Assembly: GCF_003337435.1 (NCBI RefSeq) | Contig: NZ_QPJS01000003.1 | Coordinates: 186,001-250,000, forward strand | Length of the DNA stretch: 64,000 nt | Origin: Schleiferia thermophila | GTDB lineage: Bacteria > Bacteroidota > Bacteroidia > Flavobacteriales > Schleiferiaceae | Direction: 5' to 3' | Program-made: the position numbers and the translations under genes | The notes under the pieces: generated by a model | What the model saw: only the letters and a program-made list of their open reading frames with translations | What the model was told of the DNA's origin: nothing | Databases searched by the model: none | Shown here: positions 1 through 64,000 of the stretch, in pieces | How the letters are laid out: each line of letters opens with the position of its first letter | How positions within the stretch are numbered: position 1 is the first letter of the stretch

Positions 1-123
1 GTCACCTATACCCAGTATGGTTTCCTGCCTGCGAATTTCAAGCAGGGCTTCCAAGTGCTCGATGAGCCCGAATTCGCCCAGTTCCTGTAGGGGTGTAAAT
101 GTTTTGTTTTTATCGTCGAGCAT
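1..123 (-). CDS. thiL: Thiamine-monophosphate kinase, N-terminal part (cut by window edge)
   Basis: The first 41 residues of a protein whose remainder lies beyond base 1. It begins MLDDKNKTFTPLQELGEFG and reaches an ILGIGD stretch. LGEFGLIEHL followed by a GIGDD-type motif is the usual N-terminus of ThiL, which phosphorylates thiamine monophosphate to thiamine diphosphate with ATP; the GIGDD aspartates bind Mg. The ATG lies four bases past the stop codon of the upstream barrel-protein gene, so the two are probably cotranscribed. The identification rests on a short segment only. Confidence 0.75.
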   Translation of the reverse strand, partial: MLDDKNKTFTPLQELGEFGLIEHLEALLEIRRQETILGIGD

Positions 124-127
124 TGAT

Positions 128-886
128 TTAATACAAATAATAGCGCAGTCCCAGAGTCAATCCCGTAGAGAAATATCTTTCGCGCGGAAAGTTCATGTTG
201 TTTTCAAACATGGGGTTGAGCATGTAGTGAAAAAATGGTCTAACAAAGAGAGAAAATTCTTCTGCCAACCTGAAATTTCCACTCAGTGATATGCCCAGTG
301 TCAGGTTAAAAGGCCTGGCTTCATCGGTGATATCAAATTCGTTTATCAGATTTCCGGACCCTGATTCCGTAATTTTACCCTTGTAGCTCTGCAGAAAATT
401 CAGTTGGACTACGGGGATAAATTCCAGGTCAAACACCTCGGTGATCGTTCCCCGAAATGAAAATTGTATCGGCACATTAATGAACCTCAGCCTCGAATCG
501 AGCTGGTATTCCGCATTGTTCCACTCGTAGTTTTTATCCTTAAAGCCCAATACACTGTATTGAGCTCCCAACCAGATTTCCAGTGAAGAAGCTACCCGGA
601 ATACCAAATCCCCCCCAAAGCTGTAGGTGAAAATCGGGGATGTCCGTTTTTCGTTGCTGCTGCCAACTGGCAGCCCACCAGCTCCGATTGAATCGCTCAT
701 GATCCTTCGGCTCGAAAAAAACGGACTCGCATTGAGAGCCAGCGAAATATTTGATTTTTTGGTCTGTGAGTCGATAAAATAAACCACTTTATCCTTGCTC
801 TGTCGCTGCGCTGCACAGTGTTCTCCCATCCATAGCAATACCGGAAGCAACAGGTACACAGCTCGTATATTATGTAGTTTTACCAT
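128..886 (-). CDS. Outer membrane beta-barrel protein
   Basis: 252 residues. An N-terminal signal peptide (hydrophobic stretch at about residues 8-20, then CAAQ) precedes alternating beta-strand sequence rich in aromatic residues, ending GLRYYLY as expected for an outer-membrane barrel. This resembles the Bacteroidota OMP_b-brl (PorT-like) group, inferred from overall pattern. Its start overlaps the end of the O-antigen ligase-like gene by 17 nt, and thiL follows after 4 nt, so it sits in one transcription unit with polysaccharide genes. The cargo or partner is unknown. It could be structural, or linked to surface glycan export. Confidence 0.75.
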   Translation of the reverse strand: MVKLHNIRAVYLLLPVLLWMGEHCAAQRQSKDKVVYFIDSQTKKSNISLALNASPFFSSRRIMSDSIGAGGLPVGSSNEKRTSPIFTYSFGGDLVFRVASSLEIWLGAQYSVLGFKDKNYEWNNAEYQLDSRLRFINVPIQFSFRGTITEVFDLEFIPVVQLNFLQSYKGKITESGSGNLINEFDITDEARPFNLTLGISLSGNFRLAEEFSLFVRPFFHYMLNPMFENNMNFPRERYFSTGLTLGLRYYLY

Positions 887-2162
887 ATTGGTCTTTTAAA
901 GAAGATTTTTCGTTTGGCAAAGCTATTTCAGTTTCCAGCATCAGCGGTACCATCATACCGGTAAACACGACTCCCCATTGCCGCTCCAGATAACTCTCCG
1001 ACAGAAAGCAAAGAACCACATACCCACATGCTGCTGCCACATGCCACCGCCTGAGAAGAGCTGCACGGTAAACAACATTAGCAAAAAAACCTATTAATGC
1101 CGTTAACCCCAATATGCCGGTGGCAAGTGTCGTCTCAATAAATTGATTGTGGGCATTGAATTTTTCCCGATACCCGTATCTGAAATTGTTACGCCTATAG
1201 CTTTCTTCCAGATGATAACGCGAATCGCCTACTCCACTACCCAGCAGAGGACGCTTTCTGATTTCCTGCCATGCACACTTCCACTCGGCCAGGCGTATGG
1301 TAAATCCATTGAAGCCTTCGTGAAAGGTCTCAGCTTCGATGTTATACTCCAGCGAAGTAAGATCGGCAAATCTTCCCAGCCATTTGGAGGGCAGATGGTA
1401 GAGGATAATTCCTGTTCCCAATATTACCGATGCTGTCAGTACCAGCGCCACTCTCAAAGATAGTAGCTTAATCATCAGTACCACAGCCATCGCCAGCAGC
1501 ACAACCAACAGTGCCAGTAGGTTCATACGGCTTTGAAGCAGTACCATCAGCACCAAAAGAGCTGCACTCGTAACCCACTGCCAGCGATCAGCTGGCTGCC
1601 TGATGTTGTAAAACACAGAAATTACCAGCCCTGTGCCAGTCCAAAGCGCCAGATATGCCGGATGTATCACCCATTCGCTTAAGCCGGCATACGTAAAATA
1701 TGTGCTGATCACCTCACCACTTCCCGGATAGGTATAGTAGATGGTGCCCGAACGAAGACTTCTGTAGACTGCTACTGCTAGCAGATAAGGCAGTACCAGA
1801 GCCAGCAGGCGCGTCAGACCTTTCAGGACTTTCCCTCTCTGCTCATTCACAAGGGCTCCGGTATAGACTGCTATCAATGCCGGAAGCAACATCAGGGGAA
1901 ATTTAATGCTCAGGCGTATAAGTCCTTCGTCCTTATGTTCGCTGTAGAAAATCGATCCCACATACACTCCATATAATAGGACACTCCAGCCTATATAGCT
2001 TGTCCACCTAAGCTTCAGTTGCCGGATAATGAGCAGATATACGGTCACCACCAGAAACAAAAACAACACAGTGCCTGTAGTATTCTCCGGCAGTACCATA
2101 GAAGCTGGAAGCATCAGACAAAAAGCATAAAAAACCCAAAAGCTATCGATCTTCAACGGCAA
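870..2162 (-). CDS. O-antigen ligase / Wzy-like membrane protein
   Basis: 430 residues with roughly ten hydrophobic segments spread over the whole length. The longest soluble loop lies at about residues 265-345 and contains RPLLGSGVGDSRY and then NAHNQFIETTLATG. That His-Asn pattern before a membrane helix is typical of the Wzy_C/WaaL family, which joins or polymerises lipid-linked glycan at the periplasmic face. The gene overlaps the WecA/MraY-like gene upstream (20 nt) and the barrel gene downstream (17 nt), which supports a role in surface polysaccharide. Ligase and polymerase cannot be told apart from sequence alone. Confidence 0.8.
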   Translation of the reverse strand: MPLKIDSFWVFYAFCLMLPASMVLPENTTGTVLFLFLVVTVYLLIIRQLKLRWTSYIGWSVLLYGVYVGSIFYSEHKDEGLIRLSIKFPLMLLPALIAVYTGALVNEQRGKVLKGLTRLLALVLPYLLAVAVYRSLRSGTIYYTYPGSGEVISTYFTYAGLSEWVIHPAYLALWTGTGLVISVFYNIRQPADRWQWVTSAALLVLMVLLQSRMNLLALLVVLLAMAVVLMIKLLSLRVALVLTASVILGTGIILYHLPSKWLGRFADLTSLEYNIEAETFHEGFNGFTIRLAEWKCAWQEIRKRPLLGSGVGDSRYHLEESYRRNNFRYGYREKFNAHNQFIETTLATGILGLTALIGFFANVVYRAALLRRWHVAAACGYVVLCFLSESYLERQWGVVFTGMMVPLMLETEIALPNEKSSLKDQYGKTT

Positions 2163-3213
2163 TGTTTTTCTTTCTGTAATACCTCAGCAAAATACCGGTA
2201 AATATCAAACAAATCACCAGATATACCACCAACTGATATTTCGGCAGCAATCTGCCGTTGAAGTACCAGGCCAGACTGATCATCAGCATATTAAATCCAC
2301 TAAGGGCCAGTGTGGCTTCCCAGTGCTTCAGTCCTGCTCCGATCAGCAGGTGATGGATGTGATTGCGGTCTGCTCTGAAAGGGGATTTCCTGTGCACCAC
2401 CAGTCTGATAAACACGATGCGCAGTGCATCAAATACTGGCACGATAAGCACTGCTACCGCATATGCCACTGCTGATATGTTATAGAAAATATTCGGTTTG
2501 AAATCTTCGCTTACCTTGATGAAATACACCGTGAGTACAGCCAACAGAAAACCAATTACCATCGAACCCGAATCGCCCATAAAAATCCTGCCTCGCACAT
2601 TGTACCACAGAAAGGCAGCCTGAGCCCCAACCATGCATGTGCCCAAAATCAAAAAAAGAGGTTCATTCATCCGCCAGAACCACCAGGCATACGTCGCACT
2701 GCCAATAATCCCAATGCCCGCCGTCAATCCATTGATCCCATCGATGAAATTAAATGCATTGATCAGAAACAGCAGCACAAACACTGTCACACCGATACTT
2801 ATCACATAGGGAATTTCATATACCCCCAGAAGCCCATAAATACTCTTAATGCGCACCCCCCCATGCATCGACACAATCAGAGCCGCCACCAGCTGACCAA
2901 TCAGCTTTTTTCCTGGCACCATAGGATACAAATCATCCTTCACTCCTGTGACAAACAGCACAATCAATGCACACAAAATGCTGTTCAGTTCAGGATAGGG
3001 AATCCCGGCTGTAAAAAACAAAAAACTAAAAATCATCCCCCCGAAAATACCAACCCCCCCCAGTGCTGAAGTTCGATGCGGATGATTCTTGCGTTCATCA
3101 GGCCTGTCGTACAATCGCTTTACAAGACTCAGCCTGATGATCGGCGGAATACTTAGAAACGTAATCAAAAACGAAGACACAGCAGCCAGCAGTGCCAGAT
3201 ACGAATTGTCCAA
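2143..3213 (-). CDS. WecA/MraY-family polyprenyl-phosphate sugar-1-phosphate transferase
   Basis: 356 residues, about ten membrane segments. The family motifs are visible in order: VKDD at 91-94 (Mg-binding aspartates), NFIDGINGL at 155-163, FMGDSGS at 211-217, and the cytoplasmic HIHH at 285-288. These define the glycosyltransferase-4 group that moves a sugar-1-phosphate from a UDP-sugar onto undecaprenyl phosphate. DRNHIHHLL and the lack of MraY-specific context (no mur genes nearby) favour a WecA/TagO-like role that starts a surface glycan rather than peptidoglycan synthesis. It is the first gene of the minus-strand set and overlaps the ligase gene. Confidence 0.88.
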   Translation of the reverse strand: MDNSYLALLAAVSSFLITFLSIPPIIRLSLVKRLYDRPDERKNHPHRTSALGGVGIFGGMIFSFLFFTAGIPYPELNSILCALIVLFVTGVKDDLYPMVPGKKLIGQLVAALIVSMHGGVRIKSIYGLLGVYEIPYVISIGVTVFVLLFLINAFNFIDGINGLTAGIGIIGSATYAWWFWRMNEPLFLILGTCMVGAQAAFLWYNVRGRIFMGDSGSMVIGFLLAVLTVYFIKVSEDFKPNIFYNISAVAYAVAVLIVPVFDALRIVFIRLVVHRKSPFRADRNHIHHLLIGAGLKHWEATLALSGFNMLMISLAWYFNGRLLPKYQLVVYLVICLIFTGILLRYYRKKNIAVEDR

Positions 3214-3441
3214 ATCAGGCGGATATTAAAAGCAACAAATCAACCGCAAAAAAAAACCATTTCCCCAAAAGCCAGTCATTCCCCCTCCTTCAAATCTAAA
3301 ATATCTGATGATGCTGGTAGAGTACTACGGTCACCTGTCCTCTGTATAACCGAAAGAAAGAAAAAACACATCGGGAGTTCACACACTGCAACAAAAAGAA
3401 AATCCGGCAGCAGTTTTTTACATTCGCAAAAAAATCCCTTA

Positions 3442-6234
3442 ATGAGACGACTTCTGATTCTGTTTTTATGCAGTATAGTGGGTTGGCTATACGGACAAAG
3501 TACGCAGTCCACTGGCCAGCTGCCTGATTTTGTTAGGTCTGGAAAGCTTCGTAATGGGCTAAGCTACATGATTATGGAAAACAAAACCCCGGAAAATAGA
3601 GCTGAACTAAGACTGGTGGTACGTTCGGGAAGCCTCAACGAAGACGACGATCAACAGGGACTCGCCCATTTCGTGGAACATATGTGTTTTAATGGAACGA
3701 GGAATTTCAGTAAGACTTCACTGGTGGATTTCCTCGAAAACACCGGAACCAGGTTTGGCCCTGATCTGAATGCTTACACTTCATTCGACGAAACAGTATA
3801 CATCCTGCAAGTGCGCACCGATAGTGCAGACCTGCTCTGGAAAGGACTGCTTATCCTGGAAGATTGGGCAGGATATGTAACCTTTGAGCCTGAAGAGATC
3901 GATAAGGAGCGGGGCGTAGTCCTGAGCGAATGGCGCACACGTACAGGCGGCAGTGAACGCATCAGCAAGATAACCTTTCCAGTGATTTTCAAAGGCAGCC
4001 GGTATCCTGAACGTTTTCCGATCGGAAAAACCGATATCATACAAAATGCTCCGTATGAAGCATTTAAAAGATATTACAGAGATTGGTACCGACCTGATCT
4101 GATCACCGTTATAGCCGTGGGTGACTTCGATGCTGCACTTGTAGAGCGTCACATCCGAAAGCGCTTTTCCAAACTGAAACGGGTTAAGAACCCAAGGACG
4201 CATGCTTCGAGGGAGATTCCACTTGACGCCGGTGCACGAGTGGTATCCGCTTCCGATCCGGAAATCCAAAACTTCAGTCTGAATATTCGTTTTATGGCCC
4301 CAGAAATCGATTACTTCGCCCCAGACGGTTTGGAAAAGAGCTTTCTCATCGGCATCACAAATGATTTATTGAACGCCAGAATCCGCGAATTCCTGACCAC
4401 ATCACAAAGCAAACTATTGAATGCAAGTGCCTTCGTGGGCAATTCACTAGGAAACTCTTCAGCGCTGACACTGTCTCTTTTGCCAAAAGACAGGCAGTGG
4501 TATGAAGCCTGTCAACAACTTTTTAATCTGGTCAAAGTAGCGGGGGATCATCTTCCGTCAAAGGAAGAACTTGATTTCGTAATACAGGCATATCGGAGAC
4601 GACTGGAGTCCGAAGTACGTGTAAAGGACAAAACACCTTCGTCACAATGGACTTCCAGATTGGTGGCGCATGCAGTAGGACGCAGCCCCTTTCTTGACCC
4701 GGAAGCGCGATTGGATTATTTCGATCGGTGGGCATCATCCCTTACCCCGGAGATGGTGAGCGAGCTGATAAAATATTACTTAAATTCTTCAACATGGGCT
4801 GCCTCGGCCATTTCATCGGAATCCGAAAAGCTCTACCTTCCCAACGAGCCTCAGCTCGCAGCCGCTGTATATTATTTTCAATCGAAGAAGACATATCCTT
4901 ACGTATTTTCTGCTCCGGCTCCACGCCTTCAGGTGTCCGAGGCAGAAATAAAAGATGAGTCAACTGAGCAGATTCCGGAGAATGCAGCCGGATACCGGGG
5001 ATTTGCTCTTTCGAACGGAATGCAGTTTTACATCCGAAAAGTATCCGAGGACAAAGACCGAATATTGATTGATGGTTTTCTTTTCGGTGGAAATTCCCCT
5101 TTTCCCGACTCCCTGCTTCCGGCTGCAAATTACCTGATGCAAACCGTTTATGAATCGGGGGTTGGTACACACGACATCACAGAGCTGAGAAAGATTTTGG
5201 CCGGCAGGCGCATCAATGTGTTTCCTTACCTGAGCAATTATTACCACGGAATCAACGGGTTCTCCTCACCGGAAGAATTGGAGACAGCCTTTCAGTTGAT
5301 CAGGCTGTATCTGACAGAGCCACGCATCGAAGAGGAAGCTCTTTCGAGAGTAAAAGCCCGGGAAGTAAATCTGCTCAAAGGACTGTTTAACAATCCAGAT
5401 GCTTTCTTTGGCAGGGAACTCAACAGAATCTTATACAATTCCAACCCGAGAGCTGTGACTCCTACCGTTAGCCAGGTTGAAAAAATCACACTAAACCAAC
5501 AGAAAGACATATGGAAGCAGCTCTTTAGCGCACCTGCACAGATGAGATGGATTTTTACAGGCGATGTGGATGAGGAAAAGGTAAAAGAACTGGCTATTCG
5601 ATACCTTTCTGATATTCAAAATAAAGCCAATACGTTGGAAGTGATTGATCGCAACTTGCGCATCAATGTAAGCGATAGCCTGTATGCACTTAAAAAAGGA
5701 GAGAATCCCCGCTCTCAGGTCCGAATGGTGTTTTACGGAAGGGTAAATGACCCTGAGCAAGAATGGCAAATCAAAGCCGCCACCGAAGTGTTGGGAATAA
5801 AACTCAGAGAAGAGCTGAGAGAAGAAAAAGGTGGAGTATATGGGGTTAGCGTATTTTACAACCTTAACAGTCCGTTTAATGATGAGTACACCGCCGTGAT
5901 TGCATTCAATACGGAACCTGCCCGTAAGGAGGAGCTGATCAAAGCCACCCGGCAAGTAGTAGCTGCCCATGCACAAAAAGTAGATCAGGAGACTCTGCAA
6001 AAAATAAAGGAACTTCTTCGGCAGGACGTTGCCAAAGGCCAATCGCAAGCCATTTACTGGCATGGTCTGATGCAGGGAGTTGTAAAGTTTTCAAAACCAG
6101 ATTTCACCGCTGACACCGAAGCCTACCTCAATTTTGTAAATACACTGACAGCTGATGAGCTAAGTCTATGGATCATGCGCTATTTGGGCATGAGACCTGT
6201 GGTAGTGGTTATGGATCCTGAAGTTGTAAAATGA
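3442..6234 (+). CDS. M16 family zinc metallopeptidase (PqqL/insulinase type)
   Basis: 930 residues with an N-terminal signal peptide (hydrophobic residues 4-17, then GQS). The inverted zinc motif HFVEH at 76-80 holds two His ligands and the catalytic Glu. KERGVVLSEW at 155-164 supplies the third ligand (probably E163). A second, catalytically silent M16 half (about 500-930) contains GGVYGVSVFYN, the R/Y region typical of the inactive C-terminal domain. Such two-domain periplasmic proteases degrade peptides. The gene stands alone on the plus strand, divergent from the polysaccharide genes, with efp 60 nt downstream. Confidence 0.92.
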   Translation: MRRLLILFLCSIVGWLYGQSTQSTGQLPDFVRSGKLRNGLSYMIMENKTPENRAELRLVVRSGSLNEDDDQQGLAHFVEHMCFNGTRNFSKTSLVDFLENTGTRFGPDLNAYTSFDETVYILQVRTDSADLLWKGLLILEDWAGYVTFEPEEIDKERGVVLSEWRTRTGGSERISKITFPVIFKGSRYPERFPIGKTDIIQNAPYEAFKRYYRDWYRPDLITVIAVGDFDAALVERHIRKRFSKLKRVKNPRTHASREIPLDAGARVVSASDPEIQNFSLNIRFMAPEIDYFAPDGLEKSFLIGITNDLLNARIREFLTTSQSKLLNASAFVGNSLGNSSALTLSLLPKDRQWYEACQQLFNLVKVAGDHLPSKEELDFVIQAYRRRLESEVRVKDKTPSSQWTSRLVAHAVGRSPFLDPEARLDYFDRWASSLTPEMVSELIKYYLNSSTWAASAISSESEKLYLPNEPQLAAAVYYFQSKKTYPYVFSAPAPRLQVSEAEIKDESTEQIPENAAGYRGFALSNGMQFYIRKVSEDKDRILIDGFLFGGNSPFPDSLLPAANYLMQTVYESGVGTHDITELRKILAGRRINVFPYLSNYYHGINGFSSPEELETAFQLIRLYLTEPRIEEEALSRVKAREVNLLKGLFNNPDAFFGRELNRILYNSNPRAVTPTVSQVEKITLNQQKDIWKQLFSAPAQMRWIFTGDVDEEKVKELAIRYLSDIQNKANTLEVIDRNLRINVSDSLYALKKGENPRSQVRMVFYGRVNDPEQEWQIKAATEVLGIKLREELREEKGGVYGVSVFYNLNSPFNDEYTAVIAFNTEPARKEELIKATRQVVAAHAQKVDQETLQKIKELLRQDVAKGQSQAIYWHGLMQGVVKFSKPDFTADTEAYLNFVNTLTADELSLWIMRYLGMRPVVVVMDPEVVK

Positions 6235-6248
6235 CCAAACCTTCAACC

Positions 6249-6256
6249 TATATTTG
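6249..6256 (+). promoter_or_regulatory. Bacteroidota -7 promoter element for efp
   Basis: TATATTTG fits the TAnnTTTG element read by the Bacteroidota primary sigma factor. It lies about 40 nt before the efp ATG, just after the M16 stop codon, so efp probably has its own promoter. A TTG occurs 22 nt upstream, slightly outside the usual spacing. Confidence 0.5.
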
Positions 6257-6294
6257 CGCGCAGAGGCACAAAATATTAATCTATTAGTAATCAA

Positions 6295-6858
6295 ATGGCT
6301 ACAACTGCTGACATCAAAAATGGTCTTTGTATAGACCTCAATGGCGAACCATTTCAAATCATAGAATTTCTCCACGTAAAACCAGGAAAAGGAAATGCAT
6401 TTGTACGTACCAAGCTCAGAAACCTAAACAATGGCAGAGTACTGGAACACACCTTTCCATCAGGAGCTAAACTGGATGTAATCCGAATCGAATATCGAAA
6501 TTTTCAGTTTCTCTACAAAGACGGAGACGGATACCATTTCATGGATATGAATGACTTTAATCAAATCACTCTACCAGAAGAAGTGATAAATGCTCCAGAA
6601 TTTTTGATGGATGGCATGGAATGTATCGTGATGTATCATGCAGATGAAGACAGACCCCTTGCCTGCAATCTGCCTTCCAGTGTGACCATGGAAGTGGTCT
6701 ATGCAGAGCCTGCCGTTAAGGGAAACACAGCCACCAACGCTACCAAAGTAGTAAAAGTGGAGTCAGGAGCCGAGATCAAAGTGCCCCTTTTCATCGAGCA
6801 AGGTGAAAAAATCATCATCAACCCTGAGACAAAGGAGTATAAGGGCCGAGCAAACTAA
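6295..6858 (+). CDS. efp: Elongation factor P
   Basis: 187 residues, the normal length. EF-P binds ribosomes stalled on polyproline and promotes peptide bond formation. The N-terminal KOW-like domain carries the tip loop PGKGNAF with Lys32, the position that is post-translationally modified in many bacteria; the two OB domains follow (about 66-187) and end with a typical NPETKEYKGRAN tail. A clear terminator follows at 6880-6911. No modification enzyme (EpmA/EpmB, YmfI) is present in this window. Confidence 0.97.
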   Translation: MATTADIKNGLCIDLNGEPFQIIEFLHVKPGKGNAFVRTKLRNLNNGRVLEHTFPSGAKLDVIRIEYRNFQFLYKDGDGYHFMDMNDFNQITLPEEVINAPEFLMDGMECIVMYHADEDRPLACNLPSSVTMEVVYAEPAVKGNTATNATKVVKVESGAEIKVPLFIEQGEKIIINPETKEYKGRAN

Positions 6859-6879
6859 TCAGATATTGATACCATCTAT

Positions 6880-6912
6880 AAGGGCTGCTTTTACCATGCA
6901 GCCCTTTATTTT
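6880..6912 (+). terminator. Intrinsic terminator after efp
   Basis: Perfect 9-bp stem (AAGGGCTGC, 6880-6888, with GCAGCCCTT, 6898-6906), a 9-nt loop, then a T-rich run. Confidence 0.8.
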
Positions 6913-6994
6913 TGAGTGTAAAATTAAAAAAACTTACGGAAACAATTGCCGGACATTCAAACTATAAAGTATCATTTGGGTAAGCACAATTGAA

Positions 6995-8095
6995 ATGAAC
7001 CAAAACATATCAGATGCTTCCTTTACGGACTGTATTGTATTACGAGTAAAGACTACAAAAGACCTGGGGCGAACAATATTCATAACCGGAAATTTCAACA
7101 ACTGGCAAGTCGATGATCCAAAATTCAAGTTGAAAAAAATAGAAGATGGGATCTATGAATTTACCTTCAAAAAAATTGAAAATCTACCCGCGATCATTGA
7201 ATACAAATACACATTGGGCGACTGGCATCACGAAGAGCTAGATGAAAACTATACCATACGGCCCAATCGCAGTATTCCCAAAAAACCCGGTGTTTACAAC
7301 GATGTAGTCCCTGCATGGAAAAACCGGCACATTACCCATAATCCCGAACTGCTCCCGATAATAAAACCTATAGAAGGGCCCTTCAATATGCCAATAAACA
7401 TTCAGACCAGAAGGGTCACAGCCCTGTTGCCCTGGGATTATTACCGGACAAACAAGCGCTACCCGGTTCTCTACTTGCAGGATGGTCAGAATCTGTTTGA
7501 TGAATTTGCACCGTATGGAAACTGGGCCCTTGACAAGCGACTTGCTCTACTGGCGGAAGAGCGAAAACACGAGGTCATCATTGTAGCCATAGACCATGCG
7601 CAAGAGAAGCGAATATTGGAATTTACCCCTTCAGAAAAGACAGTGCTTGGCGAGGGATTGGGAAAGGAATACAGCAAATTTCTGGCCGGTGAATTAAAAC
7701 CACATATCGATCGTACTTTCAGAACTTTACCATACCGCGAGTTTACAGGTATAGGCGGTAGCAGTCTGGGAGGGTTGGTGACCCTTTATGCTGCTATTAC
7801 TTGCCCGGAGGTTTTCTCCAGACTTATGGTCTTCTCCCCATCGCTCTGGGTTCAGCCCGGATTGATTGAACAGTTTCTGCACATGGACCCACCATACTGT
7901 GGACGGGTATATCTCTATGGTGGTGGCAAGGAAGGTTCTGGTGTGGTAGAATATCAGCGAAGACTACACGAAGCTATAAAACGTTCCGGCAATCCATTTA
8001 TAAAAAGTAAGCTTTCTATTCATCCCGACGGGCATCACAGCGAGAGCGAGTGGGGTAGAGAATTTCCAAAAGCACTTAAATGGCTTTTTTTCTGA
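6995..8095 (+). CDS. Esterase D/Fes-type alpha/beta hydrolase with N-terminal glycogen-binding-like domain
   Basis: 366 residues. Residues 14-105 resemble the E-set/CBM48 (AMPK glycogen-binding) fold: ITGNFNNW at 30-37 and EYKYTLGDWHHEELD at 69-83. Residues about 135-366 form a putative-esterase (PF00756) domain with YLQDGQNLFDE at 160-170, the nucleophile elbow GGSSLGG at 254-260 (Ser257) and the likely catalytic His in GHHSESEW (347/348). Members hydrolyse esters such as acylated sugars or siderophores. The substrate cannot be deduced, though the N-terminal domain suggests carbohydrate. No signal peptide is seen, so it is probably cytoplasmic. Its 3' end faces clpC. Confidence 0.85.
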   Translation: MNQNISDASFTDCIVLRVKTTKDLGRTIFITGNFNNWQVDDPKFKLKKIEDGIYEFTFKKIENLPAIIEYKYTLGDWHHEELDENYTIRPNRSIPKKPGVYNDVVPAWKNRHITHNPELLPIIKPIEGPFNMPINIQTRRVTALLPWDYYRTNKRYPVLYLQDGQNLFDEFAPYGNWALDKRLALLAEERKHEVIIVAIDHAQEKRILEFTPSEKTVLGEGLGKEYSKFLAGELKPHIDRTFRTLPYREFTGIGGSSLGGLVTLYAAITCPEVFSRLMVFSPSLWVQPGLIEQFLHMDPPYCGRVYLYGGGKEGSGVVEYQRRLHEAIKRSGNPFIKSKLSIHPDGHHSESEWGREFPKALKWLFF

Positions 8096-8107
8096 CCCCT
8101 TGCAATA

Positions 8108-8134
8108 AAAAGAAAGCCACTCCGAAGGAGTGGC
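8108..8134 (-). terminator. Intrinsic terminator of clpC
   Basis: Read on the minus strand, GCCACTCC / GGAGTGGC forms an 8-bp stem (8116-8123 with 8127-8134) with a 3-nt loop, followed by a T-rich tract. Confidence 0.75.
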
Positions 8135-8158
8135 CGGGAAAATTGAAAGAGCATATTG

Positions 8159-10708
8159 TCAGGCGTTTTCTTCAGCTACAGCAGCTGATTCTTCAAGGAT
8201 GAGCAATCCGTCTTTTGCTTCGTTTACATCAACAAGCAACGACATTCCTTCTTTGAGCTTTCCGGTGATAATTTCTTCGGCGAGAGGATCTTCCAGATAT
8301 CGCTGAATGGCTCTGGCAAGAGGTCTGGCTCCGAATTGAGGATCAAATCCCTTTTCAGCCAGAAACTCGGTGGCTGCATCTGTGAGTTTGAGGTTGTAAC
8401 CGATTTTGTGGACTCTCTTCAGCAACTTATCGATTTCCAGATGGATGATTTTCAGGATATCATCTTTATTTAGGCTGTTGAAGATGATGACATCGTCTAT
8501 CCGGTTCAGAAATTCCGGAGCAAAGGCCTTTTTCAGAGCACTTTCCAGTACACCTTTGGCCAGTTCATTTTGGTTTTCTTGTTTGGCTTTGGTCATAAAT
8601 CCGACACCGGTACCAAAATCTTTGAGTTGACGGGTACCAATGTTGGAAGTCATTATGATGATGGTGTTTTTGAAATCAATTTTTCGTCCCAATGAGTCGG
8701 TCATTACACCATCGTCCAATGCCTGCAGCAGAAGGTTAAACACGTCTGGATGAGCCTTTTCAATTTCATCCAGCAGAATGACGCTGTAAGGCTTTCTGCG
8801 GACCTTTTCGGTGAGCTGACCACCCTCTTCATAGCCTACATATCCTGGAGGCGCCCCGATAAGTCTGGATACTGAGAATTTTTCCATATATTCACTCATG
8901 TCGATGCGAATGAGTGCATCTTCCGAATCGAAGAGAGCTCTTGCCATTTCTTTGGCTAGTTGTGTTTTACCTACTCCAGTAGGTCCAAGGAATATAAAGG
9001 AGCCAATGGGTTTTTTCGGATCTTTGAGACCGGCGCGGTTGCGTTGAATAGCTTTTACTACTTTTCTTACAGCCTCTTCCTGGCCAATGACTCTGCCTTG
9101 CAGCTCGTCAGCGAGTTTTGCAAGGCGGCTGCTTTCGGCCTGGGCTATACGCTGCACTGGTATTCCCGTCATCATAGAAACTACTTCGGCTACATGCTCA
9201 GCTGTAACCACTTCCTTGTTCTTGCGTACTTCTTCTTCCCATTCTCTTTGGGCTTCCATCAGCTGGGTTTCCAATCTTCTTTCATCGTCTCGAATACGGG
9301 CTGCATCTTCAAACCGCTGCTTTCGCACCACATTGTTTTTCTCCTCTTTGAGTTTTTCCAGCTGCCTTTCCAGTTCGAGAATGGTTTCGGGCACTCTGAT
9401 GGAGGTGATATGCACCCTGGAACCAGTTTCGTCCAGAGCATCAATTGCCTTGTCGGGCAAGTGACGGTCTGTGACATACCGCTGGGTAAGAAACACACAT
9501 GCTTCGACAGCTTCGTCGGTAAAAATCACATTGTGATGCTCTTCGTATTTGTCTTTTATATTTTTAAGAATCTGTATAGTTTCTTCAGGTGAGGTTGGTT
9601 CTACCATTACCTTCTGAAATCTTCTTTCCAGAGCACCGTCCTTTTCAATGTATTGCCTGTATTCATCGAGTGTGGTGGCTCCAATGCATTGGATTTCTCC
9701 CCGGGCCAGCGCCGGCTTAAACATATTGGAAGCATCCAGTGAACCGGTGGCACCGCCGGCACCTACAATGGTATGGATTTCATCAATAAAGAGGATTACA
9801 TCGTCATTTTTTTCAAGTTCGTTCATCAGAGATTTCATCCGCTCTTCAAACTGACCTCTGTATTTTGTGCCTGCTACCATGGATGCCAGATCGAGTGCCA
9901 CAATTCTCTTGTTGAACAGAACTCTGCTGACTTGCCTTTTTTCTATCCGTAAAGCCAGACCCTCGGCTATAGCTGATTTTCCTACACCTGGTTCACCGAT
10001 CAGCAGCGGATTGTTCTTCTTTCTTCTGGACAGAATTTGAGAAACGCGTTCGATTTCTTTCTCTCTTCCTACGACAGGGTCTAGTTTTCCTTCTCTAGCT
10101 AGCTGGGTAAGGTCCCTTCCAAAATTGTCGAGAACGGGCGTTTTGGATTTATTTTCCATTTTACCACCCGGGCGCGATGAATAACCGGATCTTTCTCTCC
10201 TTTCGAAATCATCTTCTTCTTCAAAGGCGCTCATGCTGATGTCTTCTCTCATCTTATCGGCAGAAAGAGGATCCTGAATATTCATAAAAACCTGTCGTGC
10301 ATTTTCATAACTTACACCAAAATTGCGCAAGACTCTGGTTACCGGATCTTCATCGTTCTTCAGAATACAAAGCAGCAAGTGAGCTGTACGTATTTCAGGA
10401 CTTTGAAGTTTTTTGGCTTCTAGCAAAGTAATTTTGAGCACTTTTTCAGCTTGTCGGGTCAGTGGGATGTTCTTTTTTATATTGATATTGCCCTGAAAGT
10501 TTGCGGGCATCAGTGCTTCAATTCGTTGTCTTAGCATTTGAAGGTCCACACCTAGCTCATGAAGGATCTGCACAGCACTTCCTTCTCCCTCTCGGATGAT
10601 TCCGAGCATCAGATGCTCTGTACCGATCAGGTCATGCCCCAGGCGCAGAGCTTCCTCCTTGCTGTAGCTAATGACATCTTTTACTCTTGGTGAAAAATTT
10701 TCTTCCAT
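8159..10708 (-). CDS. clpC: ATP-dependent Clp protease ATPase subunit ClpC
   Basis: 849 residues. Two Clp-N repeats (about 3-145) bind substrates or adaptors. AAA domain D1 has Walker A GEPGVGKS at 238-245 and Walker B VILFIDEIH near 300. A UVR-type coiled middle segment (about 430-490) is characteristic of ClpC rather than ClpB or ClpA. D2 has Walker A GPTGVGKT followed by a ClpB_D2-small C-terminus. ClpC unfolds proteins and feeds them to ClpP, and also acts as a chaperone. It is a single-gene unit with its own promoter and terminator, divergent from gyrA. No clpP or mcsAB is adjacent. Confidence 0.96.
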   Translation of the reverse strand: MEENFSPRVKDVISYSKEEALRLGHDLIGTEHLMLGIIREGEGSAVQILHELGVDLQMLRQRIEALMPANFQGNINIKKNIPLTRQAEKVLKITLLEAKKLQSPEIRTAHLLLCILKNDEDPVTRVLRNFGVSYENARQVFMNIQDPLSADKMREDISMSAFEEEDDFERRERSGYSSRPGGKMENKSKTPVLDNFGRDLTQLAREGKLDPVVGREKEIERVSQILSRRKKNNPLLIGEPGVGKSAIAEGLALRIEKRQVSRVLFNKRIVALDLASMVAGTKYRGQFEERMKSLMNELEKNDDVILFIDEIHTIVGAGGATGSLDASNMFKPALARGEIQCIGATTLDEYRQYIEKDGALERRFQKVMVEPTSPEETIQILKNIKDKYEEHHNVIFTDEAVEACVFLTQRYVTDRHLPDKAIDALDETGSRVHITSIRVPETILELERQLEKLKEEKNNVVRKQRFEDAARIRDDERRLETQLMEAQREWEEEVRKNKEVVTAEHVAEVVSMMTGIPVQRIAQAESSRLAKLADELQGRVIGQEEAVRKVVKAIQRNRAGLKDPKKPIGSFIFLGPTGVGKTQLAKEMARALFDSEDALIRIDMSEYMEKFSVSRLIGAPPGYVGYEEGGQLTEKVRRKPYSVILLDEIEKAHPDVFNLLLQALDDGVMTDSLGRKIDFKNTIIIMTSNIGTRQLKDFGTGVGFMTKAKQENQNELAKGVLESALKKAFAPEFLNRIDDVIIFNSLNKDDILKIIHLEIDKLLKRVHKIGYNLKLTDAATEFLAEKGFDPQFGARPLARAIQRYLEDPLAEEIITGKLKEGMSLLVDVNEAKDGLLILEESAAVAEENA

Positions 10709-10760
10709 TTCTTCTATATGAGGTTAAAAATATAACGACATTTTTCGCAAATCTGTTTAT

Positions 10761-10789
10761 CAAATGTAAATTCCGAAATATTCATGCAA
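10761..10789 (-). promoter_or_regulatory. Promoter of clpC (TTG-N18-TACATTTG)
   Basis: On the minus strand TTG (10789-10787), an 18-nt spacer and TACATTTG (10768-10761) match the Bacteroidota -33/-7 pattern, about 50 nt before the clpC ATG. Confidence 0.6.
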
Positions 10790-10879
10790 TTTTTTTGCCC
10801 TTATTATTTTTAACAAAAATCTGTGTAAAAATCCAAATATCCTGTGACAATCCTCAAACTTTACACCTGGTTTGGTGGC

Positions 10880-10887
10880 TATTTTTG
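10880..10887 (+). promoter_or_regulatory. Possible -7 element for gyrA
   Basis: TATTTTTG followed by C fits TAnnTTTG and lies about 45 nt before the gyrA ATG. No clear -33 TTG is seen at the right spacing. Confidence 0.4.
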
Positions 10888-10932
10888 CCACTTTGACCAA
10901 AAAACTTAAAAAATAAGTTTTATACCGACAAT

Positions 10933-13464
10933 ATGACAGAAAGCGAAAAAATCATTCCGGTTAACATCGAAGAAGAAATGAAATCAGCCTACATCGACTA
11001 TTCGATGTCGGTTATTGTCTCAAGAGCTTTACCAGATGTGAGAGACGGTTTGAAACCAGTGCATCGCAGAGTGCTCTACGGAATGTATGAATTAGGGGTC
11101 CTGTCCAACAGACCTTATAAAAAATCTGCCAGAATAGTTGGGGAAGTATTGGGTAAATATCATCCACATGGGGATAGCTCGGTGTATGATACTATGGTCA
11201 GAATGGCCCAGGATTGGTCGATGCGGTATACTCTTGTAGATGGTCAGGGAAACTTTGGCTCCATCGATGGCGACAGTCCGGCAGCGATGCGATACACCGA
11301 AGCCCGTCTGCGCAGGATAGCCGAAGAAATGCTCTCCGATATCGAAAAAGATACTGTTGATTTTCAGCTCAACTTTGACGATTCGCTTAAAGAGCCCACT
11401 GTACTGCCGACGCGAATTCCCAATCTGCTCATCAACGGGGCTTCGGGCATTGCTGTAGGGATGGCCACCAATATGCCACCGCACAACCTCAAAGACACTA
11501 TTGATGCAATTGTAGCCTTGATCGAGCATCCCGATATCTCTATTGACGAATTAATCAAAATCATTAAAGCCCCTGATTTTCCGACCGGAGGTATCATTTA
11601 CGGTTATGAAGGCGTAAAAGAATCGTATCATACCGGTAGAGGGCGTATTGCATTAAGAGGTAAAGCCAACATTGAGGAAATAGATGGACGTACCTGCATC
11701 ATTGTTACCGAAATTCCTTTCCAGGTCAATAAATCCGAGATGATCAAAAAAACGGCGGACCTTGTCAATGATAAGAAAATAGAAGGTATTGCCGATATCC
11801 GAGATGAAAGTGACAGAGATGGTCTGAGAGTAGTCTATGTGCTGAAAAAAGATGCAATTCCCAATGTGGTGCTTAATCATTTGTATAAATACACCCCTCT
11901 GCAAAGCACTTTTTCCGTTAACAACATTGCTCTGGTCAATGGCCGTCCGATGTTGGTTAATCTGAAAGAGTTAATTCAACACTTCATCGACTTCCGCCAT
12001 TCGGTCATCATGCGCCGTACGCGCTTTGAACTTGAACAGGCCGAGAAAAAAGCTCACATCCTCGAAGGATTGCTCAAAGTAATTTCTTCCAAAGACGATC
12101 TGGACAGAGCTATTGATCTAATACGAAACTCCAGCAGTGTCGATGACGCCAGGTCAGGATTGATGGCTGTTTTTGACCTGTCTGAAATTCAGGCTAAAGC
12201 CATCCTGGAACTCCGCCTCCAACGTCTCACAGGCCTGGAAAGAGAAAAAATCAAAGCCGAATACGATGAGCTGATGAAGACCATCGCTTACCTCAAAGAG
12301 GTACTAGAAAGCAAGGAGCTCCAGATGAAAATCATAAAAGACGAGCTACTTGAAGTCAAAGAAAAATATGGAGATGAGCGCAGGACTACAATTGACTTCT
12401 CAGGAGGAGACCTTTCAATAGAGGACATGATAGCCGATGAAGAAGTAGTGATAACCATTTCCCATGCTGGGTATATCAAGCGCACATCACTGAATGAATA
12501 TCGAACTCAGAGCCGGGGGGGCGTAGGTCAGAAAGGAGCAACCACACGCGATGAGGATTTCGTAGAGCACATATTTATGGCTACCAACCACAACTATCTT
12601 CTCCTCTTTACCCAATCCGGCAAATGCTACTGGCTGCGTGTATATGAAATTCCTGAGGGCAGTAAGGCCTCTAAAGGAAGAGCCATTCAAAACCTCATTA
12701 ATTTGCCTCCGGACGACAAAGTCTTGGCATACATCAATGTAGATAACCTCTCAGTTCCGGATTATTTGGATAAACACTACATTACTTTGGTAACCAAAAA
12801 GGGTGTTATCAAAAAAACCACCCTTGAAGCATACTCCCGACCCAGGGCCAATGGCATAGCTGCCATCACAGTGAGAGAAGGCGATGAACTGCTGGAAGCT
12901 TGCCTATCCGATGGAAATTCGGAAATTGTAATTGCTGTACGTTCAGGAAAAGCTATACGATTCCATGAATCCACCGTAAGACCAATGGGAAGAAGCGCAG
13001 CAGGTGTAAAAGCCGTGACACTAGCTGACGAAAGCGACGAAGTGGTAGGCATGGTATGTGTCAGCGATCTAAATAGAGATATCCTCGTAGTGTCTGAAAA
13101 AGGGTATGGAAAGCGTACTTCCATTGACGAATACAGAATTACCAACCGAGGTGCCAAGGGAGTAAAAACCATCAACATCACCGAAAAAACCGGGTTGCTG
13201 GTTGCCATCAAAGATGTGACCGACGATGACGATCTGATTATCATCAATAAAAAAGGGGTGGCAATTCGCTTTTCCGTGGCCGACCTTAGGGTAATGGGCA
13301 GAAACACACAAGGAGTACGACTGATCAACCTCAGAAACGGAGAGACCATAGCTTCGGTCTGCAGAGTCCCACGCGCTGAAAATGAAGATAGTGAACAGAT
13401 ACCAGATAGCACCCTATCGCTCAACGACATTTCAGAACAAGAATCTGAAACCACTTCTGATTAA
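10933..13464 (+). CDS. gyrA: DNA gyrase subunit A
   Basis: 843 residues. The breakage-reunion domain comes first, with the active-site tyrosine in [10 protein letters not shown] (Tyr121) and the quinolone region [10 protein letters not shown]; Ser82 and Asp86 are the susceptible-type residues (E. coli Ser83 and Asp87). The GyrA-box is present as RGGVGQKG near residue 527, followed by the six-bladed pinwheel domain, so this is gyrase rather than topoisomerase IV. The acidic tail is Glu/Ser-rich. It introduces negative supercoils together with GyrB, whose gene lies about 10 kb away on the minus strand. A TPR-protein gene follows after 55 nt. Confidence 0.96.
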
Positions 13465-13519
13465 TCAGATCCTTTAATTTTGGTACAGTTATCATACATA
13501 ACAGCAAATAATAAATACA

Positions 13520-14836
13520 ATGAAAAAATCAGCAATTCTTATCTTGGTAGTAGCAACTTTCTGTCTGGAAGCACAGATTGGACCCACAGTTAGCTCTGCA
13601 GTCATAGCCCTGGAGCGAAGAAATGATCTTCCGGATGCGAAGAGAAACATAGATAATGCCACTGTTAAACTCAATGAAGTAGGTACTGCTAATGTAAAGC
13701 CAAAAGATTTGGCCAAATACTATTACTACAATGGCAAAATCCATCTGGAGATTTATACGTCACAGGATAATGCAGTCGCCAACCTGGAACCGAGGGCACT
13801 CGATATAGCTGCAGAAAATCTGAAAAAATGCCTCGAGTACGAAAAATCCATCGGCAAAAAGTTTTTTACTGATGTCGCTGTGACTGATATGTACGCAGTT
13901 ATAGGTCAGGTACAGCGCAGAGGTGAAAGAGCAGCTCGCAATGAGCAGTTGGAAGAAGCATACAAGGACTTTATGCTCTCTTATGAGCTAGGTCAGACTC
14001 CTGGTATAGATGTGCTCGATACCGTAATGCTCTACAATGCATCGTTGATGAAGTTCAATGCAAGGGATTTTCAGGAAGCCATCCGATTGTTTAATAAACT
14101 GATAGAACTCGACTACAAAGGAGTCCAATACATCGTATATGACAATGAACAGAAGAGAGATGTACAATTTGGATCTCCACAAGAGATGAAGAGAAATTTA
14201 AAAATTAGACCCGATCGCTTCACCAATCCAAGAGAAGAAGGCGATATAAGACCCGATATACTCCTGATGCTGGCAGTAGCATATAAAAGCATTGACGATA
14301 AAGAAAATTACACAGCAGTACTGAAAAAAGCCCGGTCAATGTATCCTAATGACGAACGCTTTATCAGAGAAGAACTCGATAGCTTCATCAAAGCTAAACA
14401 ATACGACAAAGCCATAGAAAATTTACGACTTTCCCTTCAGAACGATCCAAACAACAAACTATTCTGGTTTATAATGGGAACTATATACCATACAGAAATG
14501 AATGACCTTAAGCAGGCAGAGGAAGCCTATAATAAAGCACTTGAGCTCGATGAAAACTATGCAGATGTACTCTACATGAAAGGTCTCATATATGTGTCCA
14601 AAGCCAATGACATAATAGAACAGATGAATAAACTATCTATCAACGAGACAAAAAAATACGAAAAACTAAAAGCTGAGCAGCTGGAAATGTTTAAAAAAGC
14701 TCTGCCACTGTTTGAAAGAGCATTCGACATCAATCCAAAAGACAAAGACACAATTAAAGCACTTCGCGAAGTCTACTACAAAACAGGTAATGCTCAAAAA
14801 GCCATGGAGATGGATAAACTCCTCCAACAAAGCTAA
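13520..14836 (+). CDS. Tetratricopeptide repeat protein
   Basis: 438 residues with an N-terminal signal peptide (residues 4-17, cleavage near EAQ). Several TPR units are visible, the clearest at about 290-360 (YDKAIENLRLSLQNDPNN, then LKQAEEAYNKALELD) and 395-435. The protein is therefore periplasmic or outer-membrane associated and likely a scaffold. A TPR gene directly after gyrA is a familiar arrangement in Bacteroidota, but I know of no defined function. A bidirectional terminator follows. Confidence 0.8.
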   Translation: MKKSAILILVVATFCLEAQIGPTVSSAVIALERRNDLPDAKRNIDNATVKLNEVGTANVKPKDLAKYYYYNGKIHLEIYTSQDNAVANLEPRALDIAAENLKKCLEYEKSIGKKFFTDVAVTDMYAVIGQVQRRGERAARNEQLEEAYKDFMLSYELGQTPGIDVLDTVMLYNASLMKFNARDFQEAIRLFNKLIELDYKGVQYIVYDNEQKRDVQFGSPQEMKRNLKIRPDRFTNPREEGDIRPDILLMLAVAYKSIDDKENYTAVLKKARSMYPNDERFIREELDSFIKAKQYDKAIENLRLSLQNDPNNKLFWFIMGTIYHTEMNDLKQAEEAYNKALELDENYADVLYMKGLIYVSKANDIIEQMNKLSINETKKYEKLKAEQLEMFKKALPLFERAFDINPKDKDTIKALREVYYKTGNAQKAMEMDKLLQQS

Positions 14837-14842
14837 ATAAAC

Positions 14843-14871
14843 AAAAACCCGGCACTTCGCCGGGTTTTTTT
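14843..14871. terminator. Bidirectional terminator between the TPR gene and the SUI1-like gene
   Basis: Stem AACCCGGC (14846-14853) / GCCGGGTT (14859-14866) with A- and T-tracts on the two sides, so it can stop both convergent genes. Confidence 0.8.
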
Positions 14872-15235
14872 ATCCTCCTACTCTTTTGCTCTTTATTCCT
14901 TTTTGTTCAAGCCAGTTGGCAATTTCCTTTCGCCTGTCTCCCCCCTGTAGGATGATATAATCATCTTTAACACTTCCTCCGGTATTCAAAAATTTTTTTA
15001 ATTGCGAAGCTAAATCCTGGATGTCGATTTGTTTTGGAAGATTTTTGAGGATGGTCACTGGTTTTCCATTTCTTCCCTTTACTTCAAAATGCAGTTCGGC
15101 GACGTTCAAAGTTTCCCCGTCCAGATCTTGTTTATCAAAGAATTGAGTAAGCTTTTCAAAGGGATTGTAACCACTGTTAGTACTGTATGAAAAAGCGTAA
15201 TCTTTATTTAGTTGTCTGGCCTTATCTTTTTTCAC
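14870..15235 (-). CDS. SUI1/eIF1-like translation factor (YciH family)
   Basis: 121 residues. The C-terminal half (about 45-121) is an eIF1/SUI1 fold: KGRNGKPVTILKNLP, then LASQLKKFLNTGGSVKDD and the closing basic WLEQKGIKSKRVGG. In archaea and eukaryotes eIF1 monitors start codon choice; bacterial YciH-type proteins are thought to affect initiation fidelity, but their role is not settled. The N-terminal 40 residues are less conserved and polar. It lies downstream of rpsT but is separated by rpsT's terminator. Confidence 0.85.
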   Translation of the reverse strand: MKKDKARQLNKDYAFSYSTNSGYNPFEKLTQFFDKQDLDGETLNVAELHFEVKGRNGKPVTILKNLPKQIDIQDLASQLKKFLNTGGSVKDDYIILQGGDRRKEIANWLEQKGIKSKRVGG

Positions 15236-15257
15236 AGTAAAAATCTATAATGTAATC

Positions 15258-15297
15258 AAAAATAAAAAAGCACACCTACAAATCTGGAGGCGTGCTT
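15258..15297 (-). terminator. Intrinsic terminator after rpsT
   Basis: On the minus strand a 10-bp stem (15297-15288 with 15277-15268, one G-U pair) is followed by a T-rich run. Confidence 0.75.
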
Positions 15298-15321
15298 CAA
15301 ATTTTTATAAACTTTTGCAAA

Positions 15322-15594
15322 TTAAGCAATAGCCGCGTTGGCTTTTATCTTATTCACGTATTTTGTCAGCTTAGATTTTAGATTGGCCGATTTGTTTTTG
15401 TGAATAATACCTCTTTTCACAAGTCTATCGACCAGGGAAACCACTTTGGGAAGCAATTCCTCAGCAGCGGATGGGTCTGTGGTCATTCTCAGTTTTTTAA
15501 CAGCATTTCGGGCTGTTTTGTGATAGTATCTGTTGTGGATTCGTCTTTTTTCTGTTTGACGAATTCTTTTTAAAGCGGATTTGTGATTTGCCAT
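15322..15594 (-). CDS. rpsT: 30S ribosomal protein S20
   Basis: 90 residues, the usual length, very basic and helical. The N-terminus [13 protein letters not shown] and the [16 protein letters not shown] segment are diagnostic for S20, which binds 16S rRNA early in small-subunit assembly. The gene starts 39 nt after the nearer tRNA-Glu with no terminator between, so it probably shares the tRNA promoter. Confidence 0.97.
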
Positions 15595-15635
15595 TGTTCA
15601 ACTAAAATGTTTTCTTTAATGCATAGTTGTTTTGG

Positions 15636-15707
15636 TAGCCCATAGGGGAATCGAACCCCTCTTTTCAGAATGAAAATCTGACGTCCTAACCGATAGACGA
15701 ATGGGCC
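15636..15707 (-). tRNA. tRNA-Glu (TTC), copy nearer rpsT
   Basis: A full cloverleaf reads on the minus strand. The acceptor arm starts GGCCCAT and ends ATGGGCT plus discriminator A; the T arm is GGTTCGATTCC-like; the anticodon TTC sits in an ATTTTCA-type loop. The 3' CCA is encoded (15635-15633). The tRNA body is identical to the second copy 83 nt away. Confidence 0.95.
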
Positions 15708-15718
15708 TCTTACCTTAG

Positions 15719-15790
15719 TAGCCCATAGGGGAATCGAACCCCTCTTTTCAGAATGAAAATCTGACGTCCTAACCGATAGACGAATGGGCC
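15719..15790 (-). tRNA. tRNA-Glu (TTC), promoter-proximal copy
   Basis: Identical to the neighbouring copy over all 72 nt, but the bases after the discriminator are CTA, so here the CCA end must be added or repaired by CCA transferase after trimming. It is the first gene behind the promoter at 15807-15837. Confidence 0.95.
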
Positions 15791-15806
15791 TTAGGCAATC
15801 GGGCTG

Positions 15807-15837
15807 CAAAAATAAACCATTAGGTTTTACTAGCAAA
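15807..15837 (-). promoter_or_regulatory. Promoter of the tRNA-Glu pair / rpsT unit
   Basis: On the minus strand TTTG (15837-15834), a 19-nt spacer and TATTTTTG (15814-15807) match the Bacteroidota consensus closely. It lies 17 nt before the first tRNA. Confidence 0.75.
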
Positions 15838-15958
15838 TGTGCATTTGAGATTTTTTTGTGATAAAAAAAGTTGATAATCACAACAGTAGACACCACGCAT
15901 TGCAATTTCCGGACAAATTAAATGTTCATTAAGAAGCATAAAGTGGCCAACCAATTGG

Positions 15959-15966
15959 TACCTTTG
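15959..15966 (+). promoter_or_regulatory. -7 element upstream of mfd
   Basis: TACCTTTG followed by CA. Transcription would begin near 15973, downstream of the first possible ATG (15922). This supports the later mfd start at 16018. Confidence 0.5.
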
Positions 15967-16017
15967 CAAGTAGATACTTGTGAAATTTGTCAAATCACCG
16001 TTGCTTACAGATCCTAC

Positions 16018-19000
16018 ATGGAATATGGATATCAATCAATCAATAGTGAAGTCATTTCAAAGGAGCAAATAAAGAATTTGTTTAAAGAGTCGGACCTGTT
16101 CTCTACACTTGAGGTTCTCAGCAAATCTGAGAAATATACAAAATTTCTCATTTCTGACTTAAAAGGCTCTTTAAAATCAATTTTTACCTCTAAATTATTT
16201 GCTTTCGGCAATAATGTTTTGTTTATCTCACCATTCAATGAAGAGGCCGCTTATGTATACGAAGATGTAAAGGCACTTGAAGACAACGAATCAGTGCTTT
16301 ATTTTCCTCCTTCTCTTAAAAAACCTTATGAACTAGAGCAAACGGATAATGCCAATATTTTACACAGGGCAGAAACCTTGGCCCGAATCGTCACTACCAA
16401 ATATCCTAAAATTATTATCACTTCTGCTGATGCACTTTTTGAAAAGGTGATATCACAGAAAAGCCTTGCTTCGCAGCTGATTGAGCTACAAGTCGGTATG
16501 CCTGTAGGCATTGATTTTTTGAACGAAACACTCTTTGAATTTGGATTTGAAAGAGTTGACTTTGTTACCGATCCAGGTCAATTTAGCATCAGAGGAGGAA
16601 TTGTAGATGTGTTTTCCTACGTCAAAGAACATCCCTACCGAATTGAATTTTTTGGGGATGAAATTGAAAGCATCAGGCTCTTTCACATCGATTCACAGCT
16701 ATCGTTTGAAAAGGTAACTAAGGCAGTTTTATTGCCAAACATTGAAAATAAGGCACAGAAAGAAGAACGAAAGTTTTTGTTGGACTTGGTTGGTACTGAC
16801 ACTATCGTTGTAATTCAGGATAGCATACAAGTCATCGAGCGTATGGACGAAATGATGGCGATGGCTTTCGAAAAATTCGATGCCAAGCAGTCGCCGGTTC
16901 GTCATCTTAGTCCCGAAGACTTGTTTATTTCCGGCAGCCAGCTAAAACAAAAACTCGATCAGCATAAAATTGTAGAACTGGGCACAGTCAGTTGTTATCC
17001 CGATGTTTATAGACTTCAGTACAACTGCAAGCCTCATCCGGTTTTTAACAAAAACTTTGAACTTTTGGCTTCTTATATAAGGCAGAAGTCTTATCACGGA
17101 TTTTCTGTGATGATTTCTTGCAGCAGCCACCGACAGATAGAGAGACTGCATGCTGCACTTTCAGAACATGGTAGCGGTTTGAATTTTAAGACTATACTGC
17201 TCAGTTTTTACAGTGGATTTGAAGACCATGAGTCCAAGCTCATTCTTCTTACGGATCATCAGATTTTTGAGCGGTTTCACAGACATAAATTTAAGAATTT
17301 TTACGAGCAGAAACAAGCCATTACACTTAAAGAACTAACTTCCCTTCAGTTTGGTGACTATGTAGCTCATATCGACTATGGTATCGGAAAATTTGCCGGA
17401 CTTCAGAAAATTGAAAACAATGGCAAAATTCAAGAGGCCATTAAAATCATTTACAAAGACAACGACGTACTCTACGTTGGAATACATTCCCTGCACAAGA
17501 TTTCCAAATACACAGGAAAGGAGGGCACCGAACCAGTATTGAACAAACTAGGAACCAACACCTGGGCAAGAAAAAAGGAAGCAGCAAAAAAGAAGGTAAA
17601 ACAACTGGCTTTTGACCTAATACAACTCTATGCCCGGCGAAAGGCCAGTAAGGGCTATGCATTTCCGCCTGACCATTATTTGCAGTATGAGCTGGAAGCT
17701 TCCTTCATCTACGAAGATACTCCTGATCAGATTAAAGCCACTGCCGAAGTAAAGGCCGATATGGAAAGTGAAACTCCCATGGATAGATTAATCTGTGGAG
17801 ATGTTGGCTTTGGCAAAACCGAAATAGCCATCAGAGCCGCGTTCAAGGCTGCCCTAGACGGTAAGCAAACTGCTGTGTTGGTACCTACCACCCTTTTAGC
17901 TTTTCAGCATTATAAGACTTTCTCAAGCAGATTAAAAGATTTCCCGGTCAAAATCGAATATTTGTCAAGGGTCAAAACCACAAAACAACAAAAAGATATT
18001 CTTCAGCGACTTGCCGTCGGGGACATAGATATCATCATAGGAACCAATGCACTGGTCAGCGATCGGGTCAAGTTTAAAGATCTCGGATTGCTTATTATAG
18101 ACGAGGAACAAAAATTCGGAGTAGGTGTAAAGGAAAAACTCAAAACATTGAGGGTTAATGTTGATACCCTAACACTCACCGCCACACCCATTCCAAGAAC
18201 TTTACAATTTAGCCTTATGGCTGCTCGCGATCTTTCTGTTATGACGACACCTCCACCAAACAGATTGCCCGTGGATACACAAATTATCACATGGAACGAA
18301 GACATCATCCGTGATGCGATATTCAGGGAACTGCAACGCGATGGCCAGGTATACTTCATTCACAATCGAATTGAAAACATTTTTGAAATAGCAGGAATGC
18401 TTCAACGTCTGATCCCCGGAGCTTCCATTGCCGTGGCTCACGGCCAAATGGATACTTCCAAACTGGAAGAAATCATCCTCGGTTTTATGGATGGTGACTT
18501 CGACATCTTGGTCAGTACCTCCATAGCCGAAAATGGACTGGACATCCCCAATGCCAACACCATTATCATCAATCAGGCTCACAATTTCGGACTTAGTGAT
18601 CTGCACCAGCTCAGAGGTAGGGTTGGCAGGAGCAATATCAAGGCCTACTGCCTTTTGATAGCTCCTCTATTGGCTTCACTTCCGGAAATATCAAGGAAAA
18701 GGCTGAAAGCCATCGAGCAGTTCAACGATTTGGGCAGTGGATTTCAAATTGCACTTAAAGATCTCGAAATCAGAGGCGCTGGCAACTTGCTAGGCGGTGA
18801 GCAAAGTGGCTTTATCACCGACATTGGATTTGAAACTTATCAAAAGATTTTAGAAGAAGCCATTCAGGAATTAAAGGAAAACGAATTCAAAGAACTCTAC
18901 GCCGAAGAAATAACGAAAGCCAGTAAACCCAAAGAATGCGTTTTTGAAACCGATGTAGAAATTCTATTTCCAGATGAATACATCAATAAAACAGAAGAAA

Positions 19001-19386
19001 GACTTAGGCTGTACCAACAACTCGACCAAATACAAAATGAAGACGAACTATCCCGATTTGAGGACGAACTCATCGACAGATTTGGCCCCCTTCCTACACC
19101 TGCCTCTGAACTCATAGACAGCATCAGGCTTAGATTGCTGGCACGTGAATGCGGTTTTGAAAAGATCACGCTCAAACAAGAGGTTTTTCTCGGATACTTT
19201 CCACAAAATCCCGGGCATCCGTTTTACCAAAGCGACTTTTTCAAAACTGTGCTTCAAAGAATATCCCTGTTTAAGAACGTTCAGTTGAAGGAGAAAAATG
19301 ACAAACTCTTTATAAGAGTGGATGAAATCCAAAGTATAAACGCATTGATCAACTGGATAAAGAGGTTTCTTTTTGTAGAGGTTTAA
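16018..19386 (+). CDS. mfd: Transcription-repair coupling factor
   Basis: 1122 residues from the chosen ATG; an in-frame ATG at 15922 would add 32 residues but lies upstream of the likely promoter element. The UvrB-homology module comes first (FVTDPGQFSIRGGIVDVFSY near residue 190), then the CarD-like RNA polymerase-binding domain (LQFGDYVAHIDYGIGKFAGL), then the RecG-like translocase with Walker A CGDVGFGKTE near 592, a DEEQ box and TATPIPRTL, and the C-terminal TRCF domain. Mfd pushes stalled polymerase off lesions and recruits UvrA. It stands alone, followed by an AT-rich gap. Confidence 0.95.
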   Translation: MEYGYQSINSEVISKEQIKNLFKESDLFSTLEVLSKSEKYTKFLISDLKGSLKSIFTSKLFAFGNNVLFISPFNEEAAYVYEDVKALEDNESVLYFPPSLKKPYELEQTDNANILHRAETLARIVTTKYPKIIITSADALFEKVISQKSLASQLIELQVGMPVGIDFLNETLFEFGFERVDFVTDPGQFSIRGGIVDVFSYVKEHPYRIEFFGDEIESIRLFHIDSQLSFEKVTKAVLLPNIENKAQKEERKFLLDLVGTDTIVVIQDSIQVIERMDEMMAMAFEKFDAKQSPVRHLSPEDLFISGSQLKQKLDQHKIVELGTVSCYPDVYRLQYNCKPHPVFNKNFELLASYIRQKSYHGFSVMISCSSHRQIERLHAALSEHGSGLNFKTILLSFYSGFEDHESKLILLTDHQIFERFHRHKFKNFYEQKQAITLKELTSLQFGDYVAHIDYGIGKFAGLQKIENNGKIQEAIKIIYKDNDVLYVGIHSLHKISKYTGKEGTEPVLNKLGTNTWARKKEAAKKKVKQLAFDLIQLYARRKASKGYAFPPDHYLQYELEASFIYEDTPDQIKATAEVKADMESETPMDRLICGDVGFGKTEIAIRAAFKAALDGKQTAVLVPTTLLAFQHYKTFSSRLKDFPVKIEYLSRVKTTKQQKDILQRLAVGDIDIIIGTNALVSDRVKFKDLGLLIIDEEQKFGVGVKEKLKTLRVNVDTLTLTATPIPRTLQFSLMAARDLSVMTTPPPNRLPVDTQIITWNEDIIRDAIFRELQRDGQVYFIHNRIENIFEIAGMLQRLIPGASIAVAHGQMDTSKLEEIILGFMDGDFDILVSTSIAENGLDIPNANTIIINQAHNFGLSDLHQLRGRVGRSNIKAYCLLIAPLLASLPEISRKRLKAIEQFNDLGSGFQIALKDLEIRGAGNLLGGEQSGFITDIGFETYQKILEEAIQELKENEFKELYAEEITKASKPKECVFETDVEILFPDEYINKTEERLRLYQQLDQIQNEDELSRFEDELIDRFGPLPTPASELIDSIRLRLLARECGFEKITLKQEVFLGYFPQNPGHPFYQSDFFKTVLQRISLFKNVQLKEKNDKLFIRVDEIQSINALINWIKRFLFVEV

Positions 19387-19724
19387 TGGTTATAGACGTG
19401 TTTATATACAATTTATAAAGCACCAAGAAATCCCCTTAGAATTTTCCTGACCTTGAACAATAACGCTTGATTATCTCTTAACCGTTGCAAAATAACTTTA
19501 CATTGATAAGTTAAATAGCAATTGAATATTAATAATTTAAAAATTAACAAAGGTGTTTTTTTTGATTAAAACAATTTCTGTTTCAAAGCCATTGATATTT
19601 TTTTATGTTTGCTTATATTTTTTGTAATATTGACGCCTAAAAATTTTAGAAGTAAAAAAGCGATTTGAATACTCCATGCTTTTTGTAATCGTTAGAATCA
19701 AAAAACCTCAAAACCATATTCTGA
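19387..19724 (+). other. 338-nt AT-rich intergenic region
   Basis: No coding potential, RNA gene or clear hairpin terminator is visible. It holds many A/T runs and separates mfd from the PorP/SprF gene, so it presumably carries the latter's promoter, though I find no exact TAnnTTTG match with good spacing. Confidence 0.5.
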
Positions 19725-20711
19725 ATGCTCCTCAGAATTAAAGCCAGGCTATTAATCCTTTCTATGCTTGGAGCCTTTCAGATGCTTCAGGCGCAGGATC
19801 CGCATTTTTCGCAGTACTATGCCAATCCGCTTTATCTTAATCCAGCATTTGCAGGTGTGGCCCGCTGCCCAAAAGTTCATCTTAACTATAGAAGTCAGTA
19901 TCCGATTGGAAACATCTATCAAACATTCTCTGCTTCATACGACCAATATTTTGATAATATAAAGGGAGGACTAGGATTTTTAATTTTAAGAGATGAAGCT
20001 GGTGACGGGGTGCTCAATACAACGGAAATAGGAGCCTTATATTCCTATCATTTGCAAGTCAGCAGGAAATTTTCCATTTTGGCCGGTTTTCAGGCAAATT
20101 TCAGACAAAGAGCTCTTGAATGGGGTAACTTTCGATTTCCTGATATGATAGACCCCTTCTTTGGCTTTGTCAGACCGACAGAGGAAGTAGGTCCGGACAG
20201 GGTTCAAAACAATCATGTAGATTTGTCCATAGGTTTTATAGGGTATTCAGAAGCATTTTACATCGGAGTTGCTGGGCATCATCTAACACAACCTGACGAA
20301 AGCTTCTTTGTAGAGAGCAAACTGCCATTTAAACTGACTATTCATTCAGGAGCTAATATACCCATTACCCGAAGAAGGTTGTATGGCGAATATCAGAGCG
20401 TATTGATTCCAAATATTGTGATACAAAATCAAGGTACGTTCTGGTCGTTCTTTGGAGGTTTATCGTTTAATTATTCAGCCATAACAGGTGGATTAGGGCT
20501 TCGTCATGGCAATACCAATCCTGATGCGCTCGTTATTTTACTTGGAATAGCACCTCAAGAAATGCCCTGGCGGCTTGGATATAGCTACGATTACACCGTA
20601 AGCAGACTTACCAATGCTCTGGGAGGGGCCCACGAAATATCGCTCATGTACCAATTTGCATGTCCAAAAAAGACAAAAAAGATAGAACCCTTACGTTGTC
20701 CAAAATTTTAA
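19725..20711 (+). CDS. PorP/SprF family type IX secretion membrane protein
   Basis: 328 residues. A signal peptide (to about QAQ, residue 24) is followed directly by the family signature DPHFSQYYANPLYLNPAFAG, then a beta-barrel. PorP/SprF proteins sit in the outer membrane and partner with particular T9SS cargo or anchor surface adhesins; several paralogues per genome are normal. The gene stands 18 nt before the GldJ-like lipoprotein gene, so they are probably cotranscribed. Confidence 0.92.
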   Translation: MLLRIKARLLILSMLGAFQMLQAQDPHFSQYYANPLYLNPAFAGVARCPKVHLNYRSQYPIGNIYQTFSASYDQYFDNIKGGLGFLILRDEAGDGVLNTTEIGALYSYHLQVSRKFSILAGFQANFRQRALEWGNFRFPDMIDPFFGFVRPTEEVGPDRVQNNHVDLSIGFIGYSEAFYIGVAGHHLTQPDESFFVESKLPFKLTIHSGANIPITRRRLYGEYQSVLIPNIVIQNQGTFWSFFGGLSFNYSAITGGLGLRHGNTNPDALVILLGIAPQEMPWRLGYSYDYTVSRLTNALGGAHEISLMYQFACPKKTKKIEPLRCPKF

Positions 20712-20729
20712 ACTGAAAAATTTCTTTGC

Positions 20730-22310
20730 ATGAATATGAGAAATTTTCTTCCTCTTGCATGGTTAGCAGCCATTGTACTTGCAACTGGCTGTGGGAAACC
20801 CAAATCCAGCACCACCGGATGGAAAATTAATGATACAAAAAACGGTGGATTCATGGCTAACCTGAAATTCAAAGGCCAGATGACCGGTCCGGGTCTTGTT
20901 TTTATCGAAGGAGGTACCTTCACCATGGGCCGTGTTGAAGAAGATGTTATCAAAGACTGGAACAATATACCTAGGCAAGTGACAGTTTCATCTTTCTACA
21001 TGGACGAGCACGAGGTTACTAACCTCGCTTACCGCGAGTACCTCTATTGGTTGGAAAGAGTTTTTGACCTGGAATACTTTCCGGAAATTTACAGGTCTGC
21101 TTTACCCGATACATTGGTGTGGAGAGATAAACTGGCCTACAATGAAGCTTTGGTTGAAAATTACCTCAGATATCCCGCATATAATTTTTATCCGGTAGTC
21201 GGGGTAAACTGGGAGCAGGCTATGAAATATTGTGCCTGGAGGACCGACAGAGTCAATGAAATGATTCTGATTGAAAAAGGGGTATTTTATCCGCTTAACG
21301 ACCAGAGAGATGCAGACCATTTTGATACAGAAGTTTATCTTTATCTTTCTGGTGAATACACTCAACAAAACAAAAAGGGACTAAAAGATTACAGACCAAA
21401 TAGCCCTTATGGCAAAGAAGGTCGCCCTGTGACTATAGAAGATGGTATACTACTGCCCAAATACAGACTTCCAACCGAGGCTGAGTGGGAATATGCAGCT
21501 TACGGAAATATAGGAAACCGCCAGTTTGACCGACTGTATGAAGGAAATAAATTTACTTGGGCCGGAAACTCAATGAGAACCTCTGAGGGTAAAAGCAGAG
21601 GTGATATGCTCGGCAATTTCAAAAGAGGAAGAGGGGATAACATGGGTTTAGGGGGTTGGCTCAACGACCAGGCAGATATCACCATGCAGGTAAAATTTTA
21701 CCCCCCAAACGATTTTGGCCTCTACGATATGGAAGGTAATGTGGCTGAATGGGTACTGGATGTGTACAGACCTTTGAGCTTTGAAGATCTGACCGATTTC
21801 AGACCTTTCAGGGGAAATGAATTTACTACTTTTGACAAAGATTATCAAGGGGCCGGTGAGCTTACAGTTCTTCAAGAACCTCAGGTAGACCAAAACGGAA
21901 AAATTGTACGCCTTCCCGGCCAGTTGCCGGTAAGACCTGTAACAGAGCAGGAGAATCTAAACAGACGAAATTATCAATACAGCGACTATAGAGATTATCT
22001 CGATGGAGATGTTGAATCAAGTATTTATTACAGTAAAGATGTTCCTTCTGGTGAGGAACCCATGTATGATTACAACAAAACCACATTGATTGGAAACACA
22101 ATACGAGTGGTAAAAGGTGCCTCCTGGAAAGATAGACAATACTGGGTGAGCCCGGGAACTCGCAGATTTATGGAACAAACTGTGGCTACCGACTGGATTG
22201 GTTTTCGCTGTGCAATGGACAGACTTGGAATGCAAAATGACTTGAAGCGAAAAAAAACCTCTAAAAAACCCAAACGCCAAAAATTCAGACCTTATCGAAT
22301 GAGCAAATAG
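20730..22310 (+). CDS. GldJ-like gliding/T9SS lipoprotein (SUMF1 fold)
   Basis: 526 residues. The lipoprotein signal ends at Cys21 (LATGC). The TTGWKINDTKNGGF region and FIEGGTFTMGR, FYMDEHEVTN, YREYLYWL, PDTLVW, YPVVGV, RLPTEAEWEYAAYG, DMEGNVAEWVLDVYRP and GFRCAMD follow in the order typical of the formylglycine-generating-enzyme (SUMF1) fold used by GldJ/GldK. The N-terminal wording and the absence of gldL/M/N downstream favour GldJ over GldK. GldJ is an outer-membrane lipoprotein that stabilises GldK and couples secretion to gliding. The C-terminus is strongly basic (KRKKTSKKPKRQKFRPYRMSK). Confidence 0.85.
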   Translation: MNMRNFLPLAWLAAIVLATGCGKPKSSTTGWKINDTKNGGFMANLKFKGQMTGPGLVFIEGGTFTMGRVEEDVIKDWNNIPRQVTVSSFYMDEHEVTNLAYREYLYWLERVFDLEYFPEIYRSALPDTLVWRDKLAYNEALVENYLRYPAYNFYPVVGVNWEQAMKYCAWRTDRVNEMILIEKGVFYPLNDQRDADHFDTEVYLYLSGEYTQQNKKGLKDYRPNSPYGKEGRPVTIEDGILLPKYRLPTEAEWEYAAYGNIGNRQFDRLYEGNKFTWAGNSMRTSEGKSRGDMLGNFKRGRGDNMGLGGWLNDQADITMQVKFYPPNDFGLYDMEGNVAEWVLDVYRPLSFEDLTDFRPFRGNEFTTFDKDYQGAGELTVLQEPQVDQNGKIVRLPGQLPVRPVTEQENLNRRNYQYSDYRDYLDGDVESSIYYSKDVPSGEEPMYDYNKTTLIGNTIRVVKGASWKDRQYWVSPGTRRFMEQTVATDWIGFRCAMDRLGMQNDLKRKKTSKKPKRQKFRPYRMSK

Positions 22311-22337
22311 GTTGATTTCATAAACCGTATACCTGAG

Positions 22338-22364
22338 ACCCCTGGCTTTAGTCAGGGGTTTTTT
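22338..22364 (+). terminator. Intrinsic terminator after the GldJ-like gene
   Basis: ACCCCTG (22338-22344) pairs with CAGGGGT (22353-22359), followed by a T run. Confidence 0.8.
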
Positions 22365-22517
22365 CTTAAAGGTTTTTGAACTATAATTTTGATAAATAAA
22401 TTCCTTGGAAAAGGAGTGTGCGAATTTTAAACCTTTTAAAAAGAATCTTTACGTAAACAATTGGGATACTTTTGGGGGTTCTTCTTTGATTTGTCGAAGT
22501 AGAAATGGGCTATTCCT

Positions 22518-22525
22518 TACCTTTG
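22518..22525 (+). promoter_or_regulatory. -7 element for pssA-purS
   Basis: TACCTTTG followed by TGG, 25 nt before the pssA ATG. The leader would be very short. Confidence 0.5.
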
Positions 22526-22549
22526 TGGCCGTAAAATGCAGCACCGCAA

Positions 22550-23260
22550 ATGAAACGGCATATACCCAACATGCTTACTCTTATGAATTTGTTTTGTGCA
22601 TTGCCGGCTTTGGATGCTGCGTCAAGAGCTGATTTTCATACTACGTTATTTTGGATGATTCTTTCTCTGGCTTTTGATTTTTTGGATGGTTTGGTTGCAC
22701 GCTGGCTTGATGTAGCTACTCCCTTGGGAGTGCAACTGGACTCATTGGCAGATGTTGTGAGTTTCGGTGTAGTACCATCTATGGTATTGTTCAAAATTGC
22801 TGTTACATATGTACCTCCGGAGTTGCAGCTTCTGGAAATAGTTCCTTACCTTTCCTTTATAGTGGCAGCTGGTGCTGCATTCCGGTTAGCCCGATTCAAT
22901 CTGGATGTTGATCAGTCAAAAGATTTTAAAGGACTTCCTACGCCCTCCTGCGCTATATTGGTGATTGGTATCCCCTTCATTATAGAAGTAGTTGGAAGGG
23001 AAGTTTTTCAGTTGTATCATTTTGTAATAATTCCATTTTTGCTGATTTGGTTTATGAATGCAGATTTTCGATTGTTTTCACTGAAGCTGTCACATGCTGA
23101 TTCTTTCCTGTGGCTGAAAGGGGTTTTTGTCCTGGCAGCGGTAGTAATACTTGTTTGGTTTAAGAAGGCTGGTTTATCTGCTGTCGTACTACTTTACATA
23201 TTGTTGTCAATACTTTTTTATCATCCAACTAAATCCATTCACCATGAAATTCAGAGTTGA
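22550..23260 (+). CDS. pssA: CDP-diacylglycerol-serine O-phosphatidyltransferase
   Basis: 236 residues with six to eight membrane helices. The CDP-alcohol phosphotransferase signature is exact: D43, D46-G47, A50-R51, G60, D64, D68. It makes phosphatidylserine from CDP-diacylglycerol and serine, the first step to phosphatidylethanolamine. An early PNMLTLMNLFCA stretch is typical of bacterial PssA of this subclass. The decarboxylase gene psd is not nearby. Its 3' end overlaps purS by 17 nt. Confidence 0.92.
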   Translation: MKRHIPNMLTLMNLFCALPALDAASRADFHTTLFWMILSLAFDFLDGLVARWLDVATPLGVQLDSLADVVSFGVVPSMVLFKIAVTYVPPELQLLEIVPYLSFIVAAGAAFRLARFNLDVDQSKDFKGLPTPSCAILVIGIPFIIEVVGREVFQLYHFVIIPFLLIWFMNADFRLFSLKLSHADSFLWLKGVFVLAAVVILVWFKKAGLSAVVLLYILLSILFYHPTKSIHHEIQS

Positions 23261-23495
23261 TGTCAATATAATGCCTCACAAGGCACTATTGGACCCCCAG
23301 GGTAAAGCAGTATGTCATAATATGCCAAATGTAGGGATTACGGGTGTTTCTGAAGTAAGAATCGGGAAGCACATCCAAATGATCCTCGAAGCAACTGATG
23401 AGGAAGATGCCAGACAGAAAGCGGATGAGAGCTGTAGAAAAATTCTCGTAAATCCGATCACAGAATCTTATGAGTTTTCTATTTATCCGATCTGA
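23244..23495 (+). CDS. purS: Phosphoribosylformylglycinamidine synthase subunit PurS
   Basis: 83 residues starting MKFRVDVNIMPHKALLDPQG, the standard PurS opening; GITGVSEVRIGKHI and the closing YEFSIYPI also fit. PurS bridges PurQ and small PurL in the fourth step of purine synthesis. The ATG at 23244 is chosen over earlier in-frame starts because it matches the family start and overlaps the pssA end by 17 nt. purQ and purL are not next to it. Confidence 0.92.
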   Translation: MKFRVDVNIMPHKALLDPQGKAVCHNMPNVGITGVSEVRIGKHIQMILEATDEEDARQKADESCRKILVNPITESYEFSIYPI

Positions 23496-23570
23496 AGTGC
23501 CAAGTTCAGCTTGAAGTTGTTGATCACAGCCGTTTTTATAATTTATTTTTTGAAAACTTAAGCCCATATT

Positions 23571-23600
23571 GAAAAAACCCGGAAGATTCCGGGTTTTTTT
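23571..23600. terminator. Bidirectional terminator between purS and gyrB
   Basis: AAACCCGGAA (23575-23584) and TTCCGGGTTT (23587-23596) are complementary, with A and T runs on the flanks. Confidence 0.8.
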
Positions 23601-23610
23601 AACTTTGAGC

Positions 23611-25937
<2,327 letters not shown>

Positions 25938-26408
25938 TTAATCACTTTTAAGCTCTCTCATTTCCCGCATGAGTTTTCTTTTGAAATGTATTTCACTCAA
26001 ATAAAGGTCGATAGCTCGTTTTGGGCCAATTAATCTTGAAAATTTTTTGTAGTATTCAATTTGAATTTTTGCATTTTCCTCATTGAGTTTCAAAATCTCA
26101 GACATTAGTTTTTCTGCATCGTTGTCAGATAGGGATGTTATGCTGTCGGAATTGTTGAGGCCTTCTTCTATCAACTGAATTCTTTCCTGATGAATTTTAT
26201 CGAGTTTTCTGCGATATTCATTATAAATAGGCCAGAATTTTTCAGCTTCTGCAGTTGTCATGTTTAATCGTGTGGAAATTATACCAATCCGCATATTTTC
26301 TATACGCTCTTTGGCCCGCAGCCAAGCTTTGTCAGGTTGAGCAAAGGTGTTTAAATTCAATACAATCAAAAGTGCTATTCCACTTATTCTAATTCGTTCC
26401 ATAGCCAA
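25938..26408 (-). CDS. Periplasmic Spy/LTXXQ-like protein of the ECF cassette
   Basis: 156 residues. A signal peptide (about 8-23, ending FAQ) is followed by a helical, charged protein: TRLNMTTAEAEKFWPIYNEY, then long helices with KIHQERIQLIEEG and LNEENAKIQIEYYKKFSRLIGPKRA. This layout resembles Spy/CpxP-type periplasmic proteins, often labelled sensors of ECF sigma factors in Bacteroidota. It is the third gene of a sigma / membrane protein / periplasmic protein cassette and overlaps the preceding gene by 25 nt. A start two codons later (MERIRIS) is equally possible. A role in envelope stress is inferred from context. Confidence 0.65.
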   Translation of the reverse strand: MAMERIRISGIALLIVLNLNTFAQPDKAWLRAKERIENMRIGIISTRLNMTTAEAEKFWPIYNEYRRKLDKIHQERIQLIEEGLNNSDSITSLSDNDAEKLMSEILKLNEENAKIQIEYYKKFSRLIGPKRAIDLYLSEIHFKRKLMREMRELKSD

Positions 26409-26764
26409 TCATTTTCTGTATGTTGATAGTTGTTTGTTGATTTTAAAGTATTTATATACTCACTGGTAAGCAATGCTTCATCGCTTAATGCGATCCACTC
26501 GGTTTGTTTCATGTAATAGTGATCTTCCAGAATGTTTTTTTCTTTATTATTCCAGATAATTATACCTAAGATGATGGCGGCTGCCGAAGCTGCAGCTCCT
26601 AGCTTTATATACAATGCTGTGATTTTCTTCTTTTTAAATCGTAGATAGACATATTCAAAATCCCGTATGTCATGTGCCGATTTCAAATACGTATGTTTTG
26701 CTCTGCCATGGAGGTCATGTAGATTTTTAAAATTTTCGACCTCTTTCTGTATTTCTCTCTTCAT
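26384..26764 (-). CDS. Single-pass membrane protein, possible anti-sigma factor
   Basis: 126 residues. The first 47 residues are charged and probably cytoplasmic; one membrane helix lies at 48-71 (ITALYIKLGAAASAAAIILG); the remaining 55 residues would be periplasmic. Gene order directly after the ECF sigma gene (13 nt gap) and topology suggest a regulator that holds the sigma factor at the membrane. The zinc anti-sigma motif HxxxCxxC is absent and there is no FecR domain, so the family is not identified. Confidence 0.6.
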   Translation of the reverse strand: MKREIQKEVENFKNLHDLHGRAKHTYLKSAHDIRDFEYVYLRFKKKKITALYIKLGAAASAAAIILGIIIWNNKEKNILEDHYYMKQTEWIALSDEALLTSEYINTLKSTNNYQHTENDWLWNELE

Positions 26765-26777
26765 TTCAATGTTTAGA

Positions 26778-27347
26778 CTATTGATATTTGTTTTCGTTTA
26801 ATTTTTTGATCAAATAATTTTCCACTTTTCCCATCGCGTGATGAAAGGATGCTTTCAGCGCACCTTCGGTGATTCCTGTGATTTCTGAGATTTTTTCATA
26901 CGATAATTCTTCAAAATATCTAAGTGTAAAAACTGCTTTTTGCCGTGGTGGTAAAGTTTGGATTGCTTCATCAAGCCATTTTAAAGCAGTTTCGGCCTTT
27001 ATTTCAGAAGGTACGATGCCTTCCTGACTAGCATTTCTGATATCGTATGAAACAAATATTTCATAATCTCTGGATTTTTTCCAGTTGATACACTCGTGAT
27101 ATGCTATTCTGTACATCCACGTATACAGTGATGAATCGCCCTTAAATGAGCGGAAATGGCGAAATATCTTTTCCCATACATTTTGTGCTACATCGTGTGC
27201 ATCTTCCTTGTTCTTTAGGATGGTTGCAATAAAAGAATAAAGTCTACCTGAATACGTTTCGTAGACCAAACGGTATATCGACTCAACAGATTGCTGGCTC
27301 TTTCCGTTCAGATAATCGCGAACTTTATTTTCTACAGTATCGGACAC
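26778..27347 (-). CDS. ECF-type RNA polymerase sigma factor
   Basis: 189 residues. Sigma region 2 is at about 24-92 (EDAHDVAQNVWEKIFRHF and SSLYTWMYRIAYHECINW) and region 4 at 124-178 (LPPRQKAVFTLRYFEELSYE, EISEITGITEGALKASFHHA-type helix-turn-helix). It heads a three-gene minus-strand cassette with a membrane protein and a Spy-like periplasmic protein, suggesting control by an envelope signal. The regulon and target promoter are unknown. Confidence 0.92.
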   Translation of the reverse strand: MSDTVENKVRDYLNGKSQQSVESIYRLVYETYSGRLYSFIATILKNKEDAHDVAQNVWEKIFRHFRSFKGDSSLYTWMYRIAYHECINWKKSRDYEIFVSYDIRNASQEGIVPSEIKAETALKWLDEAIQTLPPRQKAVFTLRYFEELSYEKISEITGITEGALKASFHHAMGKVENYLIKKLNENKYQ

Positions 27348-27392
27348 GCGGTTTTGACAGTTCTTTACCTCTGAAGTTTAATGGAGGATTGA

Positions 27393-27590
27393 TTAAAAAA
27401 CCCGCGCAAAGATGAAAATCAGAAATATAAGTGTAAGGATGCCTAACAAAAAATAAATTGAGCCTGATGGAAAAAAGGTTTTGTGTACTGGTGCATCTTT
27501 TTGATAGCTCCAGGCCAGATAAATAACAAACAAGACCATAAAGACGGCTGCGAAGATCCAGTGACCTGTTGTGATATTGTCTCCTATCAT
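27393..27590 (-). CDS. Small membrane protein of unknown function
   Basis: 65 residues with two hydrophobic helices (about 9-28 and 44-63) joined by a short polar linker (WSYQKDAPVHKTFFPSG). It sits 23 nt after pdxH on the same strand and reads through in a normal composition, so I take it as real. Similar two-helix microproteins are common in Bacteroidota; no function is known to me. Confidence 0.6.
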   Translation of the reverse strand: MIGDNITTGHWIFAAVFMVLFVIYLAWSYQKDAPVHKTFFPSGSIYFLLGILTLIFLIFIFARVF

Positions 27591-27613
27591 TTTGTTTGCT
27601 TCTTTGAGTTGTA

Positions 27614-28261
27614 CTAGGGTGCAAGTCTATAAATTTTCCAATGATCTGTTTGAACTTTTTCATACACGATTCGGTCATGGAGCCGAGAGGGTCTTCCTTG
27701 CCAAAACTCAAATCGCATGGGTACTACGCGGTATCCTCCCCAGGATTCAGGGCATGGGATGTCGTCGTTCTGTGCGTACATTTCAGATAATTTTTTGAAT
27801 CTTTCCATTAGAAAATCTCTTGATTCTATTACGCTGCTTTGTGGTGAAACGTGAGCGCCAATACGGCTTTCTTTAGGTCTGGTTCTGAAGTAGGTTTCGC
27901 TTTCTTCTCTGGAGATTTTCACTGCCTCTCCAAGAACTCTGACTTGACGCTCTGTTTGTGCCCAGTAAAATAGCAAGCTTACCCTTGGATTGGCAGCTAT
28001 CTCTTTTCCTTTATCGCTGTTATAATTTGTAAAAAAAACAAAACCGTCTGCAGAGTATTCCTTCAGCAGTACTTGTCGACTTTTGGGGTATCCATCCAGC
28101 CCCAAGGTAGAAAGTGTCATTGCGTTGAAATCATATGCATTGAATTTTTGGAATTCATTAAACCAAAGGTCGAACAATTTTACCGGATGGTCTGGCAATT
28201 GATTTTCTATAAGTTCACCATGTGCATAATTTTCCCTTACATCAAACAAATTTTTTTTCAT
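27614..28261 (-). CDS. pdxH: Pyridoxamine 5'-phosphate oxidase
   Basis: 215 residues, standard length. PdxH oxidises PNP/PMP to pyridoxal phosphate with FMN. Features: RQVLLKEYSADGFVFFTNY with FMN/substrate-binding residues, LLFYWAQTERQVRV, the IGAHVSPQSSVI loop, and the C-terminal dimerisation block FEFWQGRPSRLHDRI with WKIYRLAP at the end. It probably shares a transcript with the small membrane protein downstream. Confidence 0.95.
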   Translation of the reverse strand: MKKNLFDVRENYAHGELIENQLPDHPVKLFDLWFNEFQKFNAYDFNAMTLSTLGLDGYPKSRQVLLKEYSADGFVFFTNYNSDKGKEIAANPRVSLLFYWAQTERQVRVLGEAVKISREESETYFRTRPKESRIGAHVSPQSSVIESRDFLMERFKKLSEMYAQNDDIPCPESWGGYRVVPMRFEFWQGRPSRLHDRIVYEKVQTDHWKIYRLAP

Positions 28262-28364
28262 ACATCACAATAAAATAGTGTAACAAAAATATTTTGAAAA
28301 GTAGCCGATATAAAATGACATTCATTATTAATTTTATACCATGGATTGAAAAACTTGTTTTCTT

Positions 28365-28925
28365 ATGGAAGTGCTAGATTTGCCGGTACAAGGATGTTTG
28401 CTTATATCGGAGCCGTTGCTGGGAGATCCTAATTTTGAAAAGACAGTAATTTATTTAACCGCATATTCCAACCTTGGTGCAGTAGGCTTTGTAATCAATA
28501 AGGTCAGTAATATGATGTTATGCGATATTATTGACGATTTACAGTCTTCTGATTTTTTCATACACGAAGGGGGACCGGTTGAAACCGATCATTTGTTTTT
28601 CATCCACAAACGCAGCGATCTGGTAGATTCAAATTATAAAATTGACGATCAATATTATTGGGGTGGTGATGCAGAGATGCTCTTTGATAAAATTCGCAAA
28701 GGCAAAATACTCGAAGATGATGTACTGTTTTTTAAAGGATACAGTGGATGGGCACCGGGACAATTGGAAAACGAACTGAGGGCCAAATCATGGGTTGTGG
28801 TTAAAGAGGCGCTCGACGTAGTGATGCAGTATGCCCCAGAGGAACGTTGGTCATCCTTACTCCGCAAGCTTGGAGGTCGCTATTTATATTGGATCAACAC
28901 TCCTGCGAATCCGGTGTGGAATTGA
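28365..28925 (+). CDS. YqgE/AlgH family protein
   Basis: 186 residues. GCLLISEPLLGDPNFEKTVIYL at the N-terminus and GYSGWAPGQLENELRAKSW near residue 126 are the marks of the YqgE/AlgH family, which is widespread but without an agreed biochemical role (AlgH was first linked to alginate regulation in Pseudomonas). It is monocistronic here, between pdxH on the other strand and tRNA-Val. Confidence 0.9.
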   Translation: MEVLDLPVQGCLLISEPLLGDPNFEKTVIYLTAYSNLGAVGFVINKVSNMMLCDIIDDLQSSDFFIHEGGPVETDHLFFIHKRSDLVDSNYKIDDQYYWGGDAEMLFDKIRKGKILEDDVLFFKGYSGWAPGQLENELRAKSWVVVKEALDVVMQYAPEERWSSLLRKLGGRYLYWINTPANPVWN

Positions 28926-29018
28926 AATATGTGTTAATCTAACATTAAAGTGCCAATTGAGTTTTTTTGGATATTTGAAATTCAGGTATTTGAAATAGTG
29001 AAAAATCCAAGCTTTTAT

Positions 29019-29048
29019 TTTGGAGTTTTAAATGGGATTCTATCTTTG
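29019..29048 (+). promoter_or_regulatory. Promoter of tRNA-Val
   Basis: TTTG (29019-29022), an 18-nt spacer and TATCTTTG (29041-29048) give a full match to the Bacteroidota consensus, 20 nt before the tRNA. Confidence 0.8.
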
Positions 29049-29068
29049 CACCCGTTCTTTACATCCAG

Positions 29069-29143
29069 GGGTTCATAGCTCAGCCGGTTCAGAGCACCTG
29101 CCTTACAAGCAGGGGGTCACAGGTTCGAATCCTGTTGAACCCA
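29069..29143 (+). tRNA. tRNA-Val (TAC)
   Basis: 75-nt cloverleaf: acceptor GGGTTCA / TGAACCC, D arm with AGCTCAGCCGGTTCAGAGC, anticodon loop CTTACAA (TAC), T arm GGTTCGAATCC, discriminator A. The CCA end is not encoded. Confidence 0.95.
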
Positions 29144-29155
29144 CTACCTTTCGTT

Positions 29156-29192
29156 GGCCTCAGTTTTTACAAAACGTTGAGGTCTTTTTTTT
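29156..29192 (+). terminator. Intrinsic terminator after tRNA-Val
   Basis: GGCCTCA (29156-29162) pairs with TGAGGTC (29178-29184), one G-U pair, extended by GTTTT/AAAAC inside; an eight-T run follows. Confidence 0.75.
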
Positions 29193-29386
29193 GCCTAGTA
29201 CTTTTTGACTCGTAGGATTCTCCTATTGTCATCTCGCTTTGTTGCATACAAGCTATGAAACGAGCGTTTGCATTAAAGTAATTTTTTGCCGGATATTGTT
29301 TGCAATCCTTAGTAGGTTTATGGATATTATCAGTTTGGTAATTTGGAAGAGTTTATGGACGTAGATTATAGCGTTTGCAGTAGTTC

Positions 29387-31024
29387 TTATACCTGAATAA
29401 CACCGGGATTGTAGCGTGGAACATCCGGGTTGTGGTCAGCCATCTCTATACCCATTGAGATCCATTTGCGCGTATCGATCGGATCGATGATGGCATCAAC
29501 CCAAAGCCGGGCGGCAGCGTAATATGGACTGGTTTGATTTTCGTACCGGCTTTTTATAGAGTTGAGAAGCTCTTTCTCCTGGTCTGGTGATAATTCCTGG
29601 CCCGAGGCTTGTCGGTTTGCTTTTTCGATTTGCAGAAGAACGCTTGCAGCCTGTTGTCCTCCCATTACAGCTATCTGTGCTGTGGGCCAAGCTATTATAA
29701 GACGCGGATCATAAGCTTTGCCACACATGGCATAGTTACCGGCTCCGTAGCTATTGCCTATGATGATGGTAAACTTTGGTACTACACTATTGGCTACGGC
29801 ATTTACCATTTTTGCTCCATCTTTGATGATACCACCGTGCTCTGAGCGGCTCCCAACCATAAAGCCTGTCACATCTTGTAAAAACACCAGAGGAATTTTC
29901 TTTTGATTGCAATTTGCGATAAATCGGGTAGCCTTATCAGCCGAATCTGAATAGATGACGCCACCGAATTGCATTTCTCCTTTTTTGTTTTTTACAATTT
30001 CGCGGTTGTTGGCCACAATCCCCACAGCCCAACCATCGATGCGAGCATATCCGGTAATGAGGGTTTTGCCGTACCCTTCCTTGTACTCAATCCAACTGCC
30101 CTTGTCGATGAGGCATTCAATTAGTTCTTTGGTTTTAAAGGGTTTGCTTCTGTCGTAGGGAATTATTTTGTAAATATCTGTTGGATTTCGCTCCGGATCT
30201 TTTGGTTCAGCCCTATCAAAACCGGCTTTTGGGAAGTGTCCTAGCTTATCGATAATATTTCTGATTTTCGCAAGGGCTGAGGGGTCATCGGGTTCTTTAT
30301 AGTCGGTCACACCGGATATTTCGCAATGGGTGGTGGCTCCACCTAGGGTTTCATTGTCCACATCTTCGCCTATGGCAGCTTTTACCAGATAGGAGCCTGC
30401 CAGGAATATGGAACCTGTTTTATCTACAATAAGGGCTTCATCGCTCATGATCGGTAGATAAGCTCCTCCGGCCACACAACTACCCATAATAGCGGCAATT
30501 TGTGTAATGCCTTTTGACGACATGACAGCATTGTTTCGAAAAATTCTGCCGAAATTTTCTTTGTCCGGGAAAATTTCATCCTGCATCGGCAGATAAACTC
30601 CAGCGCTATCGACCAGATAAATAATCGGAATGCGATTTTCCATTGCGATTTCCTGAGCACGTAGGTTTTTTTTACCGGTTATAGGAAACCATGCTCCGGC
30701 TTTTACAGTGGCATCATTTGCCACCACAATGCACATACGGCCACAGATGTATCCTATCACGATTACAACACCGCCTGCTGGACATCCGCCGTGCTCTTTG
30801 TACATCTCCCAGCCTGCAAGGGCTCCGATTTCTAGAAGTGGTTTTCCCGGGTCGAGCAGGTGTTCTATCCGTTCTCTAGCCGTTAATTTCCCTTGTTTGT
30901 GTTGTTTCTCGATTTTTGATTTTCCACCACCGAGAGATATTTTCTCAAGTCTGGCCTTGAGCTCTCCGAGAAGGAGTTTTATTGAATCTTCATTTTTGTT
31001 TTGCTCGAGTTCCTGAGAGGTCAT
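29387..31024 (-). CDS. Acyl-CoA carboxylase carboxyltransferase (beta) subunit, methylcrotonyl-CoA type
   Basis: 545 residues with the two crotonase-like carboxyltransferase halves. N-terminal half: KLTARERIEHLLDPG, PAGGVVI, FGRIFRNNAVMSSKGITQIA, GSCVAGGAYLP. C-terminal half: FLQDVTGFMVGSRSEHGGIIKDGAKM, GNSYGAGNYAMCGKAYDPR and WPTAQIAVMGGQQAA. The FGRIF...NAVMSSKG and MCGKAYDPR segments look more like methylcrotonyl-CoA carboxylase beta than propionyl-CoA carboxylase. The reaction is transfer of CO2 from biotin to an acyl-CoA. No biotin carboxylase/BCCP gene is adjacent, so the partner lies elsewhere. Substrate assignment is tentative. Confidence 0.88.
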   Translation of the reverse strand: MTSQELEQNKNEDSIKLLLGELKARLEKISLGGGKSKIEKQHKQGKLTARERIEHLLDPGKPLLEIGALAGWEMYKEHGGCPAGGVVIVIGYICGRMCIVVANDATVKAGAWFPITGKKNLRAQEIAMENRIPIIYLVDSAGVYLPMQDEIFPDKENFGRIFRNNAVMSSKGITQIAAIMGSCVAGGAYLPIMSDEALIVDKTGSIFLAGSYLVKAAIGEDVDNETLGGATTHCEISGVTDYKEPDDPSALAKIRNIIDKLGHFPKAGFDRAEPKDPERNPTDIYKIIPYDRSKPFKTKELIECLIDKGSWIEYKEGYGKTLITGYARIDGWAVGIVANNREIVKNKKGEMQFGGVIYSDSADKATRFIANCNQKKIPLVFLQDVTGFMVGSRSEHGGIIKDGAKMVNAVANSVVPKFTIIIGNSYGAGNYAMCGKAYDPRLIIAWPTAQIAVMGGQQAASVLLQIEKANRQASGQELSPDQEKELLNSIKSRYENQTSPYYAAARLWVDAIIDPIDTRKWISMGIEMADHNPDVPRYNPGVIQV

Positions 31025-31077
31025 TTTTATGATGATGCCATTTGCTGCTGCGGCCGAAGGTACAGCCGCTGGCTCAT

Positions 31078-32235
31078 TTAATCACAATCTTCTACCTGCC
31101 ACTCTGCCACTTTTTTGAATTTTTCACGTTCATTGGGTTGTGAGAAAAACAGTGTAAATACCGAAAAGCCGGGATATTCACTCACAAGAATAAAATCGGT
31201 GTAACCGTCCTGATTGAGGTCACCAAACCAATAAATATCGGGGACGCCACACTTTCCGAAATATTGGATTTGGTTTGTGATGTCAAAGATTTCTTTTACA
31301 TCCACATTGAGCTCCACTTGCAGCCGGTAATTTTGGACTACAGGGCAGTCATTGACATAGGTAGAGACAGTACCTGAAGTCATCAGTCGGATATTACCAA
31401 GGGATTCTCCGGGCTGGTAGGGATAAAGCTCGAGCCGGACGCCTGGTGTCAGGGTTCGGTTTATCTGTGTGAGGATGAAGTCGTTGTTCTTTATTTTCTT
31501 CCAATCACGGAAAACTTCCGGCAATCCTATGATAAATAGTGTACCATCTCCATTCGAAGGTTTTATATCAAAAAACATCTTGCCTCTGGGGTTGTCTTTT
31601 CTCAGTTCGATGCTCAGGTCAATGGGTCTTATATGATAGTAATCATCTTCCAGATAAATGCCATAATAATAGTATGTGCGGTCTATCTTGGTCACATCTT
31701 CGCAATAAGGATAACTTTCTGTCAGAAATTTTACATCTTGGAAGATGGATGACTTCCCGGAAGAAGTTTGTAAGTTTGGCTTTTTACCTTGTTCAGTCTG
31801 TACGACTGATTTTTGGTGTCCGTGCTGGTTTTCGGCTTCGATTTTTGAGTCTTCCAAAGCCTTAAGTGCTTTTGTTTCATTTTCGGAAATATTGGATCCC
31901 GATAGAGACTCCCGTACAAGAATGGGCACTGTATATCCATCCCACATGTATCCTTTAAAGTTTTTAAAACTTACATATCTCCAGAAGCCATTGATACCCT
32001 CTACGGTGGTCTGTCCAAACTTTTCTTTGCAGGCCTGTACATGGGATTTATAAGGAGCTGAACCTACTATTTTGGCTTGTACATCAGGTTTTTCCCTTAT
32101 TCTCATTCCCGAAAGGGCTTCAACCTGTAAAGTTACTTCGAAGTCGCAGTCAGGTCTTTGGCCCAGTATCGGATAGTGAATTGAGAACATAAGCGATATC
32201 GACAGGCATTTAAAACGATATATGTATTTGTGCAT
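31078..32235 (-). CDS. Secreted protein with bacterial SH3 domain
   Basis: 385 residues. A signal peptide (to about residue 25) is followed by a bacterial SH3-like domain (about 32-105; SGMRIREKPDVQAKIVGSAP and GFWRYVSFKNFKGYMWDGY), a polar linker rich in Lys/Gln/Ser, and a C-terminal region of unknown fold. Near the end GDLNQDGYTDFILVSE resembles a Ca-binding FG-GAP-like repeat. It is probably periplasmic or exported. It lies 31 nt downstream of the WbqC-like gene. No function is known. Confidence 0.65.
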   Translation of the reverse strand: MHKYIYRFKCLSISLMFSIHYPILGQRPDCDFEVTLQVEALSGMRIREKPDVQAKIVGSAPYKSHVQACKEKFGQTTVEGINGFWRYVSFKNFKGYMWDGYTVPILVRESLSGSNISENETKALKALEDSKIEAENQHGHQKSVVQTEQGKKPNLQTSSGKSSIFQDVKFLTESYPYCEDVTKIDRTYYYYGIYLEDDYYHIRPIDLSIELRKDNPRGKMFFDIKPSNGDGTLFIIGLPEVFRDWKKIKNNDFILTQINRTLTPGVRLELYPYQPGESLGNIRLMTSGTVSTYVNDCPVVQNYRLQVELNVDVKEIFDITNQIQYFGKCGVPDIYWFGDLNQDGYTDFILVSEYPGFSVFTLFFSQPNEREKFKKVAEWQVEDCD

Positions 32236-32266
32236 TTTTTATTTTTTGACAAAAGTATCAAATGAA

Positions 32267-32872
32267 TTAATAATCAAGTAGATGGCTTTTTGCCAAAGGT
32301 CCTTCGTTGAAAATAAGGTCAATGACAGAGCGTTTGGGCAAAAATCCATTTTTGTAAGAAAAAACTTGTTTGTAAGGTTTTGATTGAATGTGATTAAGTG
32401 TACCCATTTTTAACTCAAAATCAACAGGATGTGAATTAGTTATTTCCTCTGAAAGGGAGCTATTGGCTTTTTTTTCTTTTAACCAAAGCAGGCAGAGGTC
32501 AATTGATGCAAGACAAAAATCAATTAAGTAAACGGGTCGACTGCTATACAAATCCTCTAGATTGTTTGACAAAAATTCATAGAATGGACTATTGTTGTAA
32601 ACTGAATTTAGGGTTTTAAGATGAATTGATTGCCAGTCTGAATCATAACAGATCTGAATTTGATCTACGCTGGCTCCCTGATGCGGATGTATAACTGGTA
32701 TGGTGAGCTTTTGACCTCCATTGGGGCCATCGATGTAAAACCTATTGAATGATGACTGTTTATTCCAAGGGTAATTTTTTAATATGAGCTTTTGGTCTGT
32801 ATTCAGCCAGAGAGTAAACCAATCTGTGGCTGGAAATAAAAAAGGTGGAAATTCAAGAATTTCCTTTTGCAT
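32267..32872 (-). CDS. WbqC-like family protein
   Basis: 201 residues. The IEFPPFLFPATDWF-like opening, FNRFYIDGPNGGQKLTIPVIH and the mid-protein SVYNNSPFYEFLSNNLEDLY match the WbqC family, named after O-antigen clusters but of unproven activity (some members have been linked to sugar modification). The gene is conserved after lepB in Bacteroidota and overlaps the lepB end by 20 nt, which implies cotranscription with dapB-lepB. Confidence 0.8.
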   Translation of the reverse strand: MQKEILEFPPFLFPATDWFTLWLNTDQKLILKNYPWNKQSSFNRFYIDGPNGGQKLTIPVIHPHQGASVDQIQICYDSDWQSIHLKTLNSVYNNSPFYEFLSNNLEDLYSSRPVYLIDFCLASIDLCLLWLKEKKANSSLSEEITNSHPVDFELKMGTLNHIQSKPYKQVFSYKNGFLPKRSVIDLIFNEGPLAKSHLLDY

Positions 32873-34499
32873 TCGTTTTTTTTCGAAATTTTTCTGAATA
32901 ATATTTCCATGCCAGGTTGAGCAATGCTGTAAGGATTACAAAATGCCAGAAGTATGACCTGGGATTACCCTCGCCATGTACGGTGGTAAATACTCTGGAT
33001 GTCCTGATTTTAGAGGAGATTTTTTCAGCAGTTTTGTCATAACTCATCCAGATAAATACTGGTTTGCCGACTATATGGTCCTCGGGCACAAATCCCCAAT
33101 ACCGTGAGTCAAGTGAATTGTGCCTGTTGTCTCCCATCATCCAGTAGTAGTTTTGTTTGAAAGTATATGAATCAGCCTTCCTGCCATTGATAAGGATTTG
33201 ATCATCTTCTATTGTCAGCGAATTGCCTTCATAAGTTTGTATGATGCGTTCGTACCATTCGATGTTGTCGGTGCTGATATGAACGGTTGTGCCTTTTTTA
33301 GGGATGTAAACGGGGCCGTAATTATCTCTTGTATTCATGTATTTGATGATATCGCTGTGATATCTGTTAGGAAATGTTTCAGAGTTGGGTTTCAGGTATC
33401 GATCCAAATAATTTTTTAGGGCTATGGGCGTATTGTCGGGATAATCAAATGGATCTCTTTTGGCAATGACCGGAATGATCTCCACTACATTGGGAAGCTT
33501 TTGGAACATCGGTAACTTGTCTTCCGGAATGTGTATGAGGTACTCGGTTTGGGATATTTGTCTTACTTGTGTAAAGTCGTTTTCTGAAGGATTCAAGGCT
33601 TTTGAATAATAAATGTCGAGCTTATCATGAAGCTGACGTCTGTTGAAAGGTGTTCCATCTGTGCGGACATAATATTCAAATTGAAGGCGCATTCTGTCAG
33701 GTTTGGATGGATTTTTGCCATTGATGTACACCTCTCTATCGATGATTTCCAGCGTGTCACCCGGAACTGCTACGCATCGTTTTATATAATTCATTCGCTT
33801 GTCAACGGGTAAATCACTTTCAACTGGCCAATTGAAGACAACATTATCAAATCTCTTGATTTCCTGAAATTTTGGAAGACGTAGATATGGCAGTTGGACG
33901 ATATCTGTATAACAGTCGATGTCTGTACCTGGAATTTTGCTGTGCATCAAAGGGAGTGACAGTGGAGTGATCGGCAATCGGATACCGTAGTGCATTTTAC
34001 TTACAAAGAGAAAGTCTCCCACCAGAAGTGTCTTTTCCATAGAAGGTGTAGGGATCACGTAAGCCTCGAAGGTAAAGGCCCGTAATACACTGGCTACAAT
34101 TACAGCGAAAAACAGGGAGTTAATCGTTTCCCCTACGTGCGCCTTGATGTACGCTTTGTCCCTTCCAACATAGTGAAGGGGTGATGTGTACTGAAGGTAA
34201 ATAAGGTACAGCCCGCCTGTAAAAACGGTGAGCAGGACATCCTTCCATTTTCTGAAATTAAAGACATGCAGTAGTTCATACGCTGCTACAATAGCCATCA
34301 AGTTGCCAACGACAGGGATAAAGAACAGAAAAATCTGCCATACAGGTCTTTTAATGATTCTGAGCAGCACGTATGTTTTGTAGACCGGAATGGCTGCTTC
34401 CCAGATTTTTCGCCCTGCTGCTTCAAAGAATTTGAAGAGGTAAAAGAATGAAAAGACTTGTATAAGGGCTAAAAACAGGATGAAATTTCCTTGATTCAT
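32853..34499 (-). CDS. lepB: Signal peptidase I
   Basis: 548 residues, long for the family because of a membrane-rich N-terminal extension (about 4-125) and a large insert between the catalytic boxes. Box B is IPTPSMEKTLLVGDFLFVSK with Ser153, box D YIKRCVAVPGDTLEI with Lys240, and box E MMGDNRHNSLDSRYWGFVPEDHIVGK near 460. It cleaves secretory signal peptides. An ATG 51 nt earlier (34550) is possible but would overlap dapB by 41 nt; the chosen start lies 10 nt after the dapB stop and opens with a membrane helix. Confidence 0.92.
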   Translation of the reverse strand: MNQGNFILFLALIQVFSFFYLFKFFEAAGRKIWEAAIPVYKTYVLLRIIKRPVWQIFLFFIPVVGNLMAIVAAYELLHVFNFRKWKDVLLTVFTGGLYLIYLQYTSPLHYVGRDKAYIKAHVGETINSLFFAVIVASVLRAFTFEAYVIPTPSMEKTLLVGDFLFVSKMHYGIRLPITPLSLPLMHSKIPGTDIDCYTDIVQLPYLRLPKFQEIKRFDNVVFNWPVESDLPVDKRMNYIKRCVAVPGDTLEIIDREVYINGKNPSKPDRMRLQFEYYVRTDGTPFNRRQLHDKLDIYYSKALNPSENDFTQVRQISQTEYLIHIPEDKLPMFQKLPNVVEIIPVIAKRDPFDYPDNTPIALKNYLDRYLKPNSETFPNRYHSDIIKYMNTRDNYGPVYIPKKGTTVHISTDNIEWYERIIQTYEGNSLTIEDDQILINGRKADSYTFKQNYYWMMGDNRHNSLDSRYWGFVPEDHIVGKPVFIWMSYDKTAEKISSKIRTSRVFTTVHGEGNPRSYFWHFVILTALLNLAWKYYSEKFRKKTNAKGNS

Positions 34500-34509
34500 T
34501 TGGTATTTT

Positions 34510-35220
34510 TTATTTTGATAGGTCCAGGAATTCTTCCATTGTAAATACACCTGTACGGTTTCTTATCCAAGCGGCAGCGGCCAAAGCTCCTCTGGCAAAT
34601 CCTTCCCTAGAAAATGCCTGGTGCGATATGTGAATTTCATCAATCTGGGATGTAAAGTACAGTTGGTGAATTCCCGGAACGTCGCCTTCGCGTACAGATT
34701 GTATAATCAGTGTCTCATCATCTGTACTATTGGATGAATATTTCTTCAATGAAGGATAATGTTGTAATACATACTCAGCCAATGTAATGGCGGTACCACT
34801 TGGAGCGTCCAGTTTTCGGGTATGATGTACCTCTCTGATGGATGGCTTGTAATCTTTGTACCTGGAAATCAGAGCAGATGCATGCTTGCAGATTTGAAAG
34901 AAGAGTTGTACACCGATGCTGAAATTGGACGAATAAAGCAAAGTGCCGCGGTGTTTTTCTGCTTCGCGTTTAACGCGGTCGAGCTGATGGTACCATCCAG
35001 TGGTGCCGCAAACTATCGGAATCTCAGCTTTGAAACATTCTAAGATATTCTCTACAGCAGCATCAGGTTGGGTAAACTCAATGGCCACATCTGCAAGGCC
35101 AGCATAGTTTCTAATGTCTTCTGTCTTTGTAACTCGTCCGATTACTTCGTCATCTGTATTCAGGGTAATGGATTCAATCATTTTACCCATTCTGCCGTAT
35201 CCGATCAGTAAGATTTTCAA
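34510..35220 (-). CDS. dapB: 4-hydroxy-tetrahydrodipicolinate reductase
   Basis: 236 residues. It reduces HTPA to tetrahydrodipicolinate with NAD(P)H in the lysine/diaminopimelate pathway. The Rossmann N-terminus ILLIGYGRMGK, the VCGTTGWYHQL loop, the catalytic EVHHTRKLDAPSGTA (His pair and Lys) and the closing SREGFARGALAAAAWI are all present. It overlaps the DUF5683 gene upstream by 4 nt (ATGA). Confidence 0.95.
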   Translation of the reverse strand: MKILLIGYGRMGKMIESITLNTDDEVIGRVTKTEDIRNYAGLADVAIEFTQPDAAVENILECFKAEIPIVCGTTGWYHQLDRVKREAEKHRGTLLYSSNFSIGVQLFFQICKHASALISRYKDYKPSIREVHHTRKLDAPSGTAITLAEYVLQHYPSLKKYSSNSTDDETLIIQSVREGDVPGIHQLYFTSQIDEIHISHQAFSREGFARGALAAAAWIRNRTGVFTMEEFLDLSK

Positions 35221-35861
35221 AACGAAAAATTTTTAGGAAGTTGTCGTTTGGATGAGGCTTCAAAATTAATGGTGAAATGCAACCCTGCATATATGCCAAG
35301 ATAATGGTTTTGAATCGTTGGTTGAACCTTCATGCTCAAATCGTCTGAAATATCAAAGTGAAAAAAATGCGCGTCCACATATGCATCCAGAATATTAAGC
35401 CCATATGCTGCTACAAAGAGGATAATTGACAGATCGCGCCATCTGCGATAGGTGTTGGAAATAAAAATTAGGTTATCTTCTGTAAATCTGCCTTCAAAGA
35501 TATCTTCCCCGGTCAGAATCAGTTTTTCAAGCCCTTGATAATAATATTGATATTGTTTGTGATTTTCCATCACGAAATATCCGGTAGCTCCCAAAGCAGC
35601 ATATACGATGGGTATTTTCCAGTACTTTTTGTTGTAGAACTGTCCAAGGCCAGGAAGCACAGCGCTGTACAGAACAGCTTTCCGGATAGAATGCGGTCTT
35701 TGAATGACAGGTTGGTCTGAGGGAGGCAAAGGCGCATCTATTTGAGCCCCTGCCTTAAAGGAGAAAAGTAATAATGCAACAACGGTTAAACGAAAGTATT
35801 TAAGTAAAAGTCTACTGCTGAACAATGGCAAGAATTCTTTCCAGGTCGTTGTTGTTTTCAA
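35217..35861 (-). CDS. DUF5683 membrane protein
   Basis: 214 residues as drawn. The core HSIRKAVLYSAVLPGLGQFYN-KKYWKIPIVYAALG is the DUF5683 signature, a Bacteroidota protein regularly placed between parB and dapB; its function is unknown. An internal signal or membrane segment ends in KAGAQ near residue 40. The ATG used here lies 50 nt inside parB; a TTG start shortly downstream is also possible, so the first residues are uncertain. Confidence 0.8.
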   Translation of the reverse strand: MKTTTTWKEFLPLFSSRLLLKYFRLTVVALLLFSFKAGAQIDAPLPPSDQPVIQRPHSIRKAVLYSAVLPGLGQFYNKKYWKIPIVYAALGATGYFVMENHKQYQYYYQGLEKLILTGEDIFEGRFTEDNLIFISNTYRRWRDLSIILFVAAYGLNILDAYVDAHFFHFDISDDLSMKVQPTIQNHYLGIYAGLHFTINFEASSKRQLPKNFSF

Positions 35862-36714
35862 AATTGATTATTATTCTACCCTTACCATCTTGTTTTTTGC
35901 TGATTTCAACTTTAGTCCTCAAGGTTCGTGACAAGACTTCTTTTATAGCATCCAATTCTTCATCATTTTCCCGGTGAGTGGGAGACTTTTTTTCCGGATC
36001 TAGTTGTCCGGTATCTTTATATCTTTTGACCAACTCTTCTACTTGTCTGACGGATAACTCTTTAGCTATAATTCGTTTATAAATTTCGATTTGAACATCT
36101 TCATCTTCCACATTGATCAAAGCTCTGGCATGCCCCATGGAGATGAGTTTATCTCTAAGACCTACCTGGATGAGATCCGGAAGTTTAAGCAGTCGAATGT
36201 AATTGGTTACTGTAGAGCGCTTTTTACCTACGCGTTCACTTAGTTTTTCCTGTGTGAGATTAATTTCTTCGATCAATCTACGGTAGCTAATGGCTATTTC
36301 TATCGGATCGAGGTCTTCGCGCTGAATGTTTTCCACCAGCGCCATTTCGAGCATGTTTTGGTCGTCGGCCAGTCGTACATAAGCAGGAATTGTTTTAAGG
36401 CCGGCCTTTTGGGCAGCTCTCCAACGGCGCTCACCACTTATGATTTCGTATTGGTTAAAGCCTGTTTTTCTGACAGTGATTGGCTGTATTACTCCCAGCT
36501 GTGCTATGGATTGGGCAAGCTCATCGAGTGCTTCTTTAGCAAAATTTGTTCTTGGCTGATAGGGATTTGCGCTAATGGCATCTATATCTATTTCTGCAAC
36601 AGCTCCTATAATTTGTTCTGCATTTTTATCAGCTGCAGATTTAATATCAGTTGCCGGGTCTTTAAGTAGGGCTGATAGTCCTCTTCCAAGTACTTGTTTT
36701 TTTTGTTCTGCCAT
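35812..36714 (-). CDS. parB: Chromosome partitioning protein ParB
   Basis: 300 residues. The N-terminal LGRGLSALL motif binds ParA. The CTPase/parS-binding core contains NPYQPRTNF, ISGERRWRAAQKAGL (GERRWRA box) and MALVENIQREDLDPIE. A helix-turn-helix (TQEKLSERVGKKRSTVTNYIRLLKL) and C-terminal dimerisation helices follow. It acts with ParA on parS sites near the origin. The gene is 29 nt downstream of parA. I see no perfect parS palindrome in the window. Confidence 0.95.
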   Translation of the reverse strand: MAEQKKQVLGRGLSALLKDPATDIKSAADKNAEQIIGAVAEIDIDAISANPYQPRTNFAKEALDELAQSIAQLGVIQPITVRKTGFNQYEIISGERRWRAAQKAGLKTIPAYVRLADDQNMLEMALVENIQREDLDPIEIAISYRRLIEEINLTQEKLSERVGKKRSTVTNYIRLLKLPDLIQVGLRDKLISMGHARALINVEDEDVQIEIYKRIIAKELSVRQVEELVKRYKDTGQLDPEKKSPTHRENDEELDAIKEVLSRTLRTKVEISKKQDGKGRIIINFENNNDLERILAIVQQ

Positions 36715-36743
36715 TTTCGTCAGTAAAGTTTCTTCAAATAAAT

Positions 36744-37535
36744 TTAAAGGGTATTGGAATTTTCAGCTGCAGCGGTATTGTTTTTCAAGAATTCACGAGC
36801 CAGATTCAGGTAGTTAGCAGCTCCCTGACTAGTGGCGTCGTACACTACGATACTTTCACCGAATGATGGAGCTTCTGATAGCTTGACATTTCTAGAGATG
36901 ATGGTGTCAAATACCATGTTTTGAAAGTGTGTTCTCACTTCGTCGACTACCTGATTGCTCAGTCTGAGACGCGAATCGTACATGGTGAGCAGCAAACCTT
37001 CAATGTCGAGATCCGGATTGTGAAGGGACTGCACGCTTCTTATCGTATTGAGGAGCTTTCCAAGCCCTTCGAGGGCAAAATACTCGCATTGGATAGGAAC
37101 GATTACGCTGTCAGCTGCTGTAAGCGCATTGATGGTTATCAGACCTAAAGATGGAGCACAATCTATAATAATGTAATCAAAATCATTTTTGATATCTGTT
37201 ATTGCTGATTTGAGCATGTACTCCCGACGTTCCTTATCGACAAGCTCAATTTCGGCAGCTACAAGGTCAATTTGAGAAGGTATCAGCCATACGTTTGGGG
37301 TGTTGGTTTTTATTAATACGTCTTTAGGTTCTATCTGATGTTCGATCAGTTGATAGGTGCCCAATGTGACCGATTGCGGATCTATTCCCAAACCCGATGT
37401 AGCATTGGCCTGAGGATCGGCATCGATCAGCAGTACCCTCTGCTCCAGCACACCGAGGCTTGCTGATAGGTTCACAGCAGTGGTTGTCTTCCCAACACCA
37501 CCTTTTTGATTTGCTATGGCCACTACCTTTCCCAT
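36744..37535 (-). CDS. parA: Chromosome partitioning ATPase ParA
   Basis: 263 residues, the Soj size. The deviant Walker A KGGVGKTT (11-18) with signature Lys11, the switch DADPQANATSGLG, and the Walker B-like DYIIIDCAPSLG region are clear. It binds DNA nonspecifically as an ATP dimer and segregates ParB-parS complexes. It is the first gene of the parA-parB-DUF5683-dapB-lepB-WbqC order that is widespread in Bacteroidota. Confidence 0.95.
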   Translation of the reverse strand: MGKVVAIANQKGGVGKTTTAVNLSASLGVLEQRVLLIDADPQANATSGLGIDPQSVTLGTYQLIEHQIEPKDVLIKTNTPNVWLIPSQIDLVAAEIELVDKERREYMLKSAITDIKNDFDYIIIDCAPSLGLITINALTAADSVIVPIQCEYFALEGLGKLLNTIRSVQSLHNPDLDIEGLLLTMYDSRLRLSNQVVDEVRTHFQNMVFDTIISRNVKLSEAPSFGESIVVYDATSQGAANYLNLAREFLKNNTAAAENSNTL

Positions 37536-37555
37536 TTCTGATACTTTTGCGTTTG

Positions 37556-37563
37556 CAAATGTA
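37556..37563 (-). promoter_or_regulatory. -7 element for parA
   Basis: TACATTTG followed by C on the minus strand, 20 nt before the parA ATG. Confidence 0.5.
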
Positions 37564-37602
37564 TGGAAAAAGGGTGAGCGTTGGACTTAAATTTTACGTT
37601 AA

Positions 37603-38478
37603 ATGGATTTTTTAAAATGGTTCGGACGTTTTTTAATTACTTCAAAAACAATAAGATATAATTTAGTTGTCCCCTCTCATCACTATCCCGATATACTGCT
37701 GCGAGTACCCTGGTTGATGATACCTTATTTTGTTTTTTGTTATTTATATTATCCCAGAAACATTTTTTTTGCTTACCATCTTTATAAAGTGATAAAGAAT
37801 AAATCTCCGTTAGCGGTTTTGGAAGTTGGATTTGGAGAGGGGATTCATCTGATTCCATTTGCTGTACTCTTTCCAAAGGTCAAATTTTTTGGATTTGACA
37901 TAAGGGAAGATAACGCAATTTTTTTACGAAATTTTAGTTCGTATTTTAATTTGAAGAATATTGTGATTTTAACTCACAATGAGTTTAATATGAAAGGGAG
38001 TCAGACGTTTGATATCATATATATGGTCGGTGTATTGCAATATGTGGAGAATGATGCTGAATTTTTAAAATTTTTAAAAGAAAAATTAACAGATAAAGGA
38101 AATTTTATGCTGTATCAACCTGTACATTATGTGCGATATTTTAAGATGTTGGATAATATGGTTGAAAAATATGAACACTATGAGAAAGAGGTAAATCTAC
38201 TCAGAAAATACCATTTGAAAGACCTTGTGGAGGTGCTAAAAAATACAGGATTCAAGCGGTTAAAAGTTTACAGATATATTTTTAAATATTCTTCAATCGC
38301 TCAGGAGGTTTTTCGGTTTTTCTACATACCTGTGATCAAAAGCACAAATCTTTTGGAAAAAATAATTGGGCTGGCTGGTATTATTTTGTTCTCTCCCCTA
38401 ATAATAGTTGTAAGTCATTTGGGAAATTGTCTTGAAACAAAAACAAACAATGCTGTATTGATTGTTTTTGATAATTAA
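37603..38478 (+). CDS. Class I SAM-dependent methyltransferase
   Basis: 291 residues. Motif I is VLEVGFGEG (72-80), the SAM ribose-binding acid is likely Asp99 in FGFDIRED, and FDIIYMVGVLQYVEN is the motif IV/post-IV region. Hydrophobic segments flank the catalytic domain (about 36-50 and 262-280), suggesting membrane association. The DNA is clearly more AT-rich than its neighbours and has no partner on the same strand; its end overlaps a decayed nucleotidyltransferase-like gene. The substrate is unknown; surface glycan or lipid is a guess from the flanking family. Confidence 0.75.
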   Translation: MDFLKWFGRFLITSKTIRYNLVVPSHHYPDILLRVPWLMIPYFVFCYLYYPRNIFFAYHLYKVIKNKSPLAVLEVGFGEGIHLIPFAVLFPKVKFFGFDIREDNAIFLRNFSSYFNLKNIVILTHNEFNMKGSQTFDIIYMVGVLQYVENDAEFLKFLKEKLTDKGNFMLYQPVHYVRYFKMLDNMVEKYEHYEKEVNLLRKYHLKDLVEVLKNTGFKRLKVYRYIFKYSSIAQEVFRFFYIPVIKSTNLLEKIIGLAGIILFSPLIIVVSHLGNCLETKTNNAVLIVFDN

Positions 38479-39200
38479 GCGTATAGTATAGATTGGTTTT
38501 TCTGGATTGAGCGAATTTTTTCGATGTAATTTTCTATGTTGCAAAATAGATTAGTAAACCTTGGATTATAGTACTTTGATAACGCTTTTTCTTTACATAA
38601 ATTTTCAAAAAACAGATTTATTAATCGAGAAAATATACATTTTTTTTGAGTATTGTTGTTAAATCGATAAATGCCATAAACTGTGTGGGCTATTTGAGCA
38701 AAAAAGCCTTCGACTGTTCTTAAATTAACATGTTCGTTTTTTGGGAAAATGAATTGAACTTTTACATCAAAAATCGATAGCCGATTGAATACACTTAAAA
38801 TCTTATCAACAATATAGTATGTTGTGTGAACGGTTCCTGGTTCTACGATAAAATTGAGGAAAACTTCATTAGAACCTTTTAAGAATGAATTTCTTGCGAT
38901 TCCAATACCTTTAATAAATGGAATACATTTGACTATCTGAGTGACTGCTCGGAAGTGATTGATAAAATATTGAATTTCCAGATCTCTGTTCCAAGTTTCA
39001 TCGATCAGATGAGCAAAACCCGGTAAAGAAAATTTGTTATTTTCAGCTATGAGAAGACCATCTTCGACCATTTGGGCGAGAAAAGCATTAAACGATTAAA
39101 GATCAACATTAAAGTTGTAATTTTCAAATATTTCATTTGATGATGGAGCTATTCCCAGCCCATGAAACTGGGATAAGAGACGGAGAGTAGCAGTTTTCAT
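38475..39200 (-). pseudogene. Decayed nucleotidyltransferase-like gene with in-frame stop
   Basis: An ATG at 39200 opens MKTATLRLLSQFHGLGIAPS, ends at TAA (39098-39096), and the same frame continues directly into a 198-residue open frame from 39071. Joined, the product resembles a Bacteroidota family with a winged-helix N-terminus (MVEDGLLIAENNKFSLPGF) and a nucleotidyltransferase core (CIPFIKGIGIA, then IVEPGTVHTTYY). The GS...DxD catalytic residues expected between these blocks are missing (NSFLKGSNEVFLNF instead). In-frame stop plus lost active site argue for a pseudogene. The family match is from memory and needs a profile search. Confidence 0.5.
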
Positions 39201-39377
39201 AGTTTTTGATTGCATTGCAAAAATAACACAAAGTATTAAAATTTGTTTTGCAGCATAAAAAATTTGTGAGTAGGTAGATTTACTTTACGAAAGGTACAGA
39301 GACTGTACAATAATACAATGTAAGCGGTGCTCGTTTTCAAGAGTGAAGTGAGGAAACATTACAGTCTTTAGTTGGGA

Positions 39378-40181
39378 TTACTTTAATCCACTTTTCTCAA
39401 TCCATTTTAAAAATTCGTCAAACACAAAAGGTTGCCCGGCCACAATTTCACCTCCGAAAAGAAATTGACTTCCGCCTGAAAAGTCGGTTACTCTTCCGCC
39501 AGCTTCATGTACCAGAACTATTCCAGCGGCCACATCCCAGGCATTTAAACCATATTCGAAAAAGAGATCAAATCTGCCGGCAGCTGTATTGGCCAGGTCC
39601 AAGGCAGCTGAGCCCAGTCTTCTAACACCTCTGGTGTGGTGAAACGTCCTATGGAGTAGCTTCATAAACGATTCAAGGCGACCGTAATCGCGGTAAGGAA
39701 AACCTGTGGCCAAAAGTGATTTGTGAAGGCCGGGCTCACGTCTGACGTAAATCGGCTGGCCATTCATCACAGCTCCACCTCCATCATAGGCTGAATACAA
39801 ATCGTTTAACCCACAGTCATAAATCACACCTAATACCAATTTTTCCCCATGCATTAGAGCTATGCTTATGGAATAAAATGGCAATTGGTGAATGTAATTT
39901 GTAGTTCCGTCCAAAGGATCAACGATCCAAACGAATTCATTTTGTCTCTGCTGTGCGACCGTATTTTCTTCAGTGATAAAACCTGCATGAGGAAGCAGTT
40001 TGCTCAGTTGGTCAACGATCATTTGTTCAGCAGCTCTGTCCACATAACTGACAAGTGAGTTTAGCTCTTTGATTTCAACTTTCTTTTCAACCAGCTTTTT
40101 CTGTTCTCCCTGCATAAAACTGGCTACATTCCTAGATACTTCACACACCTGGTTTGTAAGTATTTTGTACATCTGGCTCAT
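39378..40181 (-). CDS. suhB: Inositol monophosphatase family protein
   Basis: 267 residues. Metal-binding motif 1 is ITEEN at 69-73, motif 2 WIVDPLDGTTNYIHQLPFYS (85-104), motif 3 AWDVAAG at 214-220. Members dephosphorylate inositol-1-phosphate or related sugar phosphates; SuhB also acts in rRNA antitermination in E. coli. A CysQ-type 3'-phosphoadenosine phosphatase is less likely from the motif wording. It overlaps gldC by 4 nt and so is part of the gldB-gldC transcript. Confidence 0.88.
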   Translation of the reverse strand: MSQMYKILTNQVCEVSRNVASFMQGEQKKLVEKKVEIKELNSLVSYVDRAAEQMIVDQLSKLLPHAGFITEENTVAQQRQNEFVWIVDPLDGTTNYIHQLPFYSISIALMHGEKLVLGVIYDCGLNDLYSAYDGGGAVMNGQPIYVRREPGLHKSLLATGFPYRDYGRLESFMKLLHRTFHHTRGVRRLGSAALDLANTAAGRFDLFFEYGLNAWDVAAGIVLVHEAGGRVTDFSGGSQFLFGGEIVAGQPFVFDEFLKWIEKSGLK

Positions 40182-40510
40182 TTATCAGAAAGCTTAAGGA
40201 TTTTCAACAGTCTCACTGCAAATTCTTCAATCACATTGGCTGATTCTTCATCGTCCGTGGCTTTTCTAAGCAAATTGGCAGTGGTAGCAATATTTTGATG
40301 AATAAATTTTTTCATCGAATCGATGCTCATTTCTTTAGTCCAGAGGTCAAGGCGTAAGGTTTCCTGATTTGCTTCGTCCCATATTGTCAAAAAGGCTGCC
40401 TTGGCATCAGCATGATAGACACCTCCGTCAGGTGCATTCCATTCGATTTTCTCAGGAATCTGATTTTCATCGAGCCATACATCAATTGTGATTTTTGCCT
40501 GTTTTTTCAT
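40178..40510 (-). CDS. gldC: Gliding motility protein GldC
   Basis: 110 residues. ITIDVWLDENQIPEKIEWNA, ETLRLDLWTKEMSIDSMKKF and the short helical end match GldC, a small cytoplasmic protein that supports gliding in Flavobacterium although it is not essential. It lies 3 nt after gldB and overlaps suhB, as expected for one operon. Confidence 0.92.
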   Translation of the reverse strand: MKKQAKITIDVWLDENQIPEKIEWNAPDGGVYHADAKAAFLTIWDEANQETLRLDLWTKEMSIDSMKKFIHQNIATTANLLRKATDDEESANVIEEFAVRLLKILKLSDK

Positions 40511-40513
40511 AGG

Positions 40514-41491
40514 TTATGGTTTGTATCTGGATTGATTAAAAATATTTTGATAATCCGTTCTTTTGGCTAATTCTTTTAGTGTTATATTTTTATTGTTTTT
40601 CATGTATTGGGATACAATTCTATAGCCTATCCATTGACCTATTCGACCTGGAATCTGATGGTCAAAGTCTGTACCTAATCTGGTAAATGGAGCTGGGTCA
40701 ATAAAACGCTTTTTTGTCATTACGTTGGTATCAAAAAGCAATCTGTTGTTAATAAAGTAAAGCCATAAATTTTTTTCATTATCAATACAAAACTTGATTT
40801 GCTCTTCAGTATACTTAAATAAATTGTGTTCTTTTTCATTGGGAAGTAATGATTTCATGATATACAATCTAATGCCATCTCTTATCATGTGATTGATCAA
40901 GCTTTCAGATCCGGAGGGTGTGTTTTGTTGCAGATAATCTGCTATTGCGCCAGCTGCATCGACAGGAATGTACTTTCTGTTACGTTCTCGTGCAAGATAT
41001 CTGGGCTGATAAGCATAGACTGGATGGTCTTCACCCAAGTATACATCCAAGCCAATAAATAATAGCGAATCGCTGAAAATGACTGGGTAATCAAAGTCCA
41101 ATCCAGATACATAAGTGTAAATATAAATCTTCTGTATACTCGTATCAAATAAGATGTTGTAATTTTCGAATATTTGCTGTAATATTTTTAATTCATTTGT
41201 TATATCTTTAAAGGTGTCTTTCACCGATTGATATAATTTTAATTGAAGTGAGTCTACCAGCAAATTTTTCCAAAATTCATCATTAGTATTTTGGAAGAAG
41301 GGGTGGTATTTTTTTTTGAGATCGGGTAAACTATCAAAAATAAATTCTGGCTGAATTTCATATAGGTCTTGTTCAAATCGAGCAAGTATTAATTCAACTT
41401 TTTTATCACTTTTTTCTGGATTTTTACATCCCAAAGCAATCCATACAATACTTATGAAATAGAACACACTTGGTCGGATAGCTTTTGTCAT
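40514..41491 (-). CDS. gldB: Gliding motility lipoprotein GldB
   Basis: 325 residues. The lipoprotein signal ends at Cys22 (IALGC). FEQDLYEIQ, LPDLKKKYHPFFQNT, YTYVSGLDFDYPVIFSDSLLFIGLDVYLGEDHPVYAY, PRYLARERN and GRIGQWIGYRIVSQYMKNN are characteristic of the GldB family, which has a distant metallopeptidase-like layout. GldB is required for gliding and chitin use in Flavobacterium johnsoniae. It is divergent from a barrel-protein gene, with a 41-nt shared upstream region. Confidence 0.9.
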   Translation of the reverse strand: MTKAIRPSVFYFISIVWIALGCKNPEKSDKKVELILARFEQDLYEIQPEFIFDSLPDLKKKYHPFFQNTNDEFWKNLLVDSLQLKLYQSVKDTFKDITNELKILQQIFENYNILFDTSIQKIYIYTYVSGLDFDYPVIFSDSLLFIGLDVYLGEDHPVYAYQPRYLARERNRKYIPVDAAGAIADYLQQNTPSGSESLINHMIRDGIRLYIMKSLLPNEKEHNLFKYTEEQIKFCIDNEKNLWLYFINNRLLFDTNVMTKKRFIDPAPFTRLGTDFDHQIPGRIGQWIGYRIVSQYMKNNKNITLKELAKRTDYQNIFNQSRYKP

Positions 41492-41504
41492 ATTTTTTTT
41501 CGGT

Positions 41505-41512
41505 ACATTTGC
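41505..41512 (+). promoter_or_regulatory. -7 element for the barrel-nadE operon
   Basis: TACATTTG followed by CA, 20 nt before the ATG at 41533, with TTTG 16 nt upstream. Confidence 0.6.
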
Positions 41513-41532
41513 AGTGCAAAAATCAATAGAGT

Positions 41533-42195
41533 ATGTATTCTTCCAAAATCAGGAACGTTATTCTTTTCATTGTATTGATTTTCAGTTGTTCGGTCAGGGC
41601 TCAAGACTATCGCCTGGGAGTTTATGGTTCTACAAATGTAACCTGGGTTCCTTTGGAAAATGAGTTGCTCAGGGGTCCTGGTCGGGTTGGCTGGGGTTTT
41701 GGTTTTGTATTCAACAGGTTTTTAAATCCGAAAAATGCCTTTTCAGTAGGCTTGGATATTGCGACCTTGAACCACCATATTACTTTTCCGACTTATGATA
41801 GTTTAATGGTTGGAAATCCATTGATCAATGTAAGAGTCAAAAACCGATTTGATTATTTTTCATTTCCAATAGCTTACAGAATGTTTTGGGGGCAGGTGGG
41901 CTACTACAATCCTTTTGTGACTTTTGGCTTAAATCTTGGATTCAGAAGGCGCCAACAAGTGGAGTATGAGCCTAATTACGAACATTTTAACAGAAACATC
42001 AACAATGCGTTGTTGTTTAATTTTATGTTTGGAGTCGGGACAAACTATGAATTGGCTCCTAACACTGATTTTTTTCTTGAAATGCTTTTCAATCGCAGCT
42101 TGCTAAACAATATTAAGGAAACTGCTGTACCTGAATTAAAAGATGAGCAACCGAGATTTTCTTTTCTGACGTTGCGTGTGGGACTATTATTTTAA
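41533..42195 (+). CDS. Outer membrane beta-barrel protein (PorT-like)
   Basis: 220 residues. A signal peptide (about 8-23, ending VRAQ) is followed by beta-strand sequence with alternating aromatic residues ending LRVGLLF. The overall layout fits the Bacteroidota OMP_b-brl_2/PorT-like group; whether it is the true T9SS PorT is not clear, as the typical PorT opening is not obvious. It starts the tight operon running through nadE to the FabK/NMO-like gene (2 nt before nadE) and faces gldB. Confidence 0.7.
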   Translation: MYSSKIRNVILFIVLIFSCSVRAQDYRLGVYGSTNVTWVPLENELLRGPGRVGWGFGFVFNRFLNPKNAFSVGLDIATLNHHITFPTYDSLMVGNPLINVRVKNRFDYFSFPIAYRMFWGQVGYYNPFVTFGLNLGFRRRQQVEYEPNYEHFNRNINNALLFNFMFGVGTNYELAPNTDFFLEMLFNRSLLNNIKETAVPELKDEQPRFSFLTLRVGLLF

Positions 42196-42197
42196 AA

Positions 42198-42995
42198 ATG
42201 ATGAATGCAGGTAAGGTTGCTGAATTCATTACCAATTGGCTAAAAAGCTATTCGGAGTCAGCCTCAGCCCGTGGATTTGTGGTCGGTATTTCAGGAGGTG
42301 TTGACTCTGCCACAGTATCAACACTCTGTGCTAAAACCGGATTAGAGGTACTGGTGATTACAATGCCCATTCACCAGGAAAAGGCTCAATATCAAAGAGC
42401 TATCGAGCATATGAACTGGCTGATGGCCAGATTTCCAAACATCAAATCAAAAATTGTGGATCTTACTGAGATTTTTGATTCAATCTGTAAGACGTACCGG
42501 GCGGATGATTCGGATCCCTTGGTTCACTTATCGTTAGCCAATACACGCTCCCGGCTCCGAATGGTAACATTGTACTATTATGCACAGGTTAATGGACTTT
42601 TGGTAGCTGGGACAGGTAATAAAGTAGAAGATTTTGGTGTAGGTTTTTACACCAAATACGGCGATGGAGGTGTGGACCTTAGCCCGATTGCGGATTTGAT
42701 GAAATCTGAAGTGTATCAGTTAGCAAAGCATTTGGGAATAAACAATGACATCATCACAGCTTCTCCAACTGATGGTTTATGGTACGACCATAGAACAGAT
42801 GAAGAGCAGCTCGGTGCATCTTACGACCAATTGGAATGGGCTATGAAACAATGGGAAGCCGGGAAAAAGCCGCAAGATTTCTCAGGCGACGAACGCAGGG
42901 TAATGGAAATATTCCAAATGCATCATCTCCGAAATAAGCATAAAATGATGCCAATTCCCGTTTGCACTATACCGGAGTCCATCAGACAAGCATGA
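42198..42995 (+). CDS. nadE: NH3-dependent NAD(+) synthetase
   Basis: 265 residues with the P-loop-like SGGVDSA (32-38) of ATP pyrophosphatases, VAGTGNKVEDFGVGFYTKYGDG and SPTDGLW. It converts nicotinic acid adenine dinucleotide to NAD with ATP and ammonia. The length and the absence of a nitrilase-type glutaminase domain indicate the ammonia-dependent form. The gene overlaps the next by 4 nt. nadE near gldB-gldC recalls flavobacterial gene order, though here it is divergent. Confidence 0.93.
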   Translation: MMNAGKVAEFITNWLKSYSESASARGFVVGISGGVDSATVSTLCAKTGLEVLVITMPIHQEKAQYQRAIEHMNWLMARFPNIKSKIVDLTEIFDSICKTYRADDSDPLVHLSLANTRSRLRMVTLYYYAQVNGLLVAGTGNKVEDFGVGFYTKYGDGGVDLSPIADLMKSEVYQLAKHLGINNDIITASPTDGLWYDHRTDEEQLGASYDQLEWAMKQWEAGKKPQDFSGDERRVMEIFQMHHLRNKHKMMPIPVCTIPESIRQA

Positions 42996-43690
42996 AAAAA
43001 CTCTTTTTGGCAGCACTGTTTATTTGGAATACAGTATGGCCTGTGTATTCTCAACAAGACGAAATATACTTCGATTCCAGAGGTCGTAAAACAGGAATCT
43101 GGAAAAAATACTATCCAAACAAACAACTCAAATTTGAAGGAAAATTTGAAGACGATATAGAGGTAGGCGTTTTCAGATATTATTACGAGAATGGCCAATT
43201 AAAATCCGAAAACACCTACAGAGGTAAATCAGGCATCTGCTATTCGAAGCAATACGATGCGTCCGGAAGACTTCTGGCCGAAGGCATCTACAACAAACGT
43301 CTAAAAGACAGTATCTGGACATATTACAGCGAAACAGGCCACAAAATATCCACAGAATCGTACTCCGGTGGTAAGCTTCACGGGCCTGTCTTGACATATT
43401 TTCCCAATGGGAAAATCGCTGAGCGAAAAGAATATGAAAAAGGGGTGTTATCAGGTCGATGGGAACAGTTTTTTGAAGACGGAAGTCGCAGCCTTACTGC
43501 TATATACGTGGCTGGCAAACTGCATGGTGAAGCCATCTATTACTCCACTTTGGGCAAGATCAGAGCTAAAGGAAATTTTCGCAATGGCGTAAGAAATGGA
43601 GATTGGTTTTTTTATGACGATGAAGGCAGGCCAGAGCGTAAAGAAACTTATCAGGAGGGATTTCTCATTAAAACAACTAAATTAAATTAA
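42992..43690 (+). CDS. Secreted MORN/YwqK-like repeat protein
   Basis: 232 residues from MKKLFLAALF (chosen because it begins with a signal peptide and overlaps the nadE stop as ATGA; an upstream in-frame start adds ten unlikely residues). From about residue 40 there are at least six tandem units of the form G.w..yy.nGql..e..y..G, such as KTGIWKKYYPNKQLKFEGKF and GKLHGPVLTYFPNGKIAERK, which is the MORN_2/YwqK pattern. Such proteins are annotated as antitoxins by homology, but in Bacteroidota they are generally exported proteins of unknown role. Confidence 0.8.
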   Translation: MKKLFLAALFIWNTVWPVYSQQDEIYFDSRGRKTGIWKKYYPNKQLKFEGKFEDDIEVGVFRYYYENGQLKSENTYRGKSGICYSKQYDASGRLLAEGIYNKRLKDSIWTYYSETGHKISTESYSGGKLHGPVLTYFPNGKIAERKEYEKGVLSGRWEQFFEDGSRSLTAIYVAGKLHGEAIYYSTLGKIRAKGNFRNGVRNGDWFFYDDEGRPERKETYQEGFLIKTTKLN

Positions 43691-43710
43691 ATTTAATTAA
43701 ACTTTTGCAA

Positions 43711-44898
43711 ATGACCCGGGTCGTTGTAGGCTTATCAGGAGGAGTTGACAGCAGTGTGGCTGCTCTGCTGCTCAAGCAGCAAGGATACGAGGTTATCGGG
43801 ATGTTTATGCGCAATTGGAATGACGAGTCTGTGACACTAAACAACGAATGCCCGTGGGTCGACGATAGCCAAGATGCTCTGATGGTAGCTGATGCATTGG
43901 GTATACCTTTTAGAGTTGTGGATTATAGTGAATCCTACAGGAAAAGAATAGTAGATTACATGTTTTCCGAGTATCAGGTCGGACGTACCCCTAACCCCGA
44001 TGTGCTCTGCAACAGAGAAATAAAGTTTGATCTATTTTTAGAAGAAGCTCTCAAAATAGGCGCAGATTATGTGGCTACTGGCCACTATTGCAGAAAAGAG
44101 GTTCAGCAAACGGATTATGGTCAGATCTCTCGTCTGCTCAAGGGCGCAGATCCAGCCAAAGATCAGAGCTATTTTCTATGTCAGGTTCGACAATCCCAGT
44201 TGGCACATGCCCTATTTCCGATAGGTCACCTAAAAAAAACGGATGTAAGAAAGATAGCAGAACAATATCAGCTTATCACCGCAAGAAAAAAGGACTCACA
44301 AGGACTTTGTTTTATCGGAAAAGTCAGTCTGCCGGAGTTTCTTCAGCAACAGCTCAAACCAAAAAAAGGTCGGATTATCTCAATTCCACCTGAAGCAGTA
44401 ACCACTGAAATAATCGATCCATCTGCTGAGATAAATGAAGAAGTTTTGGACAGGTTATCCAGCCCATGCAAGCTACATCCTGAAATGGGAAGTGTGATAG
44501 GAGAGCATAACGGAGCTCATTACTATACCATAGGCCAGCGTAAGGGGCTCGGACTTGGAGGGATGAAGCAGCCTCCTTTTGTCATCGGAATAGATGCGCG
44601 GGAAAATATTTTGTATGTAGGTGAAGGTGAAAATCACCCTGGCCTATATCGGCAGGCATTGAAGATGTCTGCTTCCTCCATCAATTGGATTGTACCTGAA
44701 GAGCGATTGGCCGCTGGCGAGAGCCGAAAGTACATGTGCCGAATCCGTTACCGTCAGAACCTTGAGCCTGCTGCTTTGTTTGTTTTTGAAAATTATAGTT
44801 ATTTGCTTTTTGATACACCTCAGAAGGCTATCACGCCCGGTCAGTTTGCAGTGTGGTATGAGGACGATTACCTGATCGGTAGTGGTGTAATAGATTAA
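43711..44898 (+). CDS. mnmA: tRNA-specific 2-thiouridylase MnmA
   Basis: 395 residues. P-loop SGGVDSS at 9-15, catalytic cysteine pair Cys100 (NPDVLCNREIKF) and Cys200 (SQGLCFIGK), ATGHYCR and the C-terminal IGQRKGLGLGG barrel are present. It makes 2-thiouridine at U34 of Lys/Glu/Gln tRNAs with ATP and a persulfide. The ATG at 43711 is preferred to a TTG two codons earlier. It has 20 nt to the upstream gene and 2 nt to the S8 protease. Confidence 0.95.
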   Translation: MTRVVVGLSGGVDSSVAALLLKQQGYEVIGMFMRNWNDESVTLNNECPWVDDSQDALMVADALGIPFRVVDYSESYRKRIVDYMFSEYQVGRTPNPDVLCNREIKFDLFLEEALKIGADYVATGHYCRKEVQQTDYGQISRLLKGADPAKDQSYFLCQVRQSQLAHALFPIGHLKKTDVRKIAEQYQLITARKKDSQGLCFIGKVSLPEFLQQQLKPKKGRIISIPPEAVTTEIIDPSAEINEEVLDRLSSPCKLHPEMGSVIGEHNGAHYYTIGQRKGLGLGGMKQPPFVIGIDARENILYVGEGENHPGLYRQALKMSASSINWIVPEERLAAGESRKYMCRIRYRQNLEPAALFVFENYSYLLFDTPQKAITPGQFAVWYEDDYLIGSGVID

Positions 44899-44900
44899 AT

Positions 44901-46475
44901 ATGAGAATTCTATTTGTACTTTTTTATGTGTTTTTACTCCTCAATGTCTATGGGCAGGAGGATCACTTTATCATTTATTTAACGGACAAAGGCTCCAGTT
45001 ATGAGCTGATGAATCAGCCAGAGTTGTTTCTTTCCAAGCGGGCCATTCTGAGGAAAGAAGTATACGGGATTCCTTTAGATGAAAGCGATCTGCCGGTATG
45101 TAAAGTTTATCAACGAAAAGTGAGCGATGTACTAAAAGGTCGTGGTAGATTGCTTCAAAAAAGCAAGTGGCTCAACGCTTTATTTGTAGAAGCTCCTTTT
45201 GAAATAGTAGATGAGATTCAGCAACTGCCATTTGTGCAACAGATTGTGCATTATCGGCCGAGCCGTTCACAACTGACCCGAACACAGGTAGTAAATCATG
45301 GACTATCACGTCCGCAAATCGAGATGCTTCATGGGGAGTATTTGCACAACCAGGGTTTTTTGGGGCAAGGGATGCTGATTGCCGTGTTTGATGGCGGTTA
45401 TTTCAATGCTAATACAGCTACTGTGTTTGATTCTTTATGGCAACAGGGAAGAGTAAAGCTCACTTTTAATTTCAATAATAATACGACCAATATTTTCTTT
45501 CCAGGGTCTCATGGTACTTCGGTCCTTGGTGTTTTAGCCTCTCTTGTACCTGGACAAATGGTCGGTACAGCCCCGAAAGCAGATTACATACTCCTTCAAA
45601 CCGAATATGAACCTACTGAAACCAGACAAGAGGAATACAATTGGCTTGCTGGAGCTGAATTGAGCGATTCAATGGGTGTTGATATCATCAATTCCTCATT
45701 GGGATACAACACATTTGACGATCCGTCGGACAACTATACACTCTCACAACTAGACGGCCAGACTGCCATTGTCACACAGGCAGCACTATTTGCAGCTCGC
45801 AAAGGGATATTGGTAGTAAATTCTGCTGGGAATGAAGGAAACAAATCATGGGGAAAGATATTATTTCCTGCCGATGCAGACTCTATCCTCGCCGTTGGTG
45901 GAGTCAACAGCGCTGGCCAACGGGTTAATTTTAGCAGCATGGGGCCCACAGCAGATGGAAGGATAAAACCGGATATTGCAGCACAGGCATTTCAGGTGAT
46001 TACTATTAACAGCAGCGGAAACGCTACCACAGCAAACGGGACATCCTTTTCAGCTCCCCTTATCAGTGGATTGGCCGCTTGTCTTTGGCAGGCGTTTCCT
46101 AATAAAAATTTTTTTGAAATCAGAAATGCTATTTTACAGAGCGGGAATCAGGCTTCAAATCCTGATACTTTATTGGGTTATGGAATACCTAATTTCCAGC
46201 TGGCTGCATCATTGTTGCTTTCAAGTCAGGAATTTGTCGAAGATGATATCGCTGTTTCGGTGTATCCTGTTCCTGCAAATGATGCTATCTTTTTATCTAC
46301 TAACAAACAAGTTAGAGAGATTACAGTTTTTGATGGCTATGGAAGGAATATTTTATACTCAGAGCATTACAATTCAGTCAATGGCATAGACATTCGTCAT
46401 CTTCCAGCGGGTTTATATTTCATTCAATTCAAATCTGGAGAAACTACCTTTACCCGTAAATTCATCAAACATTGA
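44901..46475 (+). CDS. S8 family serine peptidase with T9SS type A sorting domain
   Basis: 524 residues. Signal peptide to about residue 18; an N-terminal propeptide-like region (20-120); then the subtilisin triad Asp164 (VFDGGYF), His204 (GSHGTSVLG), Ser382 (NGTSFSAP), with the oxyanion Asn311 (NSAGNEG). The end (about 445-524) is a type A sorting domain: VYPVPANDAIF, ITVFDGYGR, IRHLPAGLYFIQF, ending KFIKH. It is therefore secreted through T9SS and probably degrades extracellular protein. It is cotranscribed with mnmA; the final TGA overlaps the next gene's TTG start. Confidence 0.92.
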   Translation: MRILFVLFYVFLLLNVYGQEDHFIIYLTDKGSSYELMNQPELFLSKRAILRKEVYGIPLDESDLPVCKVYQRKVSDVLKGRGRLLQKSKWLNALFVEAPFEIVDEIQQLPFVQQIVHYRPSRSQLTRTQVVNHGLSRPQIEMLHGEYLHNQGFLGQGMLIAVFDGGYFNANTATVFDSLWQQGRVKLTFNFNNNTTNIFFPGSHGTSVLGVLASLVPGQMVGTAPKADYILLQTEYEPTETRQEEYNWLAGAELSDSMGVDIINSSLGYNTFDDPSDNYTLSQLDGQTAIVTQAALFAARKGILVVNSAGNEGNKSWGKILFPADADSILAVGGVNSAGQRVNFSSMGPTADGRIKPDIAAQAFQVITINSSGNATTANGTSFSAPLISGLAACLWQAFPNKNFFEIRNAILQSGNQASNPDTLLGYGIPNFQLAASLLLSSQEFVEDDIAVSVYPVPANDAIFLSTNKQVREITVFDGYGRNILYSEHYNSVNGIDIRHLPAGLYFIQFKSGETTFTRKFIKH

Positions 46476-47437
46476 TAGAAGACAGATTCAATTTTCAGAA
46501 AAACAGGGTTTGCAAATTATTTGGCATTGAATATCCGGTCATTCAGGCCGGAATGATATGGGTAAGTGGATGGAAGCTCGCCCGAGCTGTAAGCGATGCT
46601 GGAGGGTTGGGTATCATAGGTGCCGGAAGCATGTACCCTGATGTTTTACGAGAACACATCCTTAAGTTTAAAGCGCATTCCCGGCGGCCTTTTGCCGTAA
46701 ATGTGCCTATGCTATATCCCGATTTGGACACGATCATCGACATTATCATTGAAGAGAAAGTGCCCATTGTGTTTACTTCTGCTGGAAACCCTGCCACTTA
46801 CACTTCAAGGTTAAAAGATGAAGGTCTCAAAGTAGTACATGTTGTCAGTAGTGTAAAATTTGCTTTGAAAGCTCAAGCAGCAGGAGTGGATGCTGTAGTG
46901 GCTGAGGGTTTTGAAGCCGGAGGTCACAACGGCAGGGAAGAAACCACCACTATGGTGCTCATCCCCGCAGTTCGTAAAGAAGTTGATATTCCACTGATTG
47001 CTGCAGGTGGTATAGGTTCCGGGGCATCGATGATGGCTGCCATGGCACTGGGTGCTGAAGGGGTTCAAGTAGGCTCGCGTTTTGCAGCTTCCGAAGAAAG
47101 TTCGGCACATCAGGCTTTTAAACAAGCAATTGTAGAGGCCAAAGAAGGAGATACCATCCTGACATTAAAAGAGTTGGCTCCCGTCAGGCTAATAAAGAAC
47201 AAATTTTATCAACAAATAAAAGCAGCTTATGAGCGCGGAGCATCCGTAGAAGAGCTCAGGCAAATCCTTGGAAGAGCCAGGGCAAAAAAAGGAATGTTTG
47301 AAGGTGATCTCGACGAAGGAGAGCTCGAAATAGGCCAGATCTCTGCTATAATTGATTCGGTCTTGCCTGCAGGTAAAATTCTCAATCAAATAGTAGAAGA
47401 ATTTCAATCTCTAAGAGAGCAGATTAGTAGGGCTTAA
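46472..47437 (+). CDS. Nitronate monooxygenase / FabK-type enoyl reductase family
   Basis: 321 residues, a TIM-barrel flavoprotein. IEYPVIQAGMIWVSGW near the start, EAGGHNGR around 148, AAGGIGSGASMMAAMALGAEGVQVGSRF around 176 bind FMN and place the active-site His. The family includes nitronate monooxygenases and FabK enoyl-ACP reductases, and sequence alone does not decide. I use the TTG start at 46472, overlapping the S8 gene's TGA, because it keeps the usual short lead before NRVCKLFGI; the next Met is inside the FMN-binding region. Confidence 0.85.
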   Translation: MIEDRFNFQKNRVCKLFGIEYPVIQAGMIWVSGWKLARAVSDAGGLGIIGAGSMYPDVLREHILKFKAHSRRPFAVNVPMLYPDLDTIIDIIIEEKVPIVFTSAGNPATYTSRLKDEGLKVVHVVSSVKFALKAQAAGVDAVVAEGFEAGGHNGREETTTMVLIPAVRKEVDIPLIAAGGIGSGASMMAAMALGAEGVQVGSRFAASEESSAHQAFKQAIVEAKEGDTILTLKELAPVRLIKNKFYQQIKAAYERGASVEELRQILGRARAKKGMFEGDLDEGELEIGQISAIIDSVLPAGKILNQIVEEFQSLREQISRA

Positions 47438-47465
47438 TTTTTTAAAAAATGCGGATTTTTGGAAA

Positions 47466-47493
47466 TTGTCCGTTACTTCACTCCCTATTTTTG
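47466..47493 (+). promoter_or_regulatory. Promoter of the 1166-residue T9SS protein
   Basis: TTG (47466-47468), a 17-nt spacer and TATTTTTG (47486-47493), about 45 nt before the ATG at 47539. Confidence 0.6.
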
Positions 47494-47538
47494 TTATATG
47501 ATTATCTACTGTTTTAATTTGTATCAAATTATATTGGG

Positions 47539-50500
47539 ATGAATGAGCTATTTGGTAAATATAAATTGCTTATAACTCTCTGGACCATTTTTTTAATAGG
47601 TTCAGTGGAGGCCAGTCACATTAGAGGAGGTGAAATTACCTGGAGGTGTGCGCCAAACGGAGGATGGATTTTTACTTTTAAAATTTACGGAGAGTGCGGA
47701 AGTACAGTAGTAAACCAATTTGAAACAGCGCTAACACAGCAGCTACAACTTCAGAACTATCCCACAGTGGGAGCTGCTACCAATATTACAGTAACTAGGA
47801 TTAGCCGTCAGGACATTTCACCCAAATGCTGGAATCCCACATGGGAGTGGAGATGCACACCAAACAACCAACCTCCTTTCAACGGTCAAAACCCACAATG
47901 CCCGCCACAGTTCACCCCATGTAATTGGAACGGACAATCTTATGGAGCTGTTGCTGAGTTTGTATATGAGTCACAACCCATTATGCTGAGTGGCACACCG
48001 CCCGCACAAGGATGGATGGTAAGCTGGAATGTTTGCTGCAGAAATAACTCAATAAACATCGTAGGCGCTTCAGGGCAAAACGCTTGGTTTAGAAGTGTGA
48101 TGCTTCCCAAGCCAAATCTGGCAGGAACAGGTTTTATGAATGCAACAACCTGCTACGACAATTCACCTCAATTTCTTGAGCCACCTGTAGTAGTTATTTG
48201 TGCGGGAGCTCCGCAGATTTACAGCCCACTGTCCTTTGATAAAGATTTGGATCCCGTACAGTATGCACTGGCCAATGGATTAGGCAATAACGGCAATCCA
48301 ATGACCTGGGCCACAGGATTCAGCGCTACACAACCATTTCCTACTAATGCTCCAAACGGTCCTACTACAATTGACCCCTCCACTGGAAATATTACAATAA
48401 ATCAAATAGGAAACATCAATGAAGGCAACTATCTCCTGGTCATTGAAGTAACCTCCTTTTGCGGAGGAGTGCCCATAGCACGTATTTACAGGGATGTGCA
48501 GATTTCCATTGTGAACTGTCAAAAAATACCAAACAACCCGCCTAACAGCGCACCATCTCTTACAATTTCGCCTTCAGGCAACCTAAATTACACCTTAGTT
48601 GGAAATAATCTCACCGTATTTGCAACGGCCAAAGACACAATTCAATTTAATCTATTGGCGCAGGATGTGGATTTAAATCCTTTGCCTCCTACAATGATTC
48701 CGGCAATGCCTCAACAAATAACTTTTTTTGCGGCCGGTGGTCAGGTTGGGGCGAATCTCACCGATACAAACAACTGTGACTTTCCGCCTTGTGCTGTGAT
48801 GCATCCAGGCCCAGGTCAGGCTACTTATACGAATCCAGTAAACAATGCCATAAAATTTTTCTGGAGAACAGACTGCAACCATTTGAGTAGCAATTCTCTT
48901 TGCGGTATAACCGGCTTAAATGAATATGTCTTTACTCTTAGAATGTCTGATAATTATTGTCCGTCACCTGCCATATCCATAGCTACAGTTAAGGTAATCA
49001 TAAATGCTTCCACAGCAGATTCAGCACGTTTTCACTGCGTCAATCGGATTAATGCCAATGGTCAATACGAATTAAACTGGACTCCACCTCAGGATACAGG
49101 ATATAATTTCAATTATTACATTATATACGGAAGTCCTTCCCCAGCCGGACCATATGTTCCATTGGACACTTTGTATGGCTGGTCCACAAATACCTATACA
49201 ACTCAACCCTTAACTCCGGCGAGCGGATGGAGCTTTTACATTGGGACCAACATGGGTTGTAATTATGTATCAGTATCTGATACCTTACAGGCCATAGAAC
49301 TCAATCTGGCTGTAAATCCACCTACTAGCGGACAGTACGCCTTACTTAATTGGAATGATGTAAAAGTAAATAACCCATCCGGTAAATCATTTAAAATTTG
49401 GGCAGAAATACCACATGGCTCCGGAAATTGGGTGAAATTAGACTCCACTACTTTATTGAATTACACAGATACTGTCAATGCTTGCGGTGATACAGTGGCC
49501 TTTCAGATAAGGACTGAACCTGACTCTGGAAGCACTTGCATCTTTACATCCAATATAGAATTGGGATATTTCTCGGATATCTCCAACACCGATACCATGT
49601 CCATTATTTATGTTACCGTTGTAAATGACAAAGCTCAAATTGACTTTTTGCCGAGCTCTTCCGGCGACGTCGTTGTCTATTATCTTCTGAATGGTGATCC
49701 GTTCACCAACACCTGGTCAATAGTAGATACCATTTTGATTAATGATCCATTACCTCACATCTGGCAAGGTTCAAATGCCGGAAATCAGATAGAATATTTT
49801 AAGGTCATTTCAGCAGATTCCTGTGGCAATTTTTCGGATGATATTCCAGTAATCTGGCACAATACATTATTGCTGAACTATATCCTAAGGGTATGCGAAG
49901 GCACTAACACCTTGTATTGGAACAGATACGAGGGCTGGGGAGCAGACCTTATTGGATACGAAGTGTATGCAGATATCAATTCGCCAATACTGGGATTTTT
50001 GCCAAATCAATTAATGTACAGTGGGTCTGCGCTTGATACTTTTTTTGTACAAACATCTTTTGAAGAGGGTGCAGACTATTGCTATAGAGTCGAGGCCATA
50101 CATTCTAACGGACTTAGGTCTGTATCCCAAATCACCTGCATGAATCCCGGTGTACTCATCCCATCTTCGCTGATGTATATTCCGTATACAGAGGTGAAAA
50201 ATGATGCAATACACCTTGAATTTTTTTACGATGGTACGGCTGATATTTCAGAGTACATCCTTCAAAGAGGACATTCAGCCACCGGACCTTACTATGAGAT
50301 TGTAAGATGGCCACACGGGCAAAATCCTCCCTTCCGGCATACCTTTACCGACACGAAGGTTGACCTCAATCAAAGTTATTTCTATCGGGTAGTAGGGATT
50401 AATAACTGTGATACCATAGGTGCGGTTTCCAACCATGCCAGAAACATAGTAGCCAAAGCCAGACCCTTGAGAAGTGACCAGAATGTGGTAAACTGGAATC

Positions 50501-51039
50501 CCTATACTCAGTTCGATGGAGGTGTGCTTCAATATCAAATACTCAGAAAAGTGGGTGAATTTGGCGGATGGCAGTTACTGCCAGCCAATATTACGGGTAC
50601 AGACACTTCTTATATCGATGACATATCTTATTTTGATGGCAGAGAAAACATTTTTTGCTATAAAATCCTTGCTCTCGAAGGTACAAATACATTGCCTTTG
50701 CCACCGGGCTTCGGACCGTTTGTTAGCACATCTAATGAAGTATGCGTACACCAGAAGGTCAAGATGTTTGTACCCAATGCAATACGGCCAGGATCTCCCA
50801 TACTTGAAAACAGAGTCTTTGGTGTACAGGCTAGATACCTGGATTTTACAAGGTTCAGCATGCAGATATTCAATCGTTGGGGACAGCTTATGTTTGAAAC
50901 CGATGATCCGGCTCAGGCCTGGGATGGGACATATCGCGGACAGGAAGCTCCTCCAGGAGTCTATACCTACATAATCCGATATGCCACTCCAGGTGACCTT
51001 GACCAGGAAGAGAGAGGTTCTTTTACGCTGATAAGATAA
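47539..51039 (+). CDS. Secreted multidomain protein with T9SS type B (gliding-associated) C-terminal domain
   Basis: 1166 residues. A signal peptide (about 10-24) leads into ASHIRGGEITWRC, a common opening domain of large Bacteroidota surface proteins. Many Cys residues and Pro/Asn-rich stretches follow, then several fibronectin III-like segments (for instance YELNWTPPQDTGYNFNYYII near 510 and similar units to about 1075). The last ~85 residues, MFVPNAIRPGSP..., FSMQIFNRWGQLMFETDD, WDGTYRGQEAPPGVYTYIIR, are the gliding-motility CHU_C/type B sorting domain, which directs export through T9SS with PorP/SprF-type partners. A surface adhesin or structural role is inferred. Confidence 0.88.
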   Translation: MNELFGKYKLLITLWTIFLIGSVEASHIRGGEITWRCAPNGGWIFTFKIYGECGSTVVNQFETALTQQLQLQNYPTVGAATNITVTRISRQDISPKCWNPTWEWRCTPNNQPPFNGQNPQCPPQFTPCNWNGQSYGAVAEFVYESQPIMLSGTPPAQGWMVSWNVCCRNNSINIVGASGQNAWFRSVMLPKPNLAGTGFMNATTCYDNSPQFLEPPVVVICAGAPQIYSPLSFDKDLDPVQYALANGLGNNGNPMTWATGFSATQPFPTNAPNGPTTIDPSTGNITINQIGNINEGNYLLVIEVTSFCGGVPIARIYRDVQISIVNCQKIPNNPPNSAPSLTISPSGNLNYTLVGNNLTVFATAKDTIQFNLLAQDVDLNPLPPTMIPAMPQQITFFAAGGQVGANLTDTNNCDFPPCAVMHPGPGQATYTNPVNNAIKFFWRTDCNHLSSNSLCGITGLNEYVFTLRMSDNYCPSPAISIATVKVIINASTADSARFHCVNRINANGQYELNWTPPQDTGYNFNYYIIYGSPSPAGPYVPLDTLYGWSTNTYTTQPLTPASGWSFYIGTNMGCNYVSVSDTLQAIELNLAVNPPTSGQYALLNWNDVKVNNPSGKSFKIWAEIPHGSGNWVKLDSTTLLNYTDTVNACGDTVAFQIRTEPDSGSTCIFTSNIELGYFSDISNTDTMSIIYVTVVNDKAQIDFLPSSSGDVVVYYLLNGDPFTNTWSIVDTILINDPLPHIWQGSNAGNQIEYFKVISADSCGNFSDDIPVIWHNTLLLNYILRVCEGTNTLYWNRYEGWGADLIGYEVYADINSPILGFLPNQLMYSGSALDTFFVQTSFEEGADYCYRVEAIHSNGLRSVSQITCMNPGVLIPSSLMYIPYTEVKNDAIHLEFFYDGTADISEYILQRGHSATGPYYEIVRWPHGQNPPFRHTFTDTKVDLNQSYFYRVVGINNCDTIGAVSNHARNIVAKARPLRSDQNVVNWNPYTQFDGGVLQYQILRKVGEFGGWQLLPANITGTDTSYIDDISYFDGRENIFCYKILALEGTNTLPLPPGFGPFVSTSNEVCVHQKVKMFVPNAIRPGSPILENRVFGVQARYLDFTRFSMQIFNRWGQLMFETDDPAQAWDGTYRGQEAPPGVYTYIIRYATPGDLDQEERGSFTLIR

Positions 51040-51058
51040 AATTCTAACATAACTTTGG

Positions 51059-51082
51059 CCCGCTCAATGAGCGGGTTTTTTA
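51059..51082 (+). terminator. Intrinsic terminator after the T9SS type B protein gene
   Basis: CCCGCT (51059-51064) / AGCGGG (51070-51075) with a 5-nt loop and a T run, ending 15 nt before the SPOR gene. Confidence 0.75.
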
Positions 51083-51096
51083 TTGCCAATGCACGA

Positions 51097-51492
51097 ATGA
51101 AAAAACTTCTTTTCGCTCTATTCATTACTTTGTTTTGTGTAGGAATAGAAGCTCATGCCCAGATAGCAGAAGAAATGAGTGAAAGTACCAGGCTAATGTT
51201 TCAAAACTACAAAAAGAGATTTGAAAACAAAAGCAGGGTAACCGGATACCGAATTCAGCTTTTTAGCGGTAATAAACAAATGGCAGACAAAATCAGAACT
51301 CAATACCTTCAATTGAATCAGACGCATCAGGTATATACAGTTTTTGAAATGCCCAATTATAAAGTACAGGTAGGCGACTTCAGAGACCGGCTGGAAGCTG
51401 AAGGAGTGCGGGTAGAGCTGATGCAGACGTTTAATGGGGCCTTTTTGGTCAAAACTCAAATTACCCCCTTTCTCAGAATTCAACAAAACTAA
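51097..51492 (+). CDS. SPOR-domain-like secreted protein
   Basis: 131 residues from MKKLLFALF, chosen because a signal peptide (ending AHAQ) begins there and the upstream in-frame start lies before the terminator hairpin. Residues 50-125 resemble a SPOR domain (VTGYRIQLFSGNKQMADKIRT, then YKVQVGDFRDRLEAE), which binds denuded septal peptidoglycan. It is followed by pyrH 12 nt later, so the genes likely share a transcript. Confidence 0.8.
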   Translation: MKKLLFALFITLFCVGIEAHAQIAEEMSESTRLMFQNYKKRFENKSRVTGYRIQLFSGNKQMADKIRTQYLQLNQTHQVYTVFEMPNYKVQVGDFRDRLEAEGVRVELMQTFNGAFLVKTQITPFLRIQQN

Positions 51493-51504
51493 ATGATACA
51501 ATAG

Positions 51505-52212
51505 ATGAAATACAAACGCGTTTTGCTCAAACTCAGCGGAGAAGCACTTATGGGGACGCAGAATTATGGCATTGATTCGAAAAGGCTGAAAGAATACGCC
51601 AATGAAATAAAAGATGTAGTGGAACAAGGTCTTCAGCTTGCCATTGTAATAGGTGGAGGGAATATTTTCAGAGGAGTCTCTGGAGCTGCTGCTGGAATGG
51701 ATCGTGTACAAGCCGATCATATGGGCATGTTGGCAACAGTGATCAATGCGCTGGCATTGCAATCAGCCCTTGAAAATGAAGGCATTTACACTCGCTGCAT
51801 GTCAGCCATTGAAATGAATAAAATCGCTGAACCTTTCATCAGAAGACGAGCCATCCGACATTTGGAAAAAGGAAGAGTCGTCATTTTTGCCGGGGGTACC
51901 GGAAATCCCTACTTTACCACCGATACGGCCGCTACACTTCGGGCTATAGAGATAGATGCAGATGCTATATTAAAAGGCACACGTGTAGATGGCATTTATA
52001 CGGCTGACCCTGAAAAAGATGCAACAGCTACGCGTTTCGAATCACTGTCCTTTAAGGAAGTCTATGAAAAAGGCCTCAATGTAATGGATATGACAGCATT
52101 TACCCTAAGTCAAGAAAACAACCTGCCTATCATCGTCTTCGATATGAATAAACCTGGAAATCTGAAAAAGGTGATACTCGGTGAAAACGTAGGAACTATT
52201 GTAACTAATTAA
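51505..52212 (+). CDS. pyrH: UMP kinase
   Basis: 235 residues. It phosphorylates UMP to [62 protein letters not shown] and [15 protein letters not shown] are the amino-acid-kinase-family hallmarks of PyrH. It sits 11 nt before frr, the usual order in bacteria. Confidence 0.96.
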
Positions 52213-52223
52213 TATAAAAGACT

Positions 52224-52784
52224 ATGGACGAAATCCAACTAATACTCGAGACGGCTGAAGAAGGGATGAAAAAAGCTGTTCATCACCTGGAAAAAGAGCT
52301 TGTTAAGATCAGAGCCGGAAAAGCAAACCCCGCACTGCTCGAAAGCATCAAACTCGAATACTACGGTGTGATGAGCCCGCTGCATACAGTAGCCAATGTG
52401 ATGGTCCCCGATGCCCGAACCATTACTGTTCAACCCTGGGAAAAGAAAATGATACCTGAAATCGAAAAGGCAATCATGAATTCAGGACTTGGCCTAAACC
52501 CTCAAAACAATGGGGAGATGGTTATCATCAACATTCCACCTCTTACCGAAGAGCGAAGAAAAGACTTGGTAAAACAAAGCCGGTCTGAAGCCGAGCATGC
52601 CCGTGTAGGAATACGAGCTGCCCGCAAAGAAGCCAACGATGAGCTGAAAAAGCTTCAAAATCAAGGTGTAGCTGAAGATCTGGTAAAAGATGCTGAAGAA
52701 CGCGTGCAAAAGCTTACCAATCAATACATCGCAAAAGTTGATCAGATTTTGGAGAAAAAAGAAGCAGATATCATGACCGTATAA
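52224..52784 (+). CDS. frr: Ribosome recycling factor
   Basis: 186 residues, typical length. The long helical domain carries KIRAGKANPALLESIKLEYYG, and MVPDARTITVQPWEKKMIPEIEKAI and IPPLTEERRKDLVKQSR lie in the domain junction and helix. RRF with EF-G splits post-termination ribosomes. It is the end of the SPOR-pyrH-frr group. Confidence 0.96.
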   Translation: MDEIQLILETAEEGMKKAVHHLEKELVKIRAGKANPALLESIKLEYYGVMSPLHTVANVMVPDARTITVQPWEKKMIPEIEKAIMNSGLGLNPQNNGEMVIINIPPLTEERRKDLVKQSRSEAEHARVGIRAARKEANDELKKLQNQGVAEDLVKDAEERVQKLTNQYIAKVDQILEKKEADIMTV

Positions 52785-53213
52785 TAATGAAATCGAATAC
52801 GGCAATTGTGGGTCTGCCTACAGTTTTTGTTGGCATCCCCCCCAGCTTAGCAAAGGGGGGGAGGTCGATTACCGCCTTAGTTGATTGCGTTTTCAAAATT
52901 CAATCTTGTACAAATCATATTATGAATTTGGACATCCTGAAATCAACAGTATCGAACTTCAGTGAATCCCATGAGCTAAGGTGCCGATGCCAAGTATTGG
53001 TTAGGAAGTTCTGGATTCTTGATATGGCGTAGTATTTATTCGCACAAGTAAGAGAGCGAGATATACCCTTGGATTATTTAGAGAAAGTCCATGTATGGAG
53101 AAGAAATGTTTTAATTTCTATCGCTTTATCAAGGTGTTGTCAGTAATTTCTAGTACTGATATGGACTTCAGAATTTCTACAGTTAAAACCTCAATTAATG
53201 CTTGACTTCTAAA
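52785..53213. other. 429-nt gap after frr with a C/G inverted repeat
   Basis: No convincing gene. A perfect 7-bp C/G inverted repeat (52837-52843 with 52855-52861) brackets an AGCTTAGCAAA loop. An 81-codon open frame (52787-53032) runs through it, but its product has no recognisable features. The rest shows weak, short open frames only. Confidence 0.5.
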
Positions 53214-53582
53214 TTATTGACCTGAACGAAGAATCTTTTCCATCTTTCGACCCTTCGCAAGTTCGTCAACAAGTTTGTCCAGATACCGGATATTTCTGGT
53301 GAGCTCATTTTCTATCTCTTCTATCCGATAGCCACATATAACTCCGGTAATGTACCTGGCATTTTCATGAATGGATGCTTGCTTAAAAAACTCTTCAAAA
53401 GTCGAATTTTCTTCGATATGTTTAAAAATCTGATGTTCATTAAAACCTGTTAGCCATTCGATTACCTGGTGAAGTTCCTGCCGTGTTCGACCCTTTTTTT
53501 CCAGCTTTGCTACATAATGCGGATAAACAGAAGCAAAGGTCATTTTAGCAATTTTTTCATGGTGTTCTTTGGAAGATTTCAT
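53214..53582 (-). CDS. DUF2200 family protein
   Basis: 122 residues. KIAKMTFASVYPHYVAKLEKKGRT, LHQVIEWLTGF, FEEFFKQASIHENA, ITGVICGYRIEEIENELTR and the end LAKGRKMEKILRS match DUF2200, a small cytoplasmic family without known function. It stands alone with gaps on both sides. Confidence 0.88.
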   Translation of the reverse strand: MKSSKEHHEKIAKMTFASVYPHYVAKLEKKGRTRQELHQVIEWLTGFNEHQIFKHIEENSTFEEFFKQASIHENARYITGVICGYRIEEIENELTRNIRYLDKLVDELAKGRKMEKILRSGQ

Positions 53583-53673
53583 GCATCATTAGTTAAGGAG
53601 TTGAATTTCAAAAAGTAATTGCACCTCGTGTACAGCTATTGTAAAAGTACAAATTTTGTAAAAAGCTGTAGCT

Positions 53674-53712
53674 AAATAAAAAATCCACATCCGGAATTTA
53701 CCTGAATGTGGA
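53674..53712 (-). terminator. Terminator after the PID-CTERM-like gene
   Basis: On the minus strand TCCACAT / ATGTGGA (53712-53706 with 53690-53684) forms the stem, followed by a T-rich run (A-rich 53674-53683 on plus). Confidence 0.65.
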
Positions 53713-53733
53713 CAATTAAGGAAATGTTTTCAA

Positions 53734-53907
53734 TTAATCCTTTTTCTTTCTTTGCTTTCGGGCATATTCGCTCAAGCCATAGGTAACTCCCGCTGCAGCA
53801 AGAAGTCCTACTAGTCCGTTGATAGGTGTTGGATTGTTGGGCATTCCGGGCTGGGCTGATGTAAGTATCGGCAGAAGTAAAACCAGGAGATTAAAAAATA
53901 TTCTCAT
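53734..53907 (-). CDS. PID-CTERM-like microprotein
   Basis: 57 residues, short enough to be missed by length cut-offs. Residues 1-18 are a signal peptide (MRIFFNLLVLLLPILTSAQ), then PGMPNNPTPINGL leads into a second hydrophobic segment VGLLAAAGVTYGL and a basic tail ending RKQRKKKD. This tripartite layout (signal, P-I-D/N-G, helix, basic tail) fits the PID-CTERM sorting-type proteins of Bacteroidota, with Asn where Asp is usual. It lies 21 nt downstream of the interrupted T9SS protein gene and before a terminator, so it is the last gene of that transcript. Function unknown. Confidence 0.65.
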   Translation of the reverse strand: MRIFFNLLVLLLPILTSAQPGMPNNPTPINGLVGLLAAAGVTYGLSEYARKQRKKKD

Positions 53908-53928
53908 AGTAAAGTTGAATTTATTAGA

Positions 53929-54738
53929 TTAAAAAATAGTTTTAATAGTTGTGGATTGGTCAGATTCTGTGAGGCGAATTAAATAAAGACCTTTAGGTAG
54001 GACAGGGGCTTGGAATACATGTACTCCGCGTGAAAGAGCTGTGCGATTGCTGTAAACTGTTTTTCCCGTAAGGTCAATGATTTCCAAAAGGGCTACAGTT
54101 TCAATGTCTTTTTGGATGAAAATCTTATCTGAAGAAGTCCACAGATTGGTTTTTGTTGGTTTTTGATTGATTACTCCTACGGCAGGAGCATTAATGTGGA
54201 TCATAAAGCGATTGACTTCGATTGAGGGATGATGTTGAAAGGTATATCCAGATTGATACAGGTCTGTAAGGATTTTGGAGTGGCGATCTTCGAGAACTAC
54301 AGTGAAGGCATGATCCTGTTCATCGGCATTGATAGGTTCGATGGTAAAGATGCCCGGTTGGTTGTGTTCAAAATAGAGAGGTATTGAACGGCTTCCTGTC
54401 ATGAGTTTACTCTGAGTATTGATCGAAAGAGCCACATTATCCTGGTATGTATAGAACTGTTGATAGCCGTTTTCATTAAACCTGGCTACTACATCTTCAT
54501 GCATTTGGAAGTTGTCATTGGCCTGATTTCTTGCAGATAGGTATGTTTTAATCACTTTACCGTTGGCCGAATTCACTGAACGCAAAGTGAAGTGATATTC
54601 ACCTGGCTGTGTTTGTGGTTTGGATAAATTGGATGGATTGGATAAGGTAACCCCGGTTGTTTTAAATACAAATTGCTGAGAAGAAGGTAAGGCTAATCGC
54701 TGCACCCAAAACGATTGTCCCAATGGAAGATAGCGCAA
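53929..54738 (-). CDS. C-terminal fragment of an interrupted T9SS type A protein
   Basis: 269 residues if translation restarted at ATG 54738, though this is more likely the tail of the gene that begins at 57228. In-frame upstream codons (54739-54879) encode NLISNPYTANFDIAEGE and more, which join the preceding fragment. Contents: LPLGQSFWVQRLA, a beta-rich region, then a type A sorting domain (IIDLTGKTVYSNR, LPKGLYLIRLTES, ending IKTIF). Without the upstream part it lacks a signal peptide. Confidence 0.6.
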   Translation of the reverse strand: MRYLPLGQSFWVQRLALPSSQQFVFKTTGVTLSNPSNLSKPQTQPGEYHFTLRSVNSANGKVIKTYLSARNQANDNFQMHEDVVARFNENGYQQFYTYQDNVALSINTQSKLMTGSRSIPLYFEHNQPGIFTIEPINADEQDHAFTVVLEDRHSKILTDLYQSGYTFQHHPSIEVNRFMIHINAPAVGVINQKPTKTNLWTSSDKIFIQKDIETVALLEIIDLTGKTVYSNRTALSRGVHVFQAPVLPKGLYLIRLTESDQSTTIKTIF

Positions 54739-54879
54739 GTTAGAATTCCCAGTATTATTTGCATGGTGATAGGTATCATAAGCTCCATCCCGGTATACGT
54801 GAATGCCAAATGAGCCCGAACTGTTGAGTTCTCCCTCGGCTATGTCAAAATTCGCTGTATAAGGGTTTGAGATCAGGTT

Positions 54880-57228
54880 CTAACCTTGAGTTTGGGCTAC
54901 CGGACCTATGAGAAAGGGAGAAGATTGCCCATCGTTGTACAACAGTGATACACCATAGTTTTGTGATTGATCTTCGATGGTTCCTGAGGATGTGGTGATG
55001 GTGGCAGGCAGGGAGTTGACAAAGGTGCCGAACTGGTTATCACCCACATAGAGTACCCATCCTTCAGCTGAGGTAAAAGCATCCGTAGCTGATGTCGGAG
55101 CTATGTAACTAGCCTGATTGGCATCCCATCGATAAACAGAGCCTGATGCACTGTTGATAAACATGATGGCACTGGAGGCTACAACAGAATTCAGAGGTGC
55201 AGCTACTGGCATGCGCGTGTGAATCCACTTTCCGGTGCCCGATGTACCTTCTATATGTTGCGATACCCTGACATTCGGCACAGCCCCATTAACTTTCAGG
55301 AGAGCAGCACCGTTAGCTGCAGATGCACGCAGTTCGATCACTCCATTGTTGGTGACGGAACCTCCAACTGAAAGTCGTCCACCGGGAAAAACAACCAACG
55401 TATCAGAAACTATGGATAGGTTTCCTGTAACAGAGAACGTATTGTTGGTGCCAAAGTCTATCAGATTAGCGGATGACTGGATCAATAGATTTCCTTTTAC
55501 TGTATAGGAAGCTGAAATACTAGAAGTAGGTCTGAAATTGATGAAATTGGAAGAATTTAAAATAAGATTATTGAATTCGCACACTGCCGGATTGTCATTA
55601 TTAGCTCCGTCTCGGCGGATGTTGTGGTTGCTTGTAGAGCCATCGAGTCTTCTGATTTCAAACGTTCCTGTAAGGTTGTAGGCCGAAGTAAGGCCTTGAG
55701 CTTCAATGTTGTCACCAATAAGTATATGTTGACCTCCGTCGTTAAATTGTGCCGTGCCTGTGTAGTTAAGAATGATTCGGTTGTACAGCGCTATAGGAGC
55801 TGCAATATTGAGAGAACCGGAGGATTTGGTAGAAATAAGACGACCAATTCGCAGTGTATCGGAGTTAGAGGCAGCCCAAATCCACTGGTTTCCTACAGAG
55901 CTCATTTCAATATTGGTATTTCGCTGAGTGGTGTTTGAATTTCCGCTACCGGGTTGCATGTTGACACCGGTATTTAGCTTTATGGAGTCCCCAGTAAAAG
56001 TGATCGTGCGAAAAGTAGTACTATTGGTATTAATTGTACCGGCAAGTGTAAGATTGCCTGCTATAGAAAAACTTGCATCTGGCAAATTCTTAGTGGCACT
56101 GCCCAGTAATTCCAAATTTCCGTATGAGGCAGCCACTACGTTGAGGGTGAGTGAAGATGGACCTGTGTATCGAAAGGTCGAGCCAGGAGCAATTATCCCG
56201 AGTGTTGGAAAATTATTGGTTCGGGTGATGAAAGTTGCGAATTCTGCAATATCGAGTACTGGAGCTATGATTTGTCCGGTACCGGCAGCGGTTGGATCCA
56301 GAGACACCTGAATCGGATTGATGCCATCGCCTATTACTACTTTCGAATTGGCCCCGCTGATTTCAAAGGTATAAAAAATGCCCGGGTTACCGTTGGCAAT
56401 GACGAAGATCTGGTTGGCAGCAGTGAAGCTTGCGGGAGGTGTTCCTGTGCCATCAGGATTGGTGCCCCATGTGGAGAGCAAGTTCAGATCTCCTGTGGTT
56501 TTGTTGTAGAACGTAGTGGCTCCAATAGGATCACCTTTAAAAGTTACATTGTCAAAACGCCATGCACCACCGGTAGCGATGGAATTTACATTATTGGCCT
56601 GTCTGAACTCACCAGTGGTAGAGTAATGAGCCGCTACAACGCGTACACCAAAGTTTGGATTGTTGTTTGCTCCGGAAATGGCCGAAAAATTAATTATTCT
56701 TCTGCTCCAGCTATCTGAAAGGTTGCTTCCTACCGGATCAGAAACATCGATACGCCCGTTGTCTATGCCCCCTCTACCGGAACAACTGTTCGAATAATTC
56801 GATGGCGTAACATCCAGATTTAACCAGTTGGTACCGTCGAGGGTGTATTGAATTCGCACAGTTCTGGTAGCTGTACCGGAAAATCTATGGTCGTATTCAA
56901 AATATATGTTTTGAAATCCGACTGTGGATACTAAAAACTGCGCTCCGTTGGTCTCGTTTGAACTACCGGGAGTAGCTGGGTTGAATTGCCAGGCATTTGT
57001 GCCTGATGTTTGAGTACATCCATTATTTGTACCGGCAAAAGTGCCGGATGCAGGTGTCATTCCAATGGCCGAAGCAGTTCCGGAGCCAAAGGAAGGAGCC
57101 GGGTTGGTGGTCGAAGCAACTTGTTCAAAATCCCATTGTGTAATGATGGTTTGACCTGTTGCGACAATGGACGTAGCGATCAGCCCTAAAAGGTTGAGAA
57201 GAATAGGTTTAAAGGTAAATTTTTTCAT
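54880..57228 (-). CDS. N-terminal part of a large secreted beta-rich protein
   Basis: 782 residues from MKKFTFKPILL (a start nine codons earlier is open but less typical). Signal peptide to about residue 26 (ATGQ). Residues 30-240 form a jelly-roll-like module (WDFEQVAST...NPAPSFGSGTAS, FEYDHRFSGTATRTVRIQYT, GAWRFDNVTFKG). Residues 245-700 are Asn/Thr/Gly-rich beta repeats with LNLLSTWGTNPDGTGTPP, typical of Bacteroidota surface proteins. The frame ends at TAG in the motif before the sorting domain, so this product alone should not be anchored by T9SS. Confidence 0.75.
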   Translation of the reverse strand: MKKFTFKPILLNLLGLIATSIVATGQTIITQWDFEQVASTTNPAPSFGSGTASAIGMTPASGTFAGTNNGCTQTSGTNAWQFNPATPGSSNETNGAQFLVSTVGFQNIYFEYDHRFSGTATRTVRIQYTLDGTNWLNLDVTPSNYSNSCSGRGGIDNGRIDVSDPVGSNLSDSWSRRIINFSAISGANNNPNFGVRVVAAHYSTTGEFRQANNVNSIATGGAWRFDNVTFKGDPIGATTFYNKTTGDLNLLSTWGTNPDGTGTPPASFTAANQIFVIANGNPGIFYTFEISGANSKVVIGDGINPIQVSLDPTAAGTGQIIAPVLDIAEFATFITRTNNFPTLGIIAPGSTFRYTGPSSLTLNVVAASYGNLELLGSATKNLPDASFSIAGNLTLAGTINTNSTTFRTITFTGDSIKLNTGVNMQPGSGNSNTTQRNTNIEMSSVGNQWIWAASNSDTLRIGRLISTKSSGSLNIAAPIALYNRIILNYTGTAQFNDGGQHILIGDNIEAQGLTSAYNLTGTFEIRRLDGSTSNHNIRRDGANNDNPAVCEFNNLILNSSNFINFRPTSSISASYTVKGNLLIQSSANLIDFGTNNTFSVTGNLSIVSDTLVVFPGGRLSVGGSVTNNGVIELRASAANGAALLKVNGAVPNVRVSQHIEGTSGTGKWIHTRMPVAAPLNSVVASSAIMFINSASGSVYRWDANQASYIAPTSATDAFTSAEGWVLYVGDNQFGTFVNSLPATITTSSGTIEDQSQNYGVSLLYNDGQSSPFLIGPVAQTQG

Positions 57229-57441
57229 AAAAAACAGTTGTTTTATTAGGGACAAACCTATATGTGTAAGAAAATGTCTATGTTACTATTGTATTAACAT
57301 TTGTAAAAGTTTGTTTTTGAGTAATTAAAAAACATCATTATTGAAAGTGCGATCAATTATCCAAATGAATAGGTGACGGGGATTACTGCGATTTTATACA
57401 GGTAGATATAAACTTTGCAGACTGAAGAAATGGATTGACTT

Positions 57442-58230
57442 ATGATTAACGAGGAAAAGGATATTCTCAGCAAAAGTGAACAGATACCGGTATTGGTGGA
57501 TTTTTGGGCTCCCTGGTGTGGCCCCTGTAAATTTCTTGGCCCGATCGTCGAAGAATTGGCCCGTGAAGCTGACGGAAAATGGGTTCTGGTAAAGGTAAAT
57601 ACCGATGAGCAACCTGAACTCATGCACAAATACAAAGTACAGGGAATCCCTACTCTAAAGCTTATTCACAAGCGACAGATTGTGGCTGAAAAAGTTGGTG
57701 CATTGCCAAAACACGAGCTCAGACTTTGGCTGGATGAACTCCTACCTACACCTGAAAAAGAAAGATGGTTGCAACTTCAGGAAAAACTGTCGGAAACAGA
57801 GCTTTCTGCTATGTACTCCGACCTTGAAAAATTTGTCAAGGAATATCCTATGCACAAGGAGGCTCGGAAGTTGCTGCTGAGAGCCTCTGTGCTTAAAACC
57901 CCGGAAGAGGCAATTCAAAAGCTTCAGCAATGGACTGATCTGAAGACCGATGAGGAATTAGTTCAGGACCTGATGTCAATCCATGAGTTTTTAACCTCGC
58001 CCTATGACCAAAATACGAAGGTTGATCACTACTTGAGAACTGCAGCAGAAGCTTTTCAATCCGGGGAGGCAGAAAAAGCTCTTAACCAACTGATTGATAG
58101 TCTTTTGTACGATAAAGAAGCCTATCAGCAACTTGCAAGGCGTGTATGTGTTGCTCTATTTCATCAGTTGGGAGAAAATCATGAGCTTAGCAAAAAGTAT
58201 AGGAGAAAATTTGGCATGTATCTTAATTGA
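57442..58230 (+). CDS. Thioredoxin-TPR fusion protein (CnoX/YbbN-like)
   Basis: 262 residues. Residues 10-110 form a thioredoxin domain with WCGPCK (Cys26, Cys29) and the cis-Pro GIPT near 73; residues 120-262 are helical repeats like the TPR part of YbbN/CnoX. The E. coli homologue acts as a redox-linked holdase that passes clients to chaperonins, but lacks the full active site; here both cysteines are present, so oxidoreductase activity is possible. No signal peptide is seen, so it is cytoplasmic. A terminator follows. Confidence 0.85.
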   Translation: MINEEKDILSKSEQIPVLVDFWAPWCGPCKFLGPIVEELAREADGKWVLVKVNTDEQPELMHKYKVQGIPTLKLIHKRQIVAEKVGALPKHELRLWLDELLPTPEKERWLQLQEKLSETELSAMYSDLEKFVKEYPMHKEARKLLLRASVLKTPEEAIQKLQQWTDLKTDEELVQDLMSIHEFLTSPYDQNTKVDHYLRTAAEAFQSGEAEKALNQLIDSLLYDKEAYQQLARRVCVALFHQLGENHELSKKYRRKFGMYLN

Positions 58231-58255
58231 AAGAACGAATTTGCACGTATTATGG

Positions 58256-58279
58256 ACCGGCATTAGCCGGTTTTTTGTT
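58256..58279 (+). terminator. Terminator after the Trx-TPR gene
   Basis: ACCGGC (58256-58261) / GCCGGT (58266-58271), 4-nt loop, T run after it. Confidence 0.75.
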
Positions 58280-58371
58280 TAATTATGAAAGTAAATAAAT
58301 AAACAAAAATCTTGTAAGTGGTTGGTAACTATACTTTTCTTAATGAGAAGTTAGGAAAGAATATGATTTTA

Positions 58372-58379
58372 TATATTTG
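58372..58379 (+). promoter_or_regulatory. Possible -7 element for the rhodopsin gene
   Basis: TATATTTG in a very AT-rich region 93 nt before the rhodopsin ATG. A good -33 element is not visible. The long A-rich leader (58390-58471) would be transcribed. Confidence 0.4.
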
Positions 58380-58471
58380 ATAATAAGCAATAAAAAAAAA
58401 TTTTTTTCATTTATTACGAAAAAAGAAAAAAAAATTATGTTTTATTAAATGCAATATTAAATTAAACAAAA

Positions 58472-59230
58472 ATGATAACAAATTTACTCGATGTCGTTAC
58501 CATCCCGGTAGACGATCCCGTAGCCTTCACCTTCTTTACCGGCTACATGTCCATGTTTGCAGCTTCCGTATTTTTCTTCATCGAAAGGGGGAGAGTACCG
58601 GACAAATGGAAGACCTCGCTGCTGGTATCAGGTTTGATCACCGGTATTGCCGCTGTGCATTACTACTACATGCGCGATTACTACGCAAACACAGGTTCAA
58701 ACCCAACGGCTCTGCGTTACATTGACTGGACGCTGACCGTACCCCTGATGTGCGTTGAGTTTTATCTGCTCACCAAACCGGCTGGTGCTACCAAAGGACT
58801 AATGTGGAGGTTGATCATTGCTGCTGTGTGGATGTTGGTATTTGGCTATATTGGCGAAGCTTTTAATCCAGAAGGTGGAAGCACAAGTCATAGTGTGCTA
58901 TACGGAGTTCTTTCTACTTTGGGTTATGTATATATCCTCTATCTAGCCTGGTTTGGCGAAGTGAAACAATTGGCCGAAAAAACCCAAAACCCAACTGTAA
59001 TTCGCGGAATTCGCACTTTGTCATGGTTTATATTGGTGGGTTGGGCCATTTATCCCATCGGATACATGTGTATGCCAGGCGGATGGTTAAATTTAGCCTT
59101 TGGATGGCAGCCAAGTGCCGTGGACCTGTTTTACAACATAGCTGATGCCATTAACAAAATAGGTTTTGGCTTGGTGGTGTATGGAATTGCTATTTCCGAC
59201 CTGGAAAAAGTAAAAGCACAAGCAGCTTAA
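58472..59230 (+). CDS. Light-driven proton-pumping rhodopsin, xanthorhodopsin-like
   Basis: 252 residues, seven membrane helices. Retinal lysine K229 lies in ADAINKIGFG with Asp225 four residues before it. Helix C reads RYIDWTLTVPLMCVEF: Asp85 (counterion/proton acceptor), Thr89 and Glu96 (proton donor) form the D-T-E motif of outward proton pumps. Met93 is at the spectral tuning position (green-absorbing type). His63 would pair with Asp85. The Asp-Lys distance (144) and Asp-to-Gly145 distance (60) match Salinibacter xanthorhodopsin (D96, G156, K240) as I recall it, so Gly145 may open a carotenoid antenna site. No retinal or carotenoid synthesis genes are in the window. Confidence 0.95.
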   Translation: MITNLLDVVTIPVDDPVAFTFFTGYMSMFAASVFFFIERGRVPDKWKTSLLVSGLITGIAAVHYYYMRDYYANTGSNPTALRYIDWTLTVPLMCVEFYLLTKPAGATKGLMWRLIIAAVWMLVFGYIGEAFNPEGGSTSHSVLYGVLSTLGYVYILYLAWFGEVKQLAEKTQNPTVIRGIRTLSWFILVGWAIYPIGYMCMPGGWLNLAFGWQPSAVDLFYNIADAINKIGFGLVVYGIAISDLEKVKAQAA

Positions 59231-59232
59231 CC

Positions 59233-59694
59233 ATGAATCCAGTAAAAGTTGAAAGAAGTGAGCCGGTTTATCCGGCTCATTTTTATATTAAGCCCTTTAT
59301 TGAGCTCACAGTAGAGATGCTGGACTGTGTCAGCAAGCACAATTACAGGCGATTGGCAGAGATCTGCGATGATGATTTTGGCATCATCGATATCGATGTG
59401 GATGGTGGCTCCAAAATAATCAGAGATCGGAAAGAATGGGAAGAGTGGTTTCAGGGGTTATTCCCTAAGCTAAGAGCAATGAATGCAAATACATGGAGTG
59501 AAATCACCGGCTATGAGGCACTCAAAGCGACAGATATGGGCTACAGTGTTGTAGATTTTAATCAGCTCCTGCAATTGCCCGATCGGATATTGTCTTTTCA
59601 GGTGATCGCGACCATCATCTGGAGATTGAAAGATGGCCAATGGAAGGAGTCCCGTTATCACAGTTCTTTAATAGGGGTAAAGGAAGTCAATTAA
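59233..59694 (+). CDS. NTF2-like/SnoaL-fold protein of unknown function
   Basis: 153 residues. The pattern of three helices (FIELTVEMLDCVSKHNYRRLAEICDDDF) followed by a curved sheet with IIDIDVDGGSKIIRDRKEWEEWFQGLF, ATDMGYSVVDF and ATIIWRLKDGQWKESRYHSSL fits the NTF2-like/SnoaL fold used by hydratases, isomerases and small-molecule binders. No catalytic residues can be assigned. It starts 2 nt after the rhodopsin stop, so they are very likely cotranscribed. No signal peptide. A role in retinal or carotenoid handling is an idea only. Confidence 0.65.
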   Translation: MNPVKVERSEPVYPAHFYIKPFIELTVEMLDCVSKHNYRRLAEICDDDFGIIDIDVDGGSKIIRDRKEWEEWFQGLFPKLRAMNANTWSEITGYEALKATDMGYSVVDFNQLLQLPDRILSFQVIATIIWRLKDGQWKESRYHSSLIGVKEVN

Positions 59695-59801
59695 CAAACT
59701 GTTTGGGTCTGGGATTTCCGGTGGTGCATGACGGGTTTAACGTTGGTTGTATGAAAAATTTACTTTTTGAAAAAGAAGATGCAGAAACAAAGAGAAAAAG
59801 G

Positions 59802-59809
59802 TAAATTTG
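59802..59809 (+). promoter_or_regulatory. Possible -7 element for the unknown gene pair
   Basis: TAAATTTG, 47 nt before the ATG at 59856, in an otherwise featureless 161-nt gap. Confidence 0.35.
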
Positions 59810-59855
59810 AAAACAATTGCGCAAGCTGAAGTTTTATATCTAAAATTCTCGAATT

Positions 59856-60179
59856 ATGCAGTGGAGACAAGGTGATGTATTGATCGAATCCATTCCTGAG
59901 GATGAACTCAAAGGTAAAGAGGCCAACTCAAATCTGTTAGTAAGAGGTGAAGGCCGCTATCATGGCCATTATGCCACAGGCAATGTAACTGTATTAAGTG
60001 ACGGATCCGAGATTTTTCTTCGGGTACATTCCAAAGCACAAATTGAACATCTGCATACTCAAACCCTATTGTTTACAGGAGAGCATGCACCTATTGATTT
60101 GCCAAAAGGAACTTACAGGATCATAAGACAGCGCGAGTACAATCCCTATCTGAAAGCAATAGAGCTCATTCAGGATTAG
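59856..60179 (+). CDS. Small conserved protein paired with DUF6745 gene
   Basis: 107 residues. No signal peptide or membrane helix. Histidine-rich conserved-looking spots: RYHGHYATG (35-42), HLHT (65-68), GEHAPIDLPKGTYRI (75-89) and RQREYNP (91-97). This set recalls small proteins found next to DUF6745 genes in other bacteria, with the same HGH, EH.PI.LP.G.Y and QREY.P pattern. The histidines could bind metal. The gene ends 1 nt before the DUF6745-like gene. No function known to me. Confidence 0.65.
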   Translation: MQWRQGDVLIESIPEDELKGKEANSNLLVRGEGRYHGHYATGNVTVLSDGSEIFLRVHSKAQIEHLHTQTLLFTGEHAPIDLPKGTYRIIRQREYNPYLKAIELIQD

Positions 60180-60180
60180 G

Positions 60181-61176
60181 ATGAAGGAAGCCAATGAACT
60201 TAAGAACTTACTGGCATTTTACTATTCGCTGGCAGAGCTTCCGGCTCCTGATTTTGTAACCATTTGTGATACGCCGAAAGAATTTCACCATCAGGTCCAA
60301 CGTGCCGCTTTGCGCGAAGACAAGACCCTTCACCAGTTCATGTTGGCGGCTTTTAGAAGTAAAGTACTCAGCGACCTTCATCGCCAACTGACTGCCAAAC
60401 ACCTCATCGAAAAGTACCACCGGCTTTTTAATGAAAAATACCGCGCCAAATTTGTCCAACTGAAAAACAACAGACATCAGATACGGCAGATTCTTTTCGG
60501 ACAACACACATCCCCCGGTATTTCGACCTTTGTGGTGAGCGACGATACCTTTCTGCTCACGGTTTTTGAAAGTGTATTTAGTGAGTTTATAGCCGAATTC
60601 TCAGAGCAACATCCTTTGACCGATATGGTGGGACTGTATGAAGAGCTTTCCCGGAATGGTTCATCGTTTTTTAGCTATCTCACCCGATATGAAGCTGTTA
60701 TATTGAGATGGCCTGATAATTTTCACGTCACACCAATGGGAATTTTTCACACACCGGATCAACCGTGCCTGTCTTGGAAAGATCAACGCTTTTATTTTTA
60801 CAACAACTGGCCCATATCTCCCGAATTTTATGAAAACCCAGATCGGGTTACCAAGACCATGGTAATGAGCGAAAAAAACGTCGAAAAAAGGCGAGCCTAT
60901 ATGGAAATTCTCGGCAGTAAGCGTTTTGCTGAACTGCTTGATTTAAGAGTAAGAGACCAGTCCATCGATCGCCAGGGTTATCTGGTAGAACTTTACCAAT
61001 CCAATCAACCTGATGATCTTTCGGGCGATTACATTCAGTTTGTAAAGGTCATCTGCCCAAGTACCGGTCGGGCGTATATGTTGTGTGTTCCTCCTGAAAT
61101 TAAGAGTGCGCTTCAAGCTGTGGCCTGGACTTTTGGGAAAGAACTGGATGAATATCAGCCGGTCATCGAAACTTGA
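60181..61176 (+). CDS. DUF6745-like protein
   Basis: 331 residues. The first 170 residues are mostly helical without a recognisable motif. The C-terminal part (about 190-331) shows the DUF6745 wording: HTPDQPCLSWKDQRFYFYNNW, SEKNVEKRRAYMEILGSKRF, VKVICPSTGRAYMLCVPPE, and AVAWTFGKELDEYQPVIET at the end. It is immediately preceded by the small histidine-rich protein gene, and the pairing itself is the main clue. Cytoplasmic; function unknown. Confidence 0.65.
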   Translation: MKEANELKNLLAFYYSLAELPAPDFVTICDTPKEFHHQVQRAALREDKTLHQFMLAAFRSKVLSDLHRQLTAKHLIEKYHRLFNEKYRAKFVQLKNNRHQIRQILFGQHTSPGISTFVVSDDTFLLTVFESVFSEFIAEFSEQHPLTDMVGLYEELSRNGSSFFSYLTRYEAVILRWPDNFHVTPMGIFHTPDQPCLSWKDQRFYFYNNWPISPEFYENPDRVTKTMVMSEKNVEKRRAYMEILGSKRFAELLDLRVRDQSIDRQGYLVELYQSNQPDDLSGDYIQFVKVICPSTGRAYMLCVPPEIKSALQAVAWTFGKELDEYQPVIET

Positions 61177-61270
61177 TCCGGAGAGTACAATCCCAAGCAT
61201 GCTCTGAGTCACAAAACTGATGTTTTGAAGGGTTTATCTTTGAGCTCTCTTCTTACACAATTCCAATGTA

Positions 61271-61486
61271 ATGAAAAAAATAAAGCCTGTTTATCTTAAA
61301 ACAATCGGAGCTGTGGCCGGGCTTGCCGGTGGTATGCTGTATTACTATCAGGTGGGTTGTATCAACGGATGTGCGATTTGGTCAAATATTTACACAGCAT
61401 CTGGATATGGCTTGTTGTTGGGGTATTTGGCAGTTTCTATGTTTGTGGCTGATAAAAAAGAAGTAAAAAGCGATGACCCATCTTGA
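61271..61486 (+). CDS. DUF6132-like small membrane protein
   Basis: 71 residues with two membrane helices (about 8-28 and 40-60). Between them lies YYYQVGCINGCAIWSN, with Cys30 and Cys34 in a CxxxC arrangement typical of the DUF6132 family. The 3' end overlaps the rhodanese gene by 14 nt and rhodanese overlaps the thioredoxin gene by 4 nt, so the three are translated from one transcript, and a role in thiol/sulfur handling at the membrane is an inference from that. Confidence 0.7.
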   Translation: MKKIKPVYLKTIGAVAGLAGGMLYYYQVGCINGCAIWSNIYTASGYGLLLGYLAVSMFVADKKEVKSDDPS

Positions 61487-61781
61487 TTCCAAAGAATTTC
61501 ACAGCAGATTGAATCAGCCCGATTACATTCTGATTGATGTGCGCACACCAGCTGAATATCAGCAGGGCCATATCAAAGGAGCCATTTTGGCAGATATTAA
61601 CAATCCTCCCGCCTTTATGGCAGAGGTGGAAAAACTGGATAAGGAAAAGCATTACCTGATTTATTGCCGCTCGGGCGCCCGATCTACAAGTGCCTGTATG
61701 TATATGGAAAAAATGGGATTTAAAAATGTATATAATTTGAGAGGTGGCATTCTTGAATGGGAATTTGACATCGAAAAATGA
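61473..61781 (+). CDS. Rhodanese-like domain protein
   Basis: 102 residues, a single rhodanese domain: IDVRTPAEYQQGHIKGAI (21-38) and the active-site loop YCRSGARS with Cys65. Such proteins move sulfane sulfur as a persulfide. No signal peptide is seen, so probably cytoplasmic. It overlaps DUF6132 upstream and the thioredoxin downstream. Confidence 0.9.
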   Translation: MTHLDSKEFHSRLNQPDYILIDVRTPAEYQQGHIKGAILADINNPPAFMAEVEKLDKEKHYLIYCRSGARSTSACMYMEKMGFKNVYNLRGGILEWEFDIEK

Positions 61782-62083
61782 GTACATTTCAAGAAATCAT
61801 CAACAGCCGTGAAATGGTGTTGGTAGATTTTTCAGCCGAGTGGTGTGGACCGTGCAAAATGCAGGCACCGATACTAAAAGAGCTGGCAGGCCATGTGCCG
61901 ACCGACAGGGTTAAAATTATCAAGATAGATGTGGACAAAAATCCAGCTCTGTCTGCCCAGATGCATGTCAGTGGTGTCCCCACTTTGATTTTGTACAAAA
62001 ATGGAAAACAAATTTGGAGACAATCGGGAATGGTTCCCCTTCACCATCTGAAAAACATCATTTACTCAAATTTGTCAGCCTGA
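61778..62083 (+). CDS. Thioredoxin
   Basis: 101 residues, a single thioredoxin domain with EWCGPCK (Cys23, Cys26), KIDVDKNPALSAQMHVSGVPTLILYKNG and the cis-Pro in GVPT. Reduces disulfides or persulfides. The ATG overlaps the rhodanese stop by 4 nt, suggesting it reduces the rhodanese persulfide. It is a second thioredoxin-fold gene near the Trx-TPR protein. Confidence 0.92.
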   Translation: MSTFQEIINSREMVLVDFSAEWCGPCKMQAPILKELAGHVPTDRVKIIKIDVDKNPALSAQMHVSGVPTLILYKNGKQIWRQSGMVPLHHLKNIIYSNLSA

Positions 62084-62185
62084 AGCCACTTATTTGGTTA
62101 TTTTCAGACAGGGGATTTGGAAGGTTTTAAAAAATCATTAAATAAAACAACGGTTTTACATCGACTAACAGACAAATTATTTATC

Positions 62186-62193
62186 TACATTTG
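62186..62193 (+). promoter_or_regulatory. -7 element for prs
   Basis: TACATTTG followed by CA; transcription would start near 62200, at the base of the hairpin at 62196-62210. Confidence 0.55.
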
Positions 62194-62195
62194 CA

Positions 62196-62220
62196 GCCCC
62201 TTTTTGGGGCTTTTATTTTT
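62196..62220 (+). terminator. Hairpin with T run between thioredoxin and prs
   Basis: GCCCC (62196-62200), T5 loop, GGGGC (62206-62210), then ten bases, nine of them T. Looks like the terminator of the DUF6132-rhodanese-thioredoxin unit, but it overlaps the predicted prs transcription start. Confidence 0.65.
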
Positions 62221-62241
62221 CTGTAAAACAAGGACAATAAA

Positions 62242-63174
62242 TTGATCCCAACCGCAAAAATTTTTTCCAGCAGAGGCTCCAGATATCTTGCGGAGCGAAT
62301 AGCGGATGCCTACGGGCAGCCTTTGGGCAAAGTGATATTCACAGAATTTAGTGATGGTGAATATCAGCCATCTTTTGAAGAAACTGTGAGGGGTGCTCGT
62401 GTCTTTCTGATCAGCTCCACACATCAGCCCAATGACAATTTGATAGAGCTGCTGCTGATGATTGACGCTGCAAAAAGGGCATCGGCCAAGCATATTACCG
62501 CAGTAATCCCTTATTTTGGTTGGGCGCGTCAGGACCGGAAGGACAAACCCAGAGTTCCGATAGGAGCTAAGTTGATGGCCGATTTGATTACAGCAGCGGG
62601 TGCCACGCGCATCATGACGATGGATCTGCATGCTGACCAGATTCAAGGTTTTTTCGAAATTCCCGTAGATCATCTGTACGCTTCTTCATTGTTTTTGCCT
62701 CACATAAAGGCCCAAAATATTGAAAATCTCACCATTGCCTCCCCAGATATGGGGGGCTCCAAAAGGGCAAATACCTATGCCAAGGCGTTAGGTGCAGAAG
62801 TAGTAATTTGCTACAAACAAAGGAAAAAGGCTAATGAAATTGAAAAAATAACCGTGATCGGCGATGTAAAAAACCGCAATATCATTCTGGTAGATGATAT
62901 GATTGACACTGCCGGTACCCTTACAAAAGCAGCGGACATGCTCATGGAGGAAGGAGCCCAAAGTGTAATGGCTTATTGCACCCACCCCCTGCTTAGTGGA
63001 GAGGCCTACGAAAAAATTGAACAGTCTTCTCTGTCTAAAGTAGTAGTTACGGATACCATCCCACTTAAAAAAATATCCAAAAAAATTGAAGTAATTTCAA
63101 TTGCGGAGATGTTTGCTTCGGTGATGAAGAAAGTTCATTATCACCAATCGATAAGTGATTCTTTTATAATATAA
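62242..63174 (+). CDS. prs: Ribose-phosphate pyrophosphokinase
   Basis: 310 residues, the usual length. It makes PRPP from ribose-5-phosphate and ATP. AKIFSSRGSRYLAERIA opens the protein, FSDGEYQP, YFGWARQDRK, the signature MDLHADQIQGFF and the PRPP-binding NIILVDDMIDTAGTL follow. The start appears to be TTG (62242): the family begins just before AKIF and no ATG is available there. An AAGGA-like purine run precedes it. rplY follows after 27 nt. Confidence 0.94.
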   Translation: MIPTAKIFSSRGSRYLAERIADAYGQPLGKVIFTEFSDGEYQPSFEETVRGARVFLISSTHQPNDNLIELLLMIDAAKRASAKHITAVIPYFGWARQDRKDKPRVPIGAKLMADLITAAGATRIMTMDLHADQIQGFFEIPVDHLYASSLFLPHIKAQNIENLTIASPDMGGSKRANTYAKALGAEVVICYKQRKKANEIEKITVIGDVKNRNIILVDDMIDTAGTLTKAADMLMEEGAQSVMAYCTHPLLSGEAYEKIEQSSLSKVVVTDTIPLKKISKKIEVISIAEMFASVMKKVHYHQSISDSFII

Positions 63175-63201
63175 AAAACCAACATAGTAATTTAAATTCC
63201 G

Positions 63202-63786
63202 ATGAAATCAATTCACATCAGCGCCAAAAAAAGAACAGAGCTAGGAGGCAACTCGGCTGCTCAGCTTCGCCGTGAAGATATGGTGCCATGTGTCCTGTAT
63301 GGAGGGGATGCACCAATTCACTTCTATGCACACAAAAATGCCTTCAGACACCTGGTCTATACCCCAGAGGTCAAAATTGCTGAAATCGATTTGGAAGGTG
63401 AAATTATAAAAGCTGTGATGCAGGACATACAGTTTGATCCTGTCACAGATGCGATCCTTCATATTGACTTCATGCAAATGGTTCCCGGCAGGCCGATTAC
63501 CGTAGAGATGCCCATCACTCTCACAGGTAATGCACGTGGGGTGCGCTTAGGTGGTAAGCTCAAATTGGTATTGAGAAAAGTAAAAGTTAGAGCACTGCCT
63601 GAAAATCTTCCGGATGCAATTGCTTACGACATTACCGAACTCAAAGTAGGTCAAAGCGTGAGAGTTTCAGATTTGCCTACCAACAACTATGAAATTCTCA
63701 ATGCTCCCACTGCTGTGATCTGTACCATCCGCACCACCAGAAATGTGGTCAAAGAAACCGAAGAGACCGAAGAAGCAACTGCTTAG
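63202..63786 (+). CDS. rplY: 50S ribosomal protein L25 (CTC form)
   Basis: 194 residues, i.e. the longer CTC/TL5 type with a second domain. KKRTELGGNSAAQLRREDMVPCVLYGG, HIDFMQMVPGRPITVEMPI and GVRLGGKLKLVLRKVKVRALPENLPD are typical. L25 binds 5S rRNA. The acidic end (KETEETEEATA) is common in this form. It lies between prs and pth, a conserved order. Confidence 0.94.
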   Translation: MKSIHISAKKRTELGGNSAAQLRREDMVPCVLYGGDAPIHFYAHKNAFRHLVYTPEVKIAEIDLEGEIIKAVMQDIQFDPVTDAILHIDFMQMVPGRPITVEMPITLTGNARGVRLGGKLKLVLRKVKVRALPENLPDAIAYDITELKVGQSVRVSDLPTNNYEILNAPTAVICTIRTTRNVVKETEETEEATA

Positions 63787-63814
63787 CAACTGGTAATACC
63801 TTGAATCGCTGCTG

Positions 63815-64000
63815 GTGAGGAAATTTCTGATTGCCGGGCTTGGCAATGTGGGTTCTGAATATGAGTTCACCAGGCACAACATAGGTTTTCTGACGCTCGA
63901 CCATTTGGCGCTAAGGTCGGGCGTCAATTTTGCACTTCAGCGTCATGCCTTCCTGGCTTCTTATACACTGAAGGGCCACAGCATTTATCTGATAAAGCCC
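63815..64000 (+). CDS. pth: Peptidyl-tRNA hydrolase, N-terminal part (cut by window edge)
   Basis: 62 codons to the window end. From GTG at 63815: FLIAGLGNVGSEYEFTRHNIGF, where His is the catalytic residue of the TRHN motif (residue 21), followed by ASYTLKGHSIYLIKP. Pth releases peptides from dropped-off peptidyl-tRNA. GTG is used because no in-frame ATG precedes the conserved core. 28 nt after rplY. Confidence 0.92.
   Translation, partial: MRKFLIAGLGNVGSEYEFTRHNIGFLTLDHLALRSGVNFALQRHAFLASYTLKGHSIYLIKP

Follow-up and report, generated by a model that had tools for sequence, protein, structure and literature searches.

An NTF2-like gene beside rhodopsin genes in Schleiferia thermophila and two further Bacteroidota lacking a detectable blh: a candidate retinoid- or carotenoid-handling accessory

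The window analysed, a stretch of 64,000 nucleotides of the Schleiferia thermophila genome (contig NZ_QPJS01000003.1, positions 186,001 to 250,000, forward strand), carries a proteorhodopsin gene coding for 252 amino acids (58472..59230, + strand), followed at 2 nt by a gene coding for an NTF2-like (SnoaL_3) protein of 153 amino acids (59233..59694, + strand, with the ATG at 59233), referred to below as the rhodopsin-linked gene. The coordinates, the two ORF lengths (252 and 153 codons) and the spacing of 2 nt had been given in an earlier annotation made from the letters of the DNA (the sequence-only reading), and all were borne out when the open reading frames were rechecked. Its recognition of a rhodopsin was likewise correct: the product is a type-1 rhodopsin (PF01036, E 2e-40), the best solved relatives of which are the proteorhodopsins 9jov and 9jou (E 1e-72). 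With its PF01036 match, the DTE motif (D85/T89/E96) and the Schiff-base lysine K229 in TM7, it is a predicted light-driven H+ pump, a proteorhodopsin of the DTE type. The fenestra position is occupied by a glycine (G145), which was considered as a mark of a carotenoid antenna in the NTF2-linked rhodopsins and rejected, as it is present in the rhodopsins of all the relatives. The upstream gene, coding for a thioredoxin/TPR protein, is closed by an intrinsic-terminator-like hairpin with an 8-bp stem and a T-rich tail (58254..58280, + strand), and the rhodopsin gene therefore appears to begin its own transcription unit. The sequence TATATTTG (58372..58379, + strand), located 93 nt before the rhodopsin start, matches the Bacteroidota -7 element TAnnTTTG, a weak match of a kind found at chance level window-wide. 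Downstream of the pair (59856-61176) lie genes for a 107-aa protein without a family and a 331-aa DUF6745 protein.

The junction of the two genes contains a second hairpin of the terminator type, TGAGCCGG-TTTAT-CCGGCTCA followed by TTTTT (59259..59284, + strand, dG -16.5 kcal/mol), which occupies codons 9-16 of the NTF2-like gene. It has a perfect, G+C-rich stem of 8 bp and a T tract, lies 29 nt past the rhodopsin stop codon, and is one of three terminator-like hairpins in all on the + strand of the window; in many relatives the rhodopsin terminator stands at about the same distance from the rhodopsin stop. The hairpin may be the rhodopsin gene's own terminator, still in place with the second ORF running over it, or else an attenuator of the expression of the NTF2-like gene, and translation coupled to that of rhodopsin could suppress it. 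The corresponding junction in a Flavobacteriales relative described below (L036) is devoid of such a hairpin. Cotranscription of the two genes, which the sequence-only reading had deduced from their spacing, is less certain than the 2-nt gap suggests, because of the strong terminator-like hairpin lying inside the second ORF; it is plausible and probably partial.

The second ORF is, on comparative evidence, a real gene, since it has two relatives of near full length, the differences from which fall mostly at third codon positions. Its proposed assignment to the NTF2/SnoaL superfamily also held at the sequence level, with a SnoaL_3 score of 29.2 bits against a Pfam gathering cut-off of 22 bits; all three members of the subgroup it forms with these relatives pass this cut-off (29.2, 32.4, and 23.7 bits), and the protein of L035, the second relative, matches DUF4440 as well. 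In these matches the members resemble the SnoaL_3, DUF4440, and CaMKII association-domain proteins, from which they differ in forming a distinct subgroup, found here only beside rhodopsins and marked in the alignment by the invariant stretches ICDDD, RDR, TWSEIT, DMGYSVVDF, and RYH. Conserved residues include W69, W88, D101, Y104, D108, Q111, R141, and H143. On inspection by eye, no signal peptide stands out in the window protein. The Pfam search gave no match of this protein to PF15461 (Blh/Brp) or PF03055 (RPE65/Diox1), and PF02136, the family of the C-terminal domain of the orange carotenoid protein (OCP), is absent among its matches at E <= 1.

The nearest solved sequences, found by a profile search, are CaMKII hub domains (E 3.5e-4). 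AlphaFold2 models, based on three sequences only, are of low confidence (pLDDT 51-53), and the order of the secondary-structure elements predicted in them is consistent with an NTF2 cone. The weak Foldseek matches of these models are mostly of the NTF2 fold, with CaMKII hubs at the top of the list and LinA, a bile-acid dehydratase, and designed steroid and vitamin-D binders among the others. The low confidence of the models precludes any argument from a pocket or from docking. The two rankings of the CaMKII hubs speak for a protein that binds or tunes the rhodopsin, as a regulator, a factor in its assembly or a partner in oligomerisation, with a domain resembling the CaMKII hub and no part in the handling of retinal or carotenoids. 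Against such a role, the CaMKII_AD family (PF08332) scores below its Pfam cut-off (15.3 vs 22.1 bits), and the absence of blh from all three genomes with the gene, described below, would have to be a coincidence; we regard it as unlikely but worth keeping in view.

The two relatives come from a scan of the genomes of 84,980 species, in which the NTF2-like protein alone served as the query, so that the scan was blind to rhodopsins; it needed an exact 8-residue word, and distant members would escape it. Only two close relatives were confirmed. One (L036, 53-54% identity to the window protein) lies in the Flavobacteriales MAG Prado036, where a proteorhodopsin gene (4222-4983) and the NTF2-like gene (4983-5444) are on the same strand and overlap by 1 nt. 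The other (L035, 61-62% identity) lies in a Bacteroidales MAG of the set CSSed16, where the rhodopsin gene (4803-3964, - strand) and the NTF2-like gene (4995-5423, + strand) are divergent and 191 bp apart; this rhodopsin is, by sequence, a KR2-type sodium pump (KR2 match with E 3e-123, NDQ motif). Each of the two genomes encodes a single rhodopsin, and the chance that a random gene neighbours it is, by our own estimate, roughly 2 in ~2,300 gene positions per genome. The adjacency in two cases of two is strong because the scan was blind to rhodopsins and there is one rhodopsin in each genome. Homologues located mostly away from rhodopsin genes would have spoken against a link between the two genes; as both independent close relatives adjoin a rhodopsin gene, the link survived, and the pair in the window is taken to be more than a chance neighbourhood. 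Beside the Prado036 rhodopsin gene, and divergent to it, a TspO/MBR gene is located (L036 3650-4171), while genes for a CheB-CheR-PAS fusion and a PAS protein (L035 257-3859) are convergent to that of the sodium pump.

In the subgroup as a whole, the rhodopsin gene adjoins the NTF2-like gene in three members of three, with two types of rhodopsin and in both orientations. Among the NTF2-like proteins, those of L035 and L036 form the closest pair (65% identity), and the window rhodopsin is 78% identical to that of L036, each of these two being only ~21% identical to that of L035. The relatedness of the NTF2-like proteins thus does not follow the type of rhodopsin, which argues for a repeated association and not for one inherited block. 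Since the gene occurs with both H+ and Na+ pumps, its target is likelier to be something common to the two, whether a pigment (chromophore or antenna) or the protein scaffold of the rhodopsin, than the ion itself. The same indifference to the pumped ion would suit the generic regulatory or assembly partner discussed above equally well. The sequence-only reading, which knew of no established partnership between rhodopsins and NTF2-like proteins and suggested one for this pair, therefore stood in this part, the cotranscription being the part that became less certain. None of the papers searched describes a pairing of a rhodopsin with an NTF2/SnoaL protein; the partnership is supported here by the gene neighbourhoods of few but independent cases, in a subgroup known from three members, two of which are in MAGs, on short contigs and with no completeness given.

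Apart from the window's own copy, single-sequence searches yielded no member in 60 genomes of relatives, in 296 genomes from the order or in 395 from the phylum, and when 295 and 45 genomes in the surroundings of the two relatives were searched with a profile, only the query genomes came up. Weaker matches (E 5e-4 to 9e-3) were not taken as members, there being no rhodopsin within their short loci. Among viral contigs and phages no relative of the protein was found, and the sole match in the plasmid set, from a Devosia plasmid, was insignificant, and the annotated genes around it include no rhodopsin.

The nearest relative of the window genome (G001) has a rhodopsin 94% identical to that of the window, preceded by the same upstream gene; genome searches found in it neither blh nor the NTF2-like gene. 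The genes following the pair in the window share nothing with those following the rhodopsin gene in G001, hence the 3' flank has been rearranged in one of the lineages. The difference between the two genomes may be due either to a gain of the NTF2-like gene in the window lineage or to its loss in G001. This altogether different downstream flank, along with the patchy distribution of the gene in the sampled genomes, would fit a small, unrelated NTF2-like gene brought beside rhodopsin loci by chance, hitch-hiking on the transfer of neighbouring DNA, and a terminator retained inside the ORF, at the position of the relatives' rhodopsin terminators, would suit a recent arrival. Such an origin is nevertheless distinctly improbable in view of the adjacency of all three members to rhodopsins of two types in two orientations, the pattern of purifying selection in the NTF2-like genes, and their G+C content, which matches that of each host locus.

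Genes for pigment synthesis were compared in eight genomes: the window genome (G000, 99.83% complete) and the two MAGs (G654 and G655), all three with the NTF2-like gene, the sister G001, and G009, G014, G020, and G049. Blh (PF15461) was not found in the three carriers of the NTF2-like gene, nor in G001, and it was found in all four of the other rhodopsin-positive comparison genomes; the link of the NTF2-like gene with the absence of blh thus rests on three genomes. An RPE65-type dioxygenase (PF03055) was found in none of the eight, and phytoene synthase (CrtB) in every one. The search for a full-length lycopene cyclase (CrtY) was positive in G000 and G001 and negative in G654 and G655; as the completeness of these MAGs is not given, gene absences in them are weaker evidence. 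The presence of CrtB and CrtY together with the absence of Blh and RPE65 means that the window organism should make beta-carotene and have no known enzyme to cleave it.

In the relatives blh often adjoins the rhodopsin gene (15 of 29 loci by tblastn), and the NTF2-like gene occupies the place where it often stands. This position, and the beta-carotene pathway of G000 lacking both known types of cleaving enzyme, would be expected if the NTF2-like gene coded for the missing retinal-forming or retinal-isomerising enzyme, as a direct replacement of Blh. Folds of the SnoaL/KSI/LinA type do house isomerases and dehydratases acting on hydrophobic substrates; we know of no SnoaL-fold member that cleaves carotenoids. 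With G001 devoid of both genes, and with beta-carotene perhaps unavailable in the two MAGs in which CrtY was not found, a direct replacement is very improbable. The case of G001 also indicates that a blh-less host can do without the NTF2-like gene.

The best single explanation, to which we incline tentatively and short of an even belief, is that the NTF2-like protein is a soluble retinoid- or carotenoid-handling accessory of blh-less rhodopsin systems. A role of this kind, which the sequence-only reading had put forward as speculation, fits the indifference to the type of pump, the lack of Blh and RPE65 in three genomes of three and the NTF2/SnoaL fold, and is weakened by G001, blh-less yet without the gene. 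The protein would be a small cytoplasmic accessory of a light-driven ion pump, forming a cassette with the rhodopsin gene, and presumably co-expressed with it, in a few Bacteroidota without known retinal-forming enzymes. The ligand of its NTF2 cup may be a polyene of hydrophobic character, namely retinal, an apocarotenal or a carotenoid, drawn from the membrane or from the surroundings; this polyene would be handed to the apo-opsin or converted on the way, so that the protein would stand in for, or compensate, the blh usual beside the rhodopsin genes of the relatives. A more far-reaching version, in which the protein is part of an unrecognised retinal route of blh-less bacteria, as a soluble carrier or converting enzyme that equips H+ and Na+ pumps with their chromophore (or with a carotenoid antenna), seems rather unlikely as it stands.

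The carotenoid-handling accessory resembles the blh-rhodopsin cassette of relatives in the same family in that the accessory gene is commonly placed directly beside that of the rhodopsin; unlike the soluble, unrelated NTF2-like protein, Blh is a membrane protein, and it is absent from the genomes concerned. The homologues of the C-terminal domain of OCP (CTDH) have the NTF2 fold. They are soluble, extract carotenoids from membranes and pass them to partners (PMC6123778). As small soluble NTF2-type carotenoid carriers they are a precedent for the function and not for family membership, as the NTF2-like protein lacks the PF02136 match and its partner is a rhodopsin, while that of CTDH is HCP or OCP. 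In Aurantimicrobium minutum, which has a rhodopsin and no blh, retinal is formed by a pathway still to be identified (PMC7734400); other blh-less rhodopsin bacteria are thought to scavenge retinal (PMC11322631, PMC9296517). These bacteria, A. minutum and Saccharibacteria among them, are like the organisms described here in having a rhodopsin without a known retinal-forming gene and a retinal source that is unknown or external. Unlike here, where a candidate gene is present, the rhodopsin loci of Saccharibacteria were reported to be without a conserved hypothetical protein at the place where blh often stands (PMC9296517). The supply of retinal in blh-less rhodopsin bacteria is an open question, for which the NTF2-like gene is a concrete candidate, standing out by its occurrence with both H+ and Na+ pumps and in blh-less carotenoid-making genomes. 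Even if it should only assemble or regulate the pump, the protein would still represent a novel kind of partner for rhodopsins.

A substitute for blh was also sought beside crtY in the window genome, where only a conserved 237-aa protein without a Pfam match, present in G001 too, was found; its gene lies directly upstream of crtY in both of these blh-less genomes (L076 8793-9506 in G000, L077 9445-10158 in G001). Another locus of the window genome (L056 7026-13594, G000:C1) is a carotenoid cluster coding for a MerR/B12-binding regulator similar to LitR/CarH, an ECF sigma factor, CrtI, and CrtB, as well as an isopentenyl-diphosphate-isomerase-like protein and pterin proteins (PTPS, GTP cyclohydrolase I, and an SDR). 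In G049 (C1:354783-356687, loci L065 and L046) the lycopene cyclase and Blh domains are located in one frame of 649 aa, apparently a CrtY-Blh fusion.
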